This document shows positions 1 through 64,000 of a stretch of 64,000 nucleotides of DNA, piece after piece. Both the position numbers and the translations under genes were made by a program. The notes beneath the pieces were generated by a model, which worked only from the letters and a program-made list of their open reading frames with translations, ran no database searches and was not told the DNA's origin. The stretch is from positions 83,748,417 to 83,812,416 of the forward strand of contig NC_092803.1 in assembly GCF_040954645.1 (NCBI RefSeq), in the 5' to 3' direction. The stretch comes from Diabrotica undecimpunctata (Eukaryota; Arthropoda; Insecta; Coleoptera; Chrysomelidae). Numbering within the stretch: the first letter of the stretch is position 1; every line of letters begins with the position of its first letter.

Positions 1-40
1 TCTATAAACAACAATAGAGTCAAAGTAGATCACAACAACA

Positions 41-58
41 TGGCCCCCAACGTGTAAA
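41..58 (+). promoter_or_regulatory. Primer-binding-site-like sequence of a decayed LTR retrotransposon
   Basis: The 18 bases starting TGGCCCCCAACGTG resemble the TGGCGCCCAACGTGGGG type of primer-binding site used by several insect gypsy elements. They directly follow a CACAACA-type LTR end, and a Gag frame starts about 280 bases downstream. The first 40 bases of the window would then be the end of the 5' LTR, and 59-339 the untranslated leader. The match is imperfect, in keeping with an old copy. Confidence 0.5.
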
Positions 59-339
59 GGCATTGAAAAGTATTTCTAGTGGCAAATTTGAAAGGATAGA
101 AAAAGAAAAATCCGATAATTTAAAATTTATCGGCCCGTGGTTGAAAGTGAGATATTTACATTTGATGACATAAAATTTTAGATCTCTTTAGTTACAAATT
201 TCCCATAATTGTTTTTATTTGATTGATATTTACATTTGATTTATTTTATTGACAATTTATTACATTTGGATGAGAAAAGTTTCGTCTTTGCAACATACTG
301 GTCGAATTTCATATTTGGCGGGGATAAAAGTCTAAAAAT

Positions 340-1180
340 ATGTCGATCACAAGAAGCAGAAGCAAAGAAAACAAAAAACAGGAAGAACAGGTGAAACAAG
401 AATAACATTCAGAACAAGATGACGTTTTAGAAGCAACAATCATGGAAACAGAAAAACAGGAAGAATCAGGAATGGAGAAATTATTACAACTGTTTCAAAT
501 ACAATCACAAAAAATGGATAAAATGGATAGAAATCAACAGGAAACAAAACAAACAATGAATGAAACATCAAAGAAAATGGATAAAATGGATAGAAATCAA
601 CAGGAAACAAAACAAATAATGAAAGAAAATCAAAAAGAGACAAAGCAAGCCTTAGAAGAAAACAACAGAAATATAGAGAATATCAAGAAGGAAATGGTAC
701 AGAAAATCGAGGAGATTGTTGAAAAAAGCGAGAAACAAGAGATAGAGGTTAAAGAAATCAAAATTCAAATGAAGAAATTACAAAATTTAGAAAGTAAATT
801 AGAAACAAAATTTGAAAACGCGTTACAAGAAGACATGCGAGAAATAGAAAGAAAAATGGAGGAAATCAAGAATTAACAAAATTCCGGGGAGAGAAGGGAA
901 ACGATTATCCATAGTACAGAGGAAGTGAAAATACGGTTTGGCGGGGATGTAAGAGAATTACACCCGGTGCTCTTCATAAATAATTTAAAAAAGAAAGTAC
1001 AATACATCGGACATTTTGAATCAGCAAAAGAAACGATCAGAAACCATCTCAAAGATGAGGCAAGTCTATGGTTTGACAGCAAAGAGGAAGAGTTTGACAG
1101 TTGGCACAAATTTGAACGCAAATTTTTGAGTTATTTCTGGAGAAAAATCCAACAATTACAAGTAAACAAGGAATTGCAAA
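340..1180 (+). pseudogene. Gag fragment of a Ty3/gypsy-type retrotransposon, with in-frame stops
   Basis: One reading frame runs from the ATG at 340 and is broken by TAA codons at 403 and 874. The N-terminal part is a Lys/Glu/Gln-rich coiled coil containing two copies of a 63-base (21-residue, three-heptad) tandem unit with the motif KMDKMDRNQQETKQ. The part after 925 has the layout of a retroviral-type capsid region: a HPVLFINNLK motif and a W-F-x-S-K-E stretch ending near KFLSYFWRKIQQL. Gag would package element RNA. After about 1180 the similarity stops, and no protease or reverse transcriptase follows, so this is a 5' fragment or internally deleted copy. The stops show it is dead. Assignment to Gag is by pattern only. 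Confidence 0.65.
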
Positions 1181-1236
1181 TTTGCATATTTTATTTTGTA
1201 TCATATTACTTTATATCACATTGTATATTAGTTTAA

Positions 1237-1522
1237 GATTTATAAAATTCCTTTGTACCATCTAATAATCTGTACGGCGCCGATAGCTTGCATTCAAATA
1301 ACTTTCTAGAGATAAGCTTCTAAAATCGTCAAAGAATTATAACAATGAAATGATTAATGATTTCCAAATTATCGGTTTGAGTCATTCGAAAATTCCCAAA
1401 ATTAACGAAAGTTGAAAAATACCCTTCTCAGGTAATTAATTTTACCAATGAAAGGAAAGTTGAAGGTATTTCACATGTAAACATATCCTTTAGATACGTC
1501 GAGGGGGTCAGGGGGAGATTTA
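1237..1522. other. Unassigned AT-rich stretch after the Gag fragment
   Basis: No coding pattern is recognised here. A purine-rich run (GTCAGGGGGAGA near 1506-1517) would suit a polypurine tract preceding a 3' LTR of the same decayed element. Confidence 0.3.
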
Positions 1523-1627
1523 TGAATGTTAAGAGACGATTACGAGCCGAATGATTGAAATCAGTTTTGTATCAGTTCGAATCCAGCATTGGACGAGCGC
1601 TAGGCTCTACTCGCGCCAGCCGCACTT

Positions 1628-1990
1628 CAGAAGGTTGAACACAGTCGGGATATTAATAAGTTTACTCAGTTCTTGTTAATATTGTATCACCGAAAAGTTA
1701 TCTAGTTTTATAGTTTCATAAAGTTTAGTTTCATAAATCAGCTATAGTAAGCAAGTTATCGGCTTCCAAAATACGTCGTAATTGTTTAAATAGACTTGTT
1801 AAAACGTTCTTTTCGAAATTTTCATTTGTCCCAGTTTTCTGGATGGTCCTTCAAAGAAGTATACAAAGTGAACCTATTTCCCTAAGGACAAAACTTGTTC
1901 CCCAAGGGAAAAACCGGTGACCTATGACTGGTGCGCAAAACAAAGGCATCAGGACGAGGTGTAAGGACAAACACACCTGCATCTTCGCAT
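1628..1990 (+). repeat. Dispersed repeat, copy 1 (second copy at 56530-56902)
   Basis: About 365 bases from AAGGTTGAACACAGTCGGG to TGCATCTTCGC match 56530-56902 almost throughout, with scattered substitutions and small indels. Similarity ends abruptly on both sides. Because this copy lies just after a Gag fragment and a polypurine-like run, it may be part of an LTR that begins near 1523 (TGTTAAGAGACG). That link is inference. It has no coding capacity. Confidence 0.6.
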
Positions 1991-2139
1991 TTGATCATAA
2001 ATATAGTAGTAGCTTCTTCGCCCATAACTTTTGTTTTGCAATAATTCAGATCATATAATTGCCACAAGCACTTTTTACTTCCTGAAAATGCGGAGGATCA
2101 GCTTTTGTCCTCAGACGTGGTACTAGGAACAAATTTTAA

Positions 2140-3150
2140 TCCAATTTTGTCTGAAATGGGACTCACAAATCATCTGATACTGCTAATTAAAAGCCTATAC
2201 CATAAAATCATGTCAGAGTTAGAATAAATGGGGAACAAGCCGAAAGTTTTAGGGTCACTAAGGGCATGAGGCAAGGCTGCGAACTAAGCCCCGTTCTATT
2301 CAACATATATGGTAAATAGATAATGCGGAAAGCTACTGAGGACTGGAACTGTGGCATCACTATCGGCGGGAAGAAGATTTACAACTTGGGATATGCAGAT
2401 GATACAACCATCCTCGCTAGATCAGGAGTTGAACTGATTCACCTGCTACAACGGATTGAAAAAGTAAGCTTAACGATGGATCTTAAAATAAACCAGAATG
2501 ATGATATTTGACAGAGCTAACAATCAAAATCATCTAACCATGATAAACAATATCGCTGTTGTAGATTAATTGTGTATCTGGACTCTTTAATAACTAACAA
2601 GGGGGGCCGTTTTGAAGCAATAAAGCGCCGGTCAGCAATAGCTTAAAGCGTTATGGCAAAATTAAAAAAAAAAACATTTGGAAATGCCATAAAATAACTT
2701 ACTATCGATACAAAAATGAAACTATTTAGAAGTCTAGTTTTTACAGTTTTTTCACTTATAGAAAAACATAAAAAGATTATAGATGTATTTGAGATGTACT
2801 GCTGGACACGAATGCTGAGAATACCATGTGTGGCCCGAAGAACAACTGCATCTATACTCAACCAGCTAAACATCAAGAAAAGAAAAGACTAAGAAGACAA
2901 GTATCACAACAAAAAATAAGTTAATTTGGACACGTGCTTCGAAGAAATGGTCTTGAAAAACTTACAATCCAGGGAAAGGTAGAAGGCAAAAGAAGTCGAC
3001 GTAGATCTCCCACACGATACACGAACCATATTGTTGCTACTATTGGCGGTCCATTGTCAAAAAGTGCTAGAATTGCAGAAGATAGAAAAACGTGGAGGAA
3101 CATTGGAAAATTCAGCTAATAGTTTTATGGTATCACCATACCTGCATCAG
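2140..3150 (+). pseudogene. LINE reverse transcriptase / C-terminal fragment
   Basis: Pieces of a non-LTR retrotransposon polyprotein are readable in several frames. A palm region includes LGYADDTTILA (the catalytic Y-A-D-D box, near 2390) preceded by a degraded R-Q-G-C-x-L-S-P motif near 2270. The characteristic C-terminal tail follows, with FGHVLRRNGLEK and a Lys/Arg-rich GKRSRRRSPTR stretch at 2927-3030. Frameshifts and stops are frequent, so it is a dead fragment lacking the endonuclease. The layout matches insect LINEs with an apurinic-type endonuclease. Confidence 0.75.
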
Positions 3151-3765
3151 GTTAAGGACTAAGCAGAAGAATACTTAGTCACAAAGGCAAAACGTTATGT
3201 ATCATTTACAACTTCCTTAATGCCATAGTTCTAAAGTTATTTTTATAACCTTCCAAGTGTCTCAAATATATATCTAATAGCTTCTTTGCTCAAAATTTTT
3301 GTTTTGCTTTAATTCAGATTTAATCATCCACTGTCGTAGTTAGTAGTTTAAACAGTGATTCTAAAAACACGTTTATGTACACTCGTACATTTTGTTTACA
3401 TCCAAATCCTTTGCTAATCTGTTCGATCAGTACAACCGTGTCCTTAGCAAATCGGTAAGATTACAAATATACCTTGCAAGAGTTTGATTAATCTTCGACC
3501 TTCGCTTCGACGTGTTCTCCAAACGTGATGTTTTTCAATTTTTTACAGGATATGGATATTTAGTTATCGTACGCGTGTGATCTGATAAGAGATAAGGGAT
3601 GTCTCGTAAAATGACGAAAATAACTAATCGCTACACGGTAGAAAGAATAAAACTACCAGAATTTTTACACACTCCCCTTAATTTAATATTGAGAAAAAAA
3701 GGTATCACTTGGTCAACATTTGAGCTGTAGAGGAAGTTACACTATTCAAGTATTAATAGTCGATG
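3151..3765. other. Unassigned intergenic DNA
   Basis: No gene is recognised. A stretch at 3270-3330 resembles 2005-2065 (both contain GCTTCTT..GC..A...TTTGTTTTGC..TAATTCAGAT), so the LINE fragment may have been inserted into, or duplicated with, an older repeat. Confidence 0.3.
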
Positions 3766-3769
3766 ACCA

Positions 3770-4510
3770 TTAGTTATTTCTAAATTCGTTGCAAGCATCT
3801 TGTATCCTTAGTCAGAGTTGTGCACGATTTTGTATCGCAACGGAATAAACACAATACTAACAAGGATTAAAATCTGGCGACCTTGCTGCCCAAACAACTG
3901 GACATCCTCTTCCAATCCAGTGGTTATTATTAATAAAGTTTCGTATATTCCTGCTAAAGTGGGTCGGACAGCCGTCATATAGAAACCATAAATTTTGCCG
4001 AATATCTAAAAGTACATCATCTAACGAATCAGGTAAAACATTTTGTAAGTAATCAGCACCATTTAAACGAGCAGGCAATTCCACAGGCCCAAGTAGATAG
4101 TCGTTAATTACTCATATCCAGATGTTTATGCTAAACCTATGCTGATGCTTAAATTCTTGAACAACGTGGGGATTGTCACAAACGTACGAATAATATTGTG
4201 CATTATACACATTAAAAATTCCATTTTTTTGTGAATGGAACTTTGTCGAAAAACAAAATGTATCTGAAAAAAAATCTTCATTTTGATTTTTTCAATTTTG
4301 TAACCATCTAGCGAATTCTTCAGAACAGGAAAATCTCCTTGTCGCAGTGCTTGTACAGTAGCAGTGCTCTGTGAAATAAAAAGCATATAAATTTTCGTTG
4401 TGTAAGATATTTCCTACGGAAGATTGTGGGATACTTAGCAGATAGTCTTCCAAAGGTAATTTCTGGATTTTCTTCAACTTCAACATTTTGCCATAAACTA
4501 AAGCATATCA
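3770..4510 (-). pseudogene. Tc1/mariner-superfamily (DDE) transposase remnant
   Basis: Read on the minus strand, 4084-3857 carries the C-terminal catalytic block of a cut-and-paste transposase: a DGCPTHFSRNIRNF motif (second catalytic Asp), then WIGRGCPVVWAARSPDFNPC, the hallmark W-P-P-R-S-P-D-L-x-P box. Upstream pieces in other frames (about 4490-4130) give an N-terminal helix-turn-helix-like segment, an F-x-R-W-L-like piece and a degraded S-D-E-A region. At least two frameshifts separate the pieces. The enzyme would excise and insert its element at TA sites; this copy cannot. Terminal inverted repeats were not located. Confidence 0.75.
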
Positions 4511-4729
4511 GCGTATTCCTCACTATAAAAAACCATTTTTGTTGAGTTGAAATCGTTATATTTGAATATCACAAAGTAAAAAACTAAAAGACAAACTTCG
4601 CGAACTGAACACAAATTGACAATGAAAAACGTAGGTTATACTTCTGTTAGCAGGTCCACGGTCAACTAGTGCAAAAAATATTAATTTAACTTTCATGGCA
4701 AAAAATGAAAAATTTTCAAATCGATTTTT

Positions 4730-5756
4730 CTACAAAGCAGCCTCCTACGACTCTGTGAATACAAGAGAAATGTCCAAAGCAATGAAAGAGCTATGAATAC
4801 CAAATCAGATGGTAAATTTAACAAAACTAACTCTTGAAAAAGTTGAATGTAGAGTAAGAATTCAGGAGGAACTGTCTGAACCTTTTAAAACAAATAATGG
4901 GCTGCGCCAGCGAGGCCCTCTCTCCTGTATACTGTTCAACCTGGCTCTGGAAAAAGTAATACGTATGTCACAAATCACAACCACTGGTTCAATGTATAAT
5001 AAATCAGTAGAAATCCTGGCCTATACTGATGATATCAATATTGTTAGAACGGAAAACGCTGTACGAGAAACGTATGTAGAATTAAAATAATCAGCTACAA
5101 AAATGGGTTTAATAATAAACACCAACAAAACGAAGTATATGAAAATAAGCACGCAACCACAAATCCTACTATCACTCGTTATAGAAAACGACGTCATCGA
5201 AGCAGTGAACGAATTTGTATACATGGGAGCGCTCCTTAACACGGAAAATAATACTACCGCAGAGATAAACCACAGAATTTGCACGGCCGACATATGCTAT
5301 TTTGGGCTCAATCTCCTCCTTAAATCCACAATTATATCGAAAAATACAAAAATACAACTCTACAAAACAATAATACGCCCAGTCCTAACATATGGTTCGG
5401 AGACCTGGACTCTAACAAAAGATAATGAAAACAAGTACTAAGGCGAATTTTATAAAATATACCAGGAACCTGATATCGGAAAACATATTAAGATAGGACG
5501 TCTGAAGTAGATAGGGAATGTAATGCCGATGGAACAAAATGACCCAGCTAAAAAAACGCTCCTTGATAGACTCATTGGTCAGAGAAGAAGAGGAAGACCC
5601 AGAACAAGGTTCCTTGATAACATCGATGAAGACATGAGAAATATGGGAATACGTGCTAGGCGGAGAAAGGCGATGGATAGGGACAACTGAAGAGAAATTC
5701 TTGAGGAGGCTAGGACTCACGAAGGACTGTAAAGCCAGAATTATGATGATGATGGA
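4730..5756 (+). pseudogene. LINE reverse transcriptase and C-terminal region, with 3' tail
   Basis: The RT palm and thumb are readable: NGLRQRGPLSCILFNLALE near 4895, then AYTDDINIV near 5020, where the usual Y-A-D-D is changed to Y-T-D-D. Then come I-N-x-N-K-T-K-Y-M, FVYMGALLNT and RPVLTYGSETWTLT near 5375. The C-terminal tail contains RRRGRPRTRFLDNIDEDMRN near 5585. Stops at 5087 and 5440 and several frame changes kill it. The element ends in a short GATGATGATGG-like simple tail near 5740, the kind of tandem 3' end seen in RTE-like LINEs. It is 5'-truncated, lacking the endonuclease. Confidence 0.85.
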
Positions 5757-5759
5757 TGG

Positions 5760-6514
5760 TAGAGGCGCTATATTGAAATCCCAAAGTCTTTCTGCTTTGT
5801 TTATTTACTCATGTTCGGAGTATTAGAAACTAATTCACGAAAGATATTTGCCGTGGTGGACGACAGGTCGTGGAATAAAAACTGTAGATTCCTCTTGTCG
5901 ATGAATTCGTCAATACGTCTGTTTTATATATTGTAAAAAGAGCAGTAGACAAATGCTTGACTTTAGTTTCGCCAAGTAAGAACTTTGAATGGACCATGGG
6001 AGTGATGACGTAGATTTTATTGACATCTGTCAGTTTCACTTCCCAAACAAACCTTGTTTAGTGTGGATAATTTGTATTTTTCGTTATTTTTTCATTTTTT
6101 TTACAGAATCTTTCCGCTTTTTGCAATATCTGAGTATTCTAATAGTTACTACAACAATTTTACAAGGTTGTGTAAATAATAAAGATTGTTATTTTAATAA
6201 AAATAGCAATAAACTGCATGTATCAATAAAGTAAGGTTAGAATGTCTTTAATTTAAACTTTTAAACTATATTTCATAGAAATAGAACACTAAATTATGAT
6301 GGTATTATCGTAAAAAACACTATACTTACAAGAAAAAGCAGCAGAGGAAGCAAAATGTTAACTTTATAGAAATTAAAAAATCTTGAGATTGGGCATTTCA
6401 ACTTTTGTTTGGAAAGTAATTGACAGTTGTGACGTCACACTTCCACTGTCCCTTTAGTTTCTCCAAGTTTGTCACTTGAGTAAAAAACAAAAACTTGGAT
6501 GACAGTAAATATTC
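5760..6514. other. Unassigned AT-rich DNA
   Basis: No motif or repeat is recognised. Short open frames here have no family pattern. Confidence 0.3.
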
Positions 6515-6800
6515 TTGAATTTATGGAAGAACGAAGAAAACATAAACCAAAAGACCTGAATAAATACCAAGAAATTCAGAAAAACGTCAGAGAAAAAAAG
6601 ACAAAAGAGAGGTGACTCTCCGACAGATGCAAGGAGATAGAAGATCTGGATAAAAAGTCTGATTTACACAAAATTTGTCTGCTTTAATTTACACAAAAAA
6701 AAAATTAAAAAATGACGAGTTCTAGAAAAACCACAAGGACGAATATCCTTAAAAATGATAAAAGAAATATTATATCTGGTGAAGGACAGATTGTGCCACT
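6515..6800 (+). pseudogene. LINE polyprotein linker fragment (between endonuclease and RT)
   Basis: The + strand reads as the basic, helical linker of an insect LINE: M-E-E-R-R-K-H-K-P, then KYQEIQKNVREKKTKER, a stop, and SDRCKEIEDLDKKSDLHKI. The same type of linker occurs in better-preserved LINE copies in this window. The fragment is short, has stops and lies directly before a TTAA at 6825. No RT motif is present. Confidence 0.55.
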
Positions 6801-6824
6801 GGACCAATTACAACCAAAAGCTAT

Positions 6825-7440
6825 TTAACCCCTTCGTTCATTACGTACAATATATTATACATCACTTTACTGATATCGAAATGACGTGACCAGATGTTTC
6901 TATCCGCTTTATTAAGAATGTACATTGTAGTTTAGACATTAGTTTTAATTTCAAACAGTTGCTTCCAGCCAGCGTTGATTAGTTTGAAGTAAAAAAAATG
7001 AAATTCAATGAACTAGGTTGTTGTGATGGTTATAGTCTCTCCACGTAAGGTGGCGTTTAATAGTTTACAGATTGGTTGTAAATGTCAGATATATTTTTGT
7101 TGAGGACAAGAAACACTTGTATATGCTGCATTTCCAGTGCACTTTCCGTTCAGTAAGTTCGTTTTTTCTCTATTTGAGTAAACATTAGTGCACAGTATAT
7201 TATACAGTGTAAAAAGTAAAGTTCGTGTAACCTTCTGGCTAAGGTCTTAGACCTTAGACCATTATACAGTGTGAATATACGGAGGTCGACAGGTATAATA
7301 TAATAGGGAGGAAGAAGTTAGCAGTGATGATGATAATGAGTTGAAGGAAATCAGTACAGACAACGGAGAAGTTATTCTTTCTGCTGTTGATGACAAGAGA
7401 GAGAGAAGAAGTTTGGAGCATTCAGAATGTATTTGTTATT
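6825..7440 (+). mobile_element. Possible 5' end of a second piggyBac-like element
   Basis: At 6825 a TTAA is followed by CCCCTTCGTTCATTACG and then AATATATTATACA, the arrangement expected of a piggyBac-type terminal inverted repeat next to its target site. A similar TATATTATACAGTG motif recurs at about 7196 and 7261. Near 7310-7410 a short acidic frame (E-E-E-V-S-S-D-D-D-N-E-L-K) resembles the acidic start of piggyBac transposases. No right end or transposase core is present, so this is a weak call. Confidence 0.3.
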
Positions 7441-7446
7441 TATAAC

Positions 7447-7560
7447 TTACTATTTAAATGGGAATAAGCCACAATTAAAGGTTAAAGTAAGTTTATTGAC
7501 GTTTCAATTTCCACTTCGGAAATCGTTCTCAAAATACAAACATTAGTAAATTAAATTCAA
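7447..7560 (-). repeat. Penelope-type terminal repeat, copy with hammerhead-like motif
   Basis: About 110 bases (TTACTATTTAAATGGGAATA to CAAAATACAAACATTA) match 57165-57256 almost base for base and, in reverse, the degraded copy at 17826-17920. On the minus strand 7532-7498 reads TTGAGAA, a C, a stem (GATTTCC / GGAAATT) with GAAG loop, then GAAACGTC. This is the layout of the hammerhead-like motifs known from Penelope-like elements, with UUGANAA in place of CUGANGA. No protein is encoded. Confidence 0.6.
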
Positions 7561-7670
7561 TTTAATTTACTAATGTTTGGATTTGTGCCTTTGTGTATTT
7601 GTGCCTGTGCTTTTCCGGGTTTGACTTCGCGTTGAATAATTTTGGTTTTGAGAAAAACCATTATTTTAAC

Positions 7671-7704
7671 GACGTTTCGGCAAGGTCGCACTTGCCATTG
7701 TCAA
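7671..7704 (-). ncRNA. Hammerhead-ribozyme-like motif (variant core)
   Basis: The minus strand reads TTGACAA, T, GGCAAG-TGCGAC-CTTGCC (a perfect 6-bp stem II), GAAAC, GTC. Only two core positions depart from the CUGANGA...GAAA consensus: position 3 (C to U) and position 8 (G to A). In the hammerhead fold these two bases pair with each other, so the change keeps the pair. Stem III would be very short, as in known dimer-acting type I motifs. Activity is unproven. Confidence 0.4.
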
Positions 7705-7805
7705 GTCAGGTAGTAACACTTCTTACGGATGCTTGAAGTAAGCCGTCAATTTACATCAAGCTGGTAACTTTCGTAATGCTGATCAAAAGTTACAGAGTAC
7801 AGAGT

Positions 7806-9092
7806 AATAATACATATTTGTAAAATATACAGAGTTTTAGTATATACGTGCAGCTAACTTCAGCGAGTGATTCTGCATGAAAACTAATGAAAATTTGCTA
7901 TATAAACGTATGCCCGCAAATTCTTCCTTTATCGAGAAACGGGATGTTGAAATTTTCCTTACAACGAATGATTTATTTATTGCCCTGAAACTGGTTGAGA
8001 TATGAAAATGAAATTTGGTGGGTTTTAGGACTTGGTTATGCGAATTTTTGACATACAATTAGAAATTTTATAATCATAATTGGCGCTTTTAGGGAAAATG
8101 ATCTCAATAAAAAAAGGGTACGCCACTGAGATTTTTCAAATTAAAAATATTTTTGAATTCTTCATTTAATGTTTGTCAAAACATCTTTCTTCTTTTTTTC
8201 ATGTAAGGCGCCTTTTTTATGAAAAAAATAAAACATTTTAACGCAAACTTTTTATTCCTTTAATGCATTCTCAAGAACTTTATCATACAATAACACTAAA
8301 CCAGAACAATAACAAAAACCACCACTAATATTATTTTAAATAGGGGCACACCTACAAAAAATGTTCAAAATTACCTTCCTGAAACATGACATAAGTTGCA
8401 ACTCTTAGCCTCATTGGTATTCGTGCAAATATTCCTGGTGTTTTCTTATTTGCTTATCCAAAAGTGTTTCAGTTAAATTTGCTCAAACTTTGCAGAGATA
8501 CAAAACTTCAAAATACCGGTTTTTCGTCAATTTTTCAAAATTCTGAATTTGGCAACGTAGGTACGTATATTCCACTGGAATATTCACATGGATGTCCTAC
8601 CCAGGGCATCCTACTTTGTTTTTGATAGGGAAACGTATATTGAATGTGTAGGACGACACGTTTCCAAATTTATGATTTAAAAAATGGACCAAAAACCGAC
8701 ATTTTGAATTTCTATGACTGAGAAACACTTGATTTCTGAGTCTTGGAACACTAAGAACTTTTGATCAACATGACCAAAACTTATCTGTATACAACACTTT
8801 TACATAAGGAAATAAGAAAACACTAGGAATATTTGCACGAATACGACAACCAGTGAGGCTGAGTTGCAACTTGTTTCACGTTTCAGGGAGGTAATTTTAA
8901 ACATTTTTTGTACCTGTAGACCTATTTAAAATTATACTAGTGGTACTTTCAAGACTTCAAAAATTATTTTTAATTTGAAAAATCTCAGTGGCGTCCCAGT
9001 ATACGTTTATTTAACAAACTCATTATTTCTCATGCAGAATCACTCACTGAAGTTAGTTGCACGTATTTACTAAAACTCTGTATATTTTACAA
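7806..9092. mobile_element. Foldback / MITE-like element with imperfect inverted arms
   Basis: The sequence after 7806 (ACATATTTGTAAAATATACA... GAGTGATTCTGCATGA) reappears reverse-complemented at about 9092-9020. Further blocks such as GAGATTTTTCAAATTAAAAA (8130), TTTAAATAGG (8335) and ATTCGTGCAAATATTCCT (8418) reappear in reverse at 8998-8820. The left arm carries about 260 extra bases. A block with CCGACATTT near 8697 is directly repeated at 9120. No transposase is encoded, so this is a non-autonomous element or nested MITEs. Confidence 0.6.
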
Positions 9093-9261
9093 ATATGTAT
9101 TACTTAAAAGCACTAAAAACCGACATTTAGAACCTCTGTACCTCAGAAATAATTGACTTGTGGGTCTTGGCACAACAATAACTTTTGATAAGCATTACCA
9201 AAGCTACCTCTCTGCAAAGTTTCAGCCAATTCAACTTAAACCACTTTTACAAAAGATAAGT

Positions 9262-9645
9262 CATCATCATCATCTTTGGCTCGACAATCCTCTGTGGATC
9301 TTGGCCTGCCCTAAGATTCGTCGCCATTCTGTTCGGTTTCTGGCAACATGTTGCCATCTTCTAATTTTTAATATCCGTAAGTCGGTTTCAACTCCATCTA
9401 ACCACCTAATTCGCGGTCGGCCTTTGCTTCTTCTTCCTACAGGTGTTCCTGTGGTTAACTTTTTAGCAATCGTATTTTCTGGCATTCGTATTATGTGTCC
9501 AGCCCATCTAAGTCGCTGTGTTTTAATGAACGTTATGACATCTGGCTCATCAAAGAGCTGATACAATTCAAAATTATATCTTCTGCGCCACTGCCCTTGG
9601 TCGTTTATAGCTCCAAATATTTTGCGGAGTATTTTGCGGACAAAA
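9262..9645 (-). pseudogene. LINE C-terminal fragment with GATGATGATGA tail
   Basis: The minus strand encodes the conserved C-terminal region of an insect LINE polyprotein: RKILRKIFGAINDQGQWRRR (9640-9590), then LRWAGHIIRMPEN near 9500, RRSKGRPRIRWLDGVETDLR near 9430 and AKIHRGL near 9285. The frame is open across this stretch, so it is a relatively young fragment. It ends with the stop and a GATGATGATGATGA simple tail at 9275-9262, like the other LINE 3' ends in the window. It is truncated 5' of about 9645, before any RT catalytic motif. Confidence 0.8.
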
Positions 9646-11150
9646 GATAAGTGCCGTTGTACAAAGAATACGACTAAAGCAGTGCTTTTTACAGTATTTT
9701 CCCTCTATGTTAACTTTATCCCGATTTAAAGGAACTGCCCCAACATAGATGTCCGCCTTTTGGGCATTTGATTTTACACATAAAACAAATAAACAGTTCA
9801 ATTGACGAATATATTCTCCATGACGAGCTCCACGCCCAAATTTCAATTTAACCCGATTTAAAAGTAACTTTCCCAACGTAGTTCTCCACCATTTAATATT
9901 TTATCCTACAAATTGTATCAAATTGTACAACGAGTGGACATCGATTCTTGGCTCCATCGAAGCTGCCTTCTCTAGACTAAGCTAACATATCACTGTTTAG
10001 TTTGTCTATATTCAAGATAACGGGCAAAATCGGGCAAGAGCTCGCTTATTAATATCATATGTTATACTATTTTAAAACTCTTGTATTACTCCAAGATAAG
10101 TCATTGTTTCACAGGGAGTATATTTAAGATAATTTTTACAATTCAACGGTCCCGATTTTAAAAACGCTCTACAGCATTGCACAAAAACCTTACAAAATAT
10201 CAGAGGCTGGCATTTGTAATAATTACGTTGCTAAAATATAAAAACTATGAACAGTTGCATTAGGGGAGGGGAGACTTTAGACGGGCACTTACCTGCTTAA
10301 ACTGAACATTAATTAAATGATAAAGAGGTTGCCAATGTGAGTCCATAATACTAGTATATGGGAAATACTCACAATCTCAAGATTGTGATTATTGACTCAT
10401 TTCCCATATACTAATGAACATTAATTTTCTGGTTTTCACACTATGTATATTAAAATAATATTTAAACTAGACAGAATATTCAATATTAAAAATATCCACT
10501 AAAAAATTTCCGAACTAAAATTTTTTACCAAGTCTCCAGATCCGCTCCTGTATCATTTGGTGCAATTGCTGGATGAAAATATTCCGATTAGAATAAAAGT
10601 AACGATCATTGTGCCAATAATAACAGTCGGGCAAATTGTAGCCGTTTTATATACTAACCCACATCGATCGAATTAATTGATAAATTAATCACTCGTGAGA
10701 GAAAGTACATGTTTTTAAATAAGATACAGATTTATGTAATCAAATTGTACAATGTTTTCAATTCATTAAATGTTTTTCTACCAATCAGTTTTTGTTCTAG
10801 GACACAATGCAGATCTTTTCTTGTACGACTCTTGTAGTGGTCAAGGGAATTTTTACGAAATTTGATATAGATATTAGTTATCTTAACAATTTTTTATTGA
10901 ATATTGTTATTTTTAAATGTAGCTAATTGGTTTTCAAAAATTTTGTATAAAATCTTGTCATACAAAAATGTTTTGCCAGCATATAAGAAATGTATTTAAT
11001 GTAGGAATTCATAATACCAATATCTAGATTTGCACAAAATTCTAGTCATCGTGCAGAGCGAAGACGGATTATGTGGCACTCTAAACTGTCCGCCACTCCT
11101 TTGGTGCAATTACGGAAATCTATTATATTTTTTGAATCTATCATTTCCAT
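9646..11150. other. Unassigned AT-rich DNA
   Basis: The open frame on the minus strand at 9574-9876 overlaps the LINE fragment and has no family pattern upstream of it. Apart from the hairpin at 10353-10412 nothing is recognised. Confidence 0.3.
10353..10412. repeat. Compound inverted repeat (hairpin)
   Basis: AGTATATGGGAAAT at 10353-10366 is perfectly complementary to ATTTCCCATATACT at 10399-10412. Inside it CACAATCT (10370-10377) pairs with AGATTGTG (10380-10387). The two stems are separated by an asymmetric bulge. It may be the centre of a small palindromic MITE. Confidence 0.6.
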
Positions 11151-11158
11151 GTATTTTA

Positions 11159-11440
11159 GGGAATAAACGGCAACGAAATAGCTGAGGACTTGCTAAAAGG
11201 GGTTAAAATAGTACAGAAAATTGGATTAGAATTATAACAGGCTTCCTTACTGCACATGCGCCAATCAAGGTAAACTTCCTTATAATAGGACTGTTTTGTG
11301 GAGACTTGGGGTACAGACTCTATGGCATAAAACCTGAAATAGTTGAACTACATTTTGCATGATTGCGAGGCACTGGAATGCAAGCAGCAAACACTTTTTG
11401 GAGACTATTAAGTGACACTTGCACCAAGGGTGCAGTAAAA
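11159..11440 (+). pseudogene. LINE RNase H / C-terminal Cys-rich fragment
   Basis: The + strand shows GINGNEIAEDL near 11162, the end of a LINE-type RNase H domain. It continues with ITGFLTAHAPIKVNF near 11233 and HDCEALECKQQTLFGD near 11370, the C-terminal Cys/His block typical of I/R1-type LINEs (normally H-x-L-x-E-C-x-A-L). Frames change and stops occur. No RT is attached. Confidence 0.55.
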
Positions 11441-12913
11441 GAGTGTTTTACTATAAATTTACTGTTAATTACTTTTACTATTATAGTGTAAATGCTGGTC
11501 TTGGAAGTACATATGTCCTGAGCGGCAAACCAAAAGTAGATAAGTTTGCCCTATTGGACCTCTCTCTTATACAAAAATAAGAGGGGTATTATAGGCTGCA
11601 AGAAAACCTGAGTAACGTAATGGTTAGATTAGGACATAGTGACATAAATGAAATTAGGGATACCGCATGAATCATGACTTTTAACCACATGGTACCCAGA
11701 TACAGGCATAAAGTACCTTTCCAGTTGGCCATCTACCCACGAGAGCAATGAAGTAGAGAAAACATACAACTCAGACGGCAAGGTTACACCAGGTACACAG
11801 ACAGGTGTCAAATTGCAGAAATGTCGGATGCAGGAATTCACATAAGTGATGGAAATTTAAACATCCATATTTCAGTGCGACTTAGAGCGAGAATATTTGA
11901 GGCAGAATCGACCAATTTAATTTTTGTAATGATAGAAACTTTTTTAAGACGTTTAGATTAAGTAAATCGACAGTGATCTATATTCTCAGAATATATTGTA
12001 AATAGTTGTTATTAATAAAAGATTATAATAGTAGGTATTCTTCCTCATTTTCTTCACTAAGTTTAGGCATTCAATGTTTTCATAACTTTGATTATATAAA
12101 AAAAGTTTAAATGGAAATAATAGAGATGGGTTGTTACTTGGACATTCTGATTATATACTGAAGCCATTTTCAAGAAGTCCACTAAACAATACATGAACAA
12201 AAATTCTATAATGAATTCCATATTAAAACTAGATGTGTAACAGAACTTTTTATGTATGGAAGAGAAGGTTTAGGGACTATTTTATCCAATGGAAGCGGCT
12301 GTAAAAATTGAAAAGATTCAACCCTTCTAACCTACAGCAACATTCTATTACCTACCGAGAAATCAAAATGAAGACAATTTTGAAGATGAATTGCTAAATA
12401 AAGACAGTATTGAACTTTCTGAAGCTGAAGATGTTTGAGCTAACTTTATATATTTTAGTGTTATGGAGAAACCTCAGAAGAAACATTTATATAAATTTGT
12501 CATTCTTTATATAATTTAATTTATTCCTGCCACCAGAAACTATAATCAAAAGAGATATTAAAACATTAGTGTGATCTCTTTGACAATTAATCAAATATTT
12601 AGAAATAAATTTTACGTTTATCTTACAGATAAGTAACCGCAACATAATTTGACGTGAAAAGACGGGTGGGTACATTTTATTCTACGAATAAATGTCTATC
12701 CTTCAGATAACTGTTACGTAGGACAATATTTATCTGGAGATGAAAAGTCCGGCCCCTTCATGCAAGAAGTTTATTTTTTTTTAAATTGAAAAATTTAACT
12801 TTTAAATATTTTGAAAGTTGTTTGTCTTTCGTTTGTTGATTGTTGTGATTATGGAGAGTAGGGTATTGGGACATTTCTATTGGGACATATTCAAGTTTAT
12901 TAAACAAACTTAC
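11441..12913. other. Unassigned DNA, partly intronic to the exon at 12914-13344
   Basis: No protein family or repeat is recognised. If the neighbouring exon is real, the sequence just below 12914 is its downstream intron (minus strand). Confidence 0.3.
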
Positions 12914-13344
12914 CTTTCATCAGCACATCCTGCGGCAAGATCCAATTCATGAACTGCGTGGTTAAATTATATAAACCACTCATTCCTTTGGGATTGAACT
13001 TGACACCTCCTGATAGATACTTATGATTATCTACAAAATCTGTATAGTTTGGCAGAACGCTTTTGAGGTCATCCAGAACGACCTTCATGTTGCTTTTGAT
13101 CGTATCTAAGCTATTAGAGAATCCTCCTCCACCACTGGACAAACCAATGGCCAAACATAACACCAGGCACGTCAGAGAAAAACTAACAATGTTGATGGAC
13201 AACCTGCTTATATTTGGTGCAGAAGGTTTCATTTTGGAACGAATCATTTTTGATATTTGGAAATTGAAAGTTATCTGGTTTACAAGGGGGTCATTTTGTT
13301 TTGGAGTTGTTGATCAGTCAATAATTTGTAGCAGTTGGAAGCAC
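12914..13344 (-). CDS. Candidate host-gene exon: signal-anchor-containing, prominin-like N-terminus
   Basis: On the minus strand a pyrimidine-rich TTTTGTTTTGTTACAG acceptor ends at 13345 and a consensus AAAG/GTAAGT donor starts at 12913, bounding a 431-base exon. Translation can begin at the ATG at 13247 (or the second one at 13232), leaving about 97 bases of 5' UTR and 111 codons, ending in phase 1. The protein has a basic start, a hydrophobic segment (about residues 18-38, a signal peptide or anchor), a Gly-rich linker, then LPNYTDFVDNHK and GMSGLYNLTTQFMNWILPQD. The latter resembles the extracellular N-terminus of prominin family membrane proteins (NY-T ... LY-N ... F ... P). The exon contains no stops, unlike its surroundings. 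The prominin assignment is tentative; the exon structure is firmer. Confidence 0.5.
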
Positions 13345-14320
13345 CTGTAACAAAACAAAATACATCAGTAACATAAGGCTAAGAATGTAGATAGGTAATG
13401 AAGATTAAAACTTAATTCATGACAAATTCGCAATTACGCTAGGTCGCAATTATAATTACGATGAATGACGTCTACTTTGTAGGAGGCACCACATGGCATC
13501 TTTGTTGAACAATTCGATTTCGTAAATTACTAATTTTGGGTTTTTTTATCTCTGATTTAACTTTTGCAAATTTACTGTCATCGCCATCAGGGCTATAAAA
13601 TGTATAAGTCAAGTCATATTTTTGTGAATATTTTTTTTGGTTACTATATTTTTAGATAGAATAAAAAACATTCGCTACCAGAAAAAGTTATTCTAAATCT
13701 TATGTCTACATAAAAACTTGGTGTCATTTAAATACACGCTGAAACAATAAGGAATTACAACAAATGCTTTTTATTTTATAATATGTCGTCGACTATAAAA
13801 TAAGTTTTAAAAAATATAGTTAGACAGCTCGTTGGTAATAAAGTTTATGATAGATAACCTCTCCAAACTTTTAGTATCACTTCATTAGGCCGAGTCTGAC
13901 ACAGTTTCCCTCTGCGACTTTTTTGGTTCTGGAGCGTTTTTCCTAAAATTTTCCGATGGGCACTTTAGAGAACTCGTTTTTGAAAGAAATTGAAAAGATA
14001 TTTTGGTCCCTTCTCCAGATTCTGATAAGGAAATCAACGACGATGAGTTGGTAAATCCAACAAGAAGTTCCGAGAGAAGTAGAAATTTTTATATAAAAAA
14101 CATAAAGTGCACAGTCAACCCTCAATTCCAGGAATGAAACAATAATTTTCAAAAACCCAAAACTTTTAAAACAACATATGTTTTCTGGTCCTAGAGTAAT
14201 CAGTATAACTTTGAGTTAAGAAATTTTTGGAAACAAAATTTTGAAAAAGTATCACAGTTGGTCTAAGATGTATACATAATACCAGTTCAATTTTATATAC
14301 AATTTATTTCAAGACTTAGT
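13345..14320. other. Unassigned DNA upstream of the host exon
   Basis: Probably an intron or upstream region of the candidate host gene. No repeat family or coding pattern was recognised. Confidence 0.3.
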
Positions 14321-14962
14321 GTAAGCGTGAGCGCCCACCAAATTGCCGTGACATGTAACATGGCAGTGACAGGGCACCGGCATGGCACTGGCGTAGCAGC
14401 TAGCGCACACTAAAATAGCATGACATTAAAAAGGCTAGTTAAATTCAAAATATCATCCTCTGAGGGTGAAGTTATGAAGTTATGCTTACGCTTCTAAACG
14501 CCAACAATATGAACAAAACTCGTCCACAACGTCAGTTTTGGGTATACCCTTATTGGAAAGAGATGTAAGGGCACAGTGGATTTTCACGAAATCCAGTGTG
14601 CTAGTCACGAAATCTAGTGGCGAAATTTCAATCCTTCTACAAAATTCCGGACTTGCGTTGTCATAAATACCTGGAAATTTATGAATTAATGAGACAAAAC
14701 GAATATTAAATTCTAGACTATCTTCCATATTTAAATTTTTCAACAAACACATATACAAAATGTAAGTAGCACGTGGCAAAAACTAAAACACGCTCTATTT
14801 TTAACGACGTGACGTAGCAAGCTGCATGACGTCACTGTCACTGTCATTTTGGTGTGTGCTGAATCATTCATTTGCATTAGTTATGTTTTAAGTAACATGC
14901 TAGACGCGCGCTACTTGTTGCTTGCCACTTGCCATGTCAGTTTGGTGGTCGCTCTCCCTTAC
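14321..14962. mobile_element. Non-autonomous PIF/Harbinger-type element
   Basis: GTAAGCGTGAGCGCCCACCA at 14321 and the reverse complement of 14938-14962 (GTAAGGGAGAGCGACCACCA) form 25-bp terminal inverted repeats with about four mismatches. Subterminal blocks such as GGCATGGCACTGGCGTAGC / GACATGGCAAGTGGCAAGC are also inverted. The 642-bp element carries part of a MADF-domain gene on its minus strand, the usual second gene of PIF/Harbinger transposons, but no DDE nuclease. A clear 3-bp target duplication could not be fixed. Confidence 0.6.
14486..14728 (-). pseudogene. MADF-domain protein fragment
   Basis: Starting at the internal Met at 14728, the minus-strand frame reads M-E-D-S-L-E-F then NIRFVSLIHKFPGIYDNASP. 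This is the N-terminal helix of a MADF (Myb/SANT-like) DNA-binding domain, where F-I-x-L-I-x-x-x-P-x-L-(Y/W)-D is diagnostic. The rest of the domain (the D-x-W-x-x-I and C-K-x-x-W-x-x-L-R helices) is missing. The frame continues about 50 residues without MADF similarity, so the domain is truncated by an internal deletion. In autonomous Harbingers this protein helps the transposase reach the nucleus and bind DNA. Confidence 0.5.
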
Positions 14963-15053
14963 GTTGAAGAAAACGAGAAGCATGCATTCAACGACAGAAA
15001 GTCAGATGTTAACATTTCATGTTGTTTAGTGATAGTTTACAAATAAGCAAATA

Positions 15054-15378
15054 ATAATAATAGTCTCCCGTTTTATACCGCTGTCGCGGCTTTGGGAGTA
15101 TAGCAGGGTAGTCTGCTATATCTAGGGCCTACGGTATACAAGGAAGGTAACATGGCCAGTGCTACTATACAAGGAAGGTAACATGGCCAGTGCTACGCTT
15201 CAACCGTCTATTATTACCCCTGGTTTTACCCAAGGTACTCATTTTTATTCAGGCTGAGTCGACCTAGGGCCTATAGACATTTTTAAAATGTCTAGATGTT
15301 CTTGCCGGCGGTGGGATTCGAACCCCGGACCACCGGCTTGCGAGTCAAGCATCCTACCGCTTGCGCTACGCAGGCCCT
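15054..15378 (-). mobile_element. tRNA-derived SINE with 11-bp target-site duplications
   Basis: Read on the minus strand from 15378, the head is a tRNA-like sequence with an A-box-like TAGCGCAAGCGGTAGGATGC and a perfect B box GGTTCGAATCC, so an internal RNA polymerase III promoter is expected. The body carries a 31-base tandem duplication (unit TATACAAGGAAGGTAACATG..., 15134-15195), and the 3' tail is TATTATTATTATT. ATAAGCAAATA flanks both sides (15043-15053 and 15379-15389), the direct repeat left by LINE-type retrotransposition. The intact target duplication shows a fairly recent insertion. It is not a functional tRNA gene: the acceptor stem does not close. Confidence 0.85.
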
Positions 15379-15389
15379 ATAAGCAAATA

Positions 15390-16396
15390 TTAACTCGAAA
15401 AAAAAAAACGACTAACCACAGTAAACATTTAAACATTGAACATTTTGTCACCTTTGCGTCTAAATTTGAAAATGAATGAGACTTGCGGTCAGTTTTAAAC
15501 TACCATTTAGTCCTTCTTTAATACAAAGGTTGTAGCAAAGTACAAGATATTTTCTTTAAAATTATTGAAAACAAAACCATAACTCCAAAAAAGTAAATTT
15601 GATATTTTTACAACTCACTACAGTTATGAGGAAAACAAAATATTCAACTTCATTACTTTCAGACATGTGCGATACGTTATCTGTATCAGTAATAATATTG
15701 ATCATTAGACTAAGATATTTATGCATGTGTATAATGGCATATGTCAAAACCTAAATTTGCATTTACATATTATGTAAATACAAAGTTTTTAAATTGCGTA
15801 TTTTGCTAGATGCGTCTCGTTATGAGGCATATTTTTCATAGCATATATTTAGCAAAAAAACGTTTAACCTATGTTTTTTATTTCTAACAGTATTTTCAAT
15901 ATTCATAACCTCACTTCTTCCAAAGCCACGTTCCCAATTTTATGCATGTAGGAATCTTACAAAACTTAACTAATTTTAATAATAATTCTAGTTCACTTTA
16001 TCCTTGTCATCTGCTATTTGTTTCATTGTGATTTTGTAAAATAATTGGCAAGGAATTTAACCCCTCTTGACATCTGTCTAATACAGGCTGTGTTATATTT
16101 TAGTTTATCTAATAATTTATTTAATAATTTGAATAAGTTGTGGAATTTATGGGATAATGTAGAACTAAATAACTGCAGCTGTCTTTAAGACCTACCCACA
16201 TACTCTGAAGGCAACAAGAAGACCTAGCCACATAATCTAGAGGCAACATCTTAACAGAAGCAAGCAACCACATGAAGCCATAAGTATTATTTAAATTTGT
16301 TTATTGTAAAGCTTTAGACTGGGTTTGTTTTTGCAAACTAGATATTATTTTGTTTTATGTTGAATAGATTAGTTAATATATATAATAACGGATTTA
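15390..16396. other. Unassigned AT-rich DNA
   Basis: No recognisable genes or repeats. Confidence 0.3.
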
Positions 16397-16399
16397 TTA

Positions 16400-16655
16400 C
16401 GGCTGTCGCCGCTTCTCCGCCCCCAATTTCCATCTTTTTCTGTCATATGCAGTTGCCTCTTCTAAGTCTCTTGCCGCCATTGCTTCATCAATATCGTTGC
16501 GCCAACTTCTCCGTGGTCGTCCTCTCTTTCTTCTTTCAGGAGGGATCCATTCCAGTACTCTCCTAGGCCATCTGTACTCTGGCATTCTTTTAACATGTCC
16601 GAACCAGATTAATTGTTTTCTTTCTATGTCATCATTGATATTTCTCTCCATTTTT
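16400..16655 (-). pseudogene. LINE C-terminal fragment
   Basis: The minus strand encodes an open C-terminal LINE segment: M-E-R-N-I-N-D-D-I-E, then KQLIWFGHVKRMPEYRWPRR near 16610, RRKRGRPRRSWRNDIDEAM near 16520 and YDRKRWKLGAEKRR near 16430. The F-G-H-V-x-R-M and K-R-G-R-P-R-x-x-W-R-x-x-I motifs are diagnostic of the tail after the RT domain in RTE-like and related LINEs. It is cut off sharply upstream at about 16655, typical of 5'-truncated insertion. Confidence 0.8.
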
Positions 16656-16659
16656 CCAT

Positions 16660-17190
16660 AGATTAGTTAATTCATTGTTCTATTTGTTACCAACTGAATT
16701 TTCATTGTTTAATTCATAGTTTAAGACAAGACGGATCCACATTTGAGAGACTGAGCTAGGCGAAGCAGAGACGATAAGCTCCCATAGTTGATTGAGGTAT
16801 TATTTTATAATAGTATTTCAATTCTTTTTTGTAGTCTTATCGTTACAATATTATTTCCCCTTAACAGAATAGTAAATGAAGTTGCAATTGTAGGTAATTT
16901 TGGTTAAATTTACCTGTATAAGCATTTCTACAGAAAATGTGTTACCTTAACAGTTTGATATGTGAGGGGAAGAAGGAGCTATAAAATAGGCAGTAGCTAC
17001 TGCCTATTTGAAACAACCATCACTAGTAGAAGAAAACGATATGAAAGCAAACATAAAGGAGAGACCCAAAGAAAAAGTTAAGAAGCATGAGCTAAGAAAA
17101 GAAACAACGAAAATGTAAAAAAAAGAACAGCTTGACATGGAGATAGAAAATGAATGAGAAGCAATAGGTAAAATGGAAGAGGAATAGGGA
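16660..17190. other. Unassigned DNA with a small palindrome
   Basis: TAGGCAGTAGCTACTGCCTA at 16987-17006 is a perfect 20-bp palindrome. Nothing else is recognised. Confidence 0.35.
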
Positions 17191-17194
17191 AGAT

Positions 17195-17720
17195 TTAAAG
17201 AAAATGATGATCAAAATAGCACAACAAGTATGTGGGCATACAATAACGAAAGAAGGAAACTGACAACATCGTGGAATGAAGAAATAAAAAGAGAAATAAA
17301 AGAATAAACTATGGAAGAGTATATTACCAGAGAAAACACAACAAAAATATGAAAAATTCAAAGGACAAAAAAATCAAAATTAAGGAAACAGTAAAAAATG
17401 AGAAGAAGAAAATTTGGGACAAATTAGGAGAAAAAACGGAAGAAAAAAAACAGCAAAGAAAATGTAAAATTATTTTATAGAACACCGAAAAATCTAAGAA
17501 ACAAAAAAGAGATAAAATTAAAACACATAATAAATAAGAAAAGAACAATAATAACAGGGGAACAGGGTATTTTGGTCACTTGCTACACAGAGAGCAAGAG
17601 AAGTAGCAGAAAAAGAAAACAAAGGACTTAGAAGATATAAGAAAAATATTAAAATACTGGTAATACAGAAGCTATAAAAGACGAAGAGTTAGAAGAGGCA
17701 TTAAGAAGATATGAGATTCT
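17195..17720 (+). pseudogene. LINE linker fragment leading into the RT
   Basis: The + strand resembles the Lys/Glu-rich linker between endonuclease and RT of an insect LINE. Pieces include T-T-S-W-N-E-E-I-K, N-E-K-K-K-I-W-D-K-L-G-E-K and R-T-P-K-N-L-R-N-K-K-E. It ends near 17678 with DEELEEALRRY, the motif that normally precedes the first RT block. Many stops and frameshifts are present. The long poly-Phe frames on the opposite strand are shadows of this A-rich sense strand. Confidence 0.55.
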
Positions 17721-17825
17721 ACCTCTCTATTCAGGGTCCAGGCCAAGTAATTTAACCATCATTTTTAATAACATAACCCACTTAACAACTTGTTGGTTAC
17801 ACTTTTCGCACAATTTCTTTTTTAA

Positions 17826-17920
17826 AAACGATTTCCGGAGTTGACATCGAAACGTCAAACAGTAGTTAAAAATGTAATTTTCATTACAATCAATTGTGGC
17901 TTATTCCCATATAAATATAG
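17826..17920 (+). repeat. Degraded Penelope-type terminal repeat, split by the gypsy element
   Basis: AACGATTTCCGGAG...TCGAAACGTC, then CAATTGTGGCTTATTCCCAT, is the reverse complement of the repeat seen at 7447-7560 and 57165-57256. It stops at the gypsy insertion point. The sequence after the gypsy element (TATTTAACTT, 24279) plausibly continues the same repeat. It gives a relative date: the gypsy insertion is younger. Confidence 0.5.
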
Positions 17921-18287
17921 TGTTACGTAAAAATATGAGTCATAGTTTTAACCTTTAAAACATGTTTTTATTCACTAATAATTCTGTTTTATTGTAGAAA
18001 TTTTGGCGAAAGATCTAGATTCAAATTATGGTGAATCATCCAACTAGATGCTTCTCGATTTTTCGATGCAAGACAATGCGATCTTTCGATGCTGTTCTAG
18101 TATATCAGGATTTCGTATATAAATACAACATTTTTATATGGAGGGACAGTTAATTCTCAAGACCCGCGCTCGCGAATTTGTTACGTACGGATATAATAAA
18201 TTATTGTCAGATAAGTTAATATAAATAAAGAAATAAATTAAATCCGTAAGTGTTATAAATATTGAACCTTTTAATAAATTCACAACA
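17921..18287 (+). repeat. 5' LTR of the gypsy element
   Basis: It starts TGTTACGTAA and ends TTCACAACA. A TATATAAATA box lies near 18115, with a candidate start region (GGACAGTTAATTC) about 30 bases on. AATAAA-type polyadenylation signals lie near 18222-18234. It reads identical to 23908-24274. It supplies promoter and RNA 3'-end functions. Confidence 0.95.
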
Positions 18288-18289
18288 AA

Positions 18290-18307
18290 TGGTGTCAGAG
18301 TGAGATC
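18290..18307 (+). promoter_or_regulatory. Primer-binding site (tRNA-Leu type)
   Basis: TGGTGTCAGAGTGAGATC begins two bases after the LTR. It resembles TGGTGTCAGAAGTGGGA, the complement of a tRNA-Leu 3' end used by mdg3/Micropia-type elements, apart from one missing A and a mismatch. Confidence 0.75.
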
Positions 18308-18363
18308 GAACATAAATTAGACTTATAATAATAATACAAGTGAATATAAAATAAATTGTGAAA

Positions 18364-19689
18364 ATGGCTACGATTTATGAGCTGACAGTGACTAATTTAA
18401 GAAGACATCTTGAAGACAGAGAATTAGCTTCCACCGCAAAAAAGGCTGAGTTAGTCCAACGACTAAAGAACGCTTTGCTAGAAGAAGGTCTAGATCCAGA
18501 GACTTATATATTTGAAGACGCTGTCATCTCGTCGATTTCGAAATTGGAGAACAAAGTTTCTGACGATATTTCGAAAGTTTCTTCTGATGTAGCCAAAGTT
18601 TCTGGTGATGTAGCCAAAGTTTCTGGTGATGTAGCCAAAGTTTCCGGCGACATCGCATCATTGGAGAACAAAGTATCCGGCGAAATCGCTTCTTTAGAAA
18701 GCAAAGTTTCTAACGAGATTTCTTCTCTGGAAAGCAAAGTTTCTGCTAACATCTCTAAAGTCACTTCAGAGATATCTGCTCTTGACGATAGAGTGTCTTC
18801 GTTAAAAAACCAAGTTGCTGCCGATATGTTGGCCTTCGAAGAAAAGATATGGAAAGAGATGGAAAGGAAGATGGAGGAAACAGGGACAGCAGAGAGAGGT
18901 AACAATCCGATTACAGTGGAGATAAAAGAAGACGAGACGAAATGTAAGTTGGAGACACGGCCGAAATTTGAAGGAAGTGGAGGTTCTATTCATGTTAAAG
19001 TCCCAACTTTCGACGGAAAATCATCATGGAACAACTACATGAAACAGTTCGAATCAGCCGCAAGAGCGCATGGATGGTCTGAAAAAGAAAAGGCTGTAAA
19101 CCTGACTATCGCTCTTCGAGGAGATGCCTTAGATGTGCTTCAGACCATAGCCGTAGAGGAGACCGATGATTTCGAACAACTGAAGAAGAGGTTAAATATG
19201 CGATATGGCCACGAACATTTGGAGCATGTATATCAGTCGCAGCTTAAAAATCGTAGACAGAAGAAAGATGAGGCTCTTCAAGAATATGAAGTAGATATTG
19301 CCAGATTAGTACGATATGCTTATCCAACAGCTCCCGAAGACATGATGGAAAAGTTGGCCGTTCAAACGTTTATTGATGGTCTTCGTGATCATGAAATGCA
19401 GAGAACACTGCGATTAGCTCGTCACAAGACGCTGGTTGATGTCTTATCCGCCGCCCTCGAATACGAGTCAGCTACGCAGGCCTCTGGCGGGTACAGTAAA
19501 GTTAGGACTGTAAAAGAGGAAGGAGATGAAGATAAACTTGACCAGCTCGTTAATATGATGAAAAGCATGACATACAAGAAAACGAAGACCATCAGATGCT
19601 GGAATTGTGGCGAAATAGGACACGTACGAAGCTCCTGTAAGCACCCTAGGTATGACGCAAATCAAGAAACTCACCATCAGGAAAACTAG
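18364..19689 (+). CDS. gag: Gag polyprotein with N-terminal SAP domain, coiled coil, capsid and zinc knuckle
   Basis: The ATG at 18364 opens a 441-residue frame. Residues about 4-38 form a SAP-type helix-loop-helix (TVTNLRRHLEDRELASTAKK then L-V-Q-R-L), a nucleic-acid-binding motif best known from chromatin proteins. Residues about 55-165 are a coiled coil; at DNA level it includes a 21-base unit (SGDVAKV) repeated about three times at 18583-18645. About 205-370 is a retrotransposon capsid domain (PTFDGKSSWNNYMKQFESAA, then LRGDALDVL). A CCHC zinc knuckle CWNCGEIGHVRSSC lies near 19597. Gag assembles the particle and packages element RNA. It ends at TAG 19687-19689, overlapping the Pol frame by about 34 bases in the -1 frame. 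Confidence 0.93.
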   Translation: MATIYELTVTNLRRHLEDRELASTAKKAELVQRLKNALLEEGLDPETYIFEDAVISSISKLENKVSDDISKVSSDVAKVSGDVAKVSGDVAKVSGDIASLENKVSGEIASLESKVSNEISSLESKVSANISKVTSEISALDDRVSSLKNQVAADMLAFEEKIWKEMERKMEETGTAERGNNPITVEIKEDETKCKLETRPKFEGSGGSIHVKVPTFDGKSSWNNYMKQFESAARAHGWSEKEKAVNLTIALRGDALDVLQTIAVEETDDFEQLKKRLNMRYGHEHLEHVYQSQLKNRRQKKDEALQEYEVDIARLVRYAYPTAPEDMMEKLAVQTFIDGLRDHEMQRTLRLARHKTLVDVLSAALEYESATQASGGYSKVRTVKEEGDEDKLDQLVNMMKSMTYKKTKTIRCWNCGEIGHVRSSCKHPRYDANQETHHQEN

Positions 19690-22600
19690 AACGGGTCAGC
19701 CTTAGGGGGGCAGCTTCGACCCAAAACTTTTCCAAAGACCCTCTCATACTAATAGCTTCTTTGAAATGTCGTGAAGATAGTGTATATGTAGATGGAGAAA
19801 TAAATGGTAAAAGACATACGTTGTTGGTGGATACCGGAGCGACCAGAACCATTATACGTCCAACAGTTATAAACAGCCGTAAGAGACTGTTACCAACGAG
19901 GTTGCGACTTCGGACCGCTACAGGTGAAAATGCCAACATTCATGGAGAAATCCAGGTACAATTGGGAGTTGGAGCAGAAAAGTTCGTCCATACTGTTATA
20001 GTTGCTGACATCGAAGAGGATGTTATATTAGGAATGGACGTAATGAATATGCATGGATTCCAATTGGATTTTAAGAATAAGGTAATCAAGGTTGGCAACG
20101 AGGAGGTATTTCTTCATCCACATAATGACAACACCGTGCAAGCAGCCATTACAGAAGATACAGTCGTGCCTGCGAGAAGCGAAACGATCATAGTAGCGCG
20201 ACTACAGGGAATTGTAGACGAAGGGACACCTGTTATGATGGAGCCTTGGAACCACGACGATGAGGTTGGTCGTGGAATCATAATTGGAAAGGAATTGGTG
20301 ACTTCGGCTAAAGAAATTCCTGTGAGACTTATCAATGTCAACGACTACCCAGTGACCATCAAGAAAGAGACAAAGGTAGGAACTTGTGTACCTGTGACAT
20401 CCATAATCCGTCAGGCGACAACATCTGATAATTCCAACGACAAATTCGACCAAATGGTTGCAGTTGCAGGACAGTCTCTAAATCAGATGGAGAAAAGGAA
20501 ATTAAGGGAATTTCTTCGGCAGTATCGTGATATTTTCGTACCGAAAGGAGGAAAGACGGGAAGAACTACCGTTGTCAAGCATAAAATTGATACTGGTAAT
20601 GCTAAGCCAATTCGTCAAACAGCTCGACGATTACCACAGGCGAAAAGAGAGGAAGCTGAAACGATTGTTCAGGAAATGAAGAAAGACGGGGTGATAGAAC
20701 CTTCTACGAGCCCATGGGTCTCTCCGGTGGTCCTGGTTAAGAAGAAAGACGGAACGACAAGGTTCTGTGTGGATTACCGTTTGCTGAACAACGTTACCAA
20801 GAAAGATAGTTATCCTCTGCCTCGGATCGATGACACATTGGACACATTGGCTGGAAGTAAATTGTTTTCTACTTTGGATTTGAAGTTTGGATACTGGCAG
20901 GTAGAAATGGACCCAGTAGATAAAGAAAAGACGGCCTTCACCACAGGATCTGGATTGTGGCAATTCAACGTTATGCCATTTGGACTCTGTAATGCTCCTG
21001 CGACATTTGAGAGGCTTATGGAAAATGTGTTGAGAGGGTTATCTTGGAAAACATGCCTGGTTTATTTGGATGACATAATCGTCTTGGGGGAGACATTCGA
21101 AGAACATCTGAAGAATTTAGAAAACGTTTTTAATCGACTTAAAGCTGCCCAATTGATGTTAAACCCCAAGAAGTGCCAGCTATTTCAAGGTAAAGTCAAT
21201 TATCTGGGTCATATAGTCAGTAAAGAAGGAGTGGCCGTGGATAAGGGAAAAATCGATTCCATTAAGGAATGGCCAAAACCAACTGACAAACATCAAGTGA
21301 GAAGTTTTCTTGGACTATGTACTTACTACCGGAGGTTTATTAAGAAGTTTGCAGATATCGCTAAGCCATTAACGCGACTTACGGAGGAAGCAAGAGATTA
21401 CCGCTGGGATACAGACTGCCAAAATGCCTTTGAGACCTTGAAAAAGCATTTAATAACAGCACCAATTTTAGGGTATCCACTGCCAGAAGGAGAGTTCATC
21501 TTAGATACAGATGCAAGTAATGTGGGAATTGGAGGAGTGCTGTCTCAGATTCAAGGAGGACAGGAACGAGTCCTCGGATATTTTAGTAAAGTTCTTTCAA
21601 AACCTGAGCGGAATTATTGCGTCACGAGAAGAGAACTTCTGGCAGTAGTGAAATCAGTAGAGCACTTCTATCAATACCTCTATGGAAGGAAGTTTTTAAT
21701 CCGAACCGACCATGCCGCCCTTAAGTGGTTGATGCAGTTTAAGAATCCAGAGGGTCAGATAGCCAGGTGGATCGAACGACTCCAAGAATACGATTTTAAG
21801 ATTGAGCACCGAGCCGGAGTTAGCCACAGAAACGCTGATTCTCTTTCCAGACGGCCATGCCCAGCAGAGTGTCCCCACTGCAACAAAACGGAATCCAAGG
21901 AAGCAGCAGTGCTAAGAACGACGATTGTCAATGACGACTGGACGCCTACTAAGATAAGGGAAGAACAAGAGAGAGATCCAGTTATACAGAAAATCCGAAA
22001 ATGGAAAGAGGAAAACCGTCGACCACCTTGGCAGGAAATATCAAACCTATGCTCAGTAGTTGAGACGTATTGGGCCCAGTGGGACTCATTTATCATCGAA
22101 GATGGCTTGCTCAAACGAGTCCTGGAAAATGATGACGGTTCAGAGAAAAGAAGACAGTTGGCGACCCCAAAGAGCAGAATAGCCGAAGTACTTCGTCAGT
22201 TACACGACAGTCCATCGGGAGGGCATTTTGTTGTAAGGAAAACCCTTCAGCGAATTCGGGAACGGTTTTATTGGATGAACAGTTCCGACGACGTAAAAGA
22301 CTGGTGTAAGAAATGTACTATTTGTGCTACGAGTAACGGGCCTCACCGGAAAAGGAGAGCTCCTATGAGACAATATAATGTTGGAAGCCCGTTTGAAAGA
22401 ATAGCTTTGGACATTGCAGGGCCATTTCCAGAAAGTGAAAATGGGGGCAAGTACATGTTGGTAGTAATGGATTACTTCACTAAGTGGGTCGAGATTTACG
22501 CACTTCCAGACCAGAAGGCCGCCACCGTTGCAGATAAGTTGATCCAAGAATATATCAGCCGATTTGGAGTGCCTTTGGAGATCCATAGTGACCAAGGCAG

Positions 22601-23945
22601 GAACTTCGAAAGTGATCTATTCCAAGGAATATGTGATAGACTAGGCATGAAGAAAACAAGAACTACCGCGTATCATCCGCAATCGGATGGTATGGTAGAA
22701 CGAATGAATAGGACAGTTGGCAAGTATTTGACAAAGATGGTGTCCGATCATCAGCGAGACTGGGACCAATACCTTCCGTTCTTCACAATGGCCTACAGAT
22801 CTGCTGTTAACGAATCAACGGGCCAGACACCAGCCAGAGTCCTATTCGGACGCGAAATGCGACTACCTTGTGATCTAGAATTTGGGTGTCGACCTGGAGA
22901 AGATGTAGCAGGTGAAGATTATGTGATCGAATTACGAAGAAGAATGGACGATGTACATGAGTTGGTCCGTTCCCACCTTCAGATCGCTAGCGACCGAATG
23001 AAGAAACGGTACGATACACAAGCCGAAAAGGGTTGCTTTAAGAAGAACGACAAAGTATGGCTGTATAATCCCAAGAAGCGAAAAGGTTGTTCTCCCAAAT
23101 TGCAGCAGTTTTGGGAAGGTCCATACCTCATCATGGAGAAGATCAACGATGTCATCTACCGAATAAGCAAGATTCCGAGGGGAAAGCCGATGATAATACA
23201 CCATAACCGGTTGGCATCTTTCGAAGGTGACCACGACGTAGATGAAGAAGTGGAAGTAAACCAAGTCCAAGATGTGTCTAACCTCACGTTTGAGGAATTC
23301 ATGGGTGCCTATGGAGGTACCGGTAAAGCGAGACATGGTGTTACCACTGAAGAAAAGCAAGATCTACTCGCGCTCCCCGATGACTACTCGCTGGCCCTTA
23401 CCATCCCGGCCAGTATCAAAGACGCACCAGGGTTGGCATCCGTCTTTCGAAGGAAGTTTGGTCGAGTTGCAGAACTTCAATGCCAAGTGCCAGCTCCCGG
23501 TAAAACCTTGAAACTCCAAGATGCATCACGTTACCTTTTCTACCTGGTAACAAAAGACACTGCCCGTGACCAACCTACCTACCGAGATGTATGGGAAGCC
23601 TTACTTCAATTGAGAGGGCACGTACTAGAGTCCGACGTGCAAAAGTTAGCCATGCCAAAGTTGGAGTGCCGCCAATTAGATTGGAGGGTTATCCGAAATA
23701 TGGTGGAGGAGATCTTTAAAGACACCGAAGTCCAGGTGTTAGTCTGTTGCAATCCGCATAGTTACTGGTGCGGAGAGAAAACCGTCCCTTGTCATTTTTA
23801 TACAACTGGAAGTTGTAAAAGAGGGTCCAGTTGCCGATACCAGCATACCGTTCCAGTTCTAGTCCCAACAAGGTTCCAGGAGGAACCATCTTTTGAGAGG
23901 GGGGCAATGTTACGTAAAAATATGAGTCATAGTTTTAACCTTTAA
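19656..23945 (+). CDS. pol: Pol polyprotein: protease, RT, RNase H, integrase, plus macrodomain-like and CCCH zinc-finger tail
   Basis: The frame is open from 19656, overlapping the end of Gag in -1, so expression by -1 frameshifting is expected (AAAAC at 19682-19686 just before the Gag stop is a possible slip site). Counting residues from 19761: protease LLVDTGATRT (about 22) and ILGMDV (about 89); RT with CVDYRLLN (about 337), FGLCNAPATF (about 412) and catalytic YLDD (about 434); RNase H TDASNVGIGG (about 582); integrase HHCC zinc region (about 814-855) and DDE residues at LDIAGPF (about 882), SDQGRNF (about 942) and VERMNR (about 978); a GPY/chromo-like segment near 1112. Unusually, about 1206-1330 reads like a macrodomain (PGLASVFRRKFG, YLVTKDTARDQPTY, MPKLECRQLDW, MVEEIF). 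It is followed by a C-x7-C-x5-C-x3-H zinc finger at about 1343-1361. The frame ends 38 bases inside the 3' LTR. Confidence 0.93.
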   Translation, partial: RKSRNSPSGKLERVSLRGAASTQNFSKDPLILIASLKCREDSVYVDGEINGKRHTLLVDTGATRTIIRPTVINSRKRLLPTRLRLRTATGENANIHGEIQVQLGVGAEKFVHTVIVADIEEDVILGMDVMNMHGFQLDFKNKVIKVGNEEVFLHPHNDNTVQAAITEDTVVPARSETIIVARLQGIVDEGTPVMMEPWNHDDEVGRGIIIGKELVTSAKEIPVRLINVNDYPVTIKKETKVGTCVPVTSIIRQATTSDNSNDKFDQMVAVAGQSLNQMEKRKLREFLRQYRDIFVPKGGKTGRTTVVKHKIDTGNAKPIRQTARRLPQAKREEAETIVQEMKKDGVIEPSTSPWVSPVVLVKKKDGTTRFCVDYRLLNNVTKKDSYPLPRIDDTLDTLAGSKLFSTLDLKFGYWQVEMDPVDKEKTAFTTGSGLWQFNVMPFGLCNAPATFERLMENVLRGLSWKTCLVYLDDIIVLGETFEEHLKNLENVFNRLKAAQLMLNPKKCQLFQGKVNYLGHIVSKEGVAVDKGKIDSIKEWPKPTDKHQVRSFLGLCTYYRRFIKKFADIAKPLTRLTEEARDYRWDTDCQNAFETLKKHLITAPILGYPLPEGEFILDTDASNVGIGGVLSQIQGGQERVLGYFSKVLSKPERNYCVTRRELLAVVKSVEHFYQYLYGRKFLIRTDHAALKWLMQFKNPEGQIARWIERLQEYDFKIEHRAGVSHRNADSLSRRPCPAECPHCNKTESKEAAVLRTTIVNDDWTPTKIREEQERDPVIQKIRKWKEENRRPPWQEISNLCSVVETYWAQWDSFIIEDGLLKRVLENDDGSEKRRQLATPKSRIAEVLRQLHDSPSGGHFVVRKTLQRIRERFYWMNSSDDVKDWCKKCTICATSNGPHRKRRAPMRQYNVGSPFERIALDIAGPFPESENGGKYMLVVMDYFTKWVEIYALPDQKAATVADKLIQEYISRFGVPLEIHSDQGRNFESDLFQGICDRLGMKKTRTTAYHPQSDGMVERMNRTVGKYLTKMVSDHQRDWDQYLPFFTMAYRSAVNESTGQTPARVLFGREMRLPCDLEFGCRPGEDVAGEDYVIELRRRMDDVHELVRSHLQIASDRMKKRYDTQAEKGCFKKNDKVWLYNPKKRKGCSPKLQQFWEGPYLIMEKINDVIYRISKIPRGKPMIIHHNRLASFEGDHDVDEEVEVNQVQDVSNLTFEEFMGAYGGTGKARHGVTTEEKQDLLALPDDYSLALTIPASIKDAPGLASVFRRKFGRVAELQCQVPAPGKTLKLQDASRYLFYLVTKDTARDQPTYRDVWEALLQLRGHVLESDVQKLAMPKLECRQLDWRVIRNMVEEIFKDTEVQVLVCCNPHSYWCGEKTVPCHFYTTGSCKRGSSCRYQHTVPVLVPTRFQEEPSFERGAMLRKNMSHSFNL
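23895..23907 (+). promoter_or_regulatory. Polypurine tract
   Basis: GAGAGGGGGGCAA lies immediately before the 3' LTR TGTTACG. It would prime plus-strand DNA synthesis. It is also inside the Pol reading frame. Confidence 0.85.
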
Positions 23946-24274
23946 AACATGTTTTTATTCACTAATAATTCTGTTTTATTGTAGAAATTTTGGCGAAAGA
24001 TCTAGATTCAAATTATGGTGAATCATCCAACTAGATGCTTCTCGATTTTTCGATGCAAGACAATGCGATCTTTCGATGCTGTTCTAGTATATCAGGATTT
24101 CGTATATAAATACAACATTTTTATATGGAGGGACAGTTAATTCTCAAGACCCGCGCTCGCGAATTTGTTACGTACGGATATAATAAATTATTGTCAGATA
24201 AGTTAATATAAATAAAGAAATAAATTAAATCCGTAAGTGTTATAAATATTGAACCTTTTAATAAATTCACAACA
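23908..24274 (+). repeat. 3' LTR of the gypsy element
   Basis: 367 bases, read as identical to the 5' LTR, followed by the ATAG target duplication at 24275-24278. The Pol stop codon (23943-23945) falls inside it. Confidence 0.95.
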
Positions 24275-24278
24275 ATAG

Positions 24279-25625
24279 TATTTAACTTAAAATTATATAT
24301 TACATAGTATATTGTAAATTTAACTTTTGTACCTGTTTAATGCAATTATTACCAAAATGTATTTTTTGGCAATTATACCAGAAAAAATTATATTAACTTC
24401 GATAATTCCGAATACGTTAAAGCACTTAGAAATGTGATTATATATAGTGATTCGAGTAATAAAGAAAATTTTATAGACGACAGTGACATCGATACAGTGG
24501 TGACTATCCGGGAATTTGAAGGGGAATCTGAACCAGAACAAAATGCGAGAGAATATGTGGTGGAACATGACAATCTTGGCTGTATGAAGCATTTCAGAGA
24601 AAAAAGGTTAATGGGATTTATTATTGGAAATGGCATAAAACTTAATTATACCAATACATACATATTATTTAATTTAAATGCTTATCTTTAAGCTACAGAA
24701 AATGAATACCATATTAGAATACCATAGAATAATGAATTCCATATTTTTTTACAACGGAAATGTCGAAATTTTTACTTTTATAATTATTTCCTGTCTATAC
24801 CACTTTTTTAAAATACCTATAGATTTAAATAAATATTATATATTATTATTATTTTCAATTACTGCTAAAAATATTATAAATAAAGATGCGTTGTCGCAGA
24901 TACGAGCAACAATTCTTGTTTCTTTGGTGGGCGCGCTTGTCGGAAGGTTCAACACGCCAGCAAAGACTGTCTTCATTGTCTGTAAGTCTAAACAAATTCT
25001 AATGACACATTTTCTCTATATATCCAACGGTAAATATTCTAGAGACTACTTCTATATCAGTAACCACTTGTTTCCATTATCTTTCCATGACTATTACCAA
25101 ATGCCGCGTCCTGTCACACGTGTAGAATCATAAAAATCAAAATAAAAATAGTTGCCGCACCCTGAAAGTAATCCACCTACGTCAAAAACCTTTTTGTCTA
25201 ACTACGCCGTGGCGTTTAAGTTGATTATATTGCAACGCGCCATTGTAATCCGTAAATTGTATCTAGGAAAATAACAAACAGGAAAATGCGTTCTCAGAAC
25301 ATATAGCCAATTAGATTATTAATATAAAATTAGAGTCGTTTAATTTGAAGAAAACATACGGTTGGGTATTTTAATACAACAATGCAGAGTTTAGGGAATA
25401 ATAGAAAAGTTTTTAGAGTGGTAATGACCCTACAAAGTATAGAAAATTAGGTGAAAATAAATAATAAAATAAAATGTCACACAAAGTTATAGTCAATAAA
25501 AGAGTAAGACAACGAAATCCATTGTCATGTTTTTGTTTCAGAGAAAGTTCTAATGGAAGCGGGTATACACAGAACAGGGTTTGTCTCTCATAAGAAGCAC
25601 TAACTCCTTGTATTTGCTGATATAA
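24279..25625. other. Unassigned AT-rich DNA
   Basis: Two open frames (24434-24691 and 24678-25133, + strand) have no recognisable domain. The first is acidic (S-D-S-S-N-K-E-N-F-I-D-D-S-D-I-D) and could be the N-terminus of a decayed piggyBac-like transposase, but nothing downstream supports that. Confidence 0.3.
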
Positions 25626-25639
25626 TATGCAAGACTGGC

Positions 25640-25958
25640 AAGAAGTATACAAACGGATTAAAACGAAGAATAAAAAATTGTACTACCTTCAAGTTCAACG
25701 CCGTTTGCATGAACTTTTCCTATTTCCAAAAATAAATAAAACTTTAAAGGGACGTTGTTTCACAAGCATAGCTGACATTAAAAGCGCATCGCTGATAGAA
25801 CTAAAGGCTATCCCAAAGATCGAGTTTGAGAAGTATTTTAAGGATTGGCATAAGTGCATAATATCTGATGGGGCTACTTTAAAGAAGACAACATTAATAT
25901 TGACGAATAAATAAATATTTTTTTCAAAAAACGAAAATTCTTTTGAACACACCTCGTA
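25640..25958 (+). pseudogene. Mariner-type transposase C-terminus with 3' terminal repeat
   Basis: The + strand frame contains LHELFLFPKINKTLKGRCF, then ELKAIPKIEFEKYFKDWHKC. This is the conserved end of mariner-like transposases (H-x-F-x-F-P-x-L-K ... G-x-x-F, then F-x-x-W-x-x-x-x-x-x-C). The catalytic Asp residues lie upstream and are absent. Shortly after the stop, TTTGAACACACCTCGTA at 25942-25958 followed by TA looks like the right terminal inverted repeat and TA target. It is a 5'-deleted, inactive copy. Confidence 0.75.
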
Positions 25959-25960
25959 TA

Positions 25961-26435
25961 CATAAAAAGGACCTGTATCACTTCTTTGATATAGAACTTG
26001 TTCTCTTAAATTTTCTGAAAAATTATTAGAAGTTTTATTACTTAAGTACAGTTTCTCCGTTAATTTATTTTGAGTTACCGTCTCGTGTGTTGTATATATT
26101 TGATTTTATTTGTTCTATATTAATATCTTCGTCCATCCAGCTAATATCTGGAGGTCTCCCCGCATCGTCCATCTTTAGTTTTCAATAAATTAACTCTTTA
26201 TCAATTCGAATTACCGTATCTAAACGGGAACCCCGAATGGGGATAAAATAAATTTAAATACACTTAACTTTTATTTTTCTTGATCATTGGGAATGAAAAG
26301 CTATTAAGAGTCAGTGAAAACGGGCTTTACAAGCCCAAAATGTATATGTCAGTGATGTCAAAAACTAAATGAGACTTAAAATATTTTGACAGTGGTGTAA
26401 CAAACTATTAACACCAAAATTACATAAATTAAAGT
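25961..26435. other. Unassigned AT-rich DNA
   Basis: No gene is recognised. GGGAACCCCGAATGGGGATAAA near 26228 may be part of the 3' end of the neighbouring minus-strand gypsy fragment. Confidence 0.25.
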
Positions 26436-26439
26436 AAAC

Positions 26440-27036
26440 GAAAGAGTGTTTAGTGATATGAAAAGGTTCGATTCTGTTTCCCTATGCCCAGTGTCAACTT
26501 CGTAGATTGAGTTGGAAATCTTGTTTAATATTTTGTATGGTCCAATCTTCATCTTACTTCTTTCTATTTAGACGGTTTCGATTTATGTAGACCGAAACGC
26601 TTTTATTGTAATTTTGTGATTTTTTTTTATTTACCAAAACAATATTTTTTTCTCCTTCTAATAAATATTTTGGTGCTTTTGTATACATCTGTATATCTGT
26701 CTTTAGCAAATACTGATTTATATTTTTATTAATCAGTTCCTCAATTTCTGATTGTTGATTTAAATCTGATTGATTAATTCTTATCTGAAAATTGTCTGTA
26801 TTTATAGTTATACACTCCTTAAAATTTATTTCATATTTGTATACCTCATTAATTTTTTCTTTTAGGAATTTTAATATGTTACCTGGAAACCCAGGAATAT
26901 AAACATTATCTAAAATTGATGTATTCTCAATTTCTTTAGAGTTGTTGTATTGTGTGATCCTTGGATCTTCGTTTTGATTTAATCCAAAACTCTTGATACA
27001 ATCTAACCCAATTAAAAAATCGTAATCATAACCCAA
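26440..27036 (-). pseudogene. Gypsy-like Pol fragment (protease end fused to integrase tail)
   Basis: The minus strand begins with DYDFLIGLDCIKSFGLNQNE, matching the flap/second half of a retropepsin (I-L-I-G-L-D). It continues into an Asn/Ile-rich linker, then EEKN-type residues and V-L-V-N-K-K-K-S. After a stop at 26554 another frame reads KMKIGPYKILNKISNSIYEV (about 26550-26490), the GPY-type module at the end of gypsy integrases (K-x-G-P-(Y/F)-x-I-x-x-I-x-x-x-x-Y-x-(L/V)). RT, RNase H and the integrase core are missing, so this is an internally deleted remnant unrelated in sequence to the 17.9-24.3 kb element. Confidence 0.6.
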
Positions 27037-28765
27037 ACAAAATTTTTAAACATACATATTTAAATGCACTCATGCAAGCCTAGCATATTCCATAAGCTTT
27101 AATTTTAATTAAAGCATATTGTTAAGCAATAAGCACTCTGGTTAAGTTCTTTTTCTTTTGGTTCTTGTTGTTCTTAATATATGTATATGCTTAACTGCTT
27201 GTTCTGAAAGCTGGTGTTATTTCGTTCTTTTTTATGCTTTTGGATATTTTTGTTGATATCTAGCCTGTATATGTAATCGAGCAGACGATATTATACTGGG
27301 TTCTCTGCTGGTGGAAAGACTAATTTCAGAGCTTTCTTTTTGGTTTTTGGTTTAAAATTTTGTTTATTATTTGGTCGTTGTACCCATTGTTTACTGATAT
27401 TTGCTGAATGATATTTAATTATATCTCAAAGTTATTTCTTAACATGGGAATATCTGTTAATCTATGTAACATTATATGGTAGGCTGCTATTTATGTTGTA
27501 TATAATGGGATGATGGATTGTGTATAGTTGTGTCAGTATGGGTAGGTTTATCAAATACCGAAAACTCATCTTTGTTTTCAAACAATAAACAAAATTTTAA
27601 ACCAAGACCAATCAGTTTCAGAACCTTTTTAAACACTTTAGATATTTTAAGTATATTTTTTTAATCAACGCCTACATATTATTTTTTGTCGATTAATATA
27701 CACCTTACAGATGTTATTTCTATAACACAGCTAATTATAGAGTTTCTTCTTCATAATTACCATTTACTGTCATCAAAACCGTTCGTTTGATTGTTTTCAA
27801 CACATCTTGAAAACAAACAACTCCAGAAAATTGTGAAAGTCTCCTTCGGGATTTATTATTTATAAACTTGCTCGGCTGAACAAATTATTTCAAAAGAAAC
27901 TGGTGGTGGTGGTTGACCGTATTAAAATGTGGCCTATCTAAAAGATCTAAAAATATGGCACACACATACAACACGCTTTATCCCACTAAACGATCAACGG
28001 TTGAACGACCCCAATACGTTCTTTGTTACAAAAAATTTAGATTTTATATCTATTTTATTTTCATTAAAAAATTCTATCAAAAAAAAATAATGTTTAGAGT
28101 CTTCGATTTTTAAATTAATAACAAATATAAACGAATATAACAGTTCTGTTAGTCCTTTATTTTTTTTGTGGCGATTTCTTTACGACTTCTTTGTTCGTTT
28201 TATAATATTACATGTAGGTATACTTAATGACATAAAATTTCGAACAACCAGTAAAAGATTGTTTATTTTGTTAAAATGTTATAAAATTCGTTATACAGAC
28301 ACTTAATCAAGCAAATTATCAAGATTTTAAGGTTATTAATTTTACGTTCTATCTGAATAGATTTTTTATCGATTTATGACATTCGGTAAATTAAATTTAT
28401 GGCGATTTGGGCGATATTAGTATAACAACGAATTTAGAAGCTCATAGATGGTTATTGCTCATCGCATCGTCTTTCGTTTTAAATGTAAATAAAAAAGGTT
28501 TGTAACTCGGTCGATAGAGGCGCTGATAACGAAATTGATAGCACTATTAATACAAACTTTTGATAATCACTATGAGCAGAAGATTTGGTTGAGTGGTAAA
28601 ACACGCGGTTATTATTATGAAGTATCGAAGCCCAGATCGATTTTTTAAATGTTTGTTATGTATAGCGTTTTATTTTTTTATTACACTATTTTTATAGGTA
28701 CTATATGAAAAAAAATTAATATAAAAAATTCATAGGTACACAGAAAATATTAATTCTTGTATGTA
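27037..28765. other. Unassigned AT-rich DNA with a weak tRNA-like segment
   Basis: No protein family is seen. TCGATAGAGGCGCTGATAA at 28512-28530 recurs in reverse at about 39659-39677, so a short dispersed repeat is present. TTGGTTGAGTGGTAAAACAC ... GTATCGAAGCC (28588-28632) faintly resembles A and B boxes of a decayed tRNA-derived SINE. Confidence 0.3.
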
Positions 28766-28770
28766 ATAAT

Positions 28771-30045
28771 CCAGTCGTCAGAGACGAAAATGCCACTGAA
28801 CCTCTAAAAATGATACGAACAAGCTGAATTTTGCCGAGAATATTAATTTTGGGCCCCAAAAAAGATGCAAAAAGGTTTACTACTTTTACCCCCGGGCTTC
28901 CCCCTAAAATACCCACGCAGGGAGGAAAAAGCAAACGAATCGATTTACACAGAATCTGTACACCGTAGAAAAAAAGTAATTCAAATAAAAAATGTAGCTG
29001 AGATAATTTTAAACAAAAATATTTATAAGCATTTTTTGTGTAGAATGAACCGTTCTCTTAGAAACAAAGCTTAAAGCGACCGTCGATTTTGAATGACAGT
29101 CACGCGCGCGAAATCAATGTTCAATAAAATTTGTATCAGCTCGACGGTAAAAATTCGATACCTTTTGATTCAAGTGACTTATCTACGAAAATCAATATGA
29201 GTTTTAAGGTAAAGAGTTTAGTTTTTGTATGCAGTTTTTGTATTTTGCCGCAAATAAGCTCAGATTTTATACAGGTGTTAAGTAAATTAACGTGGCGGGA
29301 TTTTTGCCATTTTTTATGATTCTCATGAGTACAATACAATATATCCTTTTCATTGACTGTCCACTATGAAGTTTTGATTACTAGAGCCTAACCTTTAAAA
29401 GCTACAGCATAAAATTTTAGTTTTGCGTTTTAACAACAAATATGATTAAAAAATTAAAAAGATTATCTCTAAAAATGAAAAGTTTACTACAGCTGGTCAA
29501 TGAAAGTGATCAATTTTATTGATTTCACGAGAATCGTAAAAAATAGCAAAAATCGCGACACGTTAATTTATTTAACACCTTTATAAAAACTGAGTTTATT
29601 ACCGGCAAAGTACAAAAACTGCATACGAAAGCATATTTGCCTTTAAAACACATCTTGATTTTTGTCGATAGGACATTTGGATCAATATCCAATTTTACCG
29701 TCCAGCTGATACAAATTTTATTGAACATTGATTTCGCGCGCGTAACTGACAAGCAAAATCGACGGTCGCTTCAAGCATTATTTCTAAGTGAACGGTTCAT
29801 TCTACACAAACAATGCTTATAACCATTTTTGTTTAAAATTATCTTAGCTACATTTCTTATTTGAAACATTTTTTTACGGTGTACAGATTCTTGGTAAATC
29901 GATTTTTTCACGGGGGGATTTAGGGGGAAGCCCGGGAGTAAAAGTGTTAAAGTTTCTTGCATCTTTTTGGTGTCCCAAAATTAATATTCTCGGCAAAATT
30001 CAGCTTGTTCGTATGATTTTTAGGGGTCAACTCTCTGACGACTGG
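28771..30045. mobile_element. Foldback element with ~550-bp inverted arms
   Basis: CCAGTCGTCAGAGACG at 28771 and CTGACGACTGG ending at 30045 are the tips of long inverted arms (about 28771-29320 and 29530-30045). The inner blocks are easy to pair: GGCTTCCCCCTAAA/TTTAGGGGGAAGCCCGGG, AATGAACCGTTCTCTTAGAAA/TTTCTAAGTGAACGGTTCATT and CGCGCGCGAAATCAATGTTCA/its complement. The arms differ at roughly one base in eight or ten. A possible TA target lies just outside. Each arm has an open frame of 60-70 codons (28865-29074 + and 29962-29771 -) whose products are similar; no transposase is recognisable. Confidence 0.8.
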
Positions 30046-31055
30046 ACTATAACGACATCCGAATTTATTAGAATAAGTACTTTTAAGAGATCAGATAGCT
30101 AATATTGACAAGCGCGCAAAAAAGTCGCGCCAAACATTCAGCTATATCTGATAGAAGTAGAAACTCGTTGCTTTATTTTAGAACTGTTAACAATTATATT
30201 TTTAGATAGTATATACATATACAAATATATTAGAAGTATAAATGTTTCAATATTCAATTTTCCAATTTGGATGGAAATCGGACTTTAGCATTTTCAATAT
30301 CAACTGCTTTGAAAACACAATTGCACTTTGATCTTGTTCCAGAAACACTCGCATGTTATTTGTCAATTGGAGCATCTTTACACACGACTCAAACTGGATG
30401 AAGTTAGGCATGCGTTTAGTTCGTCCGCAGCAGTTAATTGGGGAGTAATTATTAAATAAGGAACAGTCTGAAAATAGAATCATGGCCCCACCAAAAATGT
30501 TTTTGATTGTTACGATTTTATTATACTTTATTCTGTTTTACTCCAATTTATTCTATTTTGTTTTTATTTTATTCTACTTTGTTTCATTTTATTCTAATTA
30601 ATTTTGTTTTATTTTAATTTAATTTATTTTATTCTATTTTATTTTATTCTACTTTATTTCATTTTAGTCTAATTTGTTTTAATATAATTTAATTTAAATT
30701 AATTTAATTATAATATATAATAAATACATTTTAATTTAATTTTACTTTATTTTATTGTATCCTATACTATTTTACTTTAAATTACTTTTGATTGGTACCT
30801 CATTGTGCTTATTAAAGAACGCCTCAGCGTGTTTAAATTCAACTTTCCAAAACGTGCGTGTTTTGAAGTTACCATGGTAATATCAACAGTTTTAAATATT
30901 AATCTGACCTGACAGGAGTACATACATTGTAACGTCAAATAAATAAAATATTACTAACAAATGTTTTAAAAGCTTTATTCAAATATTTGAAAATCTTAAT
31001 CTTTTATATGAATGTGAAAATCACAGTTGGTATTGTTTAAAATATTTATACTTCC
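30046..31055. other. Unassigned DNA including a T/A-rich minisatellite
   Basis: 30524-30775 is a degenerate tandem of TTTTATTCTA/TTTAATTTAA-like units. The rest carries no recognised feature. Confidence 0.5.
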
Positions 31056-31058
31056 GTT

Positions 31059-31889
31059 TTATAAATCATAGGAAATACTGTTTAAAATAATACTACCGAC
31101 ATCCTCGGAAGCCAATGGGGTTGTACTTCCATTAATGACACTCCCAGTAGTGTTTGAAACATTCTTCTTATTGGTAATACTCTCTTCAACGTAACCAGTC
31201 ACCACAGCTGTCGATTTCCATCTTACTTGTCGTTGGATTTGATTTATTGTGATGTATGTCATCTATTTTCTCGATTATTTCTCAGGATCGTCCAATTTTA
31301 GTTAACGTGCAATTTGCAAGTAATGTAATAATACCAACTTCTTGATTAGTTCAGTTCCCTTTATCATACCATAAGAAAACTCGATCAGTATTTACATTTT
31401 TGGGGCGCAAGAATAAATACTTCTTCACCAAATGCACATAATTAATTGCATAGCCTGTAAAACGTCGAGCCATCACAGCCTTAGATGGTCGGATAGTAAT
31501 AAGCAATACGCTTTCTTCTTCCTTGATGTCATTCATGTAAGCGTAAATCGCACAATTCACATCTTCTGCAAGAGCCAAAGCCATTTTCACCGTATTCACA
31601 ATACATACGCCTTCTTGGCCACGTCATTCTTGCTAATTACCTTCATGAATTCATGCACTTTCATAAATTATTTTAAATCGACCCCTTTGTTTATCCTCAA
31701 CACTCTTTGCAATTTCGAATGGATAACCCACATAGTCGACGGCTTTGACTGTTCCGACATTTTCTGAAGGTAAGCAAGCACAACTCGTTTATCTGCATCT
31801 GTTACCTTTTGCTCTTCCATCAATTTAATGAACTTGTCGTACTCTGTTTTGTAAGCGTCTTCTACCGATTTCTGCGCTATTTTAAGCAA
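31059..31889 (-). pseudogene. Crypton-like tyrosine recombinase remnant
   Basis: The minus strand shows, in broken frames, the insect Crypton-type tyrosine recombinase layout. An N-terminal SAM-like core-binding part (A-Q-K-S-V-E-D-A-Y-K-T-E-Y, then VLAYLQKMSEQSKPSTMW, 31880-31730) is followed by K-A-V-M-A-R-R-F and KKYLFLRPKNVNTDRVFLWY (31490-31365). The C-terminal catalytic end is RWKSTAVVTGYVEESITNKK (31220-31160), with the nucleophile Tyr in the G-Y-V-E-E-S motif and the G-W-K-S box mutated to R-W-K-S. The segment that should hold the first catalytic Arg and the H-x-x-R box (H-S-F-R-R-T) is missing or unreadable. Such enzymes recombine DNA through a phosphotyrosine link. This copy is dead. 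Confidence 0.65.
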
Positions 31890-32229
31890 TAAACAACCAG
31901 TAATAACAATTTATCTTATGTGACAGATTGCAAATTAATTTTTGTTTTTCTTGTCCATAATAACGAAGGGTATACTGATCACACGTGATGTACATCACAT
32001 ATTTAACCATTTTACATTATTAGCTCTTCTTTCAATTTTTTGTAGTAATAATACATGATTTCAAGTGTATCAATAAAAAAAATAGCGTAAAGTATTCGTG
32101 GATAACTAGTTTTCAAAACACTTGCTCTGGCTCACTTGCAAAAATCAAGCGTGCTTTAAAGACCTCAACATCCACTTATACTTTAATATACTATTATTTT
32201 CAGAGTATCAGACTTACCGTATATATACA
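31890..32229. other. Unassigned DNA
   Basis: Nothing is recognised between the recombinase remnant and the satellite array. Confidence 0.3.
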
Positions 32230-33860
32230 TAAAATGGGTCATCGTTTCGAAGAAGTATGGCAACTAACTCATGGAGACTAATATGGCAATTAAAAATATA
32301 GGTTAGTAATATTAGGGTGAAAATTAAGAGATGCATGTATTTTAATGCCACATCATAAAAAAATTAAAATAAAAAATTTTGTTCAAAAAATAAAAAAGAA
32401 TGTTTGGGGTGCACCACCCTTATACCTTTGGGATATGAAAAATGTGTTACGACCAATTATCAGAACATAAACAAAATTTAAAAAAAAAATGTCCAAAAAA
32501 TAAAAAAAGTTTCGGATGGACCATCTTACCCCTTAAGGATATGAAAAATAGATCACGACCGATTCTCATACCTAACGAATATAAATATAAAGTTTCATCA
32601 AAATCGGTGAAGCGGTTTCGGAGGAGTATGGCAACTAACTCTAATATTAATATGGCTATTAAAAAATAGGGGTCAGTAATAGAAGGGCGAAAATTAAAGA
32701 CTATTATATTTCTTTATTATACATCATAAAAAAATAAAAATAAAAAATGTTGTCCACAAAATAAAAAAAAATGTTTGGGATAGACCACACTTGCCCTTTA
32801 GAGGTATGAAAAATATATCACAATCGATTTTCATACATATCGAAGATAAATATAAAATTTCATCAAAATCCGTAAAGCGGTTTCGGAGCAGTATGACAAC
32901 TAACTCTGTGACACTTATATGGCTATTAAAAAATAATGGTTAGTAATGAAAGGGTGAAAATTAAGGGCTATTTATTGTAATTCTTAACGCCACATCATAA
33001 AAAAATTAAAATAAATAATTTTGTAAACAAAATAAAAAAAATGTTTGGGGTGAACCCTTATCCCTTATGGGTATGGAAAAATAGATAACGAACAATTATC
33101 GGTCCTACCTAATATACATGGAAAATTTATTAAAAATCAGTCACGCCGTTTTGGAGAAGTATGGCAGCTAACTCTGTGACACTAATATGGCTATTAAACA
33201 ATAGGGATGTATTGTTTAATGGCACGTCATAAAAAAAAAACAAAAAATAAAAAATTTTGTCCAAAAAATAAAAAAAAAGTTTGTGTTAAACCACTTTTAC
33301 CCTTCAGGGGTATGAAAAATAGATATCGACCTATTCTCAGATCTACCAAATAGATATCTAAAATTTCGGAAAAATCACTCCAGTAATTTCGGAGGAGTAT
33401 GACAACTAACACTGTGACGCTAATATGGCTCTTAAGAAATATAATTAGTAATGAGGGTTGAAAATTAAGTTTTTATGTATTTTTAATACCACATCATAAA
33501 AAAATAAAAATGAAAAATTTTGTCCAAAAAATAAAAAAAATGTTTGGCATGAACCACCTTTAGTCCTTAGGGGTATGAAAAATATATTGCGACCTATTCT
33601 CAAACCTACCAAATATATAAATGTAAAATTTCATAAGAATCGGTCCAGCCATTTTGGTGGGGTATGGTAACTAACTCTGTGAGAGTCATATGGCTATTTA
33701 AAATAGGGGTTCGTAAGTAATAGACGAGTAAAAATTAAGAGCTGTATGTATGTTTTAATGTCACATCATAAAAAAAATAAAAATAAAAAAAATTAAAAAT
33801 AAAAAAACATTAAAAATAAAAAGAAATGTTTGTAGTCACCCACCCTTGCCCCTTATATAT
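32230..33860 (+). repeat. Satellite-like tandem array, ~265-bp unit
   Basis: The landmark AGTATGGCAACTAACTC and close variants occur at 32254, 32625, 32890, 33158, 33396 and about 33660, spaced mostly 238-268 bases apart (371 for the first interval). Every unit also has CACATCATAAAAAAAT, an AAAAATTTTGTCCAAAAAATA run, TGTTTGGGGTGAACCAC, CCTTAGGGGTATGAAAAATA and AAATTTCATAAAAATCGGTC in that order. There is no coding potential. A further partial unit is found at 39155-39247, on the far side of inserted elements. Confidence 0.85.
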
Positions 33861-33869
33861 ATAAGGTTC

Positions 33870-34007
33870 TTGAACTCCTAAGTGGAGCATAGAGCTTCAG
33901 TGAAACGCACCATCGGGTTCTATTTTGCGCTAAGGCCTTCACCTCATTCCAATACTTTACTTGGCCTCTTATCTCGTCCATGATGGATCTTCTCCAAGTT
34001 TGTACTC
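33870..34007 (-). pseudogene. Possible LINE C-terminal end
   Basis: The minus strand from 34007 reads T-W-R-R-S-I-M-D-E-I-R, then VKYWNEVKALAQNRTRWCVS, then S-L-K-L-Y-A-P, resembling the W-x-E-V-K-x-L-A-Q-N-R-x-x-W-R end of some LINE polyproteins. It stops exactly at the Mutator-like element boundary. The segment is short, so this is a suggestion only. Confidence 0.35.
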
Positions 34008-34369
34008 CTTTGCGGCACGAGAGCATGTTTCAACCAATAGGCGACGAGGTGCCAAACACGTATATGGAATGTTACTCTGGTGCGAAATTCATATACGGAA
34101 TGGTATACATTATAGACATTATTTTCTTTCTTTTAGTACATTTATTATACATACATATTATATAAATGGCTAAATGATTATAAAAGTATTTATTTTTCAA
34201 GCTGGAGAGCTACAAAAACGAAAAAAAATACTCATAACTATTTATGCAGGTAAGCTCTTATAAAATATTTTTTAATGAAATATAAATATATTCTCTTATT
34301 TAATTGCATGCTCTAATAAATTATATTTTTTTAGTTAAACAACTTTTGTTTGTCATCACTCAGGCTATC

Positions 34370-34683
34370 AGAGTTCCTTTAAACACTAATAAAAAAGAAA
34401 AGTCGAAAAATTCAAATTGTATGGCCAAAATAATAATATCCATTAAACATACAACAAAGGATACTATTAAAAAAGACAAATTTGTTAAGGTAATCCCTCA
34501 AAATGATTAAGTATTAATTTCGTACTTAGGTATATTTATACAGAGTGCCCATTAGGTATGAAGTATAGTATATATACAACTGTACATAACTCTTTATTAA
34601 GTTGATTAAACCAATAACATAAATTTAGATATCAAAATAAAACAAATGAGCAAATTTATAATTTTCTTTATACCCAACTATTA

Positions 34684-34736
<53 letters not shown>

Positions 34737-36830
34737 CATTTTACATTTTTTTGTAGAAGGATAACTAGCATGTTACGTCATTGAAAAGAGAAAAAAACTG
34801 TATCAATTAAGCCCAATTAAAGGGTACATTGCTATTTAAAGCATGTCAATTGTTTTTCGTTACTTATTTGTTGTGGAGAGAAAAAGTATAATTGGAGAGC
34901 ATAATCATAATTTGGAATCAGCTGAAAGCCTTTCATACCTTCGTCCATCCACTACAAAAAAAAATATTTTTCTTATTTTGATAATGGAATGGGAAAGAGT
35001 CTCTAGTTTATCATGAGTCCAATTTAGTATTTGAAATTGGCTTTGACAATAAACTTTTAGCAAATTCAGAAATTAATCCAAAATATCGTACAGTGCAGCA
35101 TTGGCATAATATATGGAGAACTGAAAATTTGGGACCTCGCGATGGAACTGGAGTTTTGGAGGTAAAGAAAGTCTTTTAAATTACTGACATTTCGGTCTTT
35201 TTTTTTTTTAGAAAATGAAACAAAAAATCGAGGTTTATGAAGCAGAAGGAATTTAAGTAAAATATAATGAAAACCCGTTTGCCGTCATTGTTGTAACACC
35301 TATTATGCAACGAGCACACAATCTGCCATTTGAAAAAGATGTTGTTTTTACAGAGACCACAGCTTCTTGCGATGAATTAAACCATTCAGTTTCGTTTATG
35401 TTAACCCCTTGTGGAATAGGAGCAGTGCCTTTGGCAGTTATTATTACCAAAGGTCAAACAATTGAAGATTATGCTACAGCATACCAACTGCTTAAAGGGT
35501 CAATACCAAATGCCTTCGGTGGAGAGGGTTATTCTAAAATATTTATTACAGATGATAGTGACGAGGAAAGAAAAGCCTTAAAACCTGTTTGGCCAGCATC
35601 ACAAACACTTTTATGCCGTTGTCATATATGCCAATAAATTTGGCGCTGGTTGTGTGAAAAAAGAAATGGAATACCCCAAGACGAACGACAACTTTTATTC
35701 AAAACATTTCAAGCTATATTATTAGCATCGACTGTAGAGAATGCCACATAGTCATTTAAGATTATTCTTGAAAACCAACGATTTCTGCAGTGGAAAAATA
35801 TATTACTGACTATTGGAAAAGAAAGGAAGATTGGTGCCTCGCTTATAGGGACGCATCAACACATGGCCACCAAACCAACAATTTCAGTGAAATAACAGTA
35901 AGGCTTTTTAAAGACATAGTTCTACATAGAAACAAAGCTTATAATGTTATACCTTTAATAGACTTTAGCTGTACTGTCTTAGAAGATATTATAGAAGACG
36001 GCTTCGAAATTTTGCAAAACAGTAGAGATGCAGCTCCAAGATTACTCTTTAAAAGGCAATTAGAAAAAATTAGATAGATATAAGTAAGAATTAGAAAGAT
36101 ATAAGTAAAATATCTACAAATTTATACAAAGTTCCTAGTGAGCAAAATAATAGTGTGCTTTACGAAGTCGATCTGCAACAGGATTTTGCAGTTGCGAAAT
36201 TGAAAAATTGAGTGCTTTTTGCAAGCATCAAGCTGCGATTGCACATTTTTTTAATACATATCTTTTTGCAACGTTCCAGCTACTACTCCTGAAGATCGAT
36301 ACGACGTAACTAAATTAGCTTTTGGCGAAAAAGTTCAACCTTTTTCATGTTATAGCGGGCTTTCAGGATCCAATAAATGCATTACAGAACCTTATATTAT
36401 TAAAAGCATTGATAACATTGATGAAAATATTGTTAGAGAAGATATATTAAACAAAAATGAAACAGATGGACAACAAGAATTTTCATTTACAGATTTTATT
36501 AATACGCTACAAGATAAAAATGTTACATTTGGAACTGATTCATCAACTTTAAAATTACTGCACGAAAGATTATCCCATATTCAAACAAAAACGGCTTGGG
36601 AAAGTTTTTTAAACACGGCAGAAAGCTTCTCGGCAAGGCGATTTGGACACAAGGCCAATATAGGAGTGCAACCTACTTCAATCAGTCGAACAAAGTTGGG
36701 AGTTACTAGAAGGTCAAAAAGATTACCATTTGGAAGACCACCTAAAGATGAACCTTCTAAAAAAAGATTAAAAAGGCGTCACAATCTTTGGTCCAATATC
36801 GCAACAAATCAACATGGCGAAGGACGTTGA
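34370..36830 (+). pseudogene. MULE transposase with SWIM zinc finger and a small intron
   Basis: Broken frames follow the order of arthropod MULE transposases. The N-terminal basic part is at 34370-34510; GEHNHNLESAESLSYLRPST is near 34890; I-W-R-T-E-N-L-G-P-R-D-G lies before a 50-base GT-AG intron (35162-35211) that rejoins the frame. The catalytic core follows: PIMQRAHNLPFEKDVVF, then T-E-T-T-A-S-C-D where family members have a catalytic Asp, KIFITDDSDEERKALKPVWP with the second Asp, and EDWCLAYRDASTHGHQTNNF. A SWIM zinc finger (C-S-C ... F-C-K-H-Q) lies near 36195, then a 180-residue open tail ending in basic K-K-R-L-K-R-R at TGA 36828. Stops at 35256, 35635 and 35749 and at least two frameshifts inactivate it. 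Confidence 0.8.
34689..34735. repeat. (AT)n microsatellite
   Basis: About 23 uninterrupted AT units within the Mutator-like element, before the readable transposase core. Confidence 0.95.
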
Positions 36831-37854
36831 ATTAGGCATAAATATTACATTTTAAACATTTGAATTTTTTTTTAATTTATTTAAATATATTTTGTTTTAT
36901 TTTCTATTGCATTCTTTTAGTTTTCCTTAATCATACATCAATAAACATTTTAGAATCAGTCCCCTTTTAACTGATTTTAATAAAAAGTCGTCTATTTTGG
37001 ATTACGAATCTTTTTAACATTCCGTATATGCATTTCGCACCAACGTAACATTCCATATACGTGTTTGGCACCGCCTATTGGTTGAAACATTGCCGCGTGC
37101 CGCAAAGAACCAATAAAAAAGTCCTAGGTGCCAAATACGGACGTGTACGAACTCATCACTATATAGCCCCTCATAAAATTATTAGACCCTCGGAGATATA
37201 GTAAACTGATCACCGGCATCCTTTGGAGATTGGTAAACTCATCACCGCAGATAGGTAAACTCATCACCGGGATTTTTGCCTGGTTTCTAATGCGAAAGAT
37301 TGCCTCTTACCTGTTATACTTCTCGTTTATGTGATAATTTAATAAATTCATAAATTATTTTAAGTAAGTTGCTTTAAAATTTAACTGAGATATTAATATG
37401 TCTCGCGGTGTGGCCTATTAGACGTATCTGCCAATCTAAATGGTTTTGAGATCTAAAAATTTAGTTGCATAGGATTTCGATAGTGAACTTTAAAATGAAA
37501 ATATTTGTCAATATGTGCTATTTTTGTTTATATCGGAAGTAGTCCCAACTTCGTTATTTGATTTTCGTTGCATTTTTATATTTCTCATTGAATGCATTTA
37601 TGATGACAGAATGTATCAAAATGCTTAAGTACAGCTTCCTGTACCTTTCAATGACTTGTACAAAGATCCCACAATCAGAGTGCTTTTAAAAGCAATATTT
37701 TTACATTTTTTGGTTAGTTTTCGCCATTATTTGTAGGAGTCAGATGAGTTGTTCATTTCATTTCATAAACATCATGACAACTAGCCTCAATTAGTGTAAG
37801 ATACAAAATAATTTTTATTCTGCAATTTGTACTAATTTTGTTTATTGTAGCACC

Positions 37855-37886
37855 CTGATGATGCAAATAGAGATTTGCGAATGCTT
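37855..37886 (+). ncRNA. Hammerhead-ribozyme-like motif
   Basis: The + strand reads CTGATGA, T, GCAAAT-AGAG-ATTTGC (a perfect 6-bp stem II with 4-base loop), GAAT, GCTT. The first core strand matches the CUGANGA consensus exactly. The second has GAAU instead of GAAA, which would probably abolish cleavage in this copy. It looks like a decayed Penelope- or retrozyme-type motif. Confidence 0.4.
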
Positions 37887-38357
37887 GGTAGTTTAAAAAG
37901 AGTACTTCTTTGTCCTATCTTCGGCTGCACACCCAAATATATAGTTGTGTTTGTAGTCTAACTGATCAGCGTTGACTACAAGCGTTTATCGCTTTTTCAG
38001 TATATGTATATAAGAGTCCAATTAAGTGGGTACCATATGGAAAATTTTTTTATTTTTAGTTTTATGAAAAAAAAATTATTCTCTAGTTCTGAATGATCTA
38101 GAATTTCAGTCATCAGAATCAGATATTAGTATTCTTCAGTCAGTTACGCGGTTCGTTAAACAACATGAATTTTATTAAGACTTGAGAATATCCACAATTC
38201 ATTTTTTTTTGACAAACCGCGTATACAACTAAAAAAAATTTAATATCTGATCATTGTATTCTAGGTTTTAGATCATTCAAAACTTTTTATGTAACATAAT
38301 TATTTTATATAACAAAATTCATAGAACTAAAAATAAAAAGGTTTCACATATGGTGCC

Positions 38358-38362
<5 letters not shown>

Positions 38363-38412
<50 letters not shown>
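38363..38412. repeat. (TA)n microsatellite
   Basis: About 25 uninterrupted TA units. Confidence 0.95.
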
Positions 38413-38419
<7 letters not shown>

Positions 38420-39154
38420 CAATGTAACAATTTAATTAGAAATCTCAAAATATAATATCAAAAAAGGTAATCTACAGCAACAAAGTAATATTATGCCTTG
38501 CCTACAAGAAACATCTTATACAGTTAACTTAAAGAACTTAATTACACTGATTTTTTTCTGTTTGATCAGAATTATTCGCGAAAACCAGTGCGAAATAACT
38601 AAACAAAAACGGTATAACATTTCTACTCACCAGTTGTATGACATTTAGCCTTACACCCTTTCGTCGCACAAGTCCACAAAAGGCAATTCGATTTTTTTAG
38701 AGTCTTTCGCAATCAATTGAAATTTGAAATTATTGATAACCATCATTTTTTGTCCGCGTTGGCTCAGGATGTAATAAATTAGCATTTCACTATCCATGTT
38801 GAAGAAACAAAGACAAATAAAGAGAAATTTTTCTTTTCGCATGATTTTAGGTAGCTATCAATAGAATTTTGTGGAATTCCCAAATAAAAACCAATAAATT
38901 GCAGTTGCATTTAAGACATCTGGATTTGGATTATTCTGTGAAATTACCAAAAACTAGCAGTTTGTTGGGATTTAATGGTATATACCTGAACCAGGCTGCA
39001 GGTAGGCCAGTGATCAGTTTACCAATCTCTTAGGGTCTATTTTGAAAACCCTACTTTTATGGCGGTGATGAGTTTGTACTATGTCCGAGGGTATTTATGG
39101 TAATTGGTGATGAGTTTACGTGTACCCCCAAATACATATACGGAATGTTTAGAT

Positions 39155-39247
39155 GCTACCTGTTAAGGGTATGAAAAATAGATAACAACCTAGTCTGAGG
39201 CATACAGAATGCACATACATGTAAAATTTCATAAAAATAGGTCCAGT
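39155..39247 (+). repeat. Isolated partial unit of the 32-34 kb satellite
   Basis: GTTAAGGGTATGAAAAATAG, then AAAATTTCATAAAAATAGGTCC, aligns with the second half of the ~265-bp satellite unit. It indicates that the array was split by the DNA now at about 33.86-39.15 kb. Confidence 0.7.
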
Positions 39248-39273
39248 TGTTTCAAACACGGAAGGTTTCACAT

Positions 39274-39378
39274 GGCAACAAGATGCAGTGTTCCCAAGCG
39301 GTCAGCCACCCAAGTACTAACCGCAACCGACACTGCTTGACTTCGGTGATCGAACGAGAACCGGGTATGGCTGTTGCC
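39274..39378 (-). pseudogene. 5S ribosomal RNA pseudogene (internally deleted)
   Basis: Read on the minus strand from 39378, the sequence follows 5S rRNA from GGCAACAGCCATACC through CGGTTCTCGTTCGATCACCG, AAGTCAAGCAGTGTCGG, GCGGTTAGTACTTGGGTGG, CTGACCGCTTGGGAACACTG and a TTGTTGCC end. About 12-13 bases normally present after CATACC are missing, as is the symmetrical region they pair with. The box A/intermediate/C promoter region is nearly intact. It could be a retroposed 5S copy or the head of a 5S-derived SINE. No tail or duplication was identified. Confidence 0.85.
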
Positions 39379-39829
39379 CAAACTATTAATACTGACATTT
39401 ATTTTGTTAATTCTAGCTTCGTTTGTTAGCCATAGTATGGCGCCATCTATTAGTTATATTGCGATTTAAAATGAGAGAAAAACTACTTTTGATGTTTTTC
39501 CGTACAATTTTTTGACAATTATCTTTTACACAAACCTTCTTCTCATAATAACAAACGTTCTGAAATGATGCACGTACAAACATTTGTACGCTTTGAGCTT
39601 GCCCAGAGCTTCATCTTACAACCGCTACCAAAATTTGATATATGAATCTGCGCAAAAATTGATTATCAGCGCCTCTATCGACCGGGTCACAAAACTTTTT
39701 TGGTTACATTTCGACACCGTCTGATTTGAGAGGCAATTTTTTTAAGGAAGGAGCGTCTATATTCGTTGATAGTAGACATTAAAACTTTTTGTGCATTTGT
39801 GAATATTGTTTAGTGTTTGTGATACCTAG

Positions 39830-40330
39830 GGTTGCAAGAAGAAAGCCTAACACAAAGGGCCAGTGGCAAAGAACGAGTACGTGGAGTAACAGAACATCAA
39901 GATCTTCGCCTAAGATTGTTAGTCTTAATGGATAGGATCCCCGCCACCAGATCGATAGCAAGTCAGGTGTTTGCAGAGCATGAGAACATGAAGAGCATGA
40001 GAACCGTCATGAAGGAAGAAGTCCTCAGTGATTTGGACATGTTCTAACACTATTGGAATTAAGGTGTGGGGTGCCATTACTTAGGACTGTATGTTCTCTC
40101 TACTCTTCATCAGAGATAACATGACCGCACATCCAAAAAAATCTAAAACCACAGTTTATACCATACCTTCGAACATACAGAAATCCAATTTTTCTGCAAG
40201 ATTAGGCTGGGCCACATTTAACCAGATTAACAATGGACTTGGAGCATAACAACCATCTAATCAGAACCATGCATAGGCCAACCAATAAATGTGTAAGAGC
40301 ACATCGTGACACATCTGCAAATCATTAATG
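39830..40330 (+). pseudogene. Tc1-like transposase remnant
   Basis: Frames on the + strand give an N-terminal paired-like segment (G-V-T-E-H-Q-D-L-R-L-R, then RIPATRSIASQVFAEHENMK near 39940). A catalytic-core piece, VWGAITYDCMFSLLFIRDNM near 40063-40125, corresponds to the V-W-G-(A/G)-I-x-x-x-G-x-x-x-L-x-F-I-x-G-x-(M/L) block of DD34E Tc1 transposases. After that, Q-K-S-N-F-S-A-R-L-G stands where I-F-x-Q-D-N-A-R-P-H is expected. Stops and frameshifts abound and the catalytic Asp is lost. Confidence 0.5.
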
Positions 40331-40879
40331 AAGAAAACTCATTTATTGACACAACATGAATTTAAATGTTGATAATATCCTTAAAGTATATCTCTAAACA
40401 TTTACATACACTTTTAACGAAATAAACCATCTTTTATTGGGTGTTCTGATTTCTAGTCAGTTAATATATTTCAGCAGCTTGTTTCTTTTTTAGTACTAGC
40501 ATAATATGTTTTACGAGTATAAATTATTGAATAAATATATTTCTTTACAGGCTCACAGATAGAGATATTTTAACAATATAAAAACACAACTTGTCGAATA
40601 CATCTCAATAAGATTTTAATAAAACCTTGTCGTTCGCATATGATAAGCAAATAAAGAGTACAAACGGGAGCGTGCTTTATTACTCAGAAAAAAACATTTC
40701 GAAATAACTACAAATATTTGTCGGATTCACATAGATACACTGGCCAATTTTAGATTTATCCAATTAAAAAATAAAAACATTAAAACACAAAATTTGCATT
40801 AGAGCAAAATCGAGGCATCGAGACGTTGTTGTGATAGTTCTCGTTTAAAAACATATTTCCTTTCTCAACAATTAGTGTA
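40331..40879. other. Unassigned AT-rich DNA
   Basis: Probably includes the decayed 3' end of the Tc1-like element. Nothing specific is recognised. Confidence 0.3.
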
Positions 40880-41093
40880 GGAGTCAGGGGCGGGGGGTTG
40901 AGTATGCACTTTTTGACGTTTTTTTTATGTTTTTTGGTGCGTACACTTATATGCGTAGATTAATAACAATAAATTATCTGACGAGTTTTCAGCTTGGTAC
41001 CATCGAAAAATCGATTCTACGCAACAAAAAATATAAAAAACGTCAAGGTACCGAGGAGACTTAAAAGTGCATACTCAACACTGTCCTGTCCCA
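40880..41093. mobile_element. Small MITE with terminal inverted repeats
   Basis: GGGGTTGAGTATGCACTTTT (40894) with TGACGTTTTTTTTATGTTTT and GGTGCGTA mirrors 41093-41020 in reverse (GTGTTGAGTATGCACTTTTA, TTGACGTTTTTTATATTTTT, GTTGCGTA). The arms are about 60-70 bp with one gap, and the loop is about 70 bp. There is no coding capacity. Confidence 0.6.
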
Positions 41094-41420
41094 AAACCTA
41101 ATAAATCTTTCTAACCATAAAAAAGAATTCGTATAAAAGCAACTTATGAAAACACCAAACATATAGTCTCGTCATTGGCTTTGTTTATGACCTGTGTTAT
41201 AATTGTATATAATTGATGGTAATGTAGATATAAATGAACAGCTGCAATAAATTTATGAGAAATTATATCAACAAGTGTATCCGCGACTACGTATCGCGGT
41301 TTTTGCAAAAGGGAGCGAAAGAATCTATTGTAGAAAGTCAATATTATTCAACCGTTATGGCCTATACTAAACTGAATCGCACGTTGAGAAGTTTAAAACC
41401 TTGTTAAATATGTCAGCAAT
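41094..41420. other. Unassigned DNA between the MITE and the LINE
   Basis: No motif is recognised. Confidence 0.3.
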
Positions 41421-41431
41421 AGAATAGCGAA

Positions 41432-44400
41432 CTATATAAACTCGCCAACACGCTTGGCCAGCGCGGCGTTTCAAGGCCAAATTTCCCCCCATGATGGATA
41501 CATCAAGTGTACGGCCCTCAGTCCCCGGCGGTTCCACTTTCCCTGACCAAGGTGGCGGTCAGAATAGTGTTGGAGCAGAGGGTGCTGAGAATCACCGGAA
41601 GAGATCAGGCCACCAAAACAAACGACAAATGCATATATGTGCCTACAATGTACAAACTTTATCAACAGAAGCATCAATGATAGAACTGGAGAATGAACTA
41701 CAACACATAGAATGGGATATAATCGGTATAAGTGAAGTTAGGCGTCGAAAAGAAGATCAAATAATACTTAAGTCTGGAAATATGTTCCATTTCAGAGGAA
41801 ACGAAGATTCATCTGTTGGAGGAGTGGGTTTTTTAATCCATAAAAAATGGGTACCAAACATAATCACAATAAAAAGTATATGTACCAGAGTCATTTATCT
41901 TATTTTTAAATTAAACCCAAGATACAAACTTAAAATTATACAGGCTTACGCACCAACTACGAGTCACTCGGATGAGGAAGTTGATCAATTTTATGAAGAT
42001 ATCAGAGCAGCTATACAAACTTCAAAAACACATTACACATTGATAATTGGAGATTTTAACGCCAAATTGGGATTCAAACAAGATGATGCAGAATCTGCTA
42101 TGGGAAACTTTGGATTTGGTGAGAGAAATGAGAGAGGTAACAGGCTTCTTGACTTCTTACATCAGGAAAATCTCTTTGTGATGAACTCATTCTTCGGAAA
42201 GAAACCCCAACGTAAGTGGACATGGAAGAGTCCGAACCAAAGAACAAAAAATGAGATTGATTTCATAATATCAAATCGGAAAGATATTGTTCAGGATGTA
42301 ACAGTATTGAATAAATTTTCAACAGGGAGCGACCATAGACTAGTTAGAGCAAAAACCACTTTTAACACTGAAGTTGAAAGAACAAAAATGATCCTCAAAA
42401 AGAAAAGTGGAAGGTGGCTGTTCCCAGAAGATATAACACTTTACGAAGAAAATATTAAGACTAGTTTGGATACACACGACTTAGAGAATATCAGCATCAA
42501 TGAAATGAACAATAATATTACCCAAATATTGAAAGAAGCTGAAAAGAAATACTGTCCTCGCCCTGAAAATAATAACAAAAAATTAAGCCACAACACAAAA
42601 CATCTTCTAGAGGAAAGAAGAAAACTTAGGGAAAATCAGGATCATAACCAAAATGAACTAAGAATTTTGAATAAGAAAATTAAAAAGGAAGTTAGAAAAG
42701 ATCTGAGACGATACAATACGATGGAAATAACTAGAGTAATAGAAGAAAACAAAAGCTTGAAAGTACTCGGACAGAGCATGTCCATTGGAAGAAAAAACGT
42801 CCACAAATTAAGAAATGAACAGGGGCAAATCATTGAGGATAGAATTCAAATTATGAATACGATAGAGAGTTTTTATAGACAACTATACAAAGAACAGCAA
42901 TGTAACCGGAGTGGATCATTACCAAAGATAATCAATCAGGGATCTGAAATTTTACCGGACGTAATACCCAATGAAGTTCGAAGGTCAGTGCAAGAAATGA
43001 AAAACAATAAGTCCCCCGGAGGCGATGAAATAGTGGCAGATGCCTTGAAGGTGGCTGGAAAAAGATTATGGCAGGTCCTTGCCAAACTATTCACTAGATG
43101 TTTGCAGGAAGCAATAACACCAACCCAGTGGTATAACGCAGAAATTATCATACTTCATAAAAAAGGGGATGCTACCGACCTCAGGAATAACAGGTCCATA
43201 AGTCTACTTTCACATATTTATAAACTATTTACAAAAATAATTACGAAACGACTAGAATATAAATTGGAATTTTATCAGCCCATAGAACAGGCGGGTTTTA
43301 GAAAAGGCTATGGAACAAACGATCACCTACTGGTAATAAAAAATCTTATAGAAAAATGCACTGAATATAATAAACCACTAGCTTTAATATTTGTCGACTA
43401 TGAAAAGGCATTCGACACCGTAAATCAACAAAAAATGTTGGAAGCCTTGACAGAATGCCGAATTGACTATCGGTATATAAATATAATTAAACATATATAC
43501 CAAAACGCAACAGCCAGTGTTAGAGTGGGTGATCGTGAAACCCAGAAATTCCCGATACAACGTGGAGTACGCCAGGGGGACACCATATCGCCGAAACTGT
43601 TCACTACGCTTTTGGAATATATATGTAAAAGGGCAAAACTGACCGACAAGGGCATAAACATAAACGGAGAAAAGCTTAGCCATCTAAGGTTTGCAGATGA
43701 TATTGTACTAATAGCTGATAGGATAGATGAGGCCAAAGAACTTTTAAATCAGCTCTACCTTTCCTCGCTAGAAGGGGGATTGAAAATAAATATATCTAAA
43801 ACCCAGATGATGACAAATCTTGTAGTCAGCGAAGATATATGCGTAGGAACAAGATGCATAGACCAGGTAATGGCCTATAAATACCTAGGTCATGAGATTC
43901 GCATAGGAAAAGATAGCCAAACCGTTGAGCTTCTCCGTCGTATAAGACTGACTTGGGCAGCCTTCGGCAAGCTGAACCATATTTTCAAATCGTCTGATAT
44001 ACCAATATGCCTTAAAAGAAAAACGTTTAATCAGTGTGTTTTGCCAGTGTTAACTTACGGTGCCGAAACGTTGACCATGACAAGGAGAACAGTTCAATCC
44101 GTGTGTGTCAAAGGGCGATGGAGCGTGCTATGTTGGGCGTTTCACTACGAGACAAGATCCCAAATCGCCAGCTACGACAAAGAACAGGAGTGGCTGATGC
44201 AGTAGAGAGAGTAGCAACACTAAAATGGAACTGGGCAGGTCACGTGGCTCGAATGACAGACAATAGATGGACAAAGCGGATACTGGAATGGAGACCAAGA
44301 GATGATGCCTACCGAAGTAGAGGTCGTCCACCAACACGTTGGACTGACGATCTAAAACGTTGTCATAGGAATTGGATGCAAGAAGCACAAGATCGAAATG

Positions 44401-44465
44401 GATGGAAAATTATGAGGGAGATCTATGTCCAGCAGTGGATAAGCGAAGATTGAATGATGATGATG
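41432..44465 (+). mobile_element. Full-length RTE-like LINE with 11-bp target-site duplications
   Basis: AGAATAGCGAA occurs at 41421-41431 and again at 44466-44476, immediately after a GATGATGATG tail. The 3034-bp body therefore has both ends. It carries a short 5' UTR, a single long polyprotein gene and a very short 3' UTR with a simple-repeat tail. One frameshift near 44090 is the only evident lesion, so the insertion is relatively young. Other 5'-truncated LINE copies in the window share the same C-terminal motifs. Confidence 0.85.
41491..44453 (+). pseudogene. LINE endonuclease-reverse transcriptase, one frameshift
   Basis: The main frame (41491-44205, 904 codons) begins with a Gly/Ser-rich leader. 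An apurinic-type endonuclease follows (about residues 47-275: I-C-A-Y-N-V-Q-T-L, IIGISEVRRRK with catalytic Glu, YAPT, LIIGDFNAKLG with Asp/Asn, GSDHRLV with the terminal Asp-His). After a helical linker comes the RT (about 480-790): HKKGDATDLRNNRSISLLS, QAGFRKGYGTNDH, IFVDYEKAFDTV, GVRQGDTISPKLF, catalytic LRFADDIVLIA, and K-Y-L-G-H-E-I. Near 44090 the frame shifts and the tail continues in 44100-44453 with RAMERAMLGVSLRDKIPNR, WNWAGHVARMTDNRWTKRIL, RGRPPTRWTDDL and YVQQWISED. The protein nicks target DNA and primes reverse transcription there. The catalytic residues look intact; only the C-terminus is displaced. Confidence 0.9.
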
Positions 44466-44476
44466 AGAATAGCGAA

Positions 44477-45160
44477 ATTAACAAATAAAACCGGTACAGA
44501 CCCGATCCGTAGAACACAACTGAGACTCATTATTTTTAAGATATTAATTGCGGCAGACCTTGAAAGAGTTCATTTATTTAAAAAGGCATAGTGGGACTAT
44601 TTGACCAAAAAATGGGATAAGAAAATAGTGAAAGTAGTGTCGATAACAGGAAACGTATAATAATGATCCATTCTCCGATGAAACAACTACTGAGCTTGAT
44701 GAGGAGCTAATGAAGGAGGTTTCAAAATCCAGAAGCTAAAGATGGGCCAACTTACAAGTTATTTAGTATTGAGAAAATTAGACAGCAAAAAATAGCCGAA
44801 GTGCTGGAAATTATTTTAAAACCTTAGTAATGGTAAAACTTAGTAGGACCAAAAAATAATAACATCCAATTGTATAGCGAATTCGGTCAGAATGTGCTGA
44901 CGTTATTTAAGCTTTTAATTTCTGAGTCATATTACCGATAACAGCGATGAATGGAAATTTAAAGGTCCGGACTTACACTCACAATAACTTTTACGAACGT
45001 AATTGTTTGTATAGATGACGATTTACTAAGAAAGAATAATGTTTAGTCTGGTAATCACTTTACCCGAATTGGAAAGTTTGTGAGTCGCGGATATACCACG
45101 TTTTTATATTATCACTTATCACTGCAAACAGAAATAATTTTATTCAGTTATATTTCAAAC
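44477..45160. other. Unassigned DNA
   Basis: No clear family is seen. A few acidic codons near 44670 (D-P-F-S-D-E-T-T-T-E-L-D-E-E-L) show no further support. Confidence 0.3.
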
Positions 45161-45164
45161 TTAC

Positions 45165-45930
45165 GAGAACTAGGTGATTTGAATATACATATTGGTAGAG
45201 AAAGAGCGGGAATAGAAAAAGTTCATGGAGGTTCGGGGATGGGATTTACCTGCCATTAATACGTTCTTTATGAAAACCAGTATGTTACCTATATTAGCTG
45301 GGGAAGGGAAAGTCAGATAGATTTTGTGCTCTGTAGAAGTCAGATAAAAGAGGTTACCAATTGTAAAGTGATAAAGAGAGAGTATGTAACTAGTTAACAT
45401 AGTGGATACGGAGATAAAGGTGAGGAGGAAAGGAAAGCAAGCAGGGCACCAGAAACTAAAGGGGTCTAAAGCTTGAGGAAAAAGATACGGTAAATGACTG
45501 GTGGGAAGCCAACAGTAAAGTTGTGGTGCGAGTGGGAGAGGAAGTGCTACGAAAAACATCTGATAAAGGTCCTCCTAGAGACAAATAAACTTGGTGGAAC
45601 GATGAAGTGCAACTGAATATTAGAGAGAAAAAAGAGGTAGAAGGTATGACAGGTCTAAAAGAGAGGAAGATAAGGATATATACAAAGTAGCAAAGTTGGA
45701 AGCAAAGTGCGCTGTAGCTACTGCTAAAGAAAGATCGTCTGCGCAGCTGTATAAAGAGTTGGAAACACCCGATTGAATTAAAAGGATATACATCATTGCT
45801 AAAACAAGGACAAGTTATCAAAGGACTTGACCCACGTCCGGCAGAAGATTAAGAGTGCGGATGGAAGAGTGTTAAGAACCGATTTTGAAATAAAGCAAAG
45901 ATGGTATGAGTACATCACTACAATAAATGC
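45165..45930 (+). pseudogene. LINE endonuclease end and linker fragment
   Basis: The + strand, in mixed frames, reads IGRERAGIEKVHGGSGMG, then YISWGRESQIDFVLCRSQIK with the endonuclease S-Q-I-D-F/Y-V-L-C motif near 45330. The usual linker follows: K-L-G-G-T-M-K, A-K-C-A-V-A-T-A-K-E-R, then KDLTHVRQKIKSADGRVLRT near 45820 and E-I-K-Q-R-W-Y-E-Y. These are diagnostic of RTE/BovB-like LINEs. Stops are numerous. The open frames on the minus strand here are shadows. Confidence 0.7.
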
Positions 45931-48450
45931 CAGAATTTTGAGTAGTTCTATTGCATTCCTTATGCAAAAAACAAAGTTATTAGTTATAAAATATTTAAAA
46001 ACGGTTTTTGGAATTAACTCGGTCAATTATTTATATATTTTAATTTGGAAACGCTAAGAACTTTTTATATTCTACAACTTTTATTTGAATAATTTTTCTC
46101 TAGAATGTATAAGAAACGTTTTATAGACAAAAAAGTTTTTTTTAAAAACAATAAAGCAAAATCAGCTATTATTTCCCTACAAAATTCTTTGGGAAAAGTA
46201 TCTGCTAAATCTAACATGCAACTGAACGGTGATCAATCGGTTGAATCTAACTCCCCAGCTAACCGAAGTTGTTTTTTTTTGTGTCATTCCGTGAACTCAA
46301 ACACAAATAGATCGATATTTATGTACCTAGGTTACCTGTGTTAGGTAAAAATCTATATTTCGGCAACATCTATTGATACCATAATGATAAAAAATACAAT
46401 GGTTTTACCTACTGAGGTCAAAATGTCTGTTTGGTGTAAAAAAATACATAAAAAAATCGGAGTATTGAAAAACTGACAAGTGCCACATCCCGTTTTTTTA
46501 CATTACTAATCATCGTCTAAAAACGCTTTGCTTTTTTTTTTCTCTGGAATACCAGTCGTACTGAAATCGGCTTATTTGGCAGTAGTATAACTAGGGCATT
46601 TGTATCAAGTCGATATCTAACCCTTTCATAGCAATATTAAATTATACGGAAACTACTTTGCTGTGCTGAAGTCCTCTTATGTCTTAGTCTTCCCGGTAAT
46701 TTTCTGATTGAACAGGGTGTAGATGTGCACCTGTATGTGTATTTTGTGTTTGTATGTGTGTGTGTGTGTGTGTTTGTGCATGTGCGAGTGTATGTCATCT
46801 TCAATTAACAATTCTACAGTTAATGACATATCTACAGTCTCTATGTAATGTTCTCAGTTGGCCTGCGGGTGTTTATGTGGTTATACCTTATTCATAACTG
46901 TACTATATACCCATCGGGCATTGTCGTATTGGGATGAAAACTTACCGATCCAGTCTGGCCTACGTGGTGTACTGGCGAGCGCTGATACACAGTGTAATAT
47001 AGGCTATGGGAAAATTTCGTTGTTATTACTATTAATGTTTTGTATTCATTATCGTTTATAGAAACACCTATTGTTTTTGTACTACTTATATGGAGGTCTG
47101 CACAGTTACAAAGTCGGTAAAGTAGAAGTTACTGTTTGTTGCTATAAGAATATTCCTTCTCGTATATTATTTACACATCATTTTATACTTTATTTAGAAA
47201 GTTGCGAAGTATTTCTACATGACGGTATTCTTAGATATTTTATGGAAAATATCAGGTGCCATCTGGTGCCCTCTGGATTAGAGGGACAGAAAATGTCAAT
47301 GTAGTCGGTTTGCTTCGATTTAAACTATGTATTATGTTAATGAACAAGTCATTAAATCAATTTGACTGGTGTTCGTTGTCACTTGACTTGAGAGTAATTT
47401 AATCACATTTTAAATATATATTAATAAAAATTAAAATTCTTTAATAATAATTAATTCTTTTAATAAAAATAAAAATTATTGTTTTTATGGTTTCTATTAT
47501 GGAAAATACCGTATTGCGAAAAAATTATACTTTATTTTAATAAGTATATTTAAACAGTAAATTTAATTTGTATTTTTTTATTTGACGTAAATTTCACTCT
47601 TTAATTTAACATTATGCCGACTGCAGCTGCTAATCTAACAAACCAACCAACAAAGGGTCATTAGCCTGCCGTCAATAGAAAATAATATTCAATGTCATTA
47701 TCTAATTAATTATTAAGTTGGTGTGAAATTAAGTGGGTCAATATACAAAATTAAATGAATTAAAGAGATTAAAATACCCACACCGATAAGTAAATAAATT
47801 GTTAAAATTATTGTAGTATTAGATTAAGAAAGCAGCTGAAGGTAAAACATCTAAAATGCAAAAAATTTTCAATATCCAAAAAATGTAAATCAAAAATATT
47901 AAAAACTATAGACAATATCTTCTCCTAAGCGTGGTATTATTTTTTTTGTGTTTTAAAGAATTAAAAATGGTTATTACTTATTAGTGACTACATAGTAAGT
48001 AAGGATTACATTTAACGACTTCTTATGGATTTAAAATACTTATTTTTTTTTCTCCTAGAAGCTCAGATAAGTCGTTGTGAAGATCATGGCAAGTTTGCTG
48101 TTGATCATGTATTTGGCAGCGAATTAATAACTGCCTGGTATCTACATAGTTTGCACTACTAAAGACCGCTATTTGAAAATAGGTAGAAATGAATTAGAAT
48201 GTATGTATGTATTATGTATTAGTGTGCTAGTCGCAGTAGAGAAATGACTGTTGCAAGCGACAATAATCTATGGTTTTTAAGCTCTAAGTCAATATATCGC
48301 TTTTCATTGTCCTAAGTTTGTATTGCTTATACGATTCGATTTTATACGATTTTATATCACATTATATTCGCACACTATTTTACTGAGCTTGCTCTAATCT
48401 TCACACCACCCACTTTTTTCTGCTTCTTCAATGTCAATGAATTAAAAAAA
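45931..48450. other. Unassigned AT-rich DNA with a (TG)n tract
   Basis: The (TG)n microsatellite lies at 46751-46775. Several short open frames (46105-46344, 46858-47061, 47071-47304, + strand) have no family pattern. No other repeat is recognised. Confidence 0.35.
46751..46775. repeat. (TG)n microsatellite
   Basis: A short run of TG units with interruptions on both sides. Confidence 0.85.
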
Positions 48451-48976
48451 TCATATTTTTTTTTTATTTACACAAATATACCCGCGTCAACAACTGAAAG
48501 TTATTAGCGGGGAGACATGCACAGACAGTAAGATATATATTATTACATAAAAATTCTTTACAATTTGGTATATAGTTTGGTTGTATTGTTGTATAATTTA
48601 ATAAATATGTTAAATTTAAAGTCAGCACATTTTTTTAAATTTTCACTCAAAGCACACGCGATCCTTTCTTTCTTGTATACTGGACACTCAATAGTTTATA
48701 TGTTTCAGTGATAATAATTGAGTGTTACACTTAAAATACATCGAAGCAGCTTCCTTGTTAAAGATATGCTTATGCGTAAGTAGAGTATATCCTATTCGAA
48801 GTCGATTGATCATGACTTGGTCTTTTTTATTACTTGGTAAGATGAGTGTGGTGCCTACTTGAGCTAGGCATTCGTTGAGTTTGGTGGCAGTGTAATCCCA
48901 AGTAGTCTGCCACGCTCTGTAGATGCGGTCTTAGATATTTACTTTGTAATCAGTCCAAGGTATTTCATTTATGATA

Positions 48977-51275
48977 CCGTAAACTGGGGTAACTTTGCTC
49001 CCCTTTGAGGAGTTATTAAAGGAATTGTGGGAAAAAGTGTAAAAAATTGCAACTAATATTATGTTGTTTTTTAAATAAGTGATGAAGAAAGTATATAATG
49101 TAATTACTGTATGGTATTTTTTATTCTAAAAATAATTAATTACATATTCTTTTTTTTAATAAAAAGTGGAGCAAAGTTACCTATAGGGAGGGGTAACTTT
49201 GCTCCACTTCATAAAAGCATGAAATTTTGTATAGTAACATATAGTTCGAGCAAAGTTAATGGGTTGCCTATATTAAGCTTGCTCCAAAGATATTATTTGT
49301 GCAAAAAAAACTAAAAATGAAGGCAGCGTTATTTATTTGAAAATAATAAACAATAATAAGTGTTAATTATAACTTGAACTTAATTCAGAAATCGTAAAAG
49401 TTCCCCTTTTAGAAACTTGTTTTGGAGTATTAATACAGCCTAGTACATTAGTCCATAGGTAAGTCAGTTCATCCTTTTTTGAAGGCCACTTCCACAGTTT
49501 GAGAGATTTTTCCATTGTGCTAATGGTTACGGTTTTATCATCAAAAGCCATAATGCGCCCGGGGTATAGGTGGCTTTCGTAAGAAAACACTATAAAACGT
49601 CCCACTTCTCGAACAACACTTTTAAAATTATGTTTGTTTTCTTTATCTCCTAAAAAAATGTAAAAATTCATTTTCAACTTCTTTCTCCCTGGAAAGCTCA
49701 TCTAAGTCTACATCGTCCGATGAATTGTCATCAAATACCATCTCTTTAGCGAACAATACTTGATTCCTCATCGGAAGATTCGTCAGGAGTTATTGGTTGA
49801 TTATTGGTATTCATGCCAGAGGTTGTAGGTTCTTCCATATTTGCATCGTTGACTGCACAAACACTTTTTCCAGCTGAAACATTAATTTTTTCCTGCGGTG
49901 GTTAACAGTTTTTGTCAAATCGGATCTTTTTGCTTCGAGGGCTTTTAAAAACCTCAATTTCACAGCAGCTGGGTCGCATTTTTGTGGTATTCGCCTGATC
50001 ACTTCCTCAACATTCAGGGGAAATATTCCCCACTTTTGAAACTCTGCCTCTAAACTAGATTTGATTTGTGGACCAAGCAAGTACATCACCTTTGACAACA
50101 ATGGAGGAAAGTGTTGGTCTTGTATATTAGTGTCGCGGATGCCATCTTCAGTACATAATGGACACAGAGGTCCTTGAAGCGTTTCTAATTAGTTTTGCAT
50201 ACTTGCAACCTCTTTTGACAATGACTTTCTTTTTTGCCGGGATCATCAGTGAGAGTAGTTTCATCACAATTCCATATATTTGTTGGAGGAACGCGTCTAA
50301 CTCCACTGCCAGATTTTCGAAAAAGCTTCTCAATATGTTTTCATCAACTCCTGCTCGTACACGTTTAATATTTTCTGCAAAATGTGGGGAAATTTCAGGA
50401 TGTCTGACCATAAATTTCTTGATCCAATCCTCTCCAGGGAAGTTATCGTTGAAATTTTTGACATATCTTCCATAACGGTTTAAATAATTTTTGATGTTTC
50501 TCAGTTCCCTTGCGTTAATAGGGAACCCATACTCTCCCATATAAATCAGGCAATGACGAATTAGTTTTCTTCGCCGCGCGTAAATACGTTTTGCCTCCCT
50601 GGTATTTGGAATGTTTCTCTTTCAGTTTATTTAAAATGGTTCTTCTTGGAATCTTATATTTTTCTTCTGCCTTTCTGTGTGAGATTTCACCTCTTCTGAT
50701 TTCATTTAAACACTTTTGTAGAGTTTCTTGTTTATAGTCAGCATAGCACCGTGATCCTAGTACTCTTTTAGGTGTTCTACGCATATCTGTAACAAAAAAA
50801 TATATATTAAACATAATACGCCATTTTTTTGGAGCAAAGTTACCCCGAATCACCTGATAATTTGTAAAATTAGGTTAGAAAAAGAAAATTTTACCATTTG
50901 TTCATTTATGTCACAATTTAGTGAAAAAGTTGATAAACACACTTAACGCATACACAAATACTTACTTGCGAGATAATAGCACAACTTTCTACACACACCA
51001 AATTTTATACATAGAAGACACCGAAGTTTTTACACCACTACCTTCTAGACTCGTTGTAGGCATGTAAATGGAAGAACAAGTCGAAGTCGATGCTGCACGT
51101 GAGAAGACTTTGTCAATAGGCAACCAGTAAAACGGCGACGCGCGTTTTGTAAAGCCGGTTTTTAATTCATAGGGTATTTGTGTATCGTGATTCATAGGTA
51201 AATTATTAAAATGAAACTTTTTTTAGTAATGGAGCAAAGTTACCCTGGCAGGGGCAAAATTACCGCGGTTTACGG
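48977..51275 (-). mobile_element. pogo-type DNA transposon, internally deleted, nested in the LINE
   Basis: CCGTAAACTGGGGTAACTTT at 48977 and the reverse complement of sequence ending at 51275 (CCGTAAACCGCGGTAATTTT) are the terminal inverted repeats, each next to TA (48975-48976 and 51276-51277). The motif GGTAACTTTGCTCC or its complement GGAGCAAAGTTACC recurs at about 48988, 49168, 49188, 50822 and 51232. It is likely the transposase-binding site in multiple copies. The LINE frame is continuous across the insertion if one TA is counted. Confidence 0.9.
49366..50790 (-). pseudogene. pogo-like transposase lacking the DDE core
   Basis: The minus strand starts MRRTPKRVLGSRCYADYKQE at 50783, a pipsqueak-type helix-turn-helix (residues to about 55, with SHRKAEEKYKIPRRTILNKL). 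In another frame (50540-50150) comes a CENP-B-like second DNA-binding region, YGFPINARELRNIKNYLNRY, then WIKKFMVRHPEISPHFAENI. In pogo proteins the DDE nuclease (D-E-T-x-L-x-D-D-P-G ... G-D-N) follows; here only N-C-D-E-T-T-L-T-D-D-P-G-K-K remains near 50245. The frame then jumps to the C-terminal region (SLEAEFQKWGIFPLNVEEVI near 50035, LEAKRSDLTKTVNHRRKKL). A last block, VGRFIVFSYESHLYPGRIMA, is near 49600. About 150-200 residues of the catalytic domain are deleted. Confidence 0.8.
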
Positions 51276-53075
51276 TAGCAATATTTTGGTCTGTTATTGC
51301 ATTAATTGCCAGAAAGTCAATTTTCTCATTGCTACTTATTCCCATTGAGAAGGTACACAGATGAAGAAAATATCTTTTTGTTTAGCGTGTAGATAAAACA
51401 ATTCTTCTTTGATCTTCTTTGGAGAGCTCTTTTATAGACGTATCTATTTTTGGAGGTTTTGAGAGGTTTGGAGGAGAGAAAAATTTACACGAATAGGCAT
51501 AGTAAGACTGAATTGTTCTAAATTAATACCAATGTGTTTTAGTTGCCCAGGAAATGGTAGCATCTGTTTTTCAATGTTCCTGTAATGATCGGAAGATGCA
51601 TTTGTTCTGTAAAATATTGTTGAGTGGGCTACGTTGGTTTTGTTTGCTGAAATTCTGGAAACCTAATTTAGTGACAGGAGTTACCTTCATTGGCTTAAAG
51701 GGAGTTCATTAGCCAGAACTTGTAAGCTACTTACTGGACTGGTTCTTATGGCACCTAAAACTAATCTCAAACATGTATTTTGAATGTAGTCAATTTTTTT
51801 TAAAGATGTTGTTTTAGCAGTATAGTAGCATAAACAGCCGTGGTCTAGTTTACTTCGGGTTATTGATCTGTATACAGTAAGCAAGGTTGTTGTATCAGCC
51901 CCCCAAGAGGTATTTGACAGCATTTGTCGTAGATTAATTCTGGATTGGCAATAAAGTTGCATATTGGTGATAGGACTCTCCCAATTTAAGTTAGGATGAA
52001 AAGAAAGTCGTAAGAAATTTATTTCTTCTATCTGTTTAAGGATAACTCCGGTTAATGTTAATTGAAAAGTAGGAAAATTGTTTCTTTTGCTAAATATTAA
52101 ACAACGTGTTTTCACCAGAATGTAATGTGTAAGGCAGTTTTAATCTATGTGATCCCAGAGTTAGATTGTTTTTAGATGAATGGCCAATTCATCTGCATAT
52201 AGGCTAGTAAATACAAGTAGCTTTATTTGAGTTACAATACTATTTATTGCAATTAGAAAGAGTGTTGGACTTGGAGTAGATCCTTGTGCAGTGTGCAGTG
52301 CCGTTTTAAGTACTCGTCTCGAAAATGTAAATCCATTGGTTCTAACTCGAACAGTTCGTGTTGTGTCGTGTGAAAATTTTTAATAAAGGACAGCATATGC
52401 TTTTGAAGATTCCAATCTTAAAGTGTTTTTAATACAAGATGTCTCCATGTTGTGTCAAAAGCTTTGTTTACACAGCAATAAGTTTTTGATTGTGCAGAAA
52501 AGATTCATGTATAGCTGAGTGGAGTGTTTAAATTGTCTGTTGTGGATCTAACCTTTCCGAAATCCACTTTGTCTGATGCGTATTAGGTTACTGTTTTCAA
52601 TACCATTTAAGACGATAATTAAGGAATTTTTTCTAAAAGTTTGCTGGTGATATTGGGCGATAGGAATTTGGATCGTCTTTTGGTTTTTTATATTTAAGGA
52701 TTGGAATTATAGTTGCCTGCGACAATAGATCAGAAAAATTATGGTGAATAAAAATATTGTTAAAAATATCAACTAACATTAGTTTTGTATTGAGAGGAAG
52801 ATTTTGGAAGAAAAGAGGGTGAATATCACCAGGTCCTGGCGTTAAATTTTTTTCACTTAAACAAAATTCTAATTCCTGAAGACTTACAGATTTGTTTATT
52901 AGACTGTCGCTCTCAGTGATTTATATATTTGAAGACTCCATTAGTTTGTTGTTTTCTACAAAAGATATGCTATTTTGAATTAGAGGCACTAGAATTGAGT
53001 TCAGATATATTTGCTAGTATTTCTGGAGTATCCTCCTTGTCTGAATGCATCTCGTTATTATATAGAGTATCTATA

Positions 53076-53115
53076 CCTCCTATGATCGCCAACATCCGGA
53101 ACGGATAGGCACTTT
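53076..53115 (+). mobile_element. Possible LINE 3' end fragment
   Basis: TGATCGCCAACATCCGGAAC, then GGATAGGCACTTTAAGAAGA, looks like the last codons (I-A-N-I-R-N-G) and GAAGAA simple tail of an RTE-like LINE. It is only 40 bases, so the call is weak. Confidence 0.35.
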
Positions 53116-53407
53116 AAGAAGAAGATACCTCGGAAGTACTTCATTCCTTTTATTCTGCGGACTTTGTTCCATATGTTGCCTAATGGAGTGGGAGGATTTA
53201 TTTAAGACATGTACTTTTTTTCCACTTTTCTCGATTTCCTTTTTAGATTAATTATCTGCTTATTTGTTCACTTCCCCATGCCCCGTCATATTCATATTAT
53301 GTATATATATACACCAAACGTTTTTTACACCTTTCCTCAGGTAGCTTAGCTTCCTCCGTGGAAGTGTTAGTTGTTGCTCTGGAAACCTCAGAGTCTTCTA
53401 ACATTAT

Positions 53408-53684
53408 TGAACTTTGATCAGATAAAAGGCATATATCGAGCACAGTTTAATTAAATCTTGCCCAAGTACTTTCGATCCCTAGATCATCTTCAGGGGCATT
53501 TCGTCAATTGTGGCCTATCCGGCAAGAACAAGATGTCATAAACATATAACATATAACATCTTGTTCTTGCCGGATAGGCCACAATTGACGAAATGCCCCT
53601 GAAGATGATCTAGGGATCGAAAGTACTTGGGCAAGATTTAATTAAACTGTGCTCGATATATGCCTTTTATCTGATCAAAGTTCA
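53408..53684. repeat. Perfect 129-bp inverted repeat (head-to-head Penelope-type terminal repeats)
   Basis: 53408-53536 is, by eye, the exact reverse complement of 53556-53684, with a 19-base spacer. Each arm carries ATATCGAGCACAGTTTAATT, AAATCTTGCCCAAGTACTTT and a hammerhead-like motif. A third, diverged copy lies at 63890-63995. Penelope-like elements are known for inverted or tandem terminal repeats with such motifs. The absence of mismatches means recent origin or gene conversion. Confidence 0.9.
53599..53628 (+). ncRNA. Hammerhead-ribozyme-like motif in the inverted repeat (mirror copy 53464-53493, minus strand)
   Basis: It reads CTGAAGA, T, GATC-TAGG-GATC (stem II), GAAA, GTAC, TT. Both core strands fit CUGANGA...GAAA. 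Stem III can be only about two pairs (AG/CU around UA), the very short form seen in type I motifs of Penelope-like elements that work better as dimers. The copy at 63985-63956 changes the second pair of stem II from A-U to C-G, keeping the pairing. Confidence 0.6.
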
Positions 53685-53699
53685 TTTATTCGAGCATTC

Positions 53700-54010
53700 A
53701 ACCTTATATTTATTTTCTAACATTATTGCCACAAATTGGTCGCATTGCTCCTGTAGTGATCCTTTTTCAAGTTAACATGCTCCTTTTCTAACTTGGCAGC
53801 ACCGCACTGAAGACGACCAATAGTCAGAAATACGTATATGCGATTGCCTTCCATCTTAAACACATATTTTATTATATATTTTTTCCTTTGTTACGAGCTG
53901 AAGCAAGACCATCTGGTGGAATTGTCATGAACTAAAATAATTGTAATCATTTTATTTAGTTCGCAATAGTGCTAGATTGTTAAAAGTTGTACAATACGTT
54001 CGTTGTTTAA
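53700..54010. other. Repeat-derived DNA with another hammerhead-like motif
   Basis: At 53807-53834 (+) CTGAAGA, C, GAC-CAATA-GTC, A, GAAA, TACG again fits the CUGANGA-stem II-GAAA order, with a weak 3-bp stem and one extra base. Otherwise nothing is recognised. Confidence 0.4.
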
Positions 54011-54019
54011 TAATTTCAA

Positions 54020-56173
54020 AATGGATCCGAACTCTCGTGGGAAAAGAATACTAATCATATAATATTCCTAATGAAACAACACCTACAGTTAAGCTATTGT
54101 TTAATAACACCGATTTAGTATTTTGCTAACCTTAAATTTTGTATTGATTGATTTAGTATTGTATACTCTTTTGACAGATGGATCTGGGCGAAGATGATAA
54201 TTTGTTTGGAGGTGATGATGCGGATATTGATAAAACCTATGAGCATCTAAGTGGTGAAAGCACAGAATCAGACGACAATGATGTGAGACGTATAGGTAAA
54301 CCAGCGAAAACAAAGGTAAAAGAGAAAGTTATTACTACTCGTACGACTAGTGGGGCAATAACAAAAAATCTTCTTAAGAACGATTTTCCCTAAGCAGTGA
54401 TGCAGCCAATTCCAATCAACATAATGAAGTTACCATGAAATGCTCTGAAAGATTGCCAGAATAACAAAGACAAAAAATCTTTAACTCATACTGGACTGAG
54501 ACAAACGTTTCAGATGTCAAAAAGCAATTTATTGTGCGATATCTCATGTGTCTTTATCTCATGCGTCGAAAACCAACCTACTCTTCGATCAAGAAAAAAA
54601 GACCCAAACTCTACCAAATCTAAAAATAATACACTACACTATAATTTTACAGTGAACAATCAGCGATTGAGGAAATTTTTAAACACACTTTGTATATCTA
54701 ATTTAGTAGTAGTGAATATGCAAAAGATAGGGAAGCGTGGAAGCAATTGGAGGATGCCTATGTCCAACAATGGATAAATGAAGGCTGAAGAAGAAGAAGA
54801 ATATGTTTAAAAAAGTTGAGGAAGTTTAATAAAAGCTGATCAAAGAGGTAGACACACGCCAATCAATTAAACTCCTACCGAAACCATAAATAGTAGGTAT
54901 ACAACAACATATCAATTCCTTCCCAAAGTACGAAAGTCATTATTCCAGCGAAAGGAGCAAGAGAAATTATCTGGGCACAGAACTTACAATAGAAATGATG
55001 TATCAACCGTACATTGATGAATGCAATGAAAGACATGTGAATTCAAAGCTAAGAGCAAAAAACTGGTTGTACGCAGATATTTTTATTAAATACTTTAAGT
55101 TTTCGTTTAAACCACCCGAAATAGACACTTGCGATACATGAAGTACATTCATTCACCTCTCAATTGAAAACAATCTTACTGCAGATGAACTAACCAGTGT
55201 ACAGGCTGATCATGATGCTCACCTAATTGAATCTAAAACTCGGTATAACTTAAAACAATTGGACTGTATAATGACTAAAGAGTCACCAAAACACAAAGTA
55301 CTATCTGGTGATTTGCAAAAATGTTTGGTTCACCACTAACAATCAATTGTATTAGTTTCTACAAAAGGAAGCTTTGGACATTAAATTTTACATTGTATAA
55401 TGCCAGTGATTCTTCTGTACAGTGTGTGGTGTGGGACGAATCGAAAGGGGCCCGTGGTGCAAATGAAATTGCCTCGTCAATTTTTACATGGGCTGACAAT
55501 ACAATTCCAGGTAGTCAAGTAGAGGACATCACTCTTTGGACCGATAGCTGCTATGGACAAAATAAAAATATAAGTATTATAATGTGCTATTTTTGGATAC
55601 TGCATACGTATCCTAAAATAATGACGATCACTTAAAAGTTTTTACTGAAAGGGCACACACACATGGAAGCAGACAGTGTTCATGCTTTGATCGAGAGAAA
55701 AATAAAGAAACTTTCCAATTTGGCCATTTAACACCATGGGACTGGCAACAGCTAGATAGGCAAACCTCAGGTAAATACACAGTGCAGAATATGAAACTTG
55801 CAGATTTCAAAAACTTTAAAACGTTGTTCGATAAAAAACTGTCACCTAATCCTCCTTTTGTAAGTAGAAAACTGTTCTACTGTCAACACGAGTTTTCCTA
55901 CAAATCCAACAAGAACACATTGGAAAGTTTTTTTATAAGACCGATTTCAATAATCAAAATATGTATGAGGTGGACTTCATGAAGACAGCAAGTAACGTTT
56001 CCAGCCCAATTAAAGTCTCAGTAATCCCATTACCAATCACAAAACAAAAGTACAATGACTTAATTGCATTATTGCCTTTTGTTCCGTCGGCTTGTCATGG
56101 GTTAAATCAAAATTTAAAACAAATCGATGTAGCAATACCCCAAGAAGATGAAGATGATATGGAGCCTCTCTAA
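54020..56173 (+). pseudogene. DxCxGQN-type transposase-like gene (DUF7869-like), decayed
   Basis: A first exon may start at ATG 54020 (M-D-P-N-S-R-G-K-R); a TTTTGACAG acceptor precedes an acidic segment from 54178. Frames then give ERLPE (stop) QRQKIFNSYW near 54455, KKQFIVRYLM near 54520, N-T-L-H-Y-N-F-T and RLRKFLNTLCIS near 54660. After an inserted LINE tail come HINSFPKYESHYSSERSKRN near 54925 and I-D-T-C-D-T near 55120. GDLQKCLV leads by a frameshift near 55318 into F-Y-K-R-K-L-W-T-L-N-F, then LWTDSCYGQNKN near 55540. The final pieces are KGHTHMEADSVHALIERK near 55650 and A-L-L-P-F-V-P near 56075. Conserved Asp in D-S-C-x-G-Q-N and the H-x-H-x-E-x-D box suggest an RNase H-fold transposase-like family; as I recall, relatives are annotated DUF7869. 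At least four frameshifts and several stops inactivate it. Confidence 0.65.
54712..54800 (+). mobile_element. LINE 3' end inserted in the decayed gene
   Basis: DREAWKQLEDAYVQQWINEG then TGA and GAAGAAGAAGAA is the last 20 or so codons plus tail of a LINE related to the 41432-44465 copy, which ends YVQQWISED. It interrupts the host pseudogene between the C-I-S-N and K-K-V-E-E segments. It is an extreme 5' truncation (about 90 bases). Confidence 0.8.
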
Positions 56174-56525
56174 CAATTTTGAGACTTGTTATCTATAATT
56201 TTACTTAATTAGTATAACATTATAATATTTGTCTCTAATAAAATAATAGTATTAGGCTAGTGTTTGTCTTGTTTATTTCGTAGAGACCAACATGCAATGT
56301 CACATTATTTAAAAAAGTTGTTAGAGGTAAACAACACTATGTCCAACTACACATTTTAAAAAAAAAATTACATAATTTACGGTAAACTTCAGTTATGTAA
56401 GAATTCATGTAAGAAAAAACGATTATTCACACAACAATAAAAATATAATAATCTTGGTTAAATATAAGAAACATTTGAGTATTTACTGATTACAAATTTA
56501 AAAAATATTAAAACTGCTCTGTCTC
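56174..56525. other. Unassigned AT-rich DNA
   Basis: AATAAAATAATA near 56240 could be the old polyadenylation region of the preceding decayed gene. Nothing else is seen. Confidence 0.3.
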
Positions 56526-56529
56526 TTCT

Positions 56530-56902
56530 GCTAGGCAGAAGGTTTAACACAGTCGGGATATTAATAAGTTATTCAGTTCGTGTCAATATTGTCTCACCGA
56601 CAAGTTATCCAGTTTTTGTACATAAATTCAAACTAAGTTTCATAAATCAGCTATCGTAAGCAAGTTATCGGCGTCCAAAATACGTTGTTGTAATTGTTTT
56701 AATAGACTTGTTAAAACGTTCTTTTCGAAACTTTCATGTGTCCCAGTTTTCTGGGTGGTCCTTCAAAGAAGTATACAAAGTGAAATTATTTCCCTAAGGA
56801 CAAATCTTTTTCCCCAAGGAAAAAAACCAGCGACCTATGACTGGTGCGCGAAACAAAGGCATCAGGACAAGGTGTAAGGACAAACACACCTGCATCTTCG
56901 CT
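56530..56902 (+). repeat. Dispersed repeat, copy 2 (first copy at 1628-1990)
   Basis: Same sequence as 1628-1990 with scattered differences (for example TCACCGACAAGTTATCCAGT versus TCACCGAAAAGTTATCTAGT). It ends at the same GCATCTTCGC, immediately next to a LINE fragment. Confidence 0.75.
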
Positions 56903-56904
56903 CA

Positions 56905-57145
56905 CCTCCTGCTAAGAAATAGGATTATGTCCTTAAATGGAGTTACATTGGCTACTTGATATAAGAGTGCTGACGGGTAGTCTCAGCGCTTCCTCGTGCA
57001 GAATCTTAGAATTTTCCTTTCAGTGGCCATGATGGTGTTCATTTGGCGGGTATTAAGGGATGCGTAGATGCATGCCTTGTATTCGATTATCGGTCTTATG
57101 TAGTTTTTATAGGTGTGCAATAGTGTTTTATTTGACATATTGCCC
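56905..57145 (-). pseudogene. Jockey-type LINE thumb fragment
   Basis: The minus strand reads MSNKTLLHTYKNYIRPIIEY, then A-C-I-Y-A-S-L-N-T, ATERKILRFCTRKR (stop) and A-L-L-Y-Q-V-A-N-V-T-P. This is the region after the RT palm in Jockey/CR1-like LINEs (Y-K-x-x-x-R-P-x-x-x-Y-G). It is short and truncated on both sides. Confidence 0.7.
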
Positions 57146-57164
57146 AAAGTAATTACTATTTAAA

Positions 57165-57260
57165 TGGGAATCAGCCACAATTAAAGGTTAAAGTTCGTTT
57201 ATTGACGTTTCAATTTCCACTTCGGAAATCGTTCTCAAAATACAAACATTACTAATGTTA
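57165..57260 (-). repeat. Penelope-type terminal repeat, copy with hammerhead-like motif
   Basis: Nearly identical to 7447-7560. The minus strand 57238-57204 carries TTGAGAA, C, stem GATTTCC/GGAAATT with GAAG loop, GAAAC, GTC. It sits beside Jockey fragments and 700 bases from a Penelope RT fragment. Confidence 0.6.
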
Positions 57261-57279
57261 GCTACAGAAGCGTCAGATT

Positions 57280-57940
57280 ATTCGCTGTGGAAAGCAACTG
57301 AATTTACCCTTCCAAATGGATCTGCCTCATAACACTAACACATAACTATTAGAGAAGTCCAACAAACAATATTATGGAAGAAATTAACATAAAAAAGCTC
57401 CTGGTTTCGATTTGGTAACTGGAAAATTTTTTCAAGAGCTACCCGAAAAGTGCTATAGACGTATTACTTACATATTTAACTCTATACTACGACTAAATTA
57501 TTTCCCTAGCATCTGGAAAGTTGCCCAGATCGTTATGATACGCAAACCCGGAAAGAAAACAGAAGAGTTGTCTTCCTACAGACCGATAAGTCTACTAAAC
57601 ACGAGACAATAGAGCAAGTTCTTAGACTTATAAATCAAATCAATAAGAACATGAATTGTAAAAGATATTGTTCAGCAGCTTTCCTTGATATATCTCAGGC
57701 TTTCGACAAGGTATGACATAAAGGATTTCAAGTTCAAACTAAAGAAGCTACTACCCATCCCCACTTTCAACTTCTAAAATCATACCTGACAGATAGGCAC
57801 TTCCAAATAAAACATAGAAGTGAATATACAGAGTTGCATCCAATAAATTCAGGAGTTCCACAAAGTAGCGTGCTTGGAACGATCCTGTACTTATTATATA
57901 CTGCAAACGTGAACGTGAACTTTCTCACGATACTGGACTG
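57280..57940 (+). pseudogene. Jockey-type LINE reverse transcriptase fragment
   Basis: The frame 57412-57612 reads V-T-G-K-F-F-Q-E-L-P-E-K, then LNYFPSIWKVAQIVMIRKPG and SSYRPISLLNT, the first RT blocks of Jockey elements. After a deletion at about 57605 come EQVLRLINQINKNMN, F-L-D-I-S-Q-A-F-D-K-V (RT block A, near 57690), SYLTDRHFQIKHRSEYTE and INSGVPQSSVLGTILYLLYT (block B, near 57850). The Y-A-D-D block is missing: the fragment stops where the Penelope remnant begins. Confidence 0.8.
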
Positions 57941-57944
57941 TGAG

Positions 57945-58570
57945 GTTGGTTCCGGAGGACCAAGGATACCACATCAAAGCTTACTAGGATATAGTCACTT
58001 GGTAACTGATAATTATTGATGAAATTACTGAACTGGAAAGAGTCTATTATATTGATGTCATTCCTATAATTGTATGCTTGCGATATAATGTCTGTTATTA
58101 ATTGGGCTAGATTAGTGTTCGGAGCATTTATTGACGATAAAATAGGTCGCATCTTAAATTGGGGTTTATGAATTTTGGGCAGATAATAGAACCTGTAAGC
58201 ATTGCCATTGTAATTATGGAGGGATTTGGCTAGTTCCTCGTCAATGATTTTCTTGTTTTTTAGTTCAGTGATGTATTTGTTAATTTTGTTGGTGTAGGTT
58301 GAAGTGGCTGATAATAATTACGATCATCTAAGAGTTGTTGGCTCAAATTTAAGTATTGATCTCTCATCAGGACTGCGGCTGTCACTAGTTAATACCATCA
58401 GGTCCGGGTGTTCTTTTAAGAATGTGGACGTTTGTTTGTAAATTTGATCGATATCAGAGTTAGCACAGGAAGGTTTGTAAGAGCAGTTAGTCAGAATATT
58501 GTTGGTACATGATCTTAATTCAAGATGTTCATTGGCTTCGGAATATGATTTTTACTATACGATTTTTTCT
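57945..58570 (-). pseudogene. Penelope-like element reverse transcriptase fragment
   Basis: On the minus strand, E-H-L-E-L-R-S-C near 58530 leads to KEHPDLMVLTSD near 58410, VLMRDQYLNLSQQLLDDRNY near 58370, Y-I-T-E-L-K-N-K-K-I and YLPKIHKPQFKMRPILSSIN near 58165. YILVSFDVVSL near 57985 ends the similarity. L-P-K-I-H-K-P-x-x-x-x-R-P-I-(V/L)-S and V-S-x-D-V-V-S-L-(F) are diagnostic of Penelope RTs. The catalytic Y-A-D-D block and the GIY-YIG endonuclease are absent. One or two frame changes are present. Confidence 0.85.
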
Positions 58571-60160
58571 AATTGCATCATCGTTCTTGGTGCTTCTAGA
58601 TCTTTCACTGTCCTAAATATTTGATTTATTTTTCTTGTGCCGAAGTCTTGTTTAAAATCTCTGAAATAAGCATATAGTGGGTTTTATGTTCATAACAGGT
58701 CATTTGCAATTCTTTTAGTGAAAAAATTTCATCTGTGACTGATGCAATCCTAAATCGCACTTGGTACTGCACTACTCCCCTATGTATTTACTAAGTATTT
58801 TACTTATTACTCCAGCCACTCGGAGTATATATTCGCCTCACAATTTTGTCGGACTGAACCGATTTACTACTAAATTAAGTGAATTGATGGGATAGTGCTC
58901 AAATAACAAAAGTTATATAATGCTGATGTATGCTTCCACCCAAGGGGTGGTTGCCACCCCTTCTCGGGGATGTAAACTCTTTTGCCCAAAATAATTACGG
59001 GAATCGATAGAGCATTAAATTCTAAGAAACTTTTGTTCTATATAGTTTTAAAAGTCAATGCTGTTTGTTATAATTGAAAACAACGAATTTTCATTGAAAA
59101 AGTCACGTTTTTAACGGTCTTTTATAAGTAACTCAAAAAAATATGCCTTTGATCTAAAAAGTATGCAAAACAAAAATAAAACTTATAAAAGATTTATTTT
59201 TTACAAAATATTCTAGATACAATATAAAGTGAGATATTGTCGGTGAAAGGAGACATTTTTTTGCGAATGTTTGGATCAATGTATTCAACCTTAAATTATA
59301 AGAAAAGAGTTTTTCGGGGGTAATGATACACAAGTTTTTTAAAGTCCGTGAAACGTCCTATAAAATAAGCACTACAAAAACTCATTTGCATGTAAACTAA
59401 GTAAGTTACCGCTCGTAAAAGATGGACTTTCCGAATAGTTTAAGGAAAAAGGGGCAGTATAATTAACCTAATATCGACCAGAATAAAAATTAATCGTTTT
59501 TTTAGTGTTAGTGTTCTTTATTAGATCCAGTAATTTGACTGCTTTAAAATGCAATATTTTTGAAAAAAAAAAGTTAGGTATATTAAATTGTATCGCCTAT
59601 TTTGAAAAATTCTAAAAACTTGTTCTTTTTTCAAAATAACTGAAAAAGTATAATATGTACGTAAAAAATGATACAGTATAAAAATGTATTTCTTTTTCAA
59701 TAAATATTCTCGTGCTTTATAATTTTTTGTACCGTAAAAAATAATGGAGATATCACCGATTAAAATGTATATGTTGGTGTGAACACCCCCTGTTTTGGGT
59801 GCTTCAAACATTAATTTTTCAAAATTGAAGCATAGTTTGGCCTTCTAATAAACTTAGCCTTATAGCCCTTGAAATTATCTTTCAAATGGCTATGAATACA
59901 TAAAATATATCATGGCATGAAAATTAGCTGACTTGTTGAAGAAAAACCATTAATATTTTTGGGAGATAATTTTAGAGCGTAAAAAATATAGTATTTTGGT
60001 TCTCTCATAGTACGCATAATAGTTTTGTAGATGAATATATTGATACCAACAACATTTTTATTTTAAAAAATGATACAAGCCGTTCACCGGACTTTGGAGA
60101 GCATGTTAAGCCGTCGGTCCTCCTGGGATAGTGTATATCGATACTGGCTACTTGAAACAG
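58571..60160. other. Unassigned AT-rich DNA with a strong small hairpin
   Basis: AGGGGTGGTTGCCACCCCT at 58939-58957 is an 8-bp perfect hairpin with a 3-base loop. The minus-strand open frame at 59521-59811 has no recognisable family. Confidence 0.35.
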
Positions 60161-60166
60161 TGTTAA

Positions 60167-62495
60167 CCCTTAAATGCCCGTGATATGAAAATAACCATAA
60201 ATGCCCATGTGGGGTCTCCTAGGGACCCCACTAAAATTTTCAATTTAGTAACGTCATTTAGCACTGACTAAAAGGAAAACACGGTTAAAAATAATTTTAA
60301 GCGTATTTGAATAATTTTTATTTATTTTTCATACAAAATTAACGGCTTTTCTAGAAACAAATTATTTTCAATTCGAACAAAATTAAAATTAAATAATAAT
60401 ATAAGCATATAACTTTTAGTTGCAATTTTTACATACAATAGTTTTTTCTTCTTTTCTGTGCACCTGGCATATAAATTTTTTGCAAAAAGAGCAAACGGTA
60501 TTCACTTTTCTGTCACAGTTTCGCGGACACTGGTAACAACGAGCACGTTTCTTAGCTGAATGGACGGATTGAGTTGCAACTTCGGTAGTTGGGTTTACCA
60601 TTGGTATGCCACAATCTTTTAGAGCAGATTTTACATAGGCTTTATGTTTTATATATTTCGCTCTTTTTTCCATGTTGTTTCGAGCAAGCTCAGCCCCTAA
60701 TTGTAACAGGAAAATACGTCTTCGTGAAAAATTATTTTTCTTCCAATCAGGATTTTTTTCAATGTATAAAATATAGGCATTTAGTGCACATATGTCTATA
60801 ACATTCATAAAGAGCCTGAATGGCCAACGAGCAGTTCTTCTTTTACAGGAATATTCCCTAATCAGTTTGTCGGCATTATCAACACCACCCTTGGTATTAT
60901 TATAGTCTAAAATCATCAAGGGTTTGTTTTGAGAGTCTTGACAAATTATATCACTATCGTGTTGACTTGAAATAAGATGTACCATCCTGTGTATTTTAGG
61001 TATGTACGAAACCATAGCTAATTCTTTAGTAAAAGCAAATATTGACGACTCCGCAGGTCTTTTTGTCAAACTTAGTTGTGGTGGTGTATCAGGTTTATTT
61101 TTGCGGACGGTCCCAAGTAAAGTAAGGTTTTTAGATAAAAGATATTGAGCAAGAGGAACACTGGTAAAAAAGTTGTCAGTTGTAATTCCTCTCCAACAGC
61201 CATGATATGGTTCCACCAGATCTTTCACAACACGAAATCCCTGATTTTTCTCTATTCTACCACCTGGTAGTTTTGCAAGGTACACCTGAAGTTTTGATAA
61301 ATAAGATGTTTTAACATCCGCGGCAGCCCAAATTTTTATCCCATAGCGGCAAGGTTTTGATTTTATATATTGTCTAAAAGGACACTTTCCTCTAAAACTC
61401 ACTAACTGTTCGTCAACGGTTATATGTTCGTATGGTTCAAAGGCTTTGTCACAGTTAGAGACGAACATGTCCCAAATTACTCGTATCGCCGCTAACTTAT
61501 CCTGTTCCTTCCGCTCCACCCTGGTCACTTTGCCATCAAACCTCAAGAAACTCGATAATTCTTCAAATCGGTTCCTAGCGAATGCGGCTGTAAAAAATGA
61601 CCGGCGTATTGAGGTGTCTGTAGACCATATCTCTCGTGTCGATTCTTTCCCACACCTTAAAGCACCAGCTTTGATAAGTGCTCCTTAAAAGCTATCCAGT
61701 TCATTGTTGGTAAGTACCGTCCACTCTTTTTTGTTATTCGGATGTTTTTCGTTCCACTCTTGATAACGCCTAACAGCTTCTTCATTAGTATGAAGGCATA
61801 TGACATTCTTCATCTCTTCGGTCAAAAATAAATTGAAATAGTCTAAAAACGTGTTGGAATTTTTACTATAGTTTGTTAAGCCTGGATGTACATTTATAAT
61901 ATTTTTTTGTTGCCTCTTGGATCTCACGAAAGGTAGGCTATTCCACTGCATTCCAGATTTGGATGTATATGTTGGACCACTAACCTCACTAATATTATCG
62001 TCCACTTCGGTAGGTTCTGCATCTGATTCCTCGTCACTGTTGACTTCTAAATTGTCCTCAGTTTCCGAAACATTTTCCTCAAAAACATCTTGCTCTTCGC
62101 TATCTGATTCGTCGGTAATCTCATAGTCGAAATCGGAGTCTGATATCCCTTCTTCTATATTTCGGATAATTTTTTCATGTTCTTGGTCGCTTATTGTCAT
62201 TTTCATTCTCTTACGGTCCATTTTTCAATGTAAACTGACGAAAAATGTTAAAAATAATAAAAATATTCTGGTGCCTCTAAATGCCCAATCGGGGTCACAG
62301 CGAGACCCCACTTATCTAAATCTCTCTTACAGACCACTGCACCTCACGAATGTTCGTGGTATACTAACAGAAAACGTAGGAGACACGTCCACACAAATAC
62401 CTGATTGCGCGGTTGCCAAATGTTCAAAATAAAGATATTATAGCCAAAAATGTATGTCTGGGGTCCCATAGTGACCCCGATTGGGCATTTAAGGG
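60167..62495 (-). mobile_element. Complete piggyBac-type element
   Basis: Exact 13-bp terminal inverted repeats CCCTTAAATGCCC (60167-60179) and GGGCATTTAAGGG (62483-62495) are flanked by TTAA on both sides (60163-60166 and 62496-62499), the piggyBac target. Subterminal palindromes GTGGGGTC..GGGACCCCAC (60209), GGGGTCACAGCGAGACCCC (62289) and GGGGTCCCATAGTGACCCC (62460) are probable transposase-binding or structural sites. One transposase gene fills the interior. Confidence 0.95.
60416..62221 (-). pseudogene. piggyBac transposase with a single in-frame stop
   Basis: From ATG 62221 the frame runs to 60416 (601 codons) with one TAA at 61687-61685. The N-terminus is acidic (Asp/Glu/Ser-rich, to about residue 80). 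The DDE_Tnp_1_7 domain begins near residue 120 (N-V-H-P-G-L-T, then TFLDYFNLFLTEEM) and holds the three catalytic aspartates: AADVKTSYL (about residue 300), ITTDNFFTS (about 350) and TKGGVDNADKL (about 445). A C-terminal Cys-rich finger (CYQCPRNCDRK, then CSFCKKFICQVH) completes it. The stop lies at residue 179, in D-S-F-(stop)-G-A-L-I-K-A-G. The enzyme would excise precisely at TTAA. Apart from the stop the copy looks intact, so inactivation was recent. Confidence 0.92.
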
Positions 62496-62499
62496 TTAA

Positions 62500-63883
62500 A
62501 GATGCAATTGGTGCCGGAACGTATCTATTTTTAAAACGAGACTACTTTTAACGTTGTAGTCGTCTTTAAGGATGATTTTTAGGGGTTGAAAAGTTTAAAT
62601 TAAAGAAATATCGGTTCATAAGCGTGGAATGAATCTTAGTTATCTACATTTTAAACTCTAAATAGGCTTTTAAAGTATTTTTTGGATAAAGGGATGGTTT
62701 CTAGGGATTAAAAACTTGAAACCAATGAAACATCATTTTACAAGCGATAAATGAATGAATGTAAAAAATTATTTTTTAACGTTATTTACGTTTTAAGCTA
62801 TGGTTTCTAAGAGTTGAAAATTTGTATTAAAGTAGAAATTATCATTGAATATGTTTATTTTACTTAATGCAATCAGAGTTTAATGCATAACACGCTTAAA
62901 TATGCGTTTACATATATTTCCCAATAAGGGGTCGTCTTAACCATTTAAAAACAAACACACTTCGTCCATATATATTTTGCAAAGGAGGGTAAGATAAGCT
63001 TAAATCCAAATTTTCAGCTAAATCAATGAATTTTATAATTTATTATTTAAAACTCCCATAACATTTTTTAATCCAATCCCATTCCCGTGTCTACTAAAAT
63101 AACAGTGGTGGTAAAATAATATGCCATGACGTAGTTATTCGACTGAAACTATCGACATGAGTGCATTTATTTCAAGTCCCCTTTTACCACACACTTCCTT
63201 TCAAAAGGTCATGTACTCATTTCGCTGAAGTTGATAATGATAAATTTTTCCAACCAGCAGTGGTTGCGACGATGAGATAGTATGAAAACTTGATAATGGG
63301 AAACAAAGAACATTGACTGATTTTATTAGATGTGATAAGTGTAAAGTTTTTCGTATCAAGAAAATGATATTTGAATTATATATCAAATAGATATAAAAGC
63401 ATAAATTTATGAAATGAAATCTCTTATTACATGTTGCAAAAAACACAAAATTCGCTTTTAAAATATTTTAAAATACGGTATATCAGCAATTCTTATGTCT
63501 CAATTTTGTAAAAATGTCTTCCTCTTCCATATACTATGAAAGTTTATAGTTAAGTTTTGGATCAAACAATCAAAACAATTTTTGTCGTCGATAATAGGTT
63601 TGGAAATCTTTTTCATGATATTGTCTAAATAGGACATTATTTATAAATGGGTATTAATAATTTATGAAACAATCTTTCCACTGCGAATTATGAGATGCAT
63701 TTTAAACCCATAATTGCTTCAAACGTCCACAAGTTAACCCAACAATAAGATTTTTAATGAGATCTGTGAGAATTTGATATCGTACCGTCAAATTCTTAAG
63801 GATATTTTAAGCTCTAATGAGTATTTTACGTAGCGAGTAGAAGTTATAAAAACTTTTTGCTTGCCTTTGTCCTAAAATATTAG
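62500..63883. other. Unassigned DNA with a three-unit diverged tandem repeat
   Basis: TTTTTAGGGGTTGAAAAGTT (62575), GTTTCTAGGGATTAAAAACT (62696) and GTTTCTAAGAGTTGAAAATT (62804) start units about 110-120 bases long that share later blocks such as CGGTTCATAAGCGTGGAATG/CATTTTACAAGCGATAAATG. No gene is seen; the minus-strand frame at 63201-63446 has no family pattern. Confidence 0.45.
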
Positions 63884-63995
63884 TCTTCTGAACAAATGAA
63901 CTTTAATCAAATAAAAGGCAAATATCGAGCACAGTTTATTAATTAAATCTTGCCCAAGTACTTTCGCTTCCTAGAGCATCTTCAGGTACAAATTT
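63884..63995 (-). repeat. Penelope-type terminal repeat, third copy of the 53.4-53.7 kb family
   Basis: TGAACTTTAATCAAATAAAA, ATATCGAGCACAGTTTATTA and AAATCTTGCCCAAGTACTTT match the left arm at 53408-53536 with substitutions and one short insertion. The minus strand 63985-63956 reads CTGAAGA, T, GCTCTAGGAAGC, GAAA, GTAC, TT, a hammerhead-like motif with a compensatory stem II change. The repeat is about 40 bases from the window end, so any attached element lies outside. Confidence 0.8.
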
Positions 63996-64000
63996 TTTTA

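Follow-up and report, generated by a model that had tools for sequence, protein, structure and literature searches.

The window, that is, the whole stretch of 64,000 nt analyzed here, carries a Ty3/gypsy LTR retrotransposon, as judged from its paired LTRs, its gag frame and a Pol in which RNase H precedes integrase (Table 1); the reverse transcriptase family PF00078 was found by Pfam in P0002, a relative of this element. Both 367-bp LTRs are identical and are flanked by a 4-bp ATAG duplication, which indicates a recent insertion, and because Pol ends (23945) inside the 3′ LTR, no env frame could fit downstream of it. Gag residues 9–40 gave a weak SAP-like match (E 0.0012, under the Pfam cut-off), and a run of 21-base repeats lies within gag at 18552–18776. 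Two other mobile-element frames were seen in the window: an intact 904-aa frame with non-LTR retrotransposon endonuclease and reverse transcriptase domains (41491–44205), and a 376-aa frame matching DDE_Tnp_1_7, a piggyBac-type transposase (60416–61546, E 1e-54).

Table 1. Features of the retrotransposon and of the tail of its Pol, in window positions.
Feature	Positions	Strand	Evidence or remark
Target-site duplication ATAG, left copy	17917..17920	+	Flanks; right copy 24275-24278
5′ LTR, 367 bp, TG...CA	17921..18287	+	Identical to 3′ LTR across full length
gag frame, 443 aa, Retrotrans_gag and CCHC knuckle	18358..19689	+	
Pol frame, 1394 aa from first listed start, 0 internal stops	19761..23945	+	
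RNase H-like domain PF17917	21483..21791	+	E 5.1e-35
Integrase H2C2 zinc-binding domain PF17921	22167..22337	+	E 1.8e-19
Integrase core rve PF00665	22440..22679	+	E 9.6e-14
Integrase C-terminal segment PF22938 Integrase_p58_C	23118..23216	+	E 8.6e-13
TARG1/OARD1-type macrodomain	23331..23753	+	
Asp matching TARG1 D20 (adenine contact), kept	23361..23363	+	Alignment; PMC6397177
Lys matching TARG1 catalytic K84, kept	23553..23555	+	Alignment
Phosphate/catalytic loop PKLEC--RQLDW, two residues shorter than TARG1 PRIGCGLDRLQW, without D125	23655..23684	+	
CCCH zinc finger, C-x7-C-x5-C-x3-H	23790..23846	+	PF00642 29.3 bits (cut-off 20.5), E 7.9e-7
3′ LTR, 367 bp, containing last Pol codons	23908..24274	+	

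The initial annotation had read the Pol tail as a macrodomain followed by a CCCH finger, quoting PGLASVFRRKFG, FYLVTKDTARDQPTY, MPKLECRQLDW, MVEEIF and the C-x7-C-x5-C-x3-H spacing, and all of these lie in one open frame past the integrase C-terminal segment. The feature does occupy the span then given (23376–23860), but its 5′ end had been set slightly short, the macro fold starting at about 23331. The tail matched human TARG1/OARD1 chains over residues 3–132 with E 1.3e-21 in a search of 177,635 PDB sequences. In a structure model, residues 18–158 (counted from 23280) form a macro fold closest to TARG1, so that the predicted-structure check proposed with that annotation returned no other fold; within the macro part the model is weakest at residues 51–60, the altered G-A-G loop (pLDDT 66), and in the CCCH part pLDDT is under 50. 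Sequence, profile and predicted fold all back a macrodomain of the TARG1/OARD1 type, an identity that we regard as virtually certain. The finger, for its part, exceeded the PF00642 cut-off as had been claimed, and its best PDB matches were CPSF4.

The second check proposed at the outset, a profile search, named no ordinary integrase extension for the tail: Pfam and NCBIfam returned only CCCH-type or Torus families together with weak sub-threshold matches (DarG; Srp19 at E 0.03), which rules out an ordinary annotated extension. No match of Pfam Macro (PF01661) was reported in the window tail, and on relatives' tails this model stayed under its gathering score of 22 (P0013, 12.4 bits; P0015, 16.1 bits); such tails may go unannotated because the model misses sequences like that of the window. 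A Macro model under its cut-off on the element tails tested is also what speaks for a chance or convergent macrodomain likeness within an ordinary integrase extension, a reading of negligible probability that is refuted by the PDB match to TARG1/OARD1 and by the predicted macro fold.

Searching the 1.74 Gb genome with the window tail gave 5,819 first-look candidates, and the best 150 of these each had E 1.5e-134 or better and no internal stop; these 150 loci form a score-chosen list. The tail is abundant in this genome, its copy number being stated as first-look counts. Many copies have open frames of about 1413–1431 residues and many others of about 1780–1850, as if gag and pol lay in one shared frame in only part of the copies. 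A genome search with P0008 uncovered a second gypsy family (family B, the window family being A) with the same macro-CCCH tail: 19 of the 20 loci fetched (L022–L040) are family B copies, at 37–39% identity to P0008 and 39–42% to the window tail, and the 20th, L021, differs. The 30 loci found with P0003 were all window-family copies, 96–99% identical, so no intermediate subfamily was obtained for an unsaturated between-family dN/dS. Among database proteins, P0002 and P0003 belong to the window lineage, P0011 (D. virgifera) is a family B Pol with the tail, P0012 and P0015 are further tail-bearing proteins, and the search in other insects that had been recommended found the tail in a Pol from the ladybird Harmonia axyridis (P0013). 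The proposed capture by a gypsy lineage is thus upheld by the recurrence of the tail in family B and in database Pols. No relative turned up among IMG/VR viral contigs in two scans. P0014, whose record (EPUL_004988) bears the name of the mildew Erysiphe pulchra, shares 95% integrase and 91% macro identity with P0012, and this beetle-type gypsy Pol is probably insect contamination of the mildew assembly.

Nine long element rows, a comparison that left out the short fragments P0004–P0007 and P0010, have a common order of integrase, short F-M-x-x-Y linker, macrodomain and CCCH finger. In a macro tree of 12 rows, one branch (support 85/92) sets all nine elements apart, and the adjoining branch (89/93) sets apart the nine plus L021; both branches are unstarred and their support is moderate. 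A topology joining L021 to A and B, to the exclusion of C and D, was marginally rejected (p-AU 0.044). Since both tree branches are unstarred, the tree favours but does not prove that the macrodomain was captured once, from a host gene resembling L021; a single macrodomain capture by the gypsy lineage is, in our judgment, probable. L021 itself (G000:C3:100934236-100934616, minus strand) lies in a 760-residue open frame with a charged N-terminal part; its macrodomain matches P0008 with E 1.2e-23 and holds D20, T83, K84, GCG and D125, that is, all motifs intact and TARG1-like. A Pfam scan of the 760-residue frame returned no family, neither integrase nor Macro, and L021 is a possible host OARD1-type gene and candidate donor. 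By eye, a second, degenerate macro-like region follows its canonical TARG1-like macrodomain.

Whether such a tail is maintained can be judged at two depths. Of the 36 pairs among the nine elements, 35 had a macro identity below their integrase identity, yet macro identity was still 42–91%; the sole exception, the window against P0003, had only 112 integrase positions. A comparison of the window family with family B (L027) found synonymous differences to be saturated (pS 0.85), with a dN of 0.52 for the macrodomain and 0.39 for the C-terminal part of the integrase. Within the window family, a sample independent of the tail was drawn: an integrase DNA query listed 40 copies (100% identical over 300 query bases, all on C1 and C2), and the tails of 20 of these were fetched. 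The macro part was open in 19 of the 20, the exception being L088, which departs near base 145. The zinc finger of L075 is interrupted by a stop, and all remaining stops lie in the variable C-terminal end, from tail residue 179 onwards. For the window plus 19 copies, with L088 dropped, the macro part had a pN/pS of 0.30 (10 synonymous changes over 92 sites, 10 nonsynonymous over 310 sites, one-sided p 0.007), and macro and finger together 0.36 (12 synonymous, 15 nonsynonymous, p 0.009), all from small change counts. Values from copies chosen by protein similarity to the tail (A) or to P0008 (B) were set aside, because such a choice depresses nonsynonymous counts.

Within-family pN/pS therefore agrees with deep conservation in giving signs of purifying selection on the macro-CCCH tail. 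The broken copies, one of 20 in the macro part and one more in the zinc finger, fit a functionless passenger, either a neutral readthrough or a transduced host piece; against it stand the conservation across families despite saturated synonymous divergence, the pN/pS of 0.30 and an architecture common to beetles of two families. We consider a neutral passenger highly improbable, disfavoured by the cross-family identities as well as by pN/pS.

The state of the ligand pocket bears on what the module may do. In TARG1, D20, L21 and F22 contact adenine, the GxG loop the phosphates, and S35, T83 and D125 the distal ribose, with K84 as the nucleophile, according to PMC6397177. Mutation of D125 in OARD1 is reported to abolish O-acetyl-ADP-ribose deacetylation (PMC5413906), and K84A TARG1 to give no rescue of DarT toxicity (PMC8501950). 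In our alignment, D20, T83 and P118 were each kept in 9/9 elements, K84 in 7/9, D125 in 5/9, and K84 and D125 together in 4/9. The published TARG1 pattern TKx(30,35)Px[IL]GxGxD occurs in two of the nine (P0012 and P0014) and in L021, and is absent from the window lineage and family B. P0012 and P0014 read GCGLD and have D20, T83, K84 and D125 all present; P0013 (GCSLD) and P0015 (ECGLD) both keep K84 and D125. Both family B rows have Arg at K84; the copy from this genome reads GHALD, and P0011 has Glu in place of D125. In all three rows of the window lineage, EC is followed by a two-residue gap and D125 is absent. The window copy is further unlike TARG1 at F22, H32, C33 and S35, and its GxG loop is shortened and carries Glu; F22 and H32 are retained by P0002 and P0003, and a changed S35 is found in most elements and also in L021.

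An altered G-C-G loop had been the initial reason for supposing that hydrolysis was lost. The comparison strengthens this, the loop being also two residues shorter and D125 having no counterpart, and hydrolysis has probably been lost in the window family as far as its sequence can tell. No single loss explains both families, since A has no D125 but keeps K84, and B has no K84 but keeps, or once had, D125; we infer that they lost hydrolysis independently while retaining the pocket's adenine side. Because several further pocket positions have changed, binding of ADP-ribose in the window family is less sure than was first implied, and it may be gone.

From these data we propose that a macrodomain from a host TARG1/OARD1-like gene was captured by a beetle Ty3/gypsy lineage. 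Placed at the 3′ end of pol together with the CCCH finger, it forms a C-terminal extension of integrase that appears to be maintained by selection. Branches in which the complete TARG1 catalytic pattern persists may also erase ADP-ribose; the window family and family B, in each of which a different residue of the catalytic pair is gone, are predicted non-hydrolases. A macrodomain that binds without hydrolyzing would tether the pre-integration complex to chromatin or repair intermediates that bear ADP-ribose, and the finger would add an RNA or protein contact. The likeliest work of the module would be at or near integration, because it is physically part of the integrase polyprotein. Taken as a whole (single capture, selected module, lost hydrolysis, integrase reader or tether), this sequence-based account has in our estimate nearly an even chance of being right. 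The reader or tether role by itself is, in our view, the likeliest mechanism, at somewhat less than even odds. More tentative still is the specific version in which the captured TARG1 hydrolase lost its dyad at least twice (A and B) and became an ADP-ribose reader steering or licensing integration at PARP-marked chromatin or breaks.

Two other functions deserve weighing against a tether of this kind. In A and B the fold may have been retained solely as a surface that binds proteins or nucleic acids, ADP-ribose not being a ligand, which we consider unlikely. The macro part is under purifying selection while pocket residues diverge between branches, and macro identity lies below integrase identity in 35/36 pairs, as would suit such a surface; in the window family, loss of the ligand with the scaffold kept is possible because the phosphate loop is shortened and carries Glu. 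The adenine-contact D20 together with T83 in 9/9 elements argues the other way.

Rather less likely again, in our view, is that the module is a present or recent ADP-ribosyl hydrolase acting on element proteins, cDNA ends or local chromatin; similarly doubtful is its supposed effect, to counter PARP-dependent silencing or break signalling, with activity decayed in A and B. The full TARG1 pattern of P0012 and P0014 (D20, T83, K84, GCG, D125) and the K84 and D125 of P0013 and P0015 are consistent with an eraser, as are reports of DNA de-ADP-ribosylation by TARG1 (PMC8501950) and of mobile elements being up in five of eight significantly misregulated cases in Drosophila without PARP-1, possibly indirectly (PMC7712786). 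In the window family, however, D125 and the GxG loop are missing, and B carries K84R; the reported failure of D125 mutants in deacetylation (PMC5413906) and of K84A against DarT toxicity (PMC8501950) speaks against activity in either.

Chromoviruses, the textbook case of a captured reader, are Ty3/gypsy elements with a chromodomain after integrase that reads methylated histones. The beetle element shares the idea of a captured reader after integrase, but has a macrodomain and CCCH finger where the chromodomain would be; none of the Pfam families matching the window integrase and tail pieces at E up to 1 was a chromodomain. TARG1/OARD1 normally strips ADP-ribose from proteins and DNA. In contrast to this enzyme (C6orf130), the element's macrodomain sits in a retrotransposon Pol, has an altered and shortened GxG loop and no D125, and is followed by a CCCH finger. 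The ALC1-type macrodomain offers an analogy, in that the element's domain would likewise be a reader without catalysis, joined to an enzyme that acts on DNA; the partner of the ALC1-type domain is a remodeller, that of the element an integrase, and among the matches listed the element is nearest TARG1, ALC1 not being listed. Reader macrodomains of the ALC1 type belong to the same clade as TARG1 according to PMC6397177. The DarG antitoxin macrodomain, from a bacterial toxin-antitoxin system, is a much weaker match.

Some fish epsilon-like ERVs have additional ORFs that include macro domain proteins (Basta et al. 2009, as cited in PMC4977317). They share with the beetle element the uptake of a macro domain by a retroelement, and given this reported precedent such uptake is not new as such. 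The fish macro domain, however, is an additional ORF of a retrovirus, whereas the domain in the window, which is of the TARG1 type, is in frame with Pol and joined by a CCCH finger. Among the literature matches listed (titles and abstract starts, with few subscription journals), none concerned an LTR retrotransposon with a Pol-fused macrodomain. What appears new is a gypsy lineage with a TARG1-type macrodomain and CCCH finger on its integrase, in which some branches keep and others lose the catalytic pattern. If the proposal holds, a beetle Ty3/gypsy lineage would make direct use of host ADP-ribose signalling, and integrases would have, besides chromodomains, a second and chemically different reader or eraser linked to PARP signalling. 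Hydrolysis and binding could be separated by comparing natural proteins, since P0012-type elements have the full pattern and A and B each lack one half of the dyad.

The element also touches on gene annotation in Diabrotica. Three tail fragments (P0004–P0006) are 'OARD1-like' records from Diabrotica virgifera and D. undecimpunctata, and across P0004–P0007 and P0010 pieces of the tail are held by gene models named 'OARD1-like', tachykinin receptor or uncharacterized. These models probably represent pieces of transposons that were annotated as genes or exons, which would explain the 'OARD1-like' models of Diabrotica, as they resemble transposon fragments rather than host genes.
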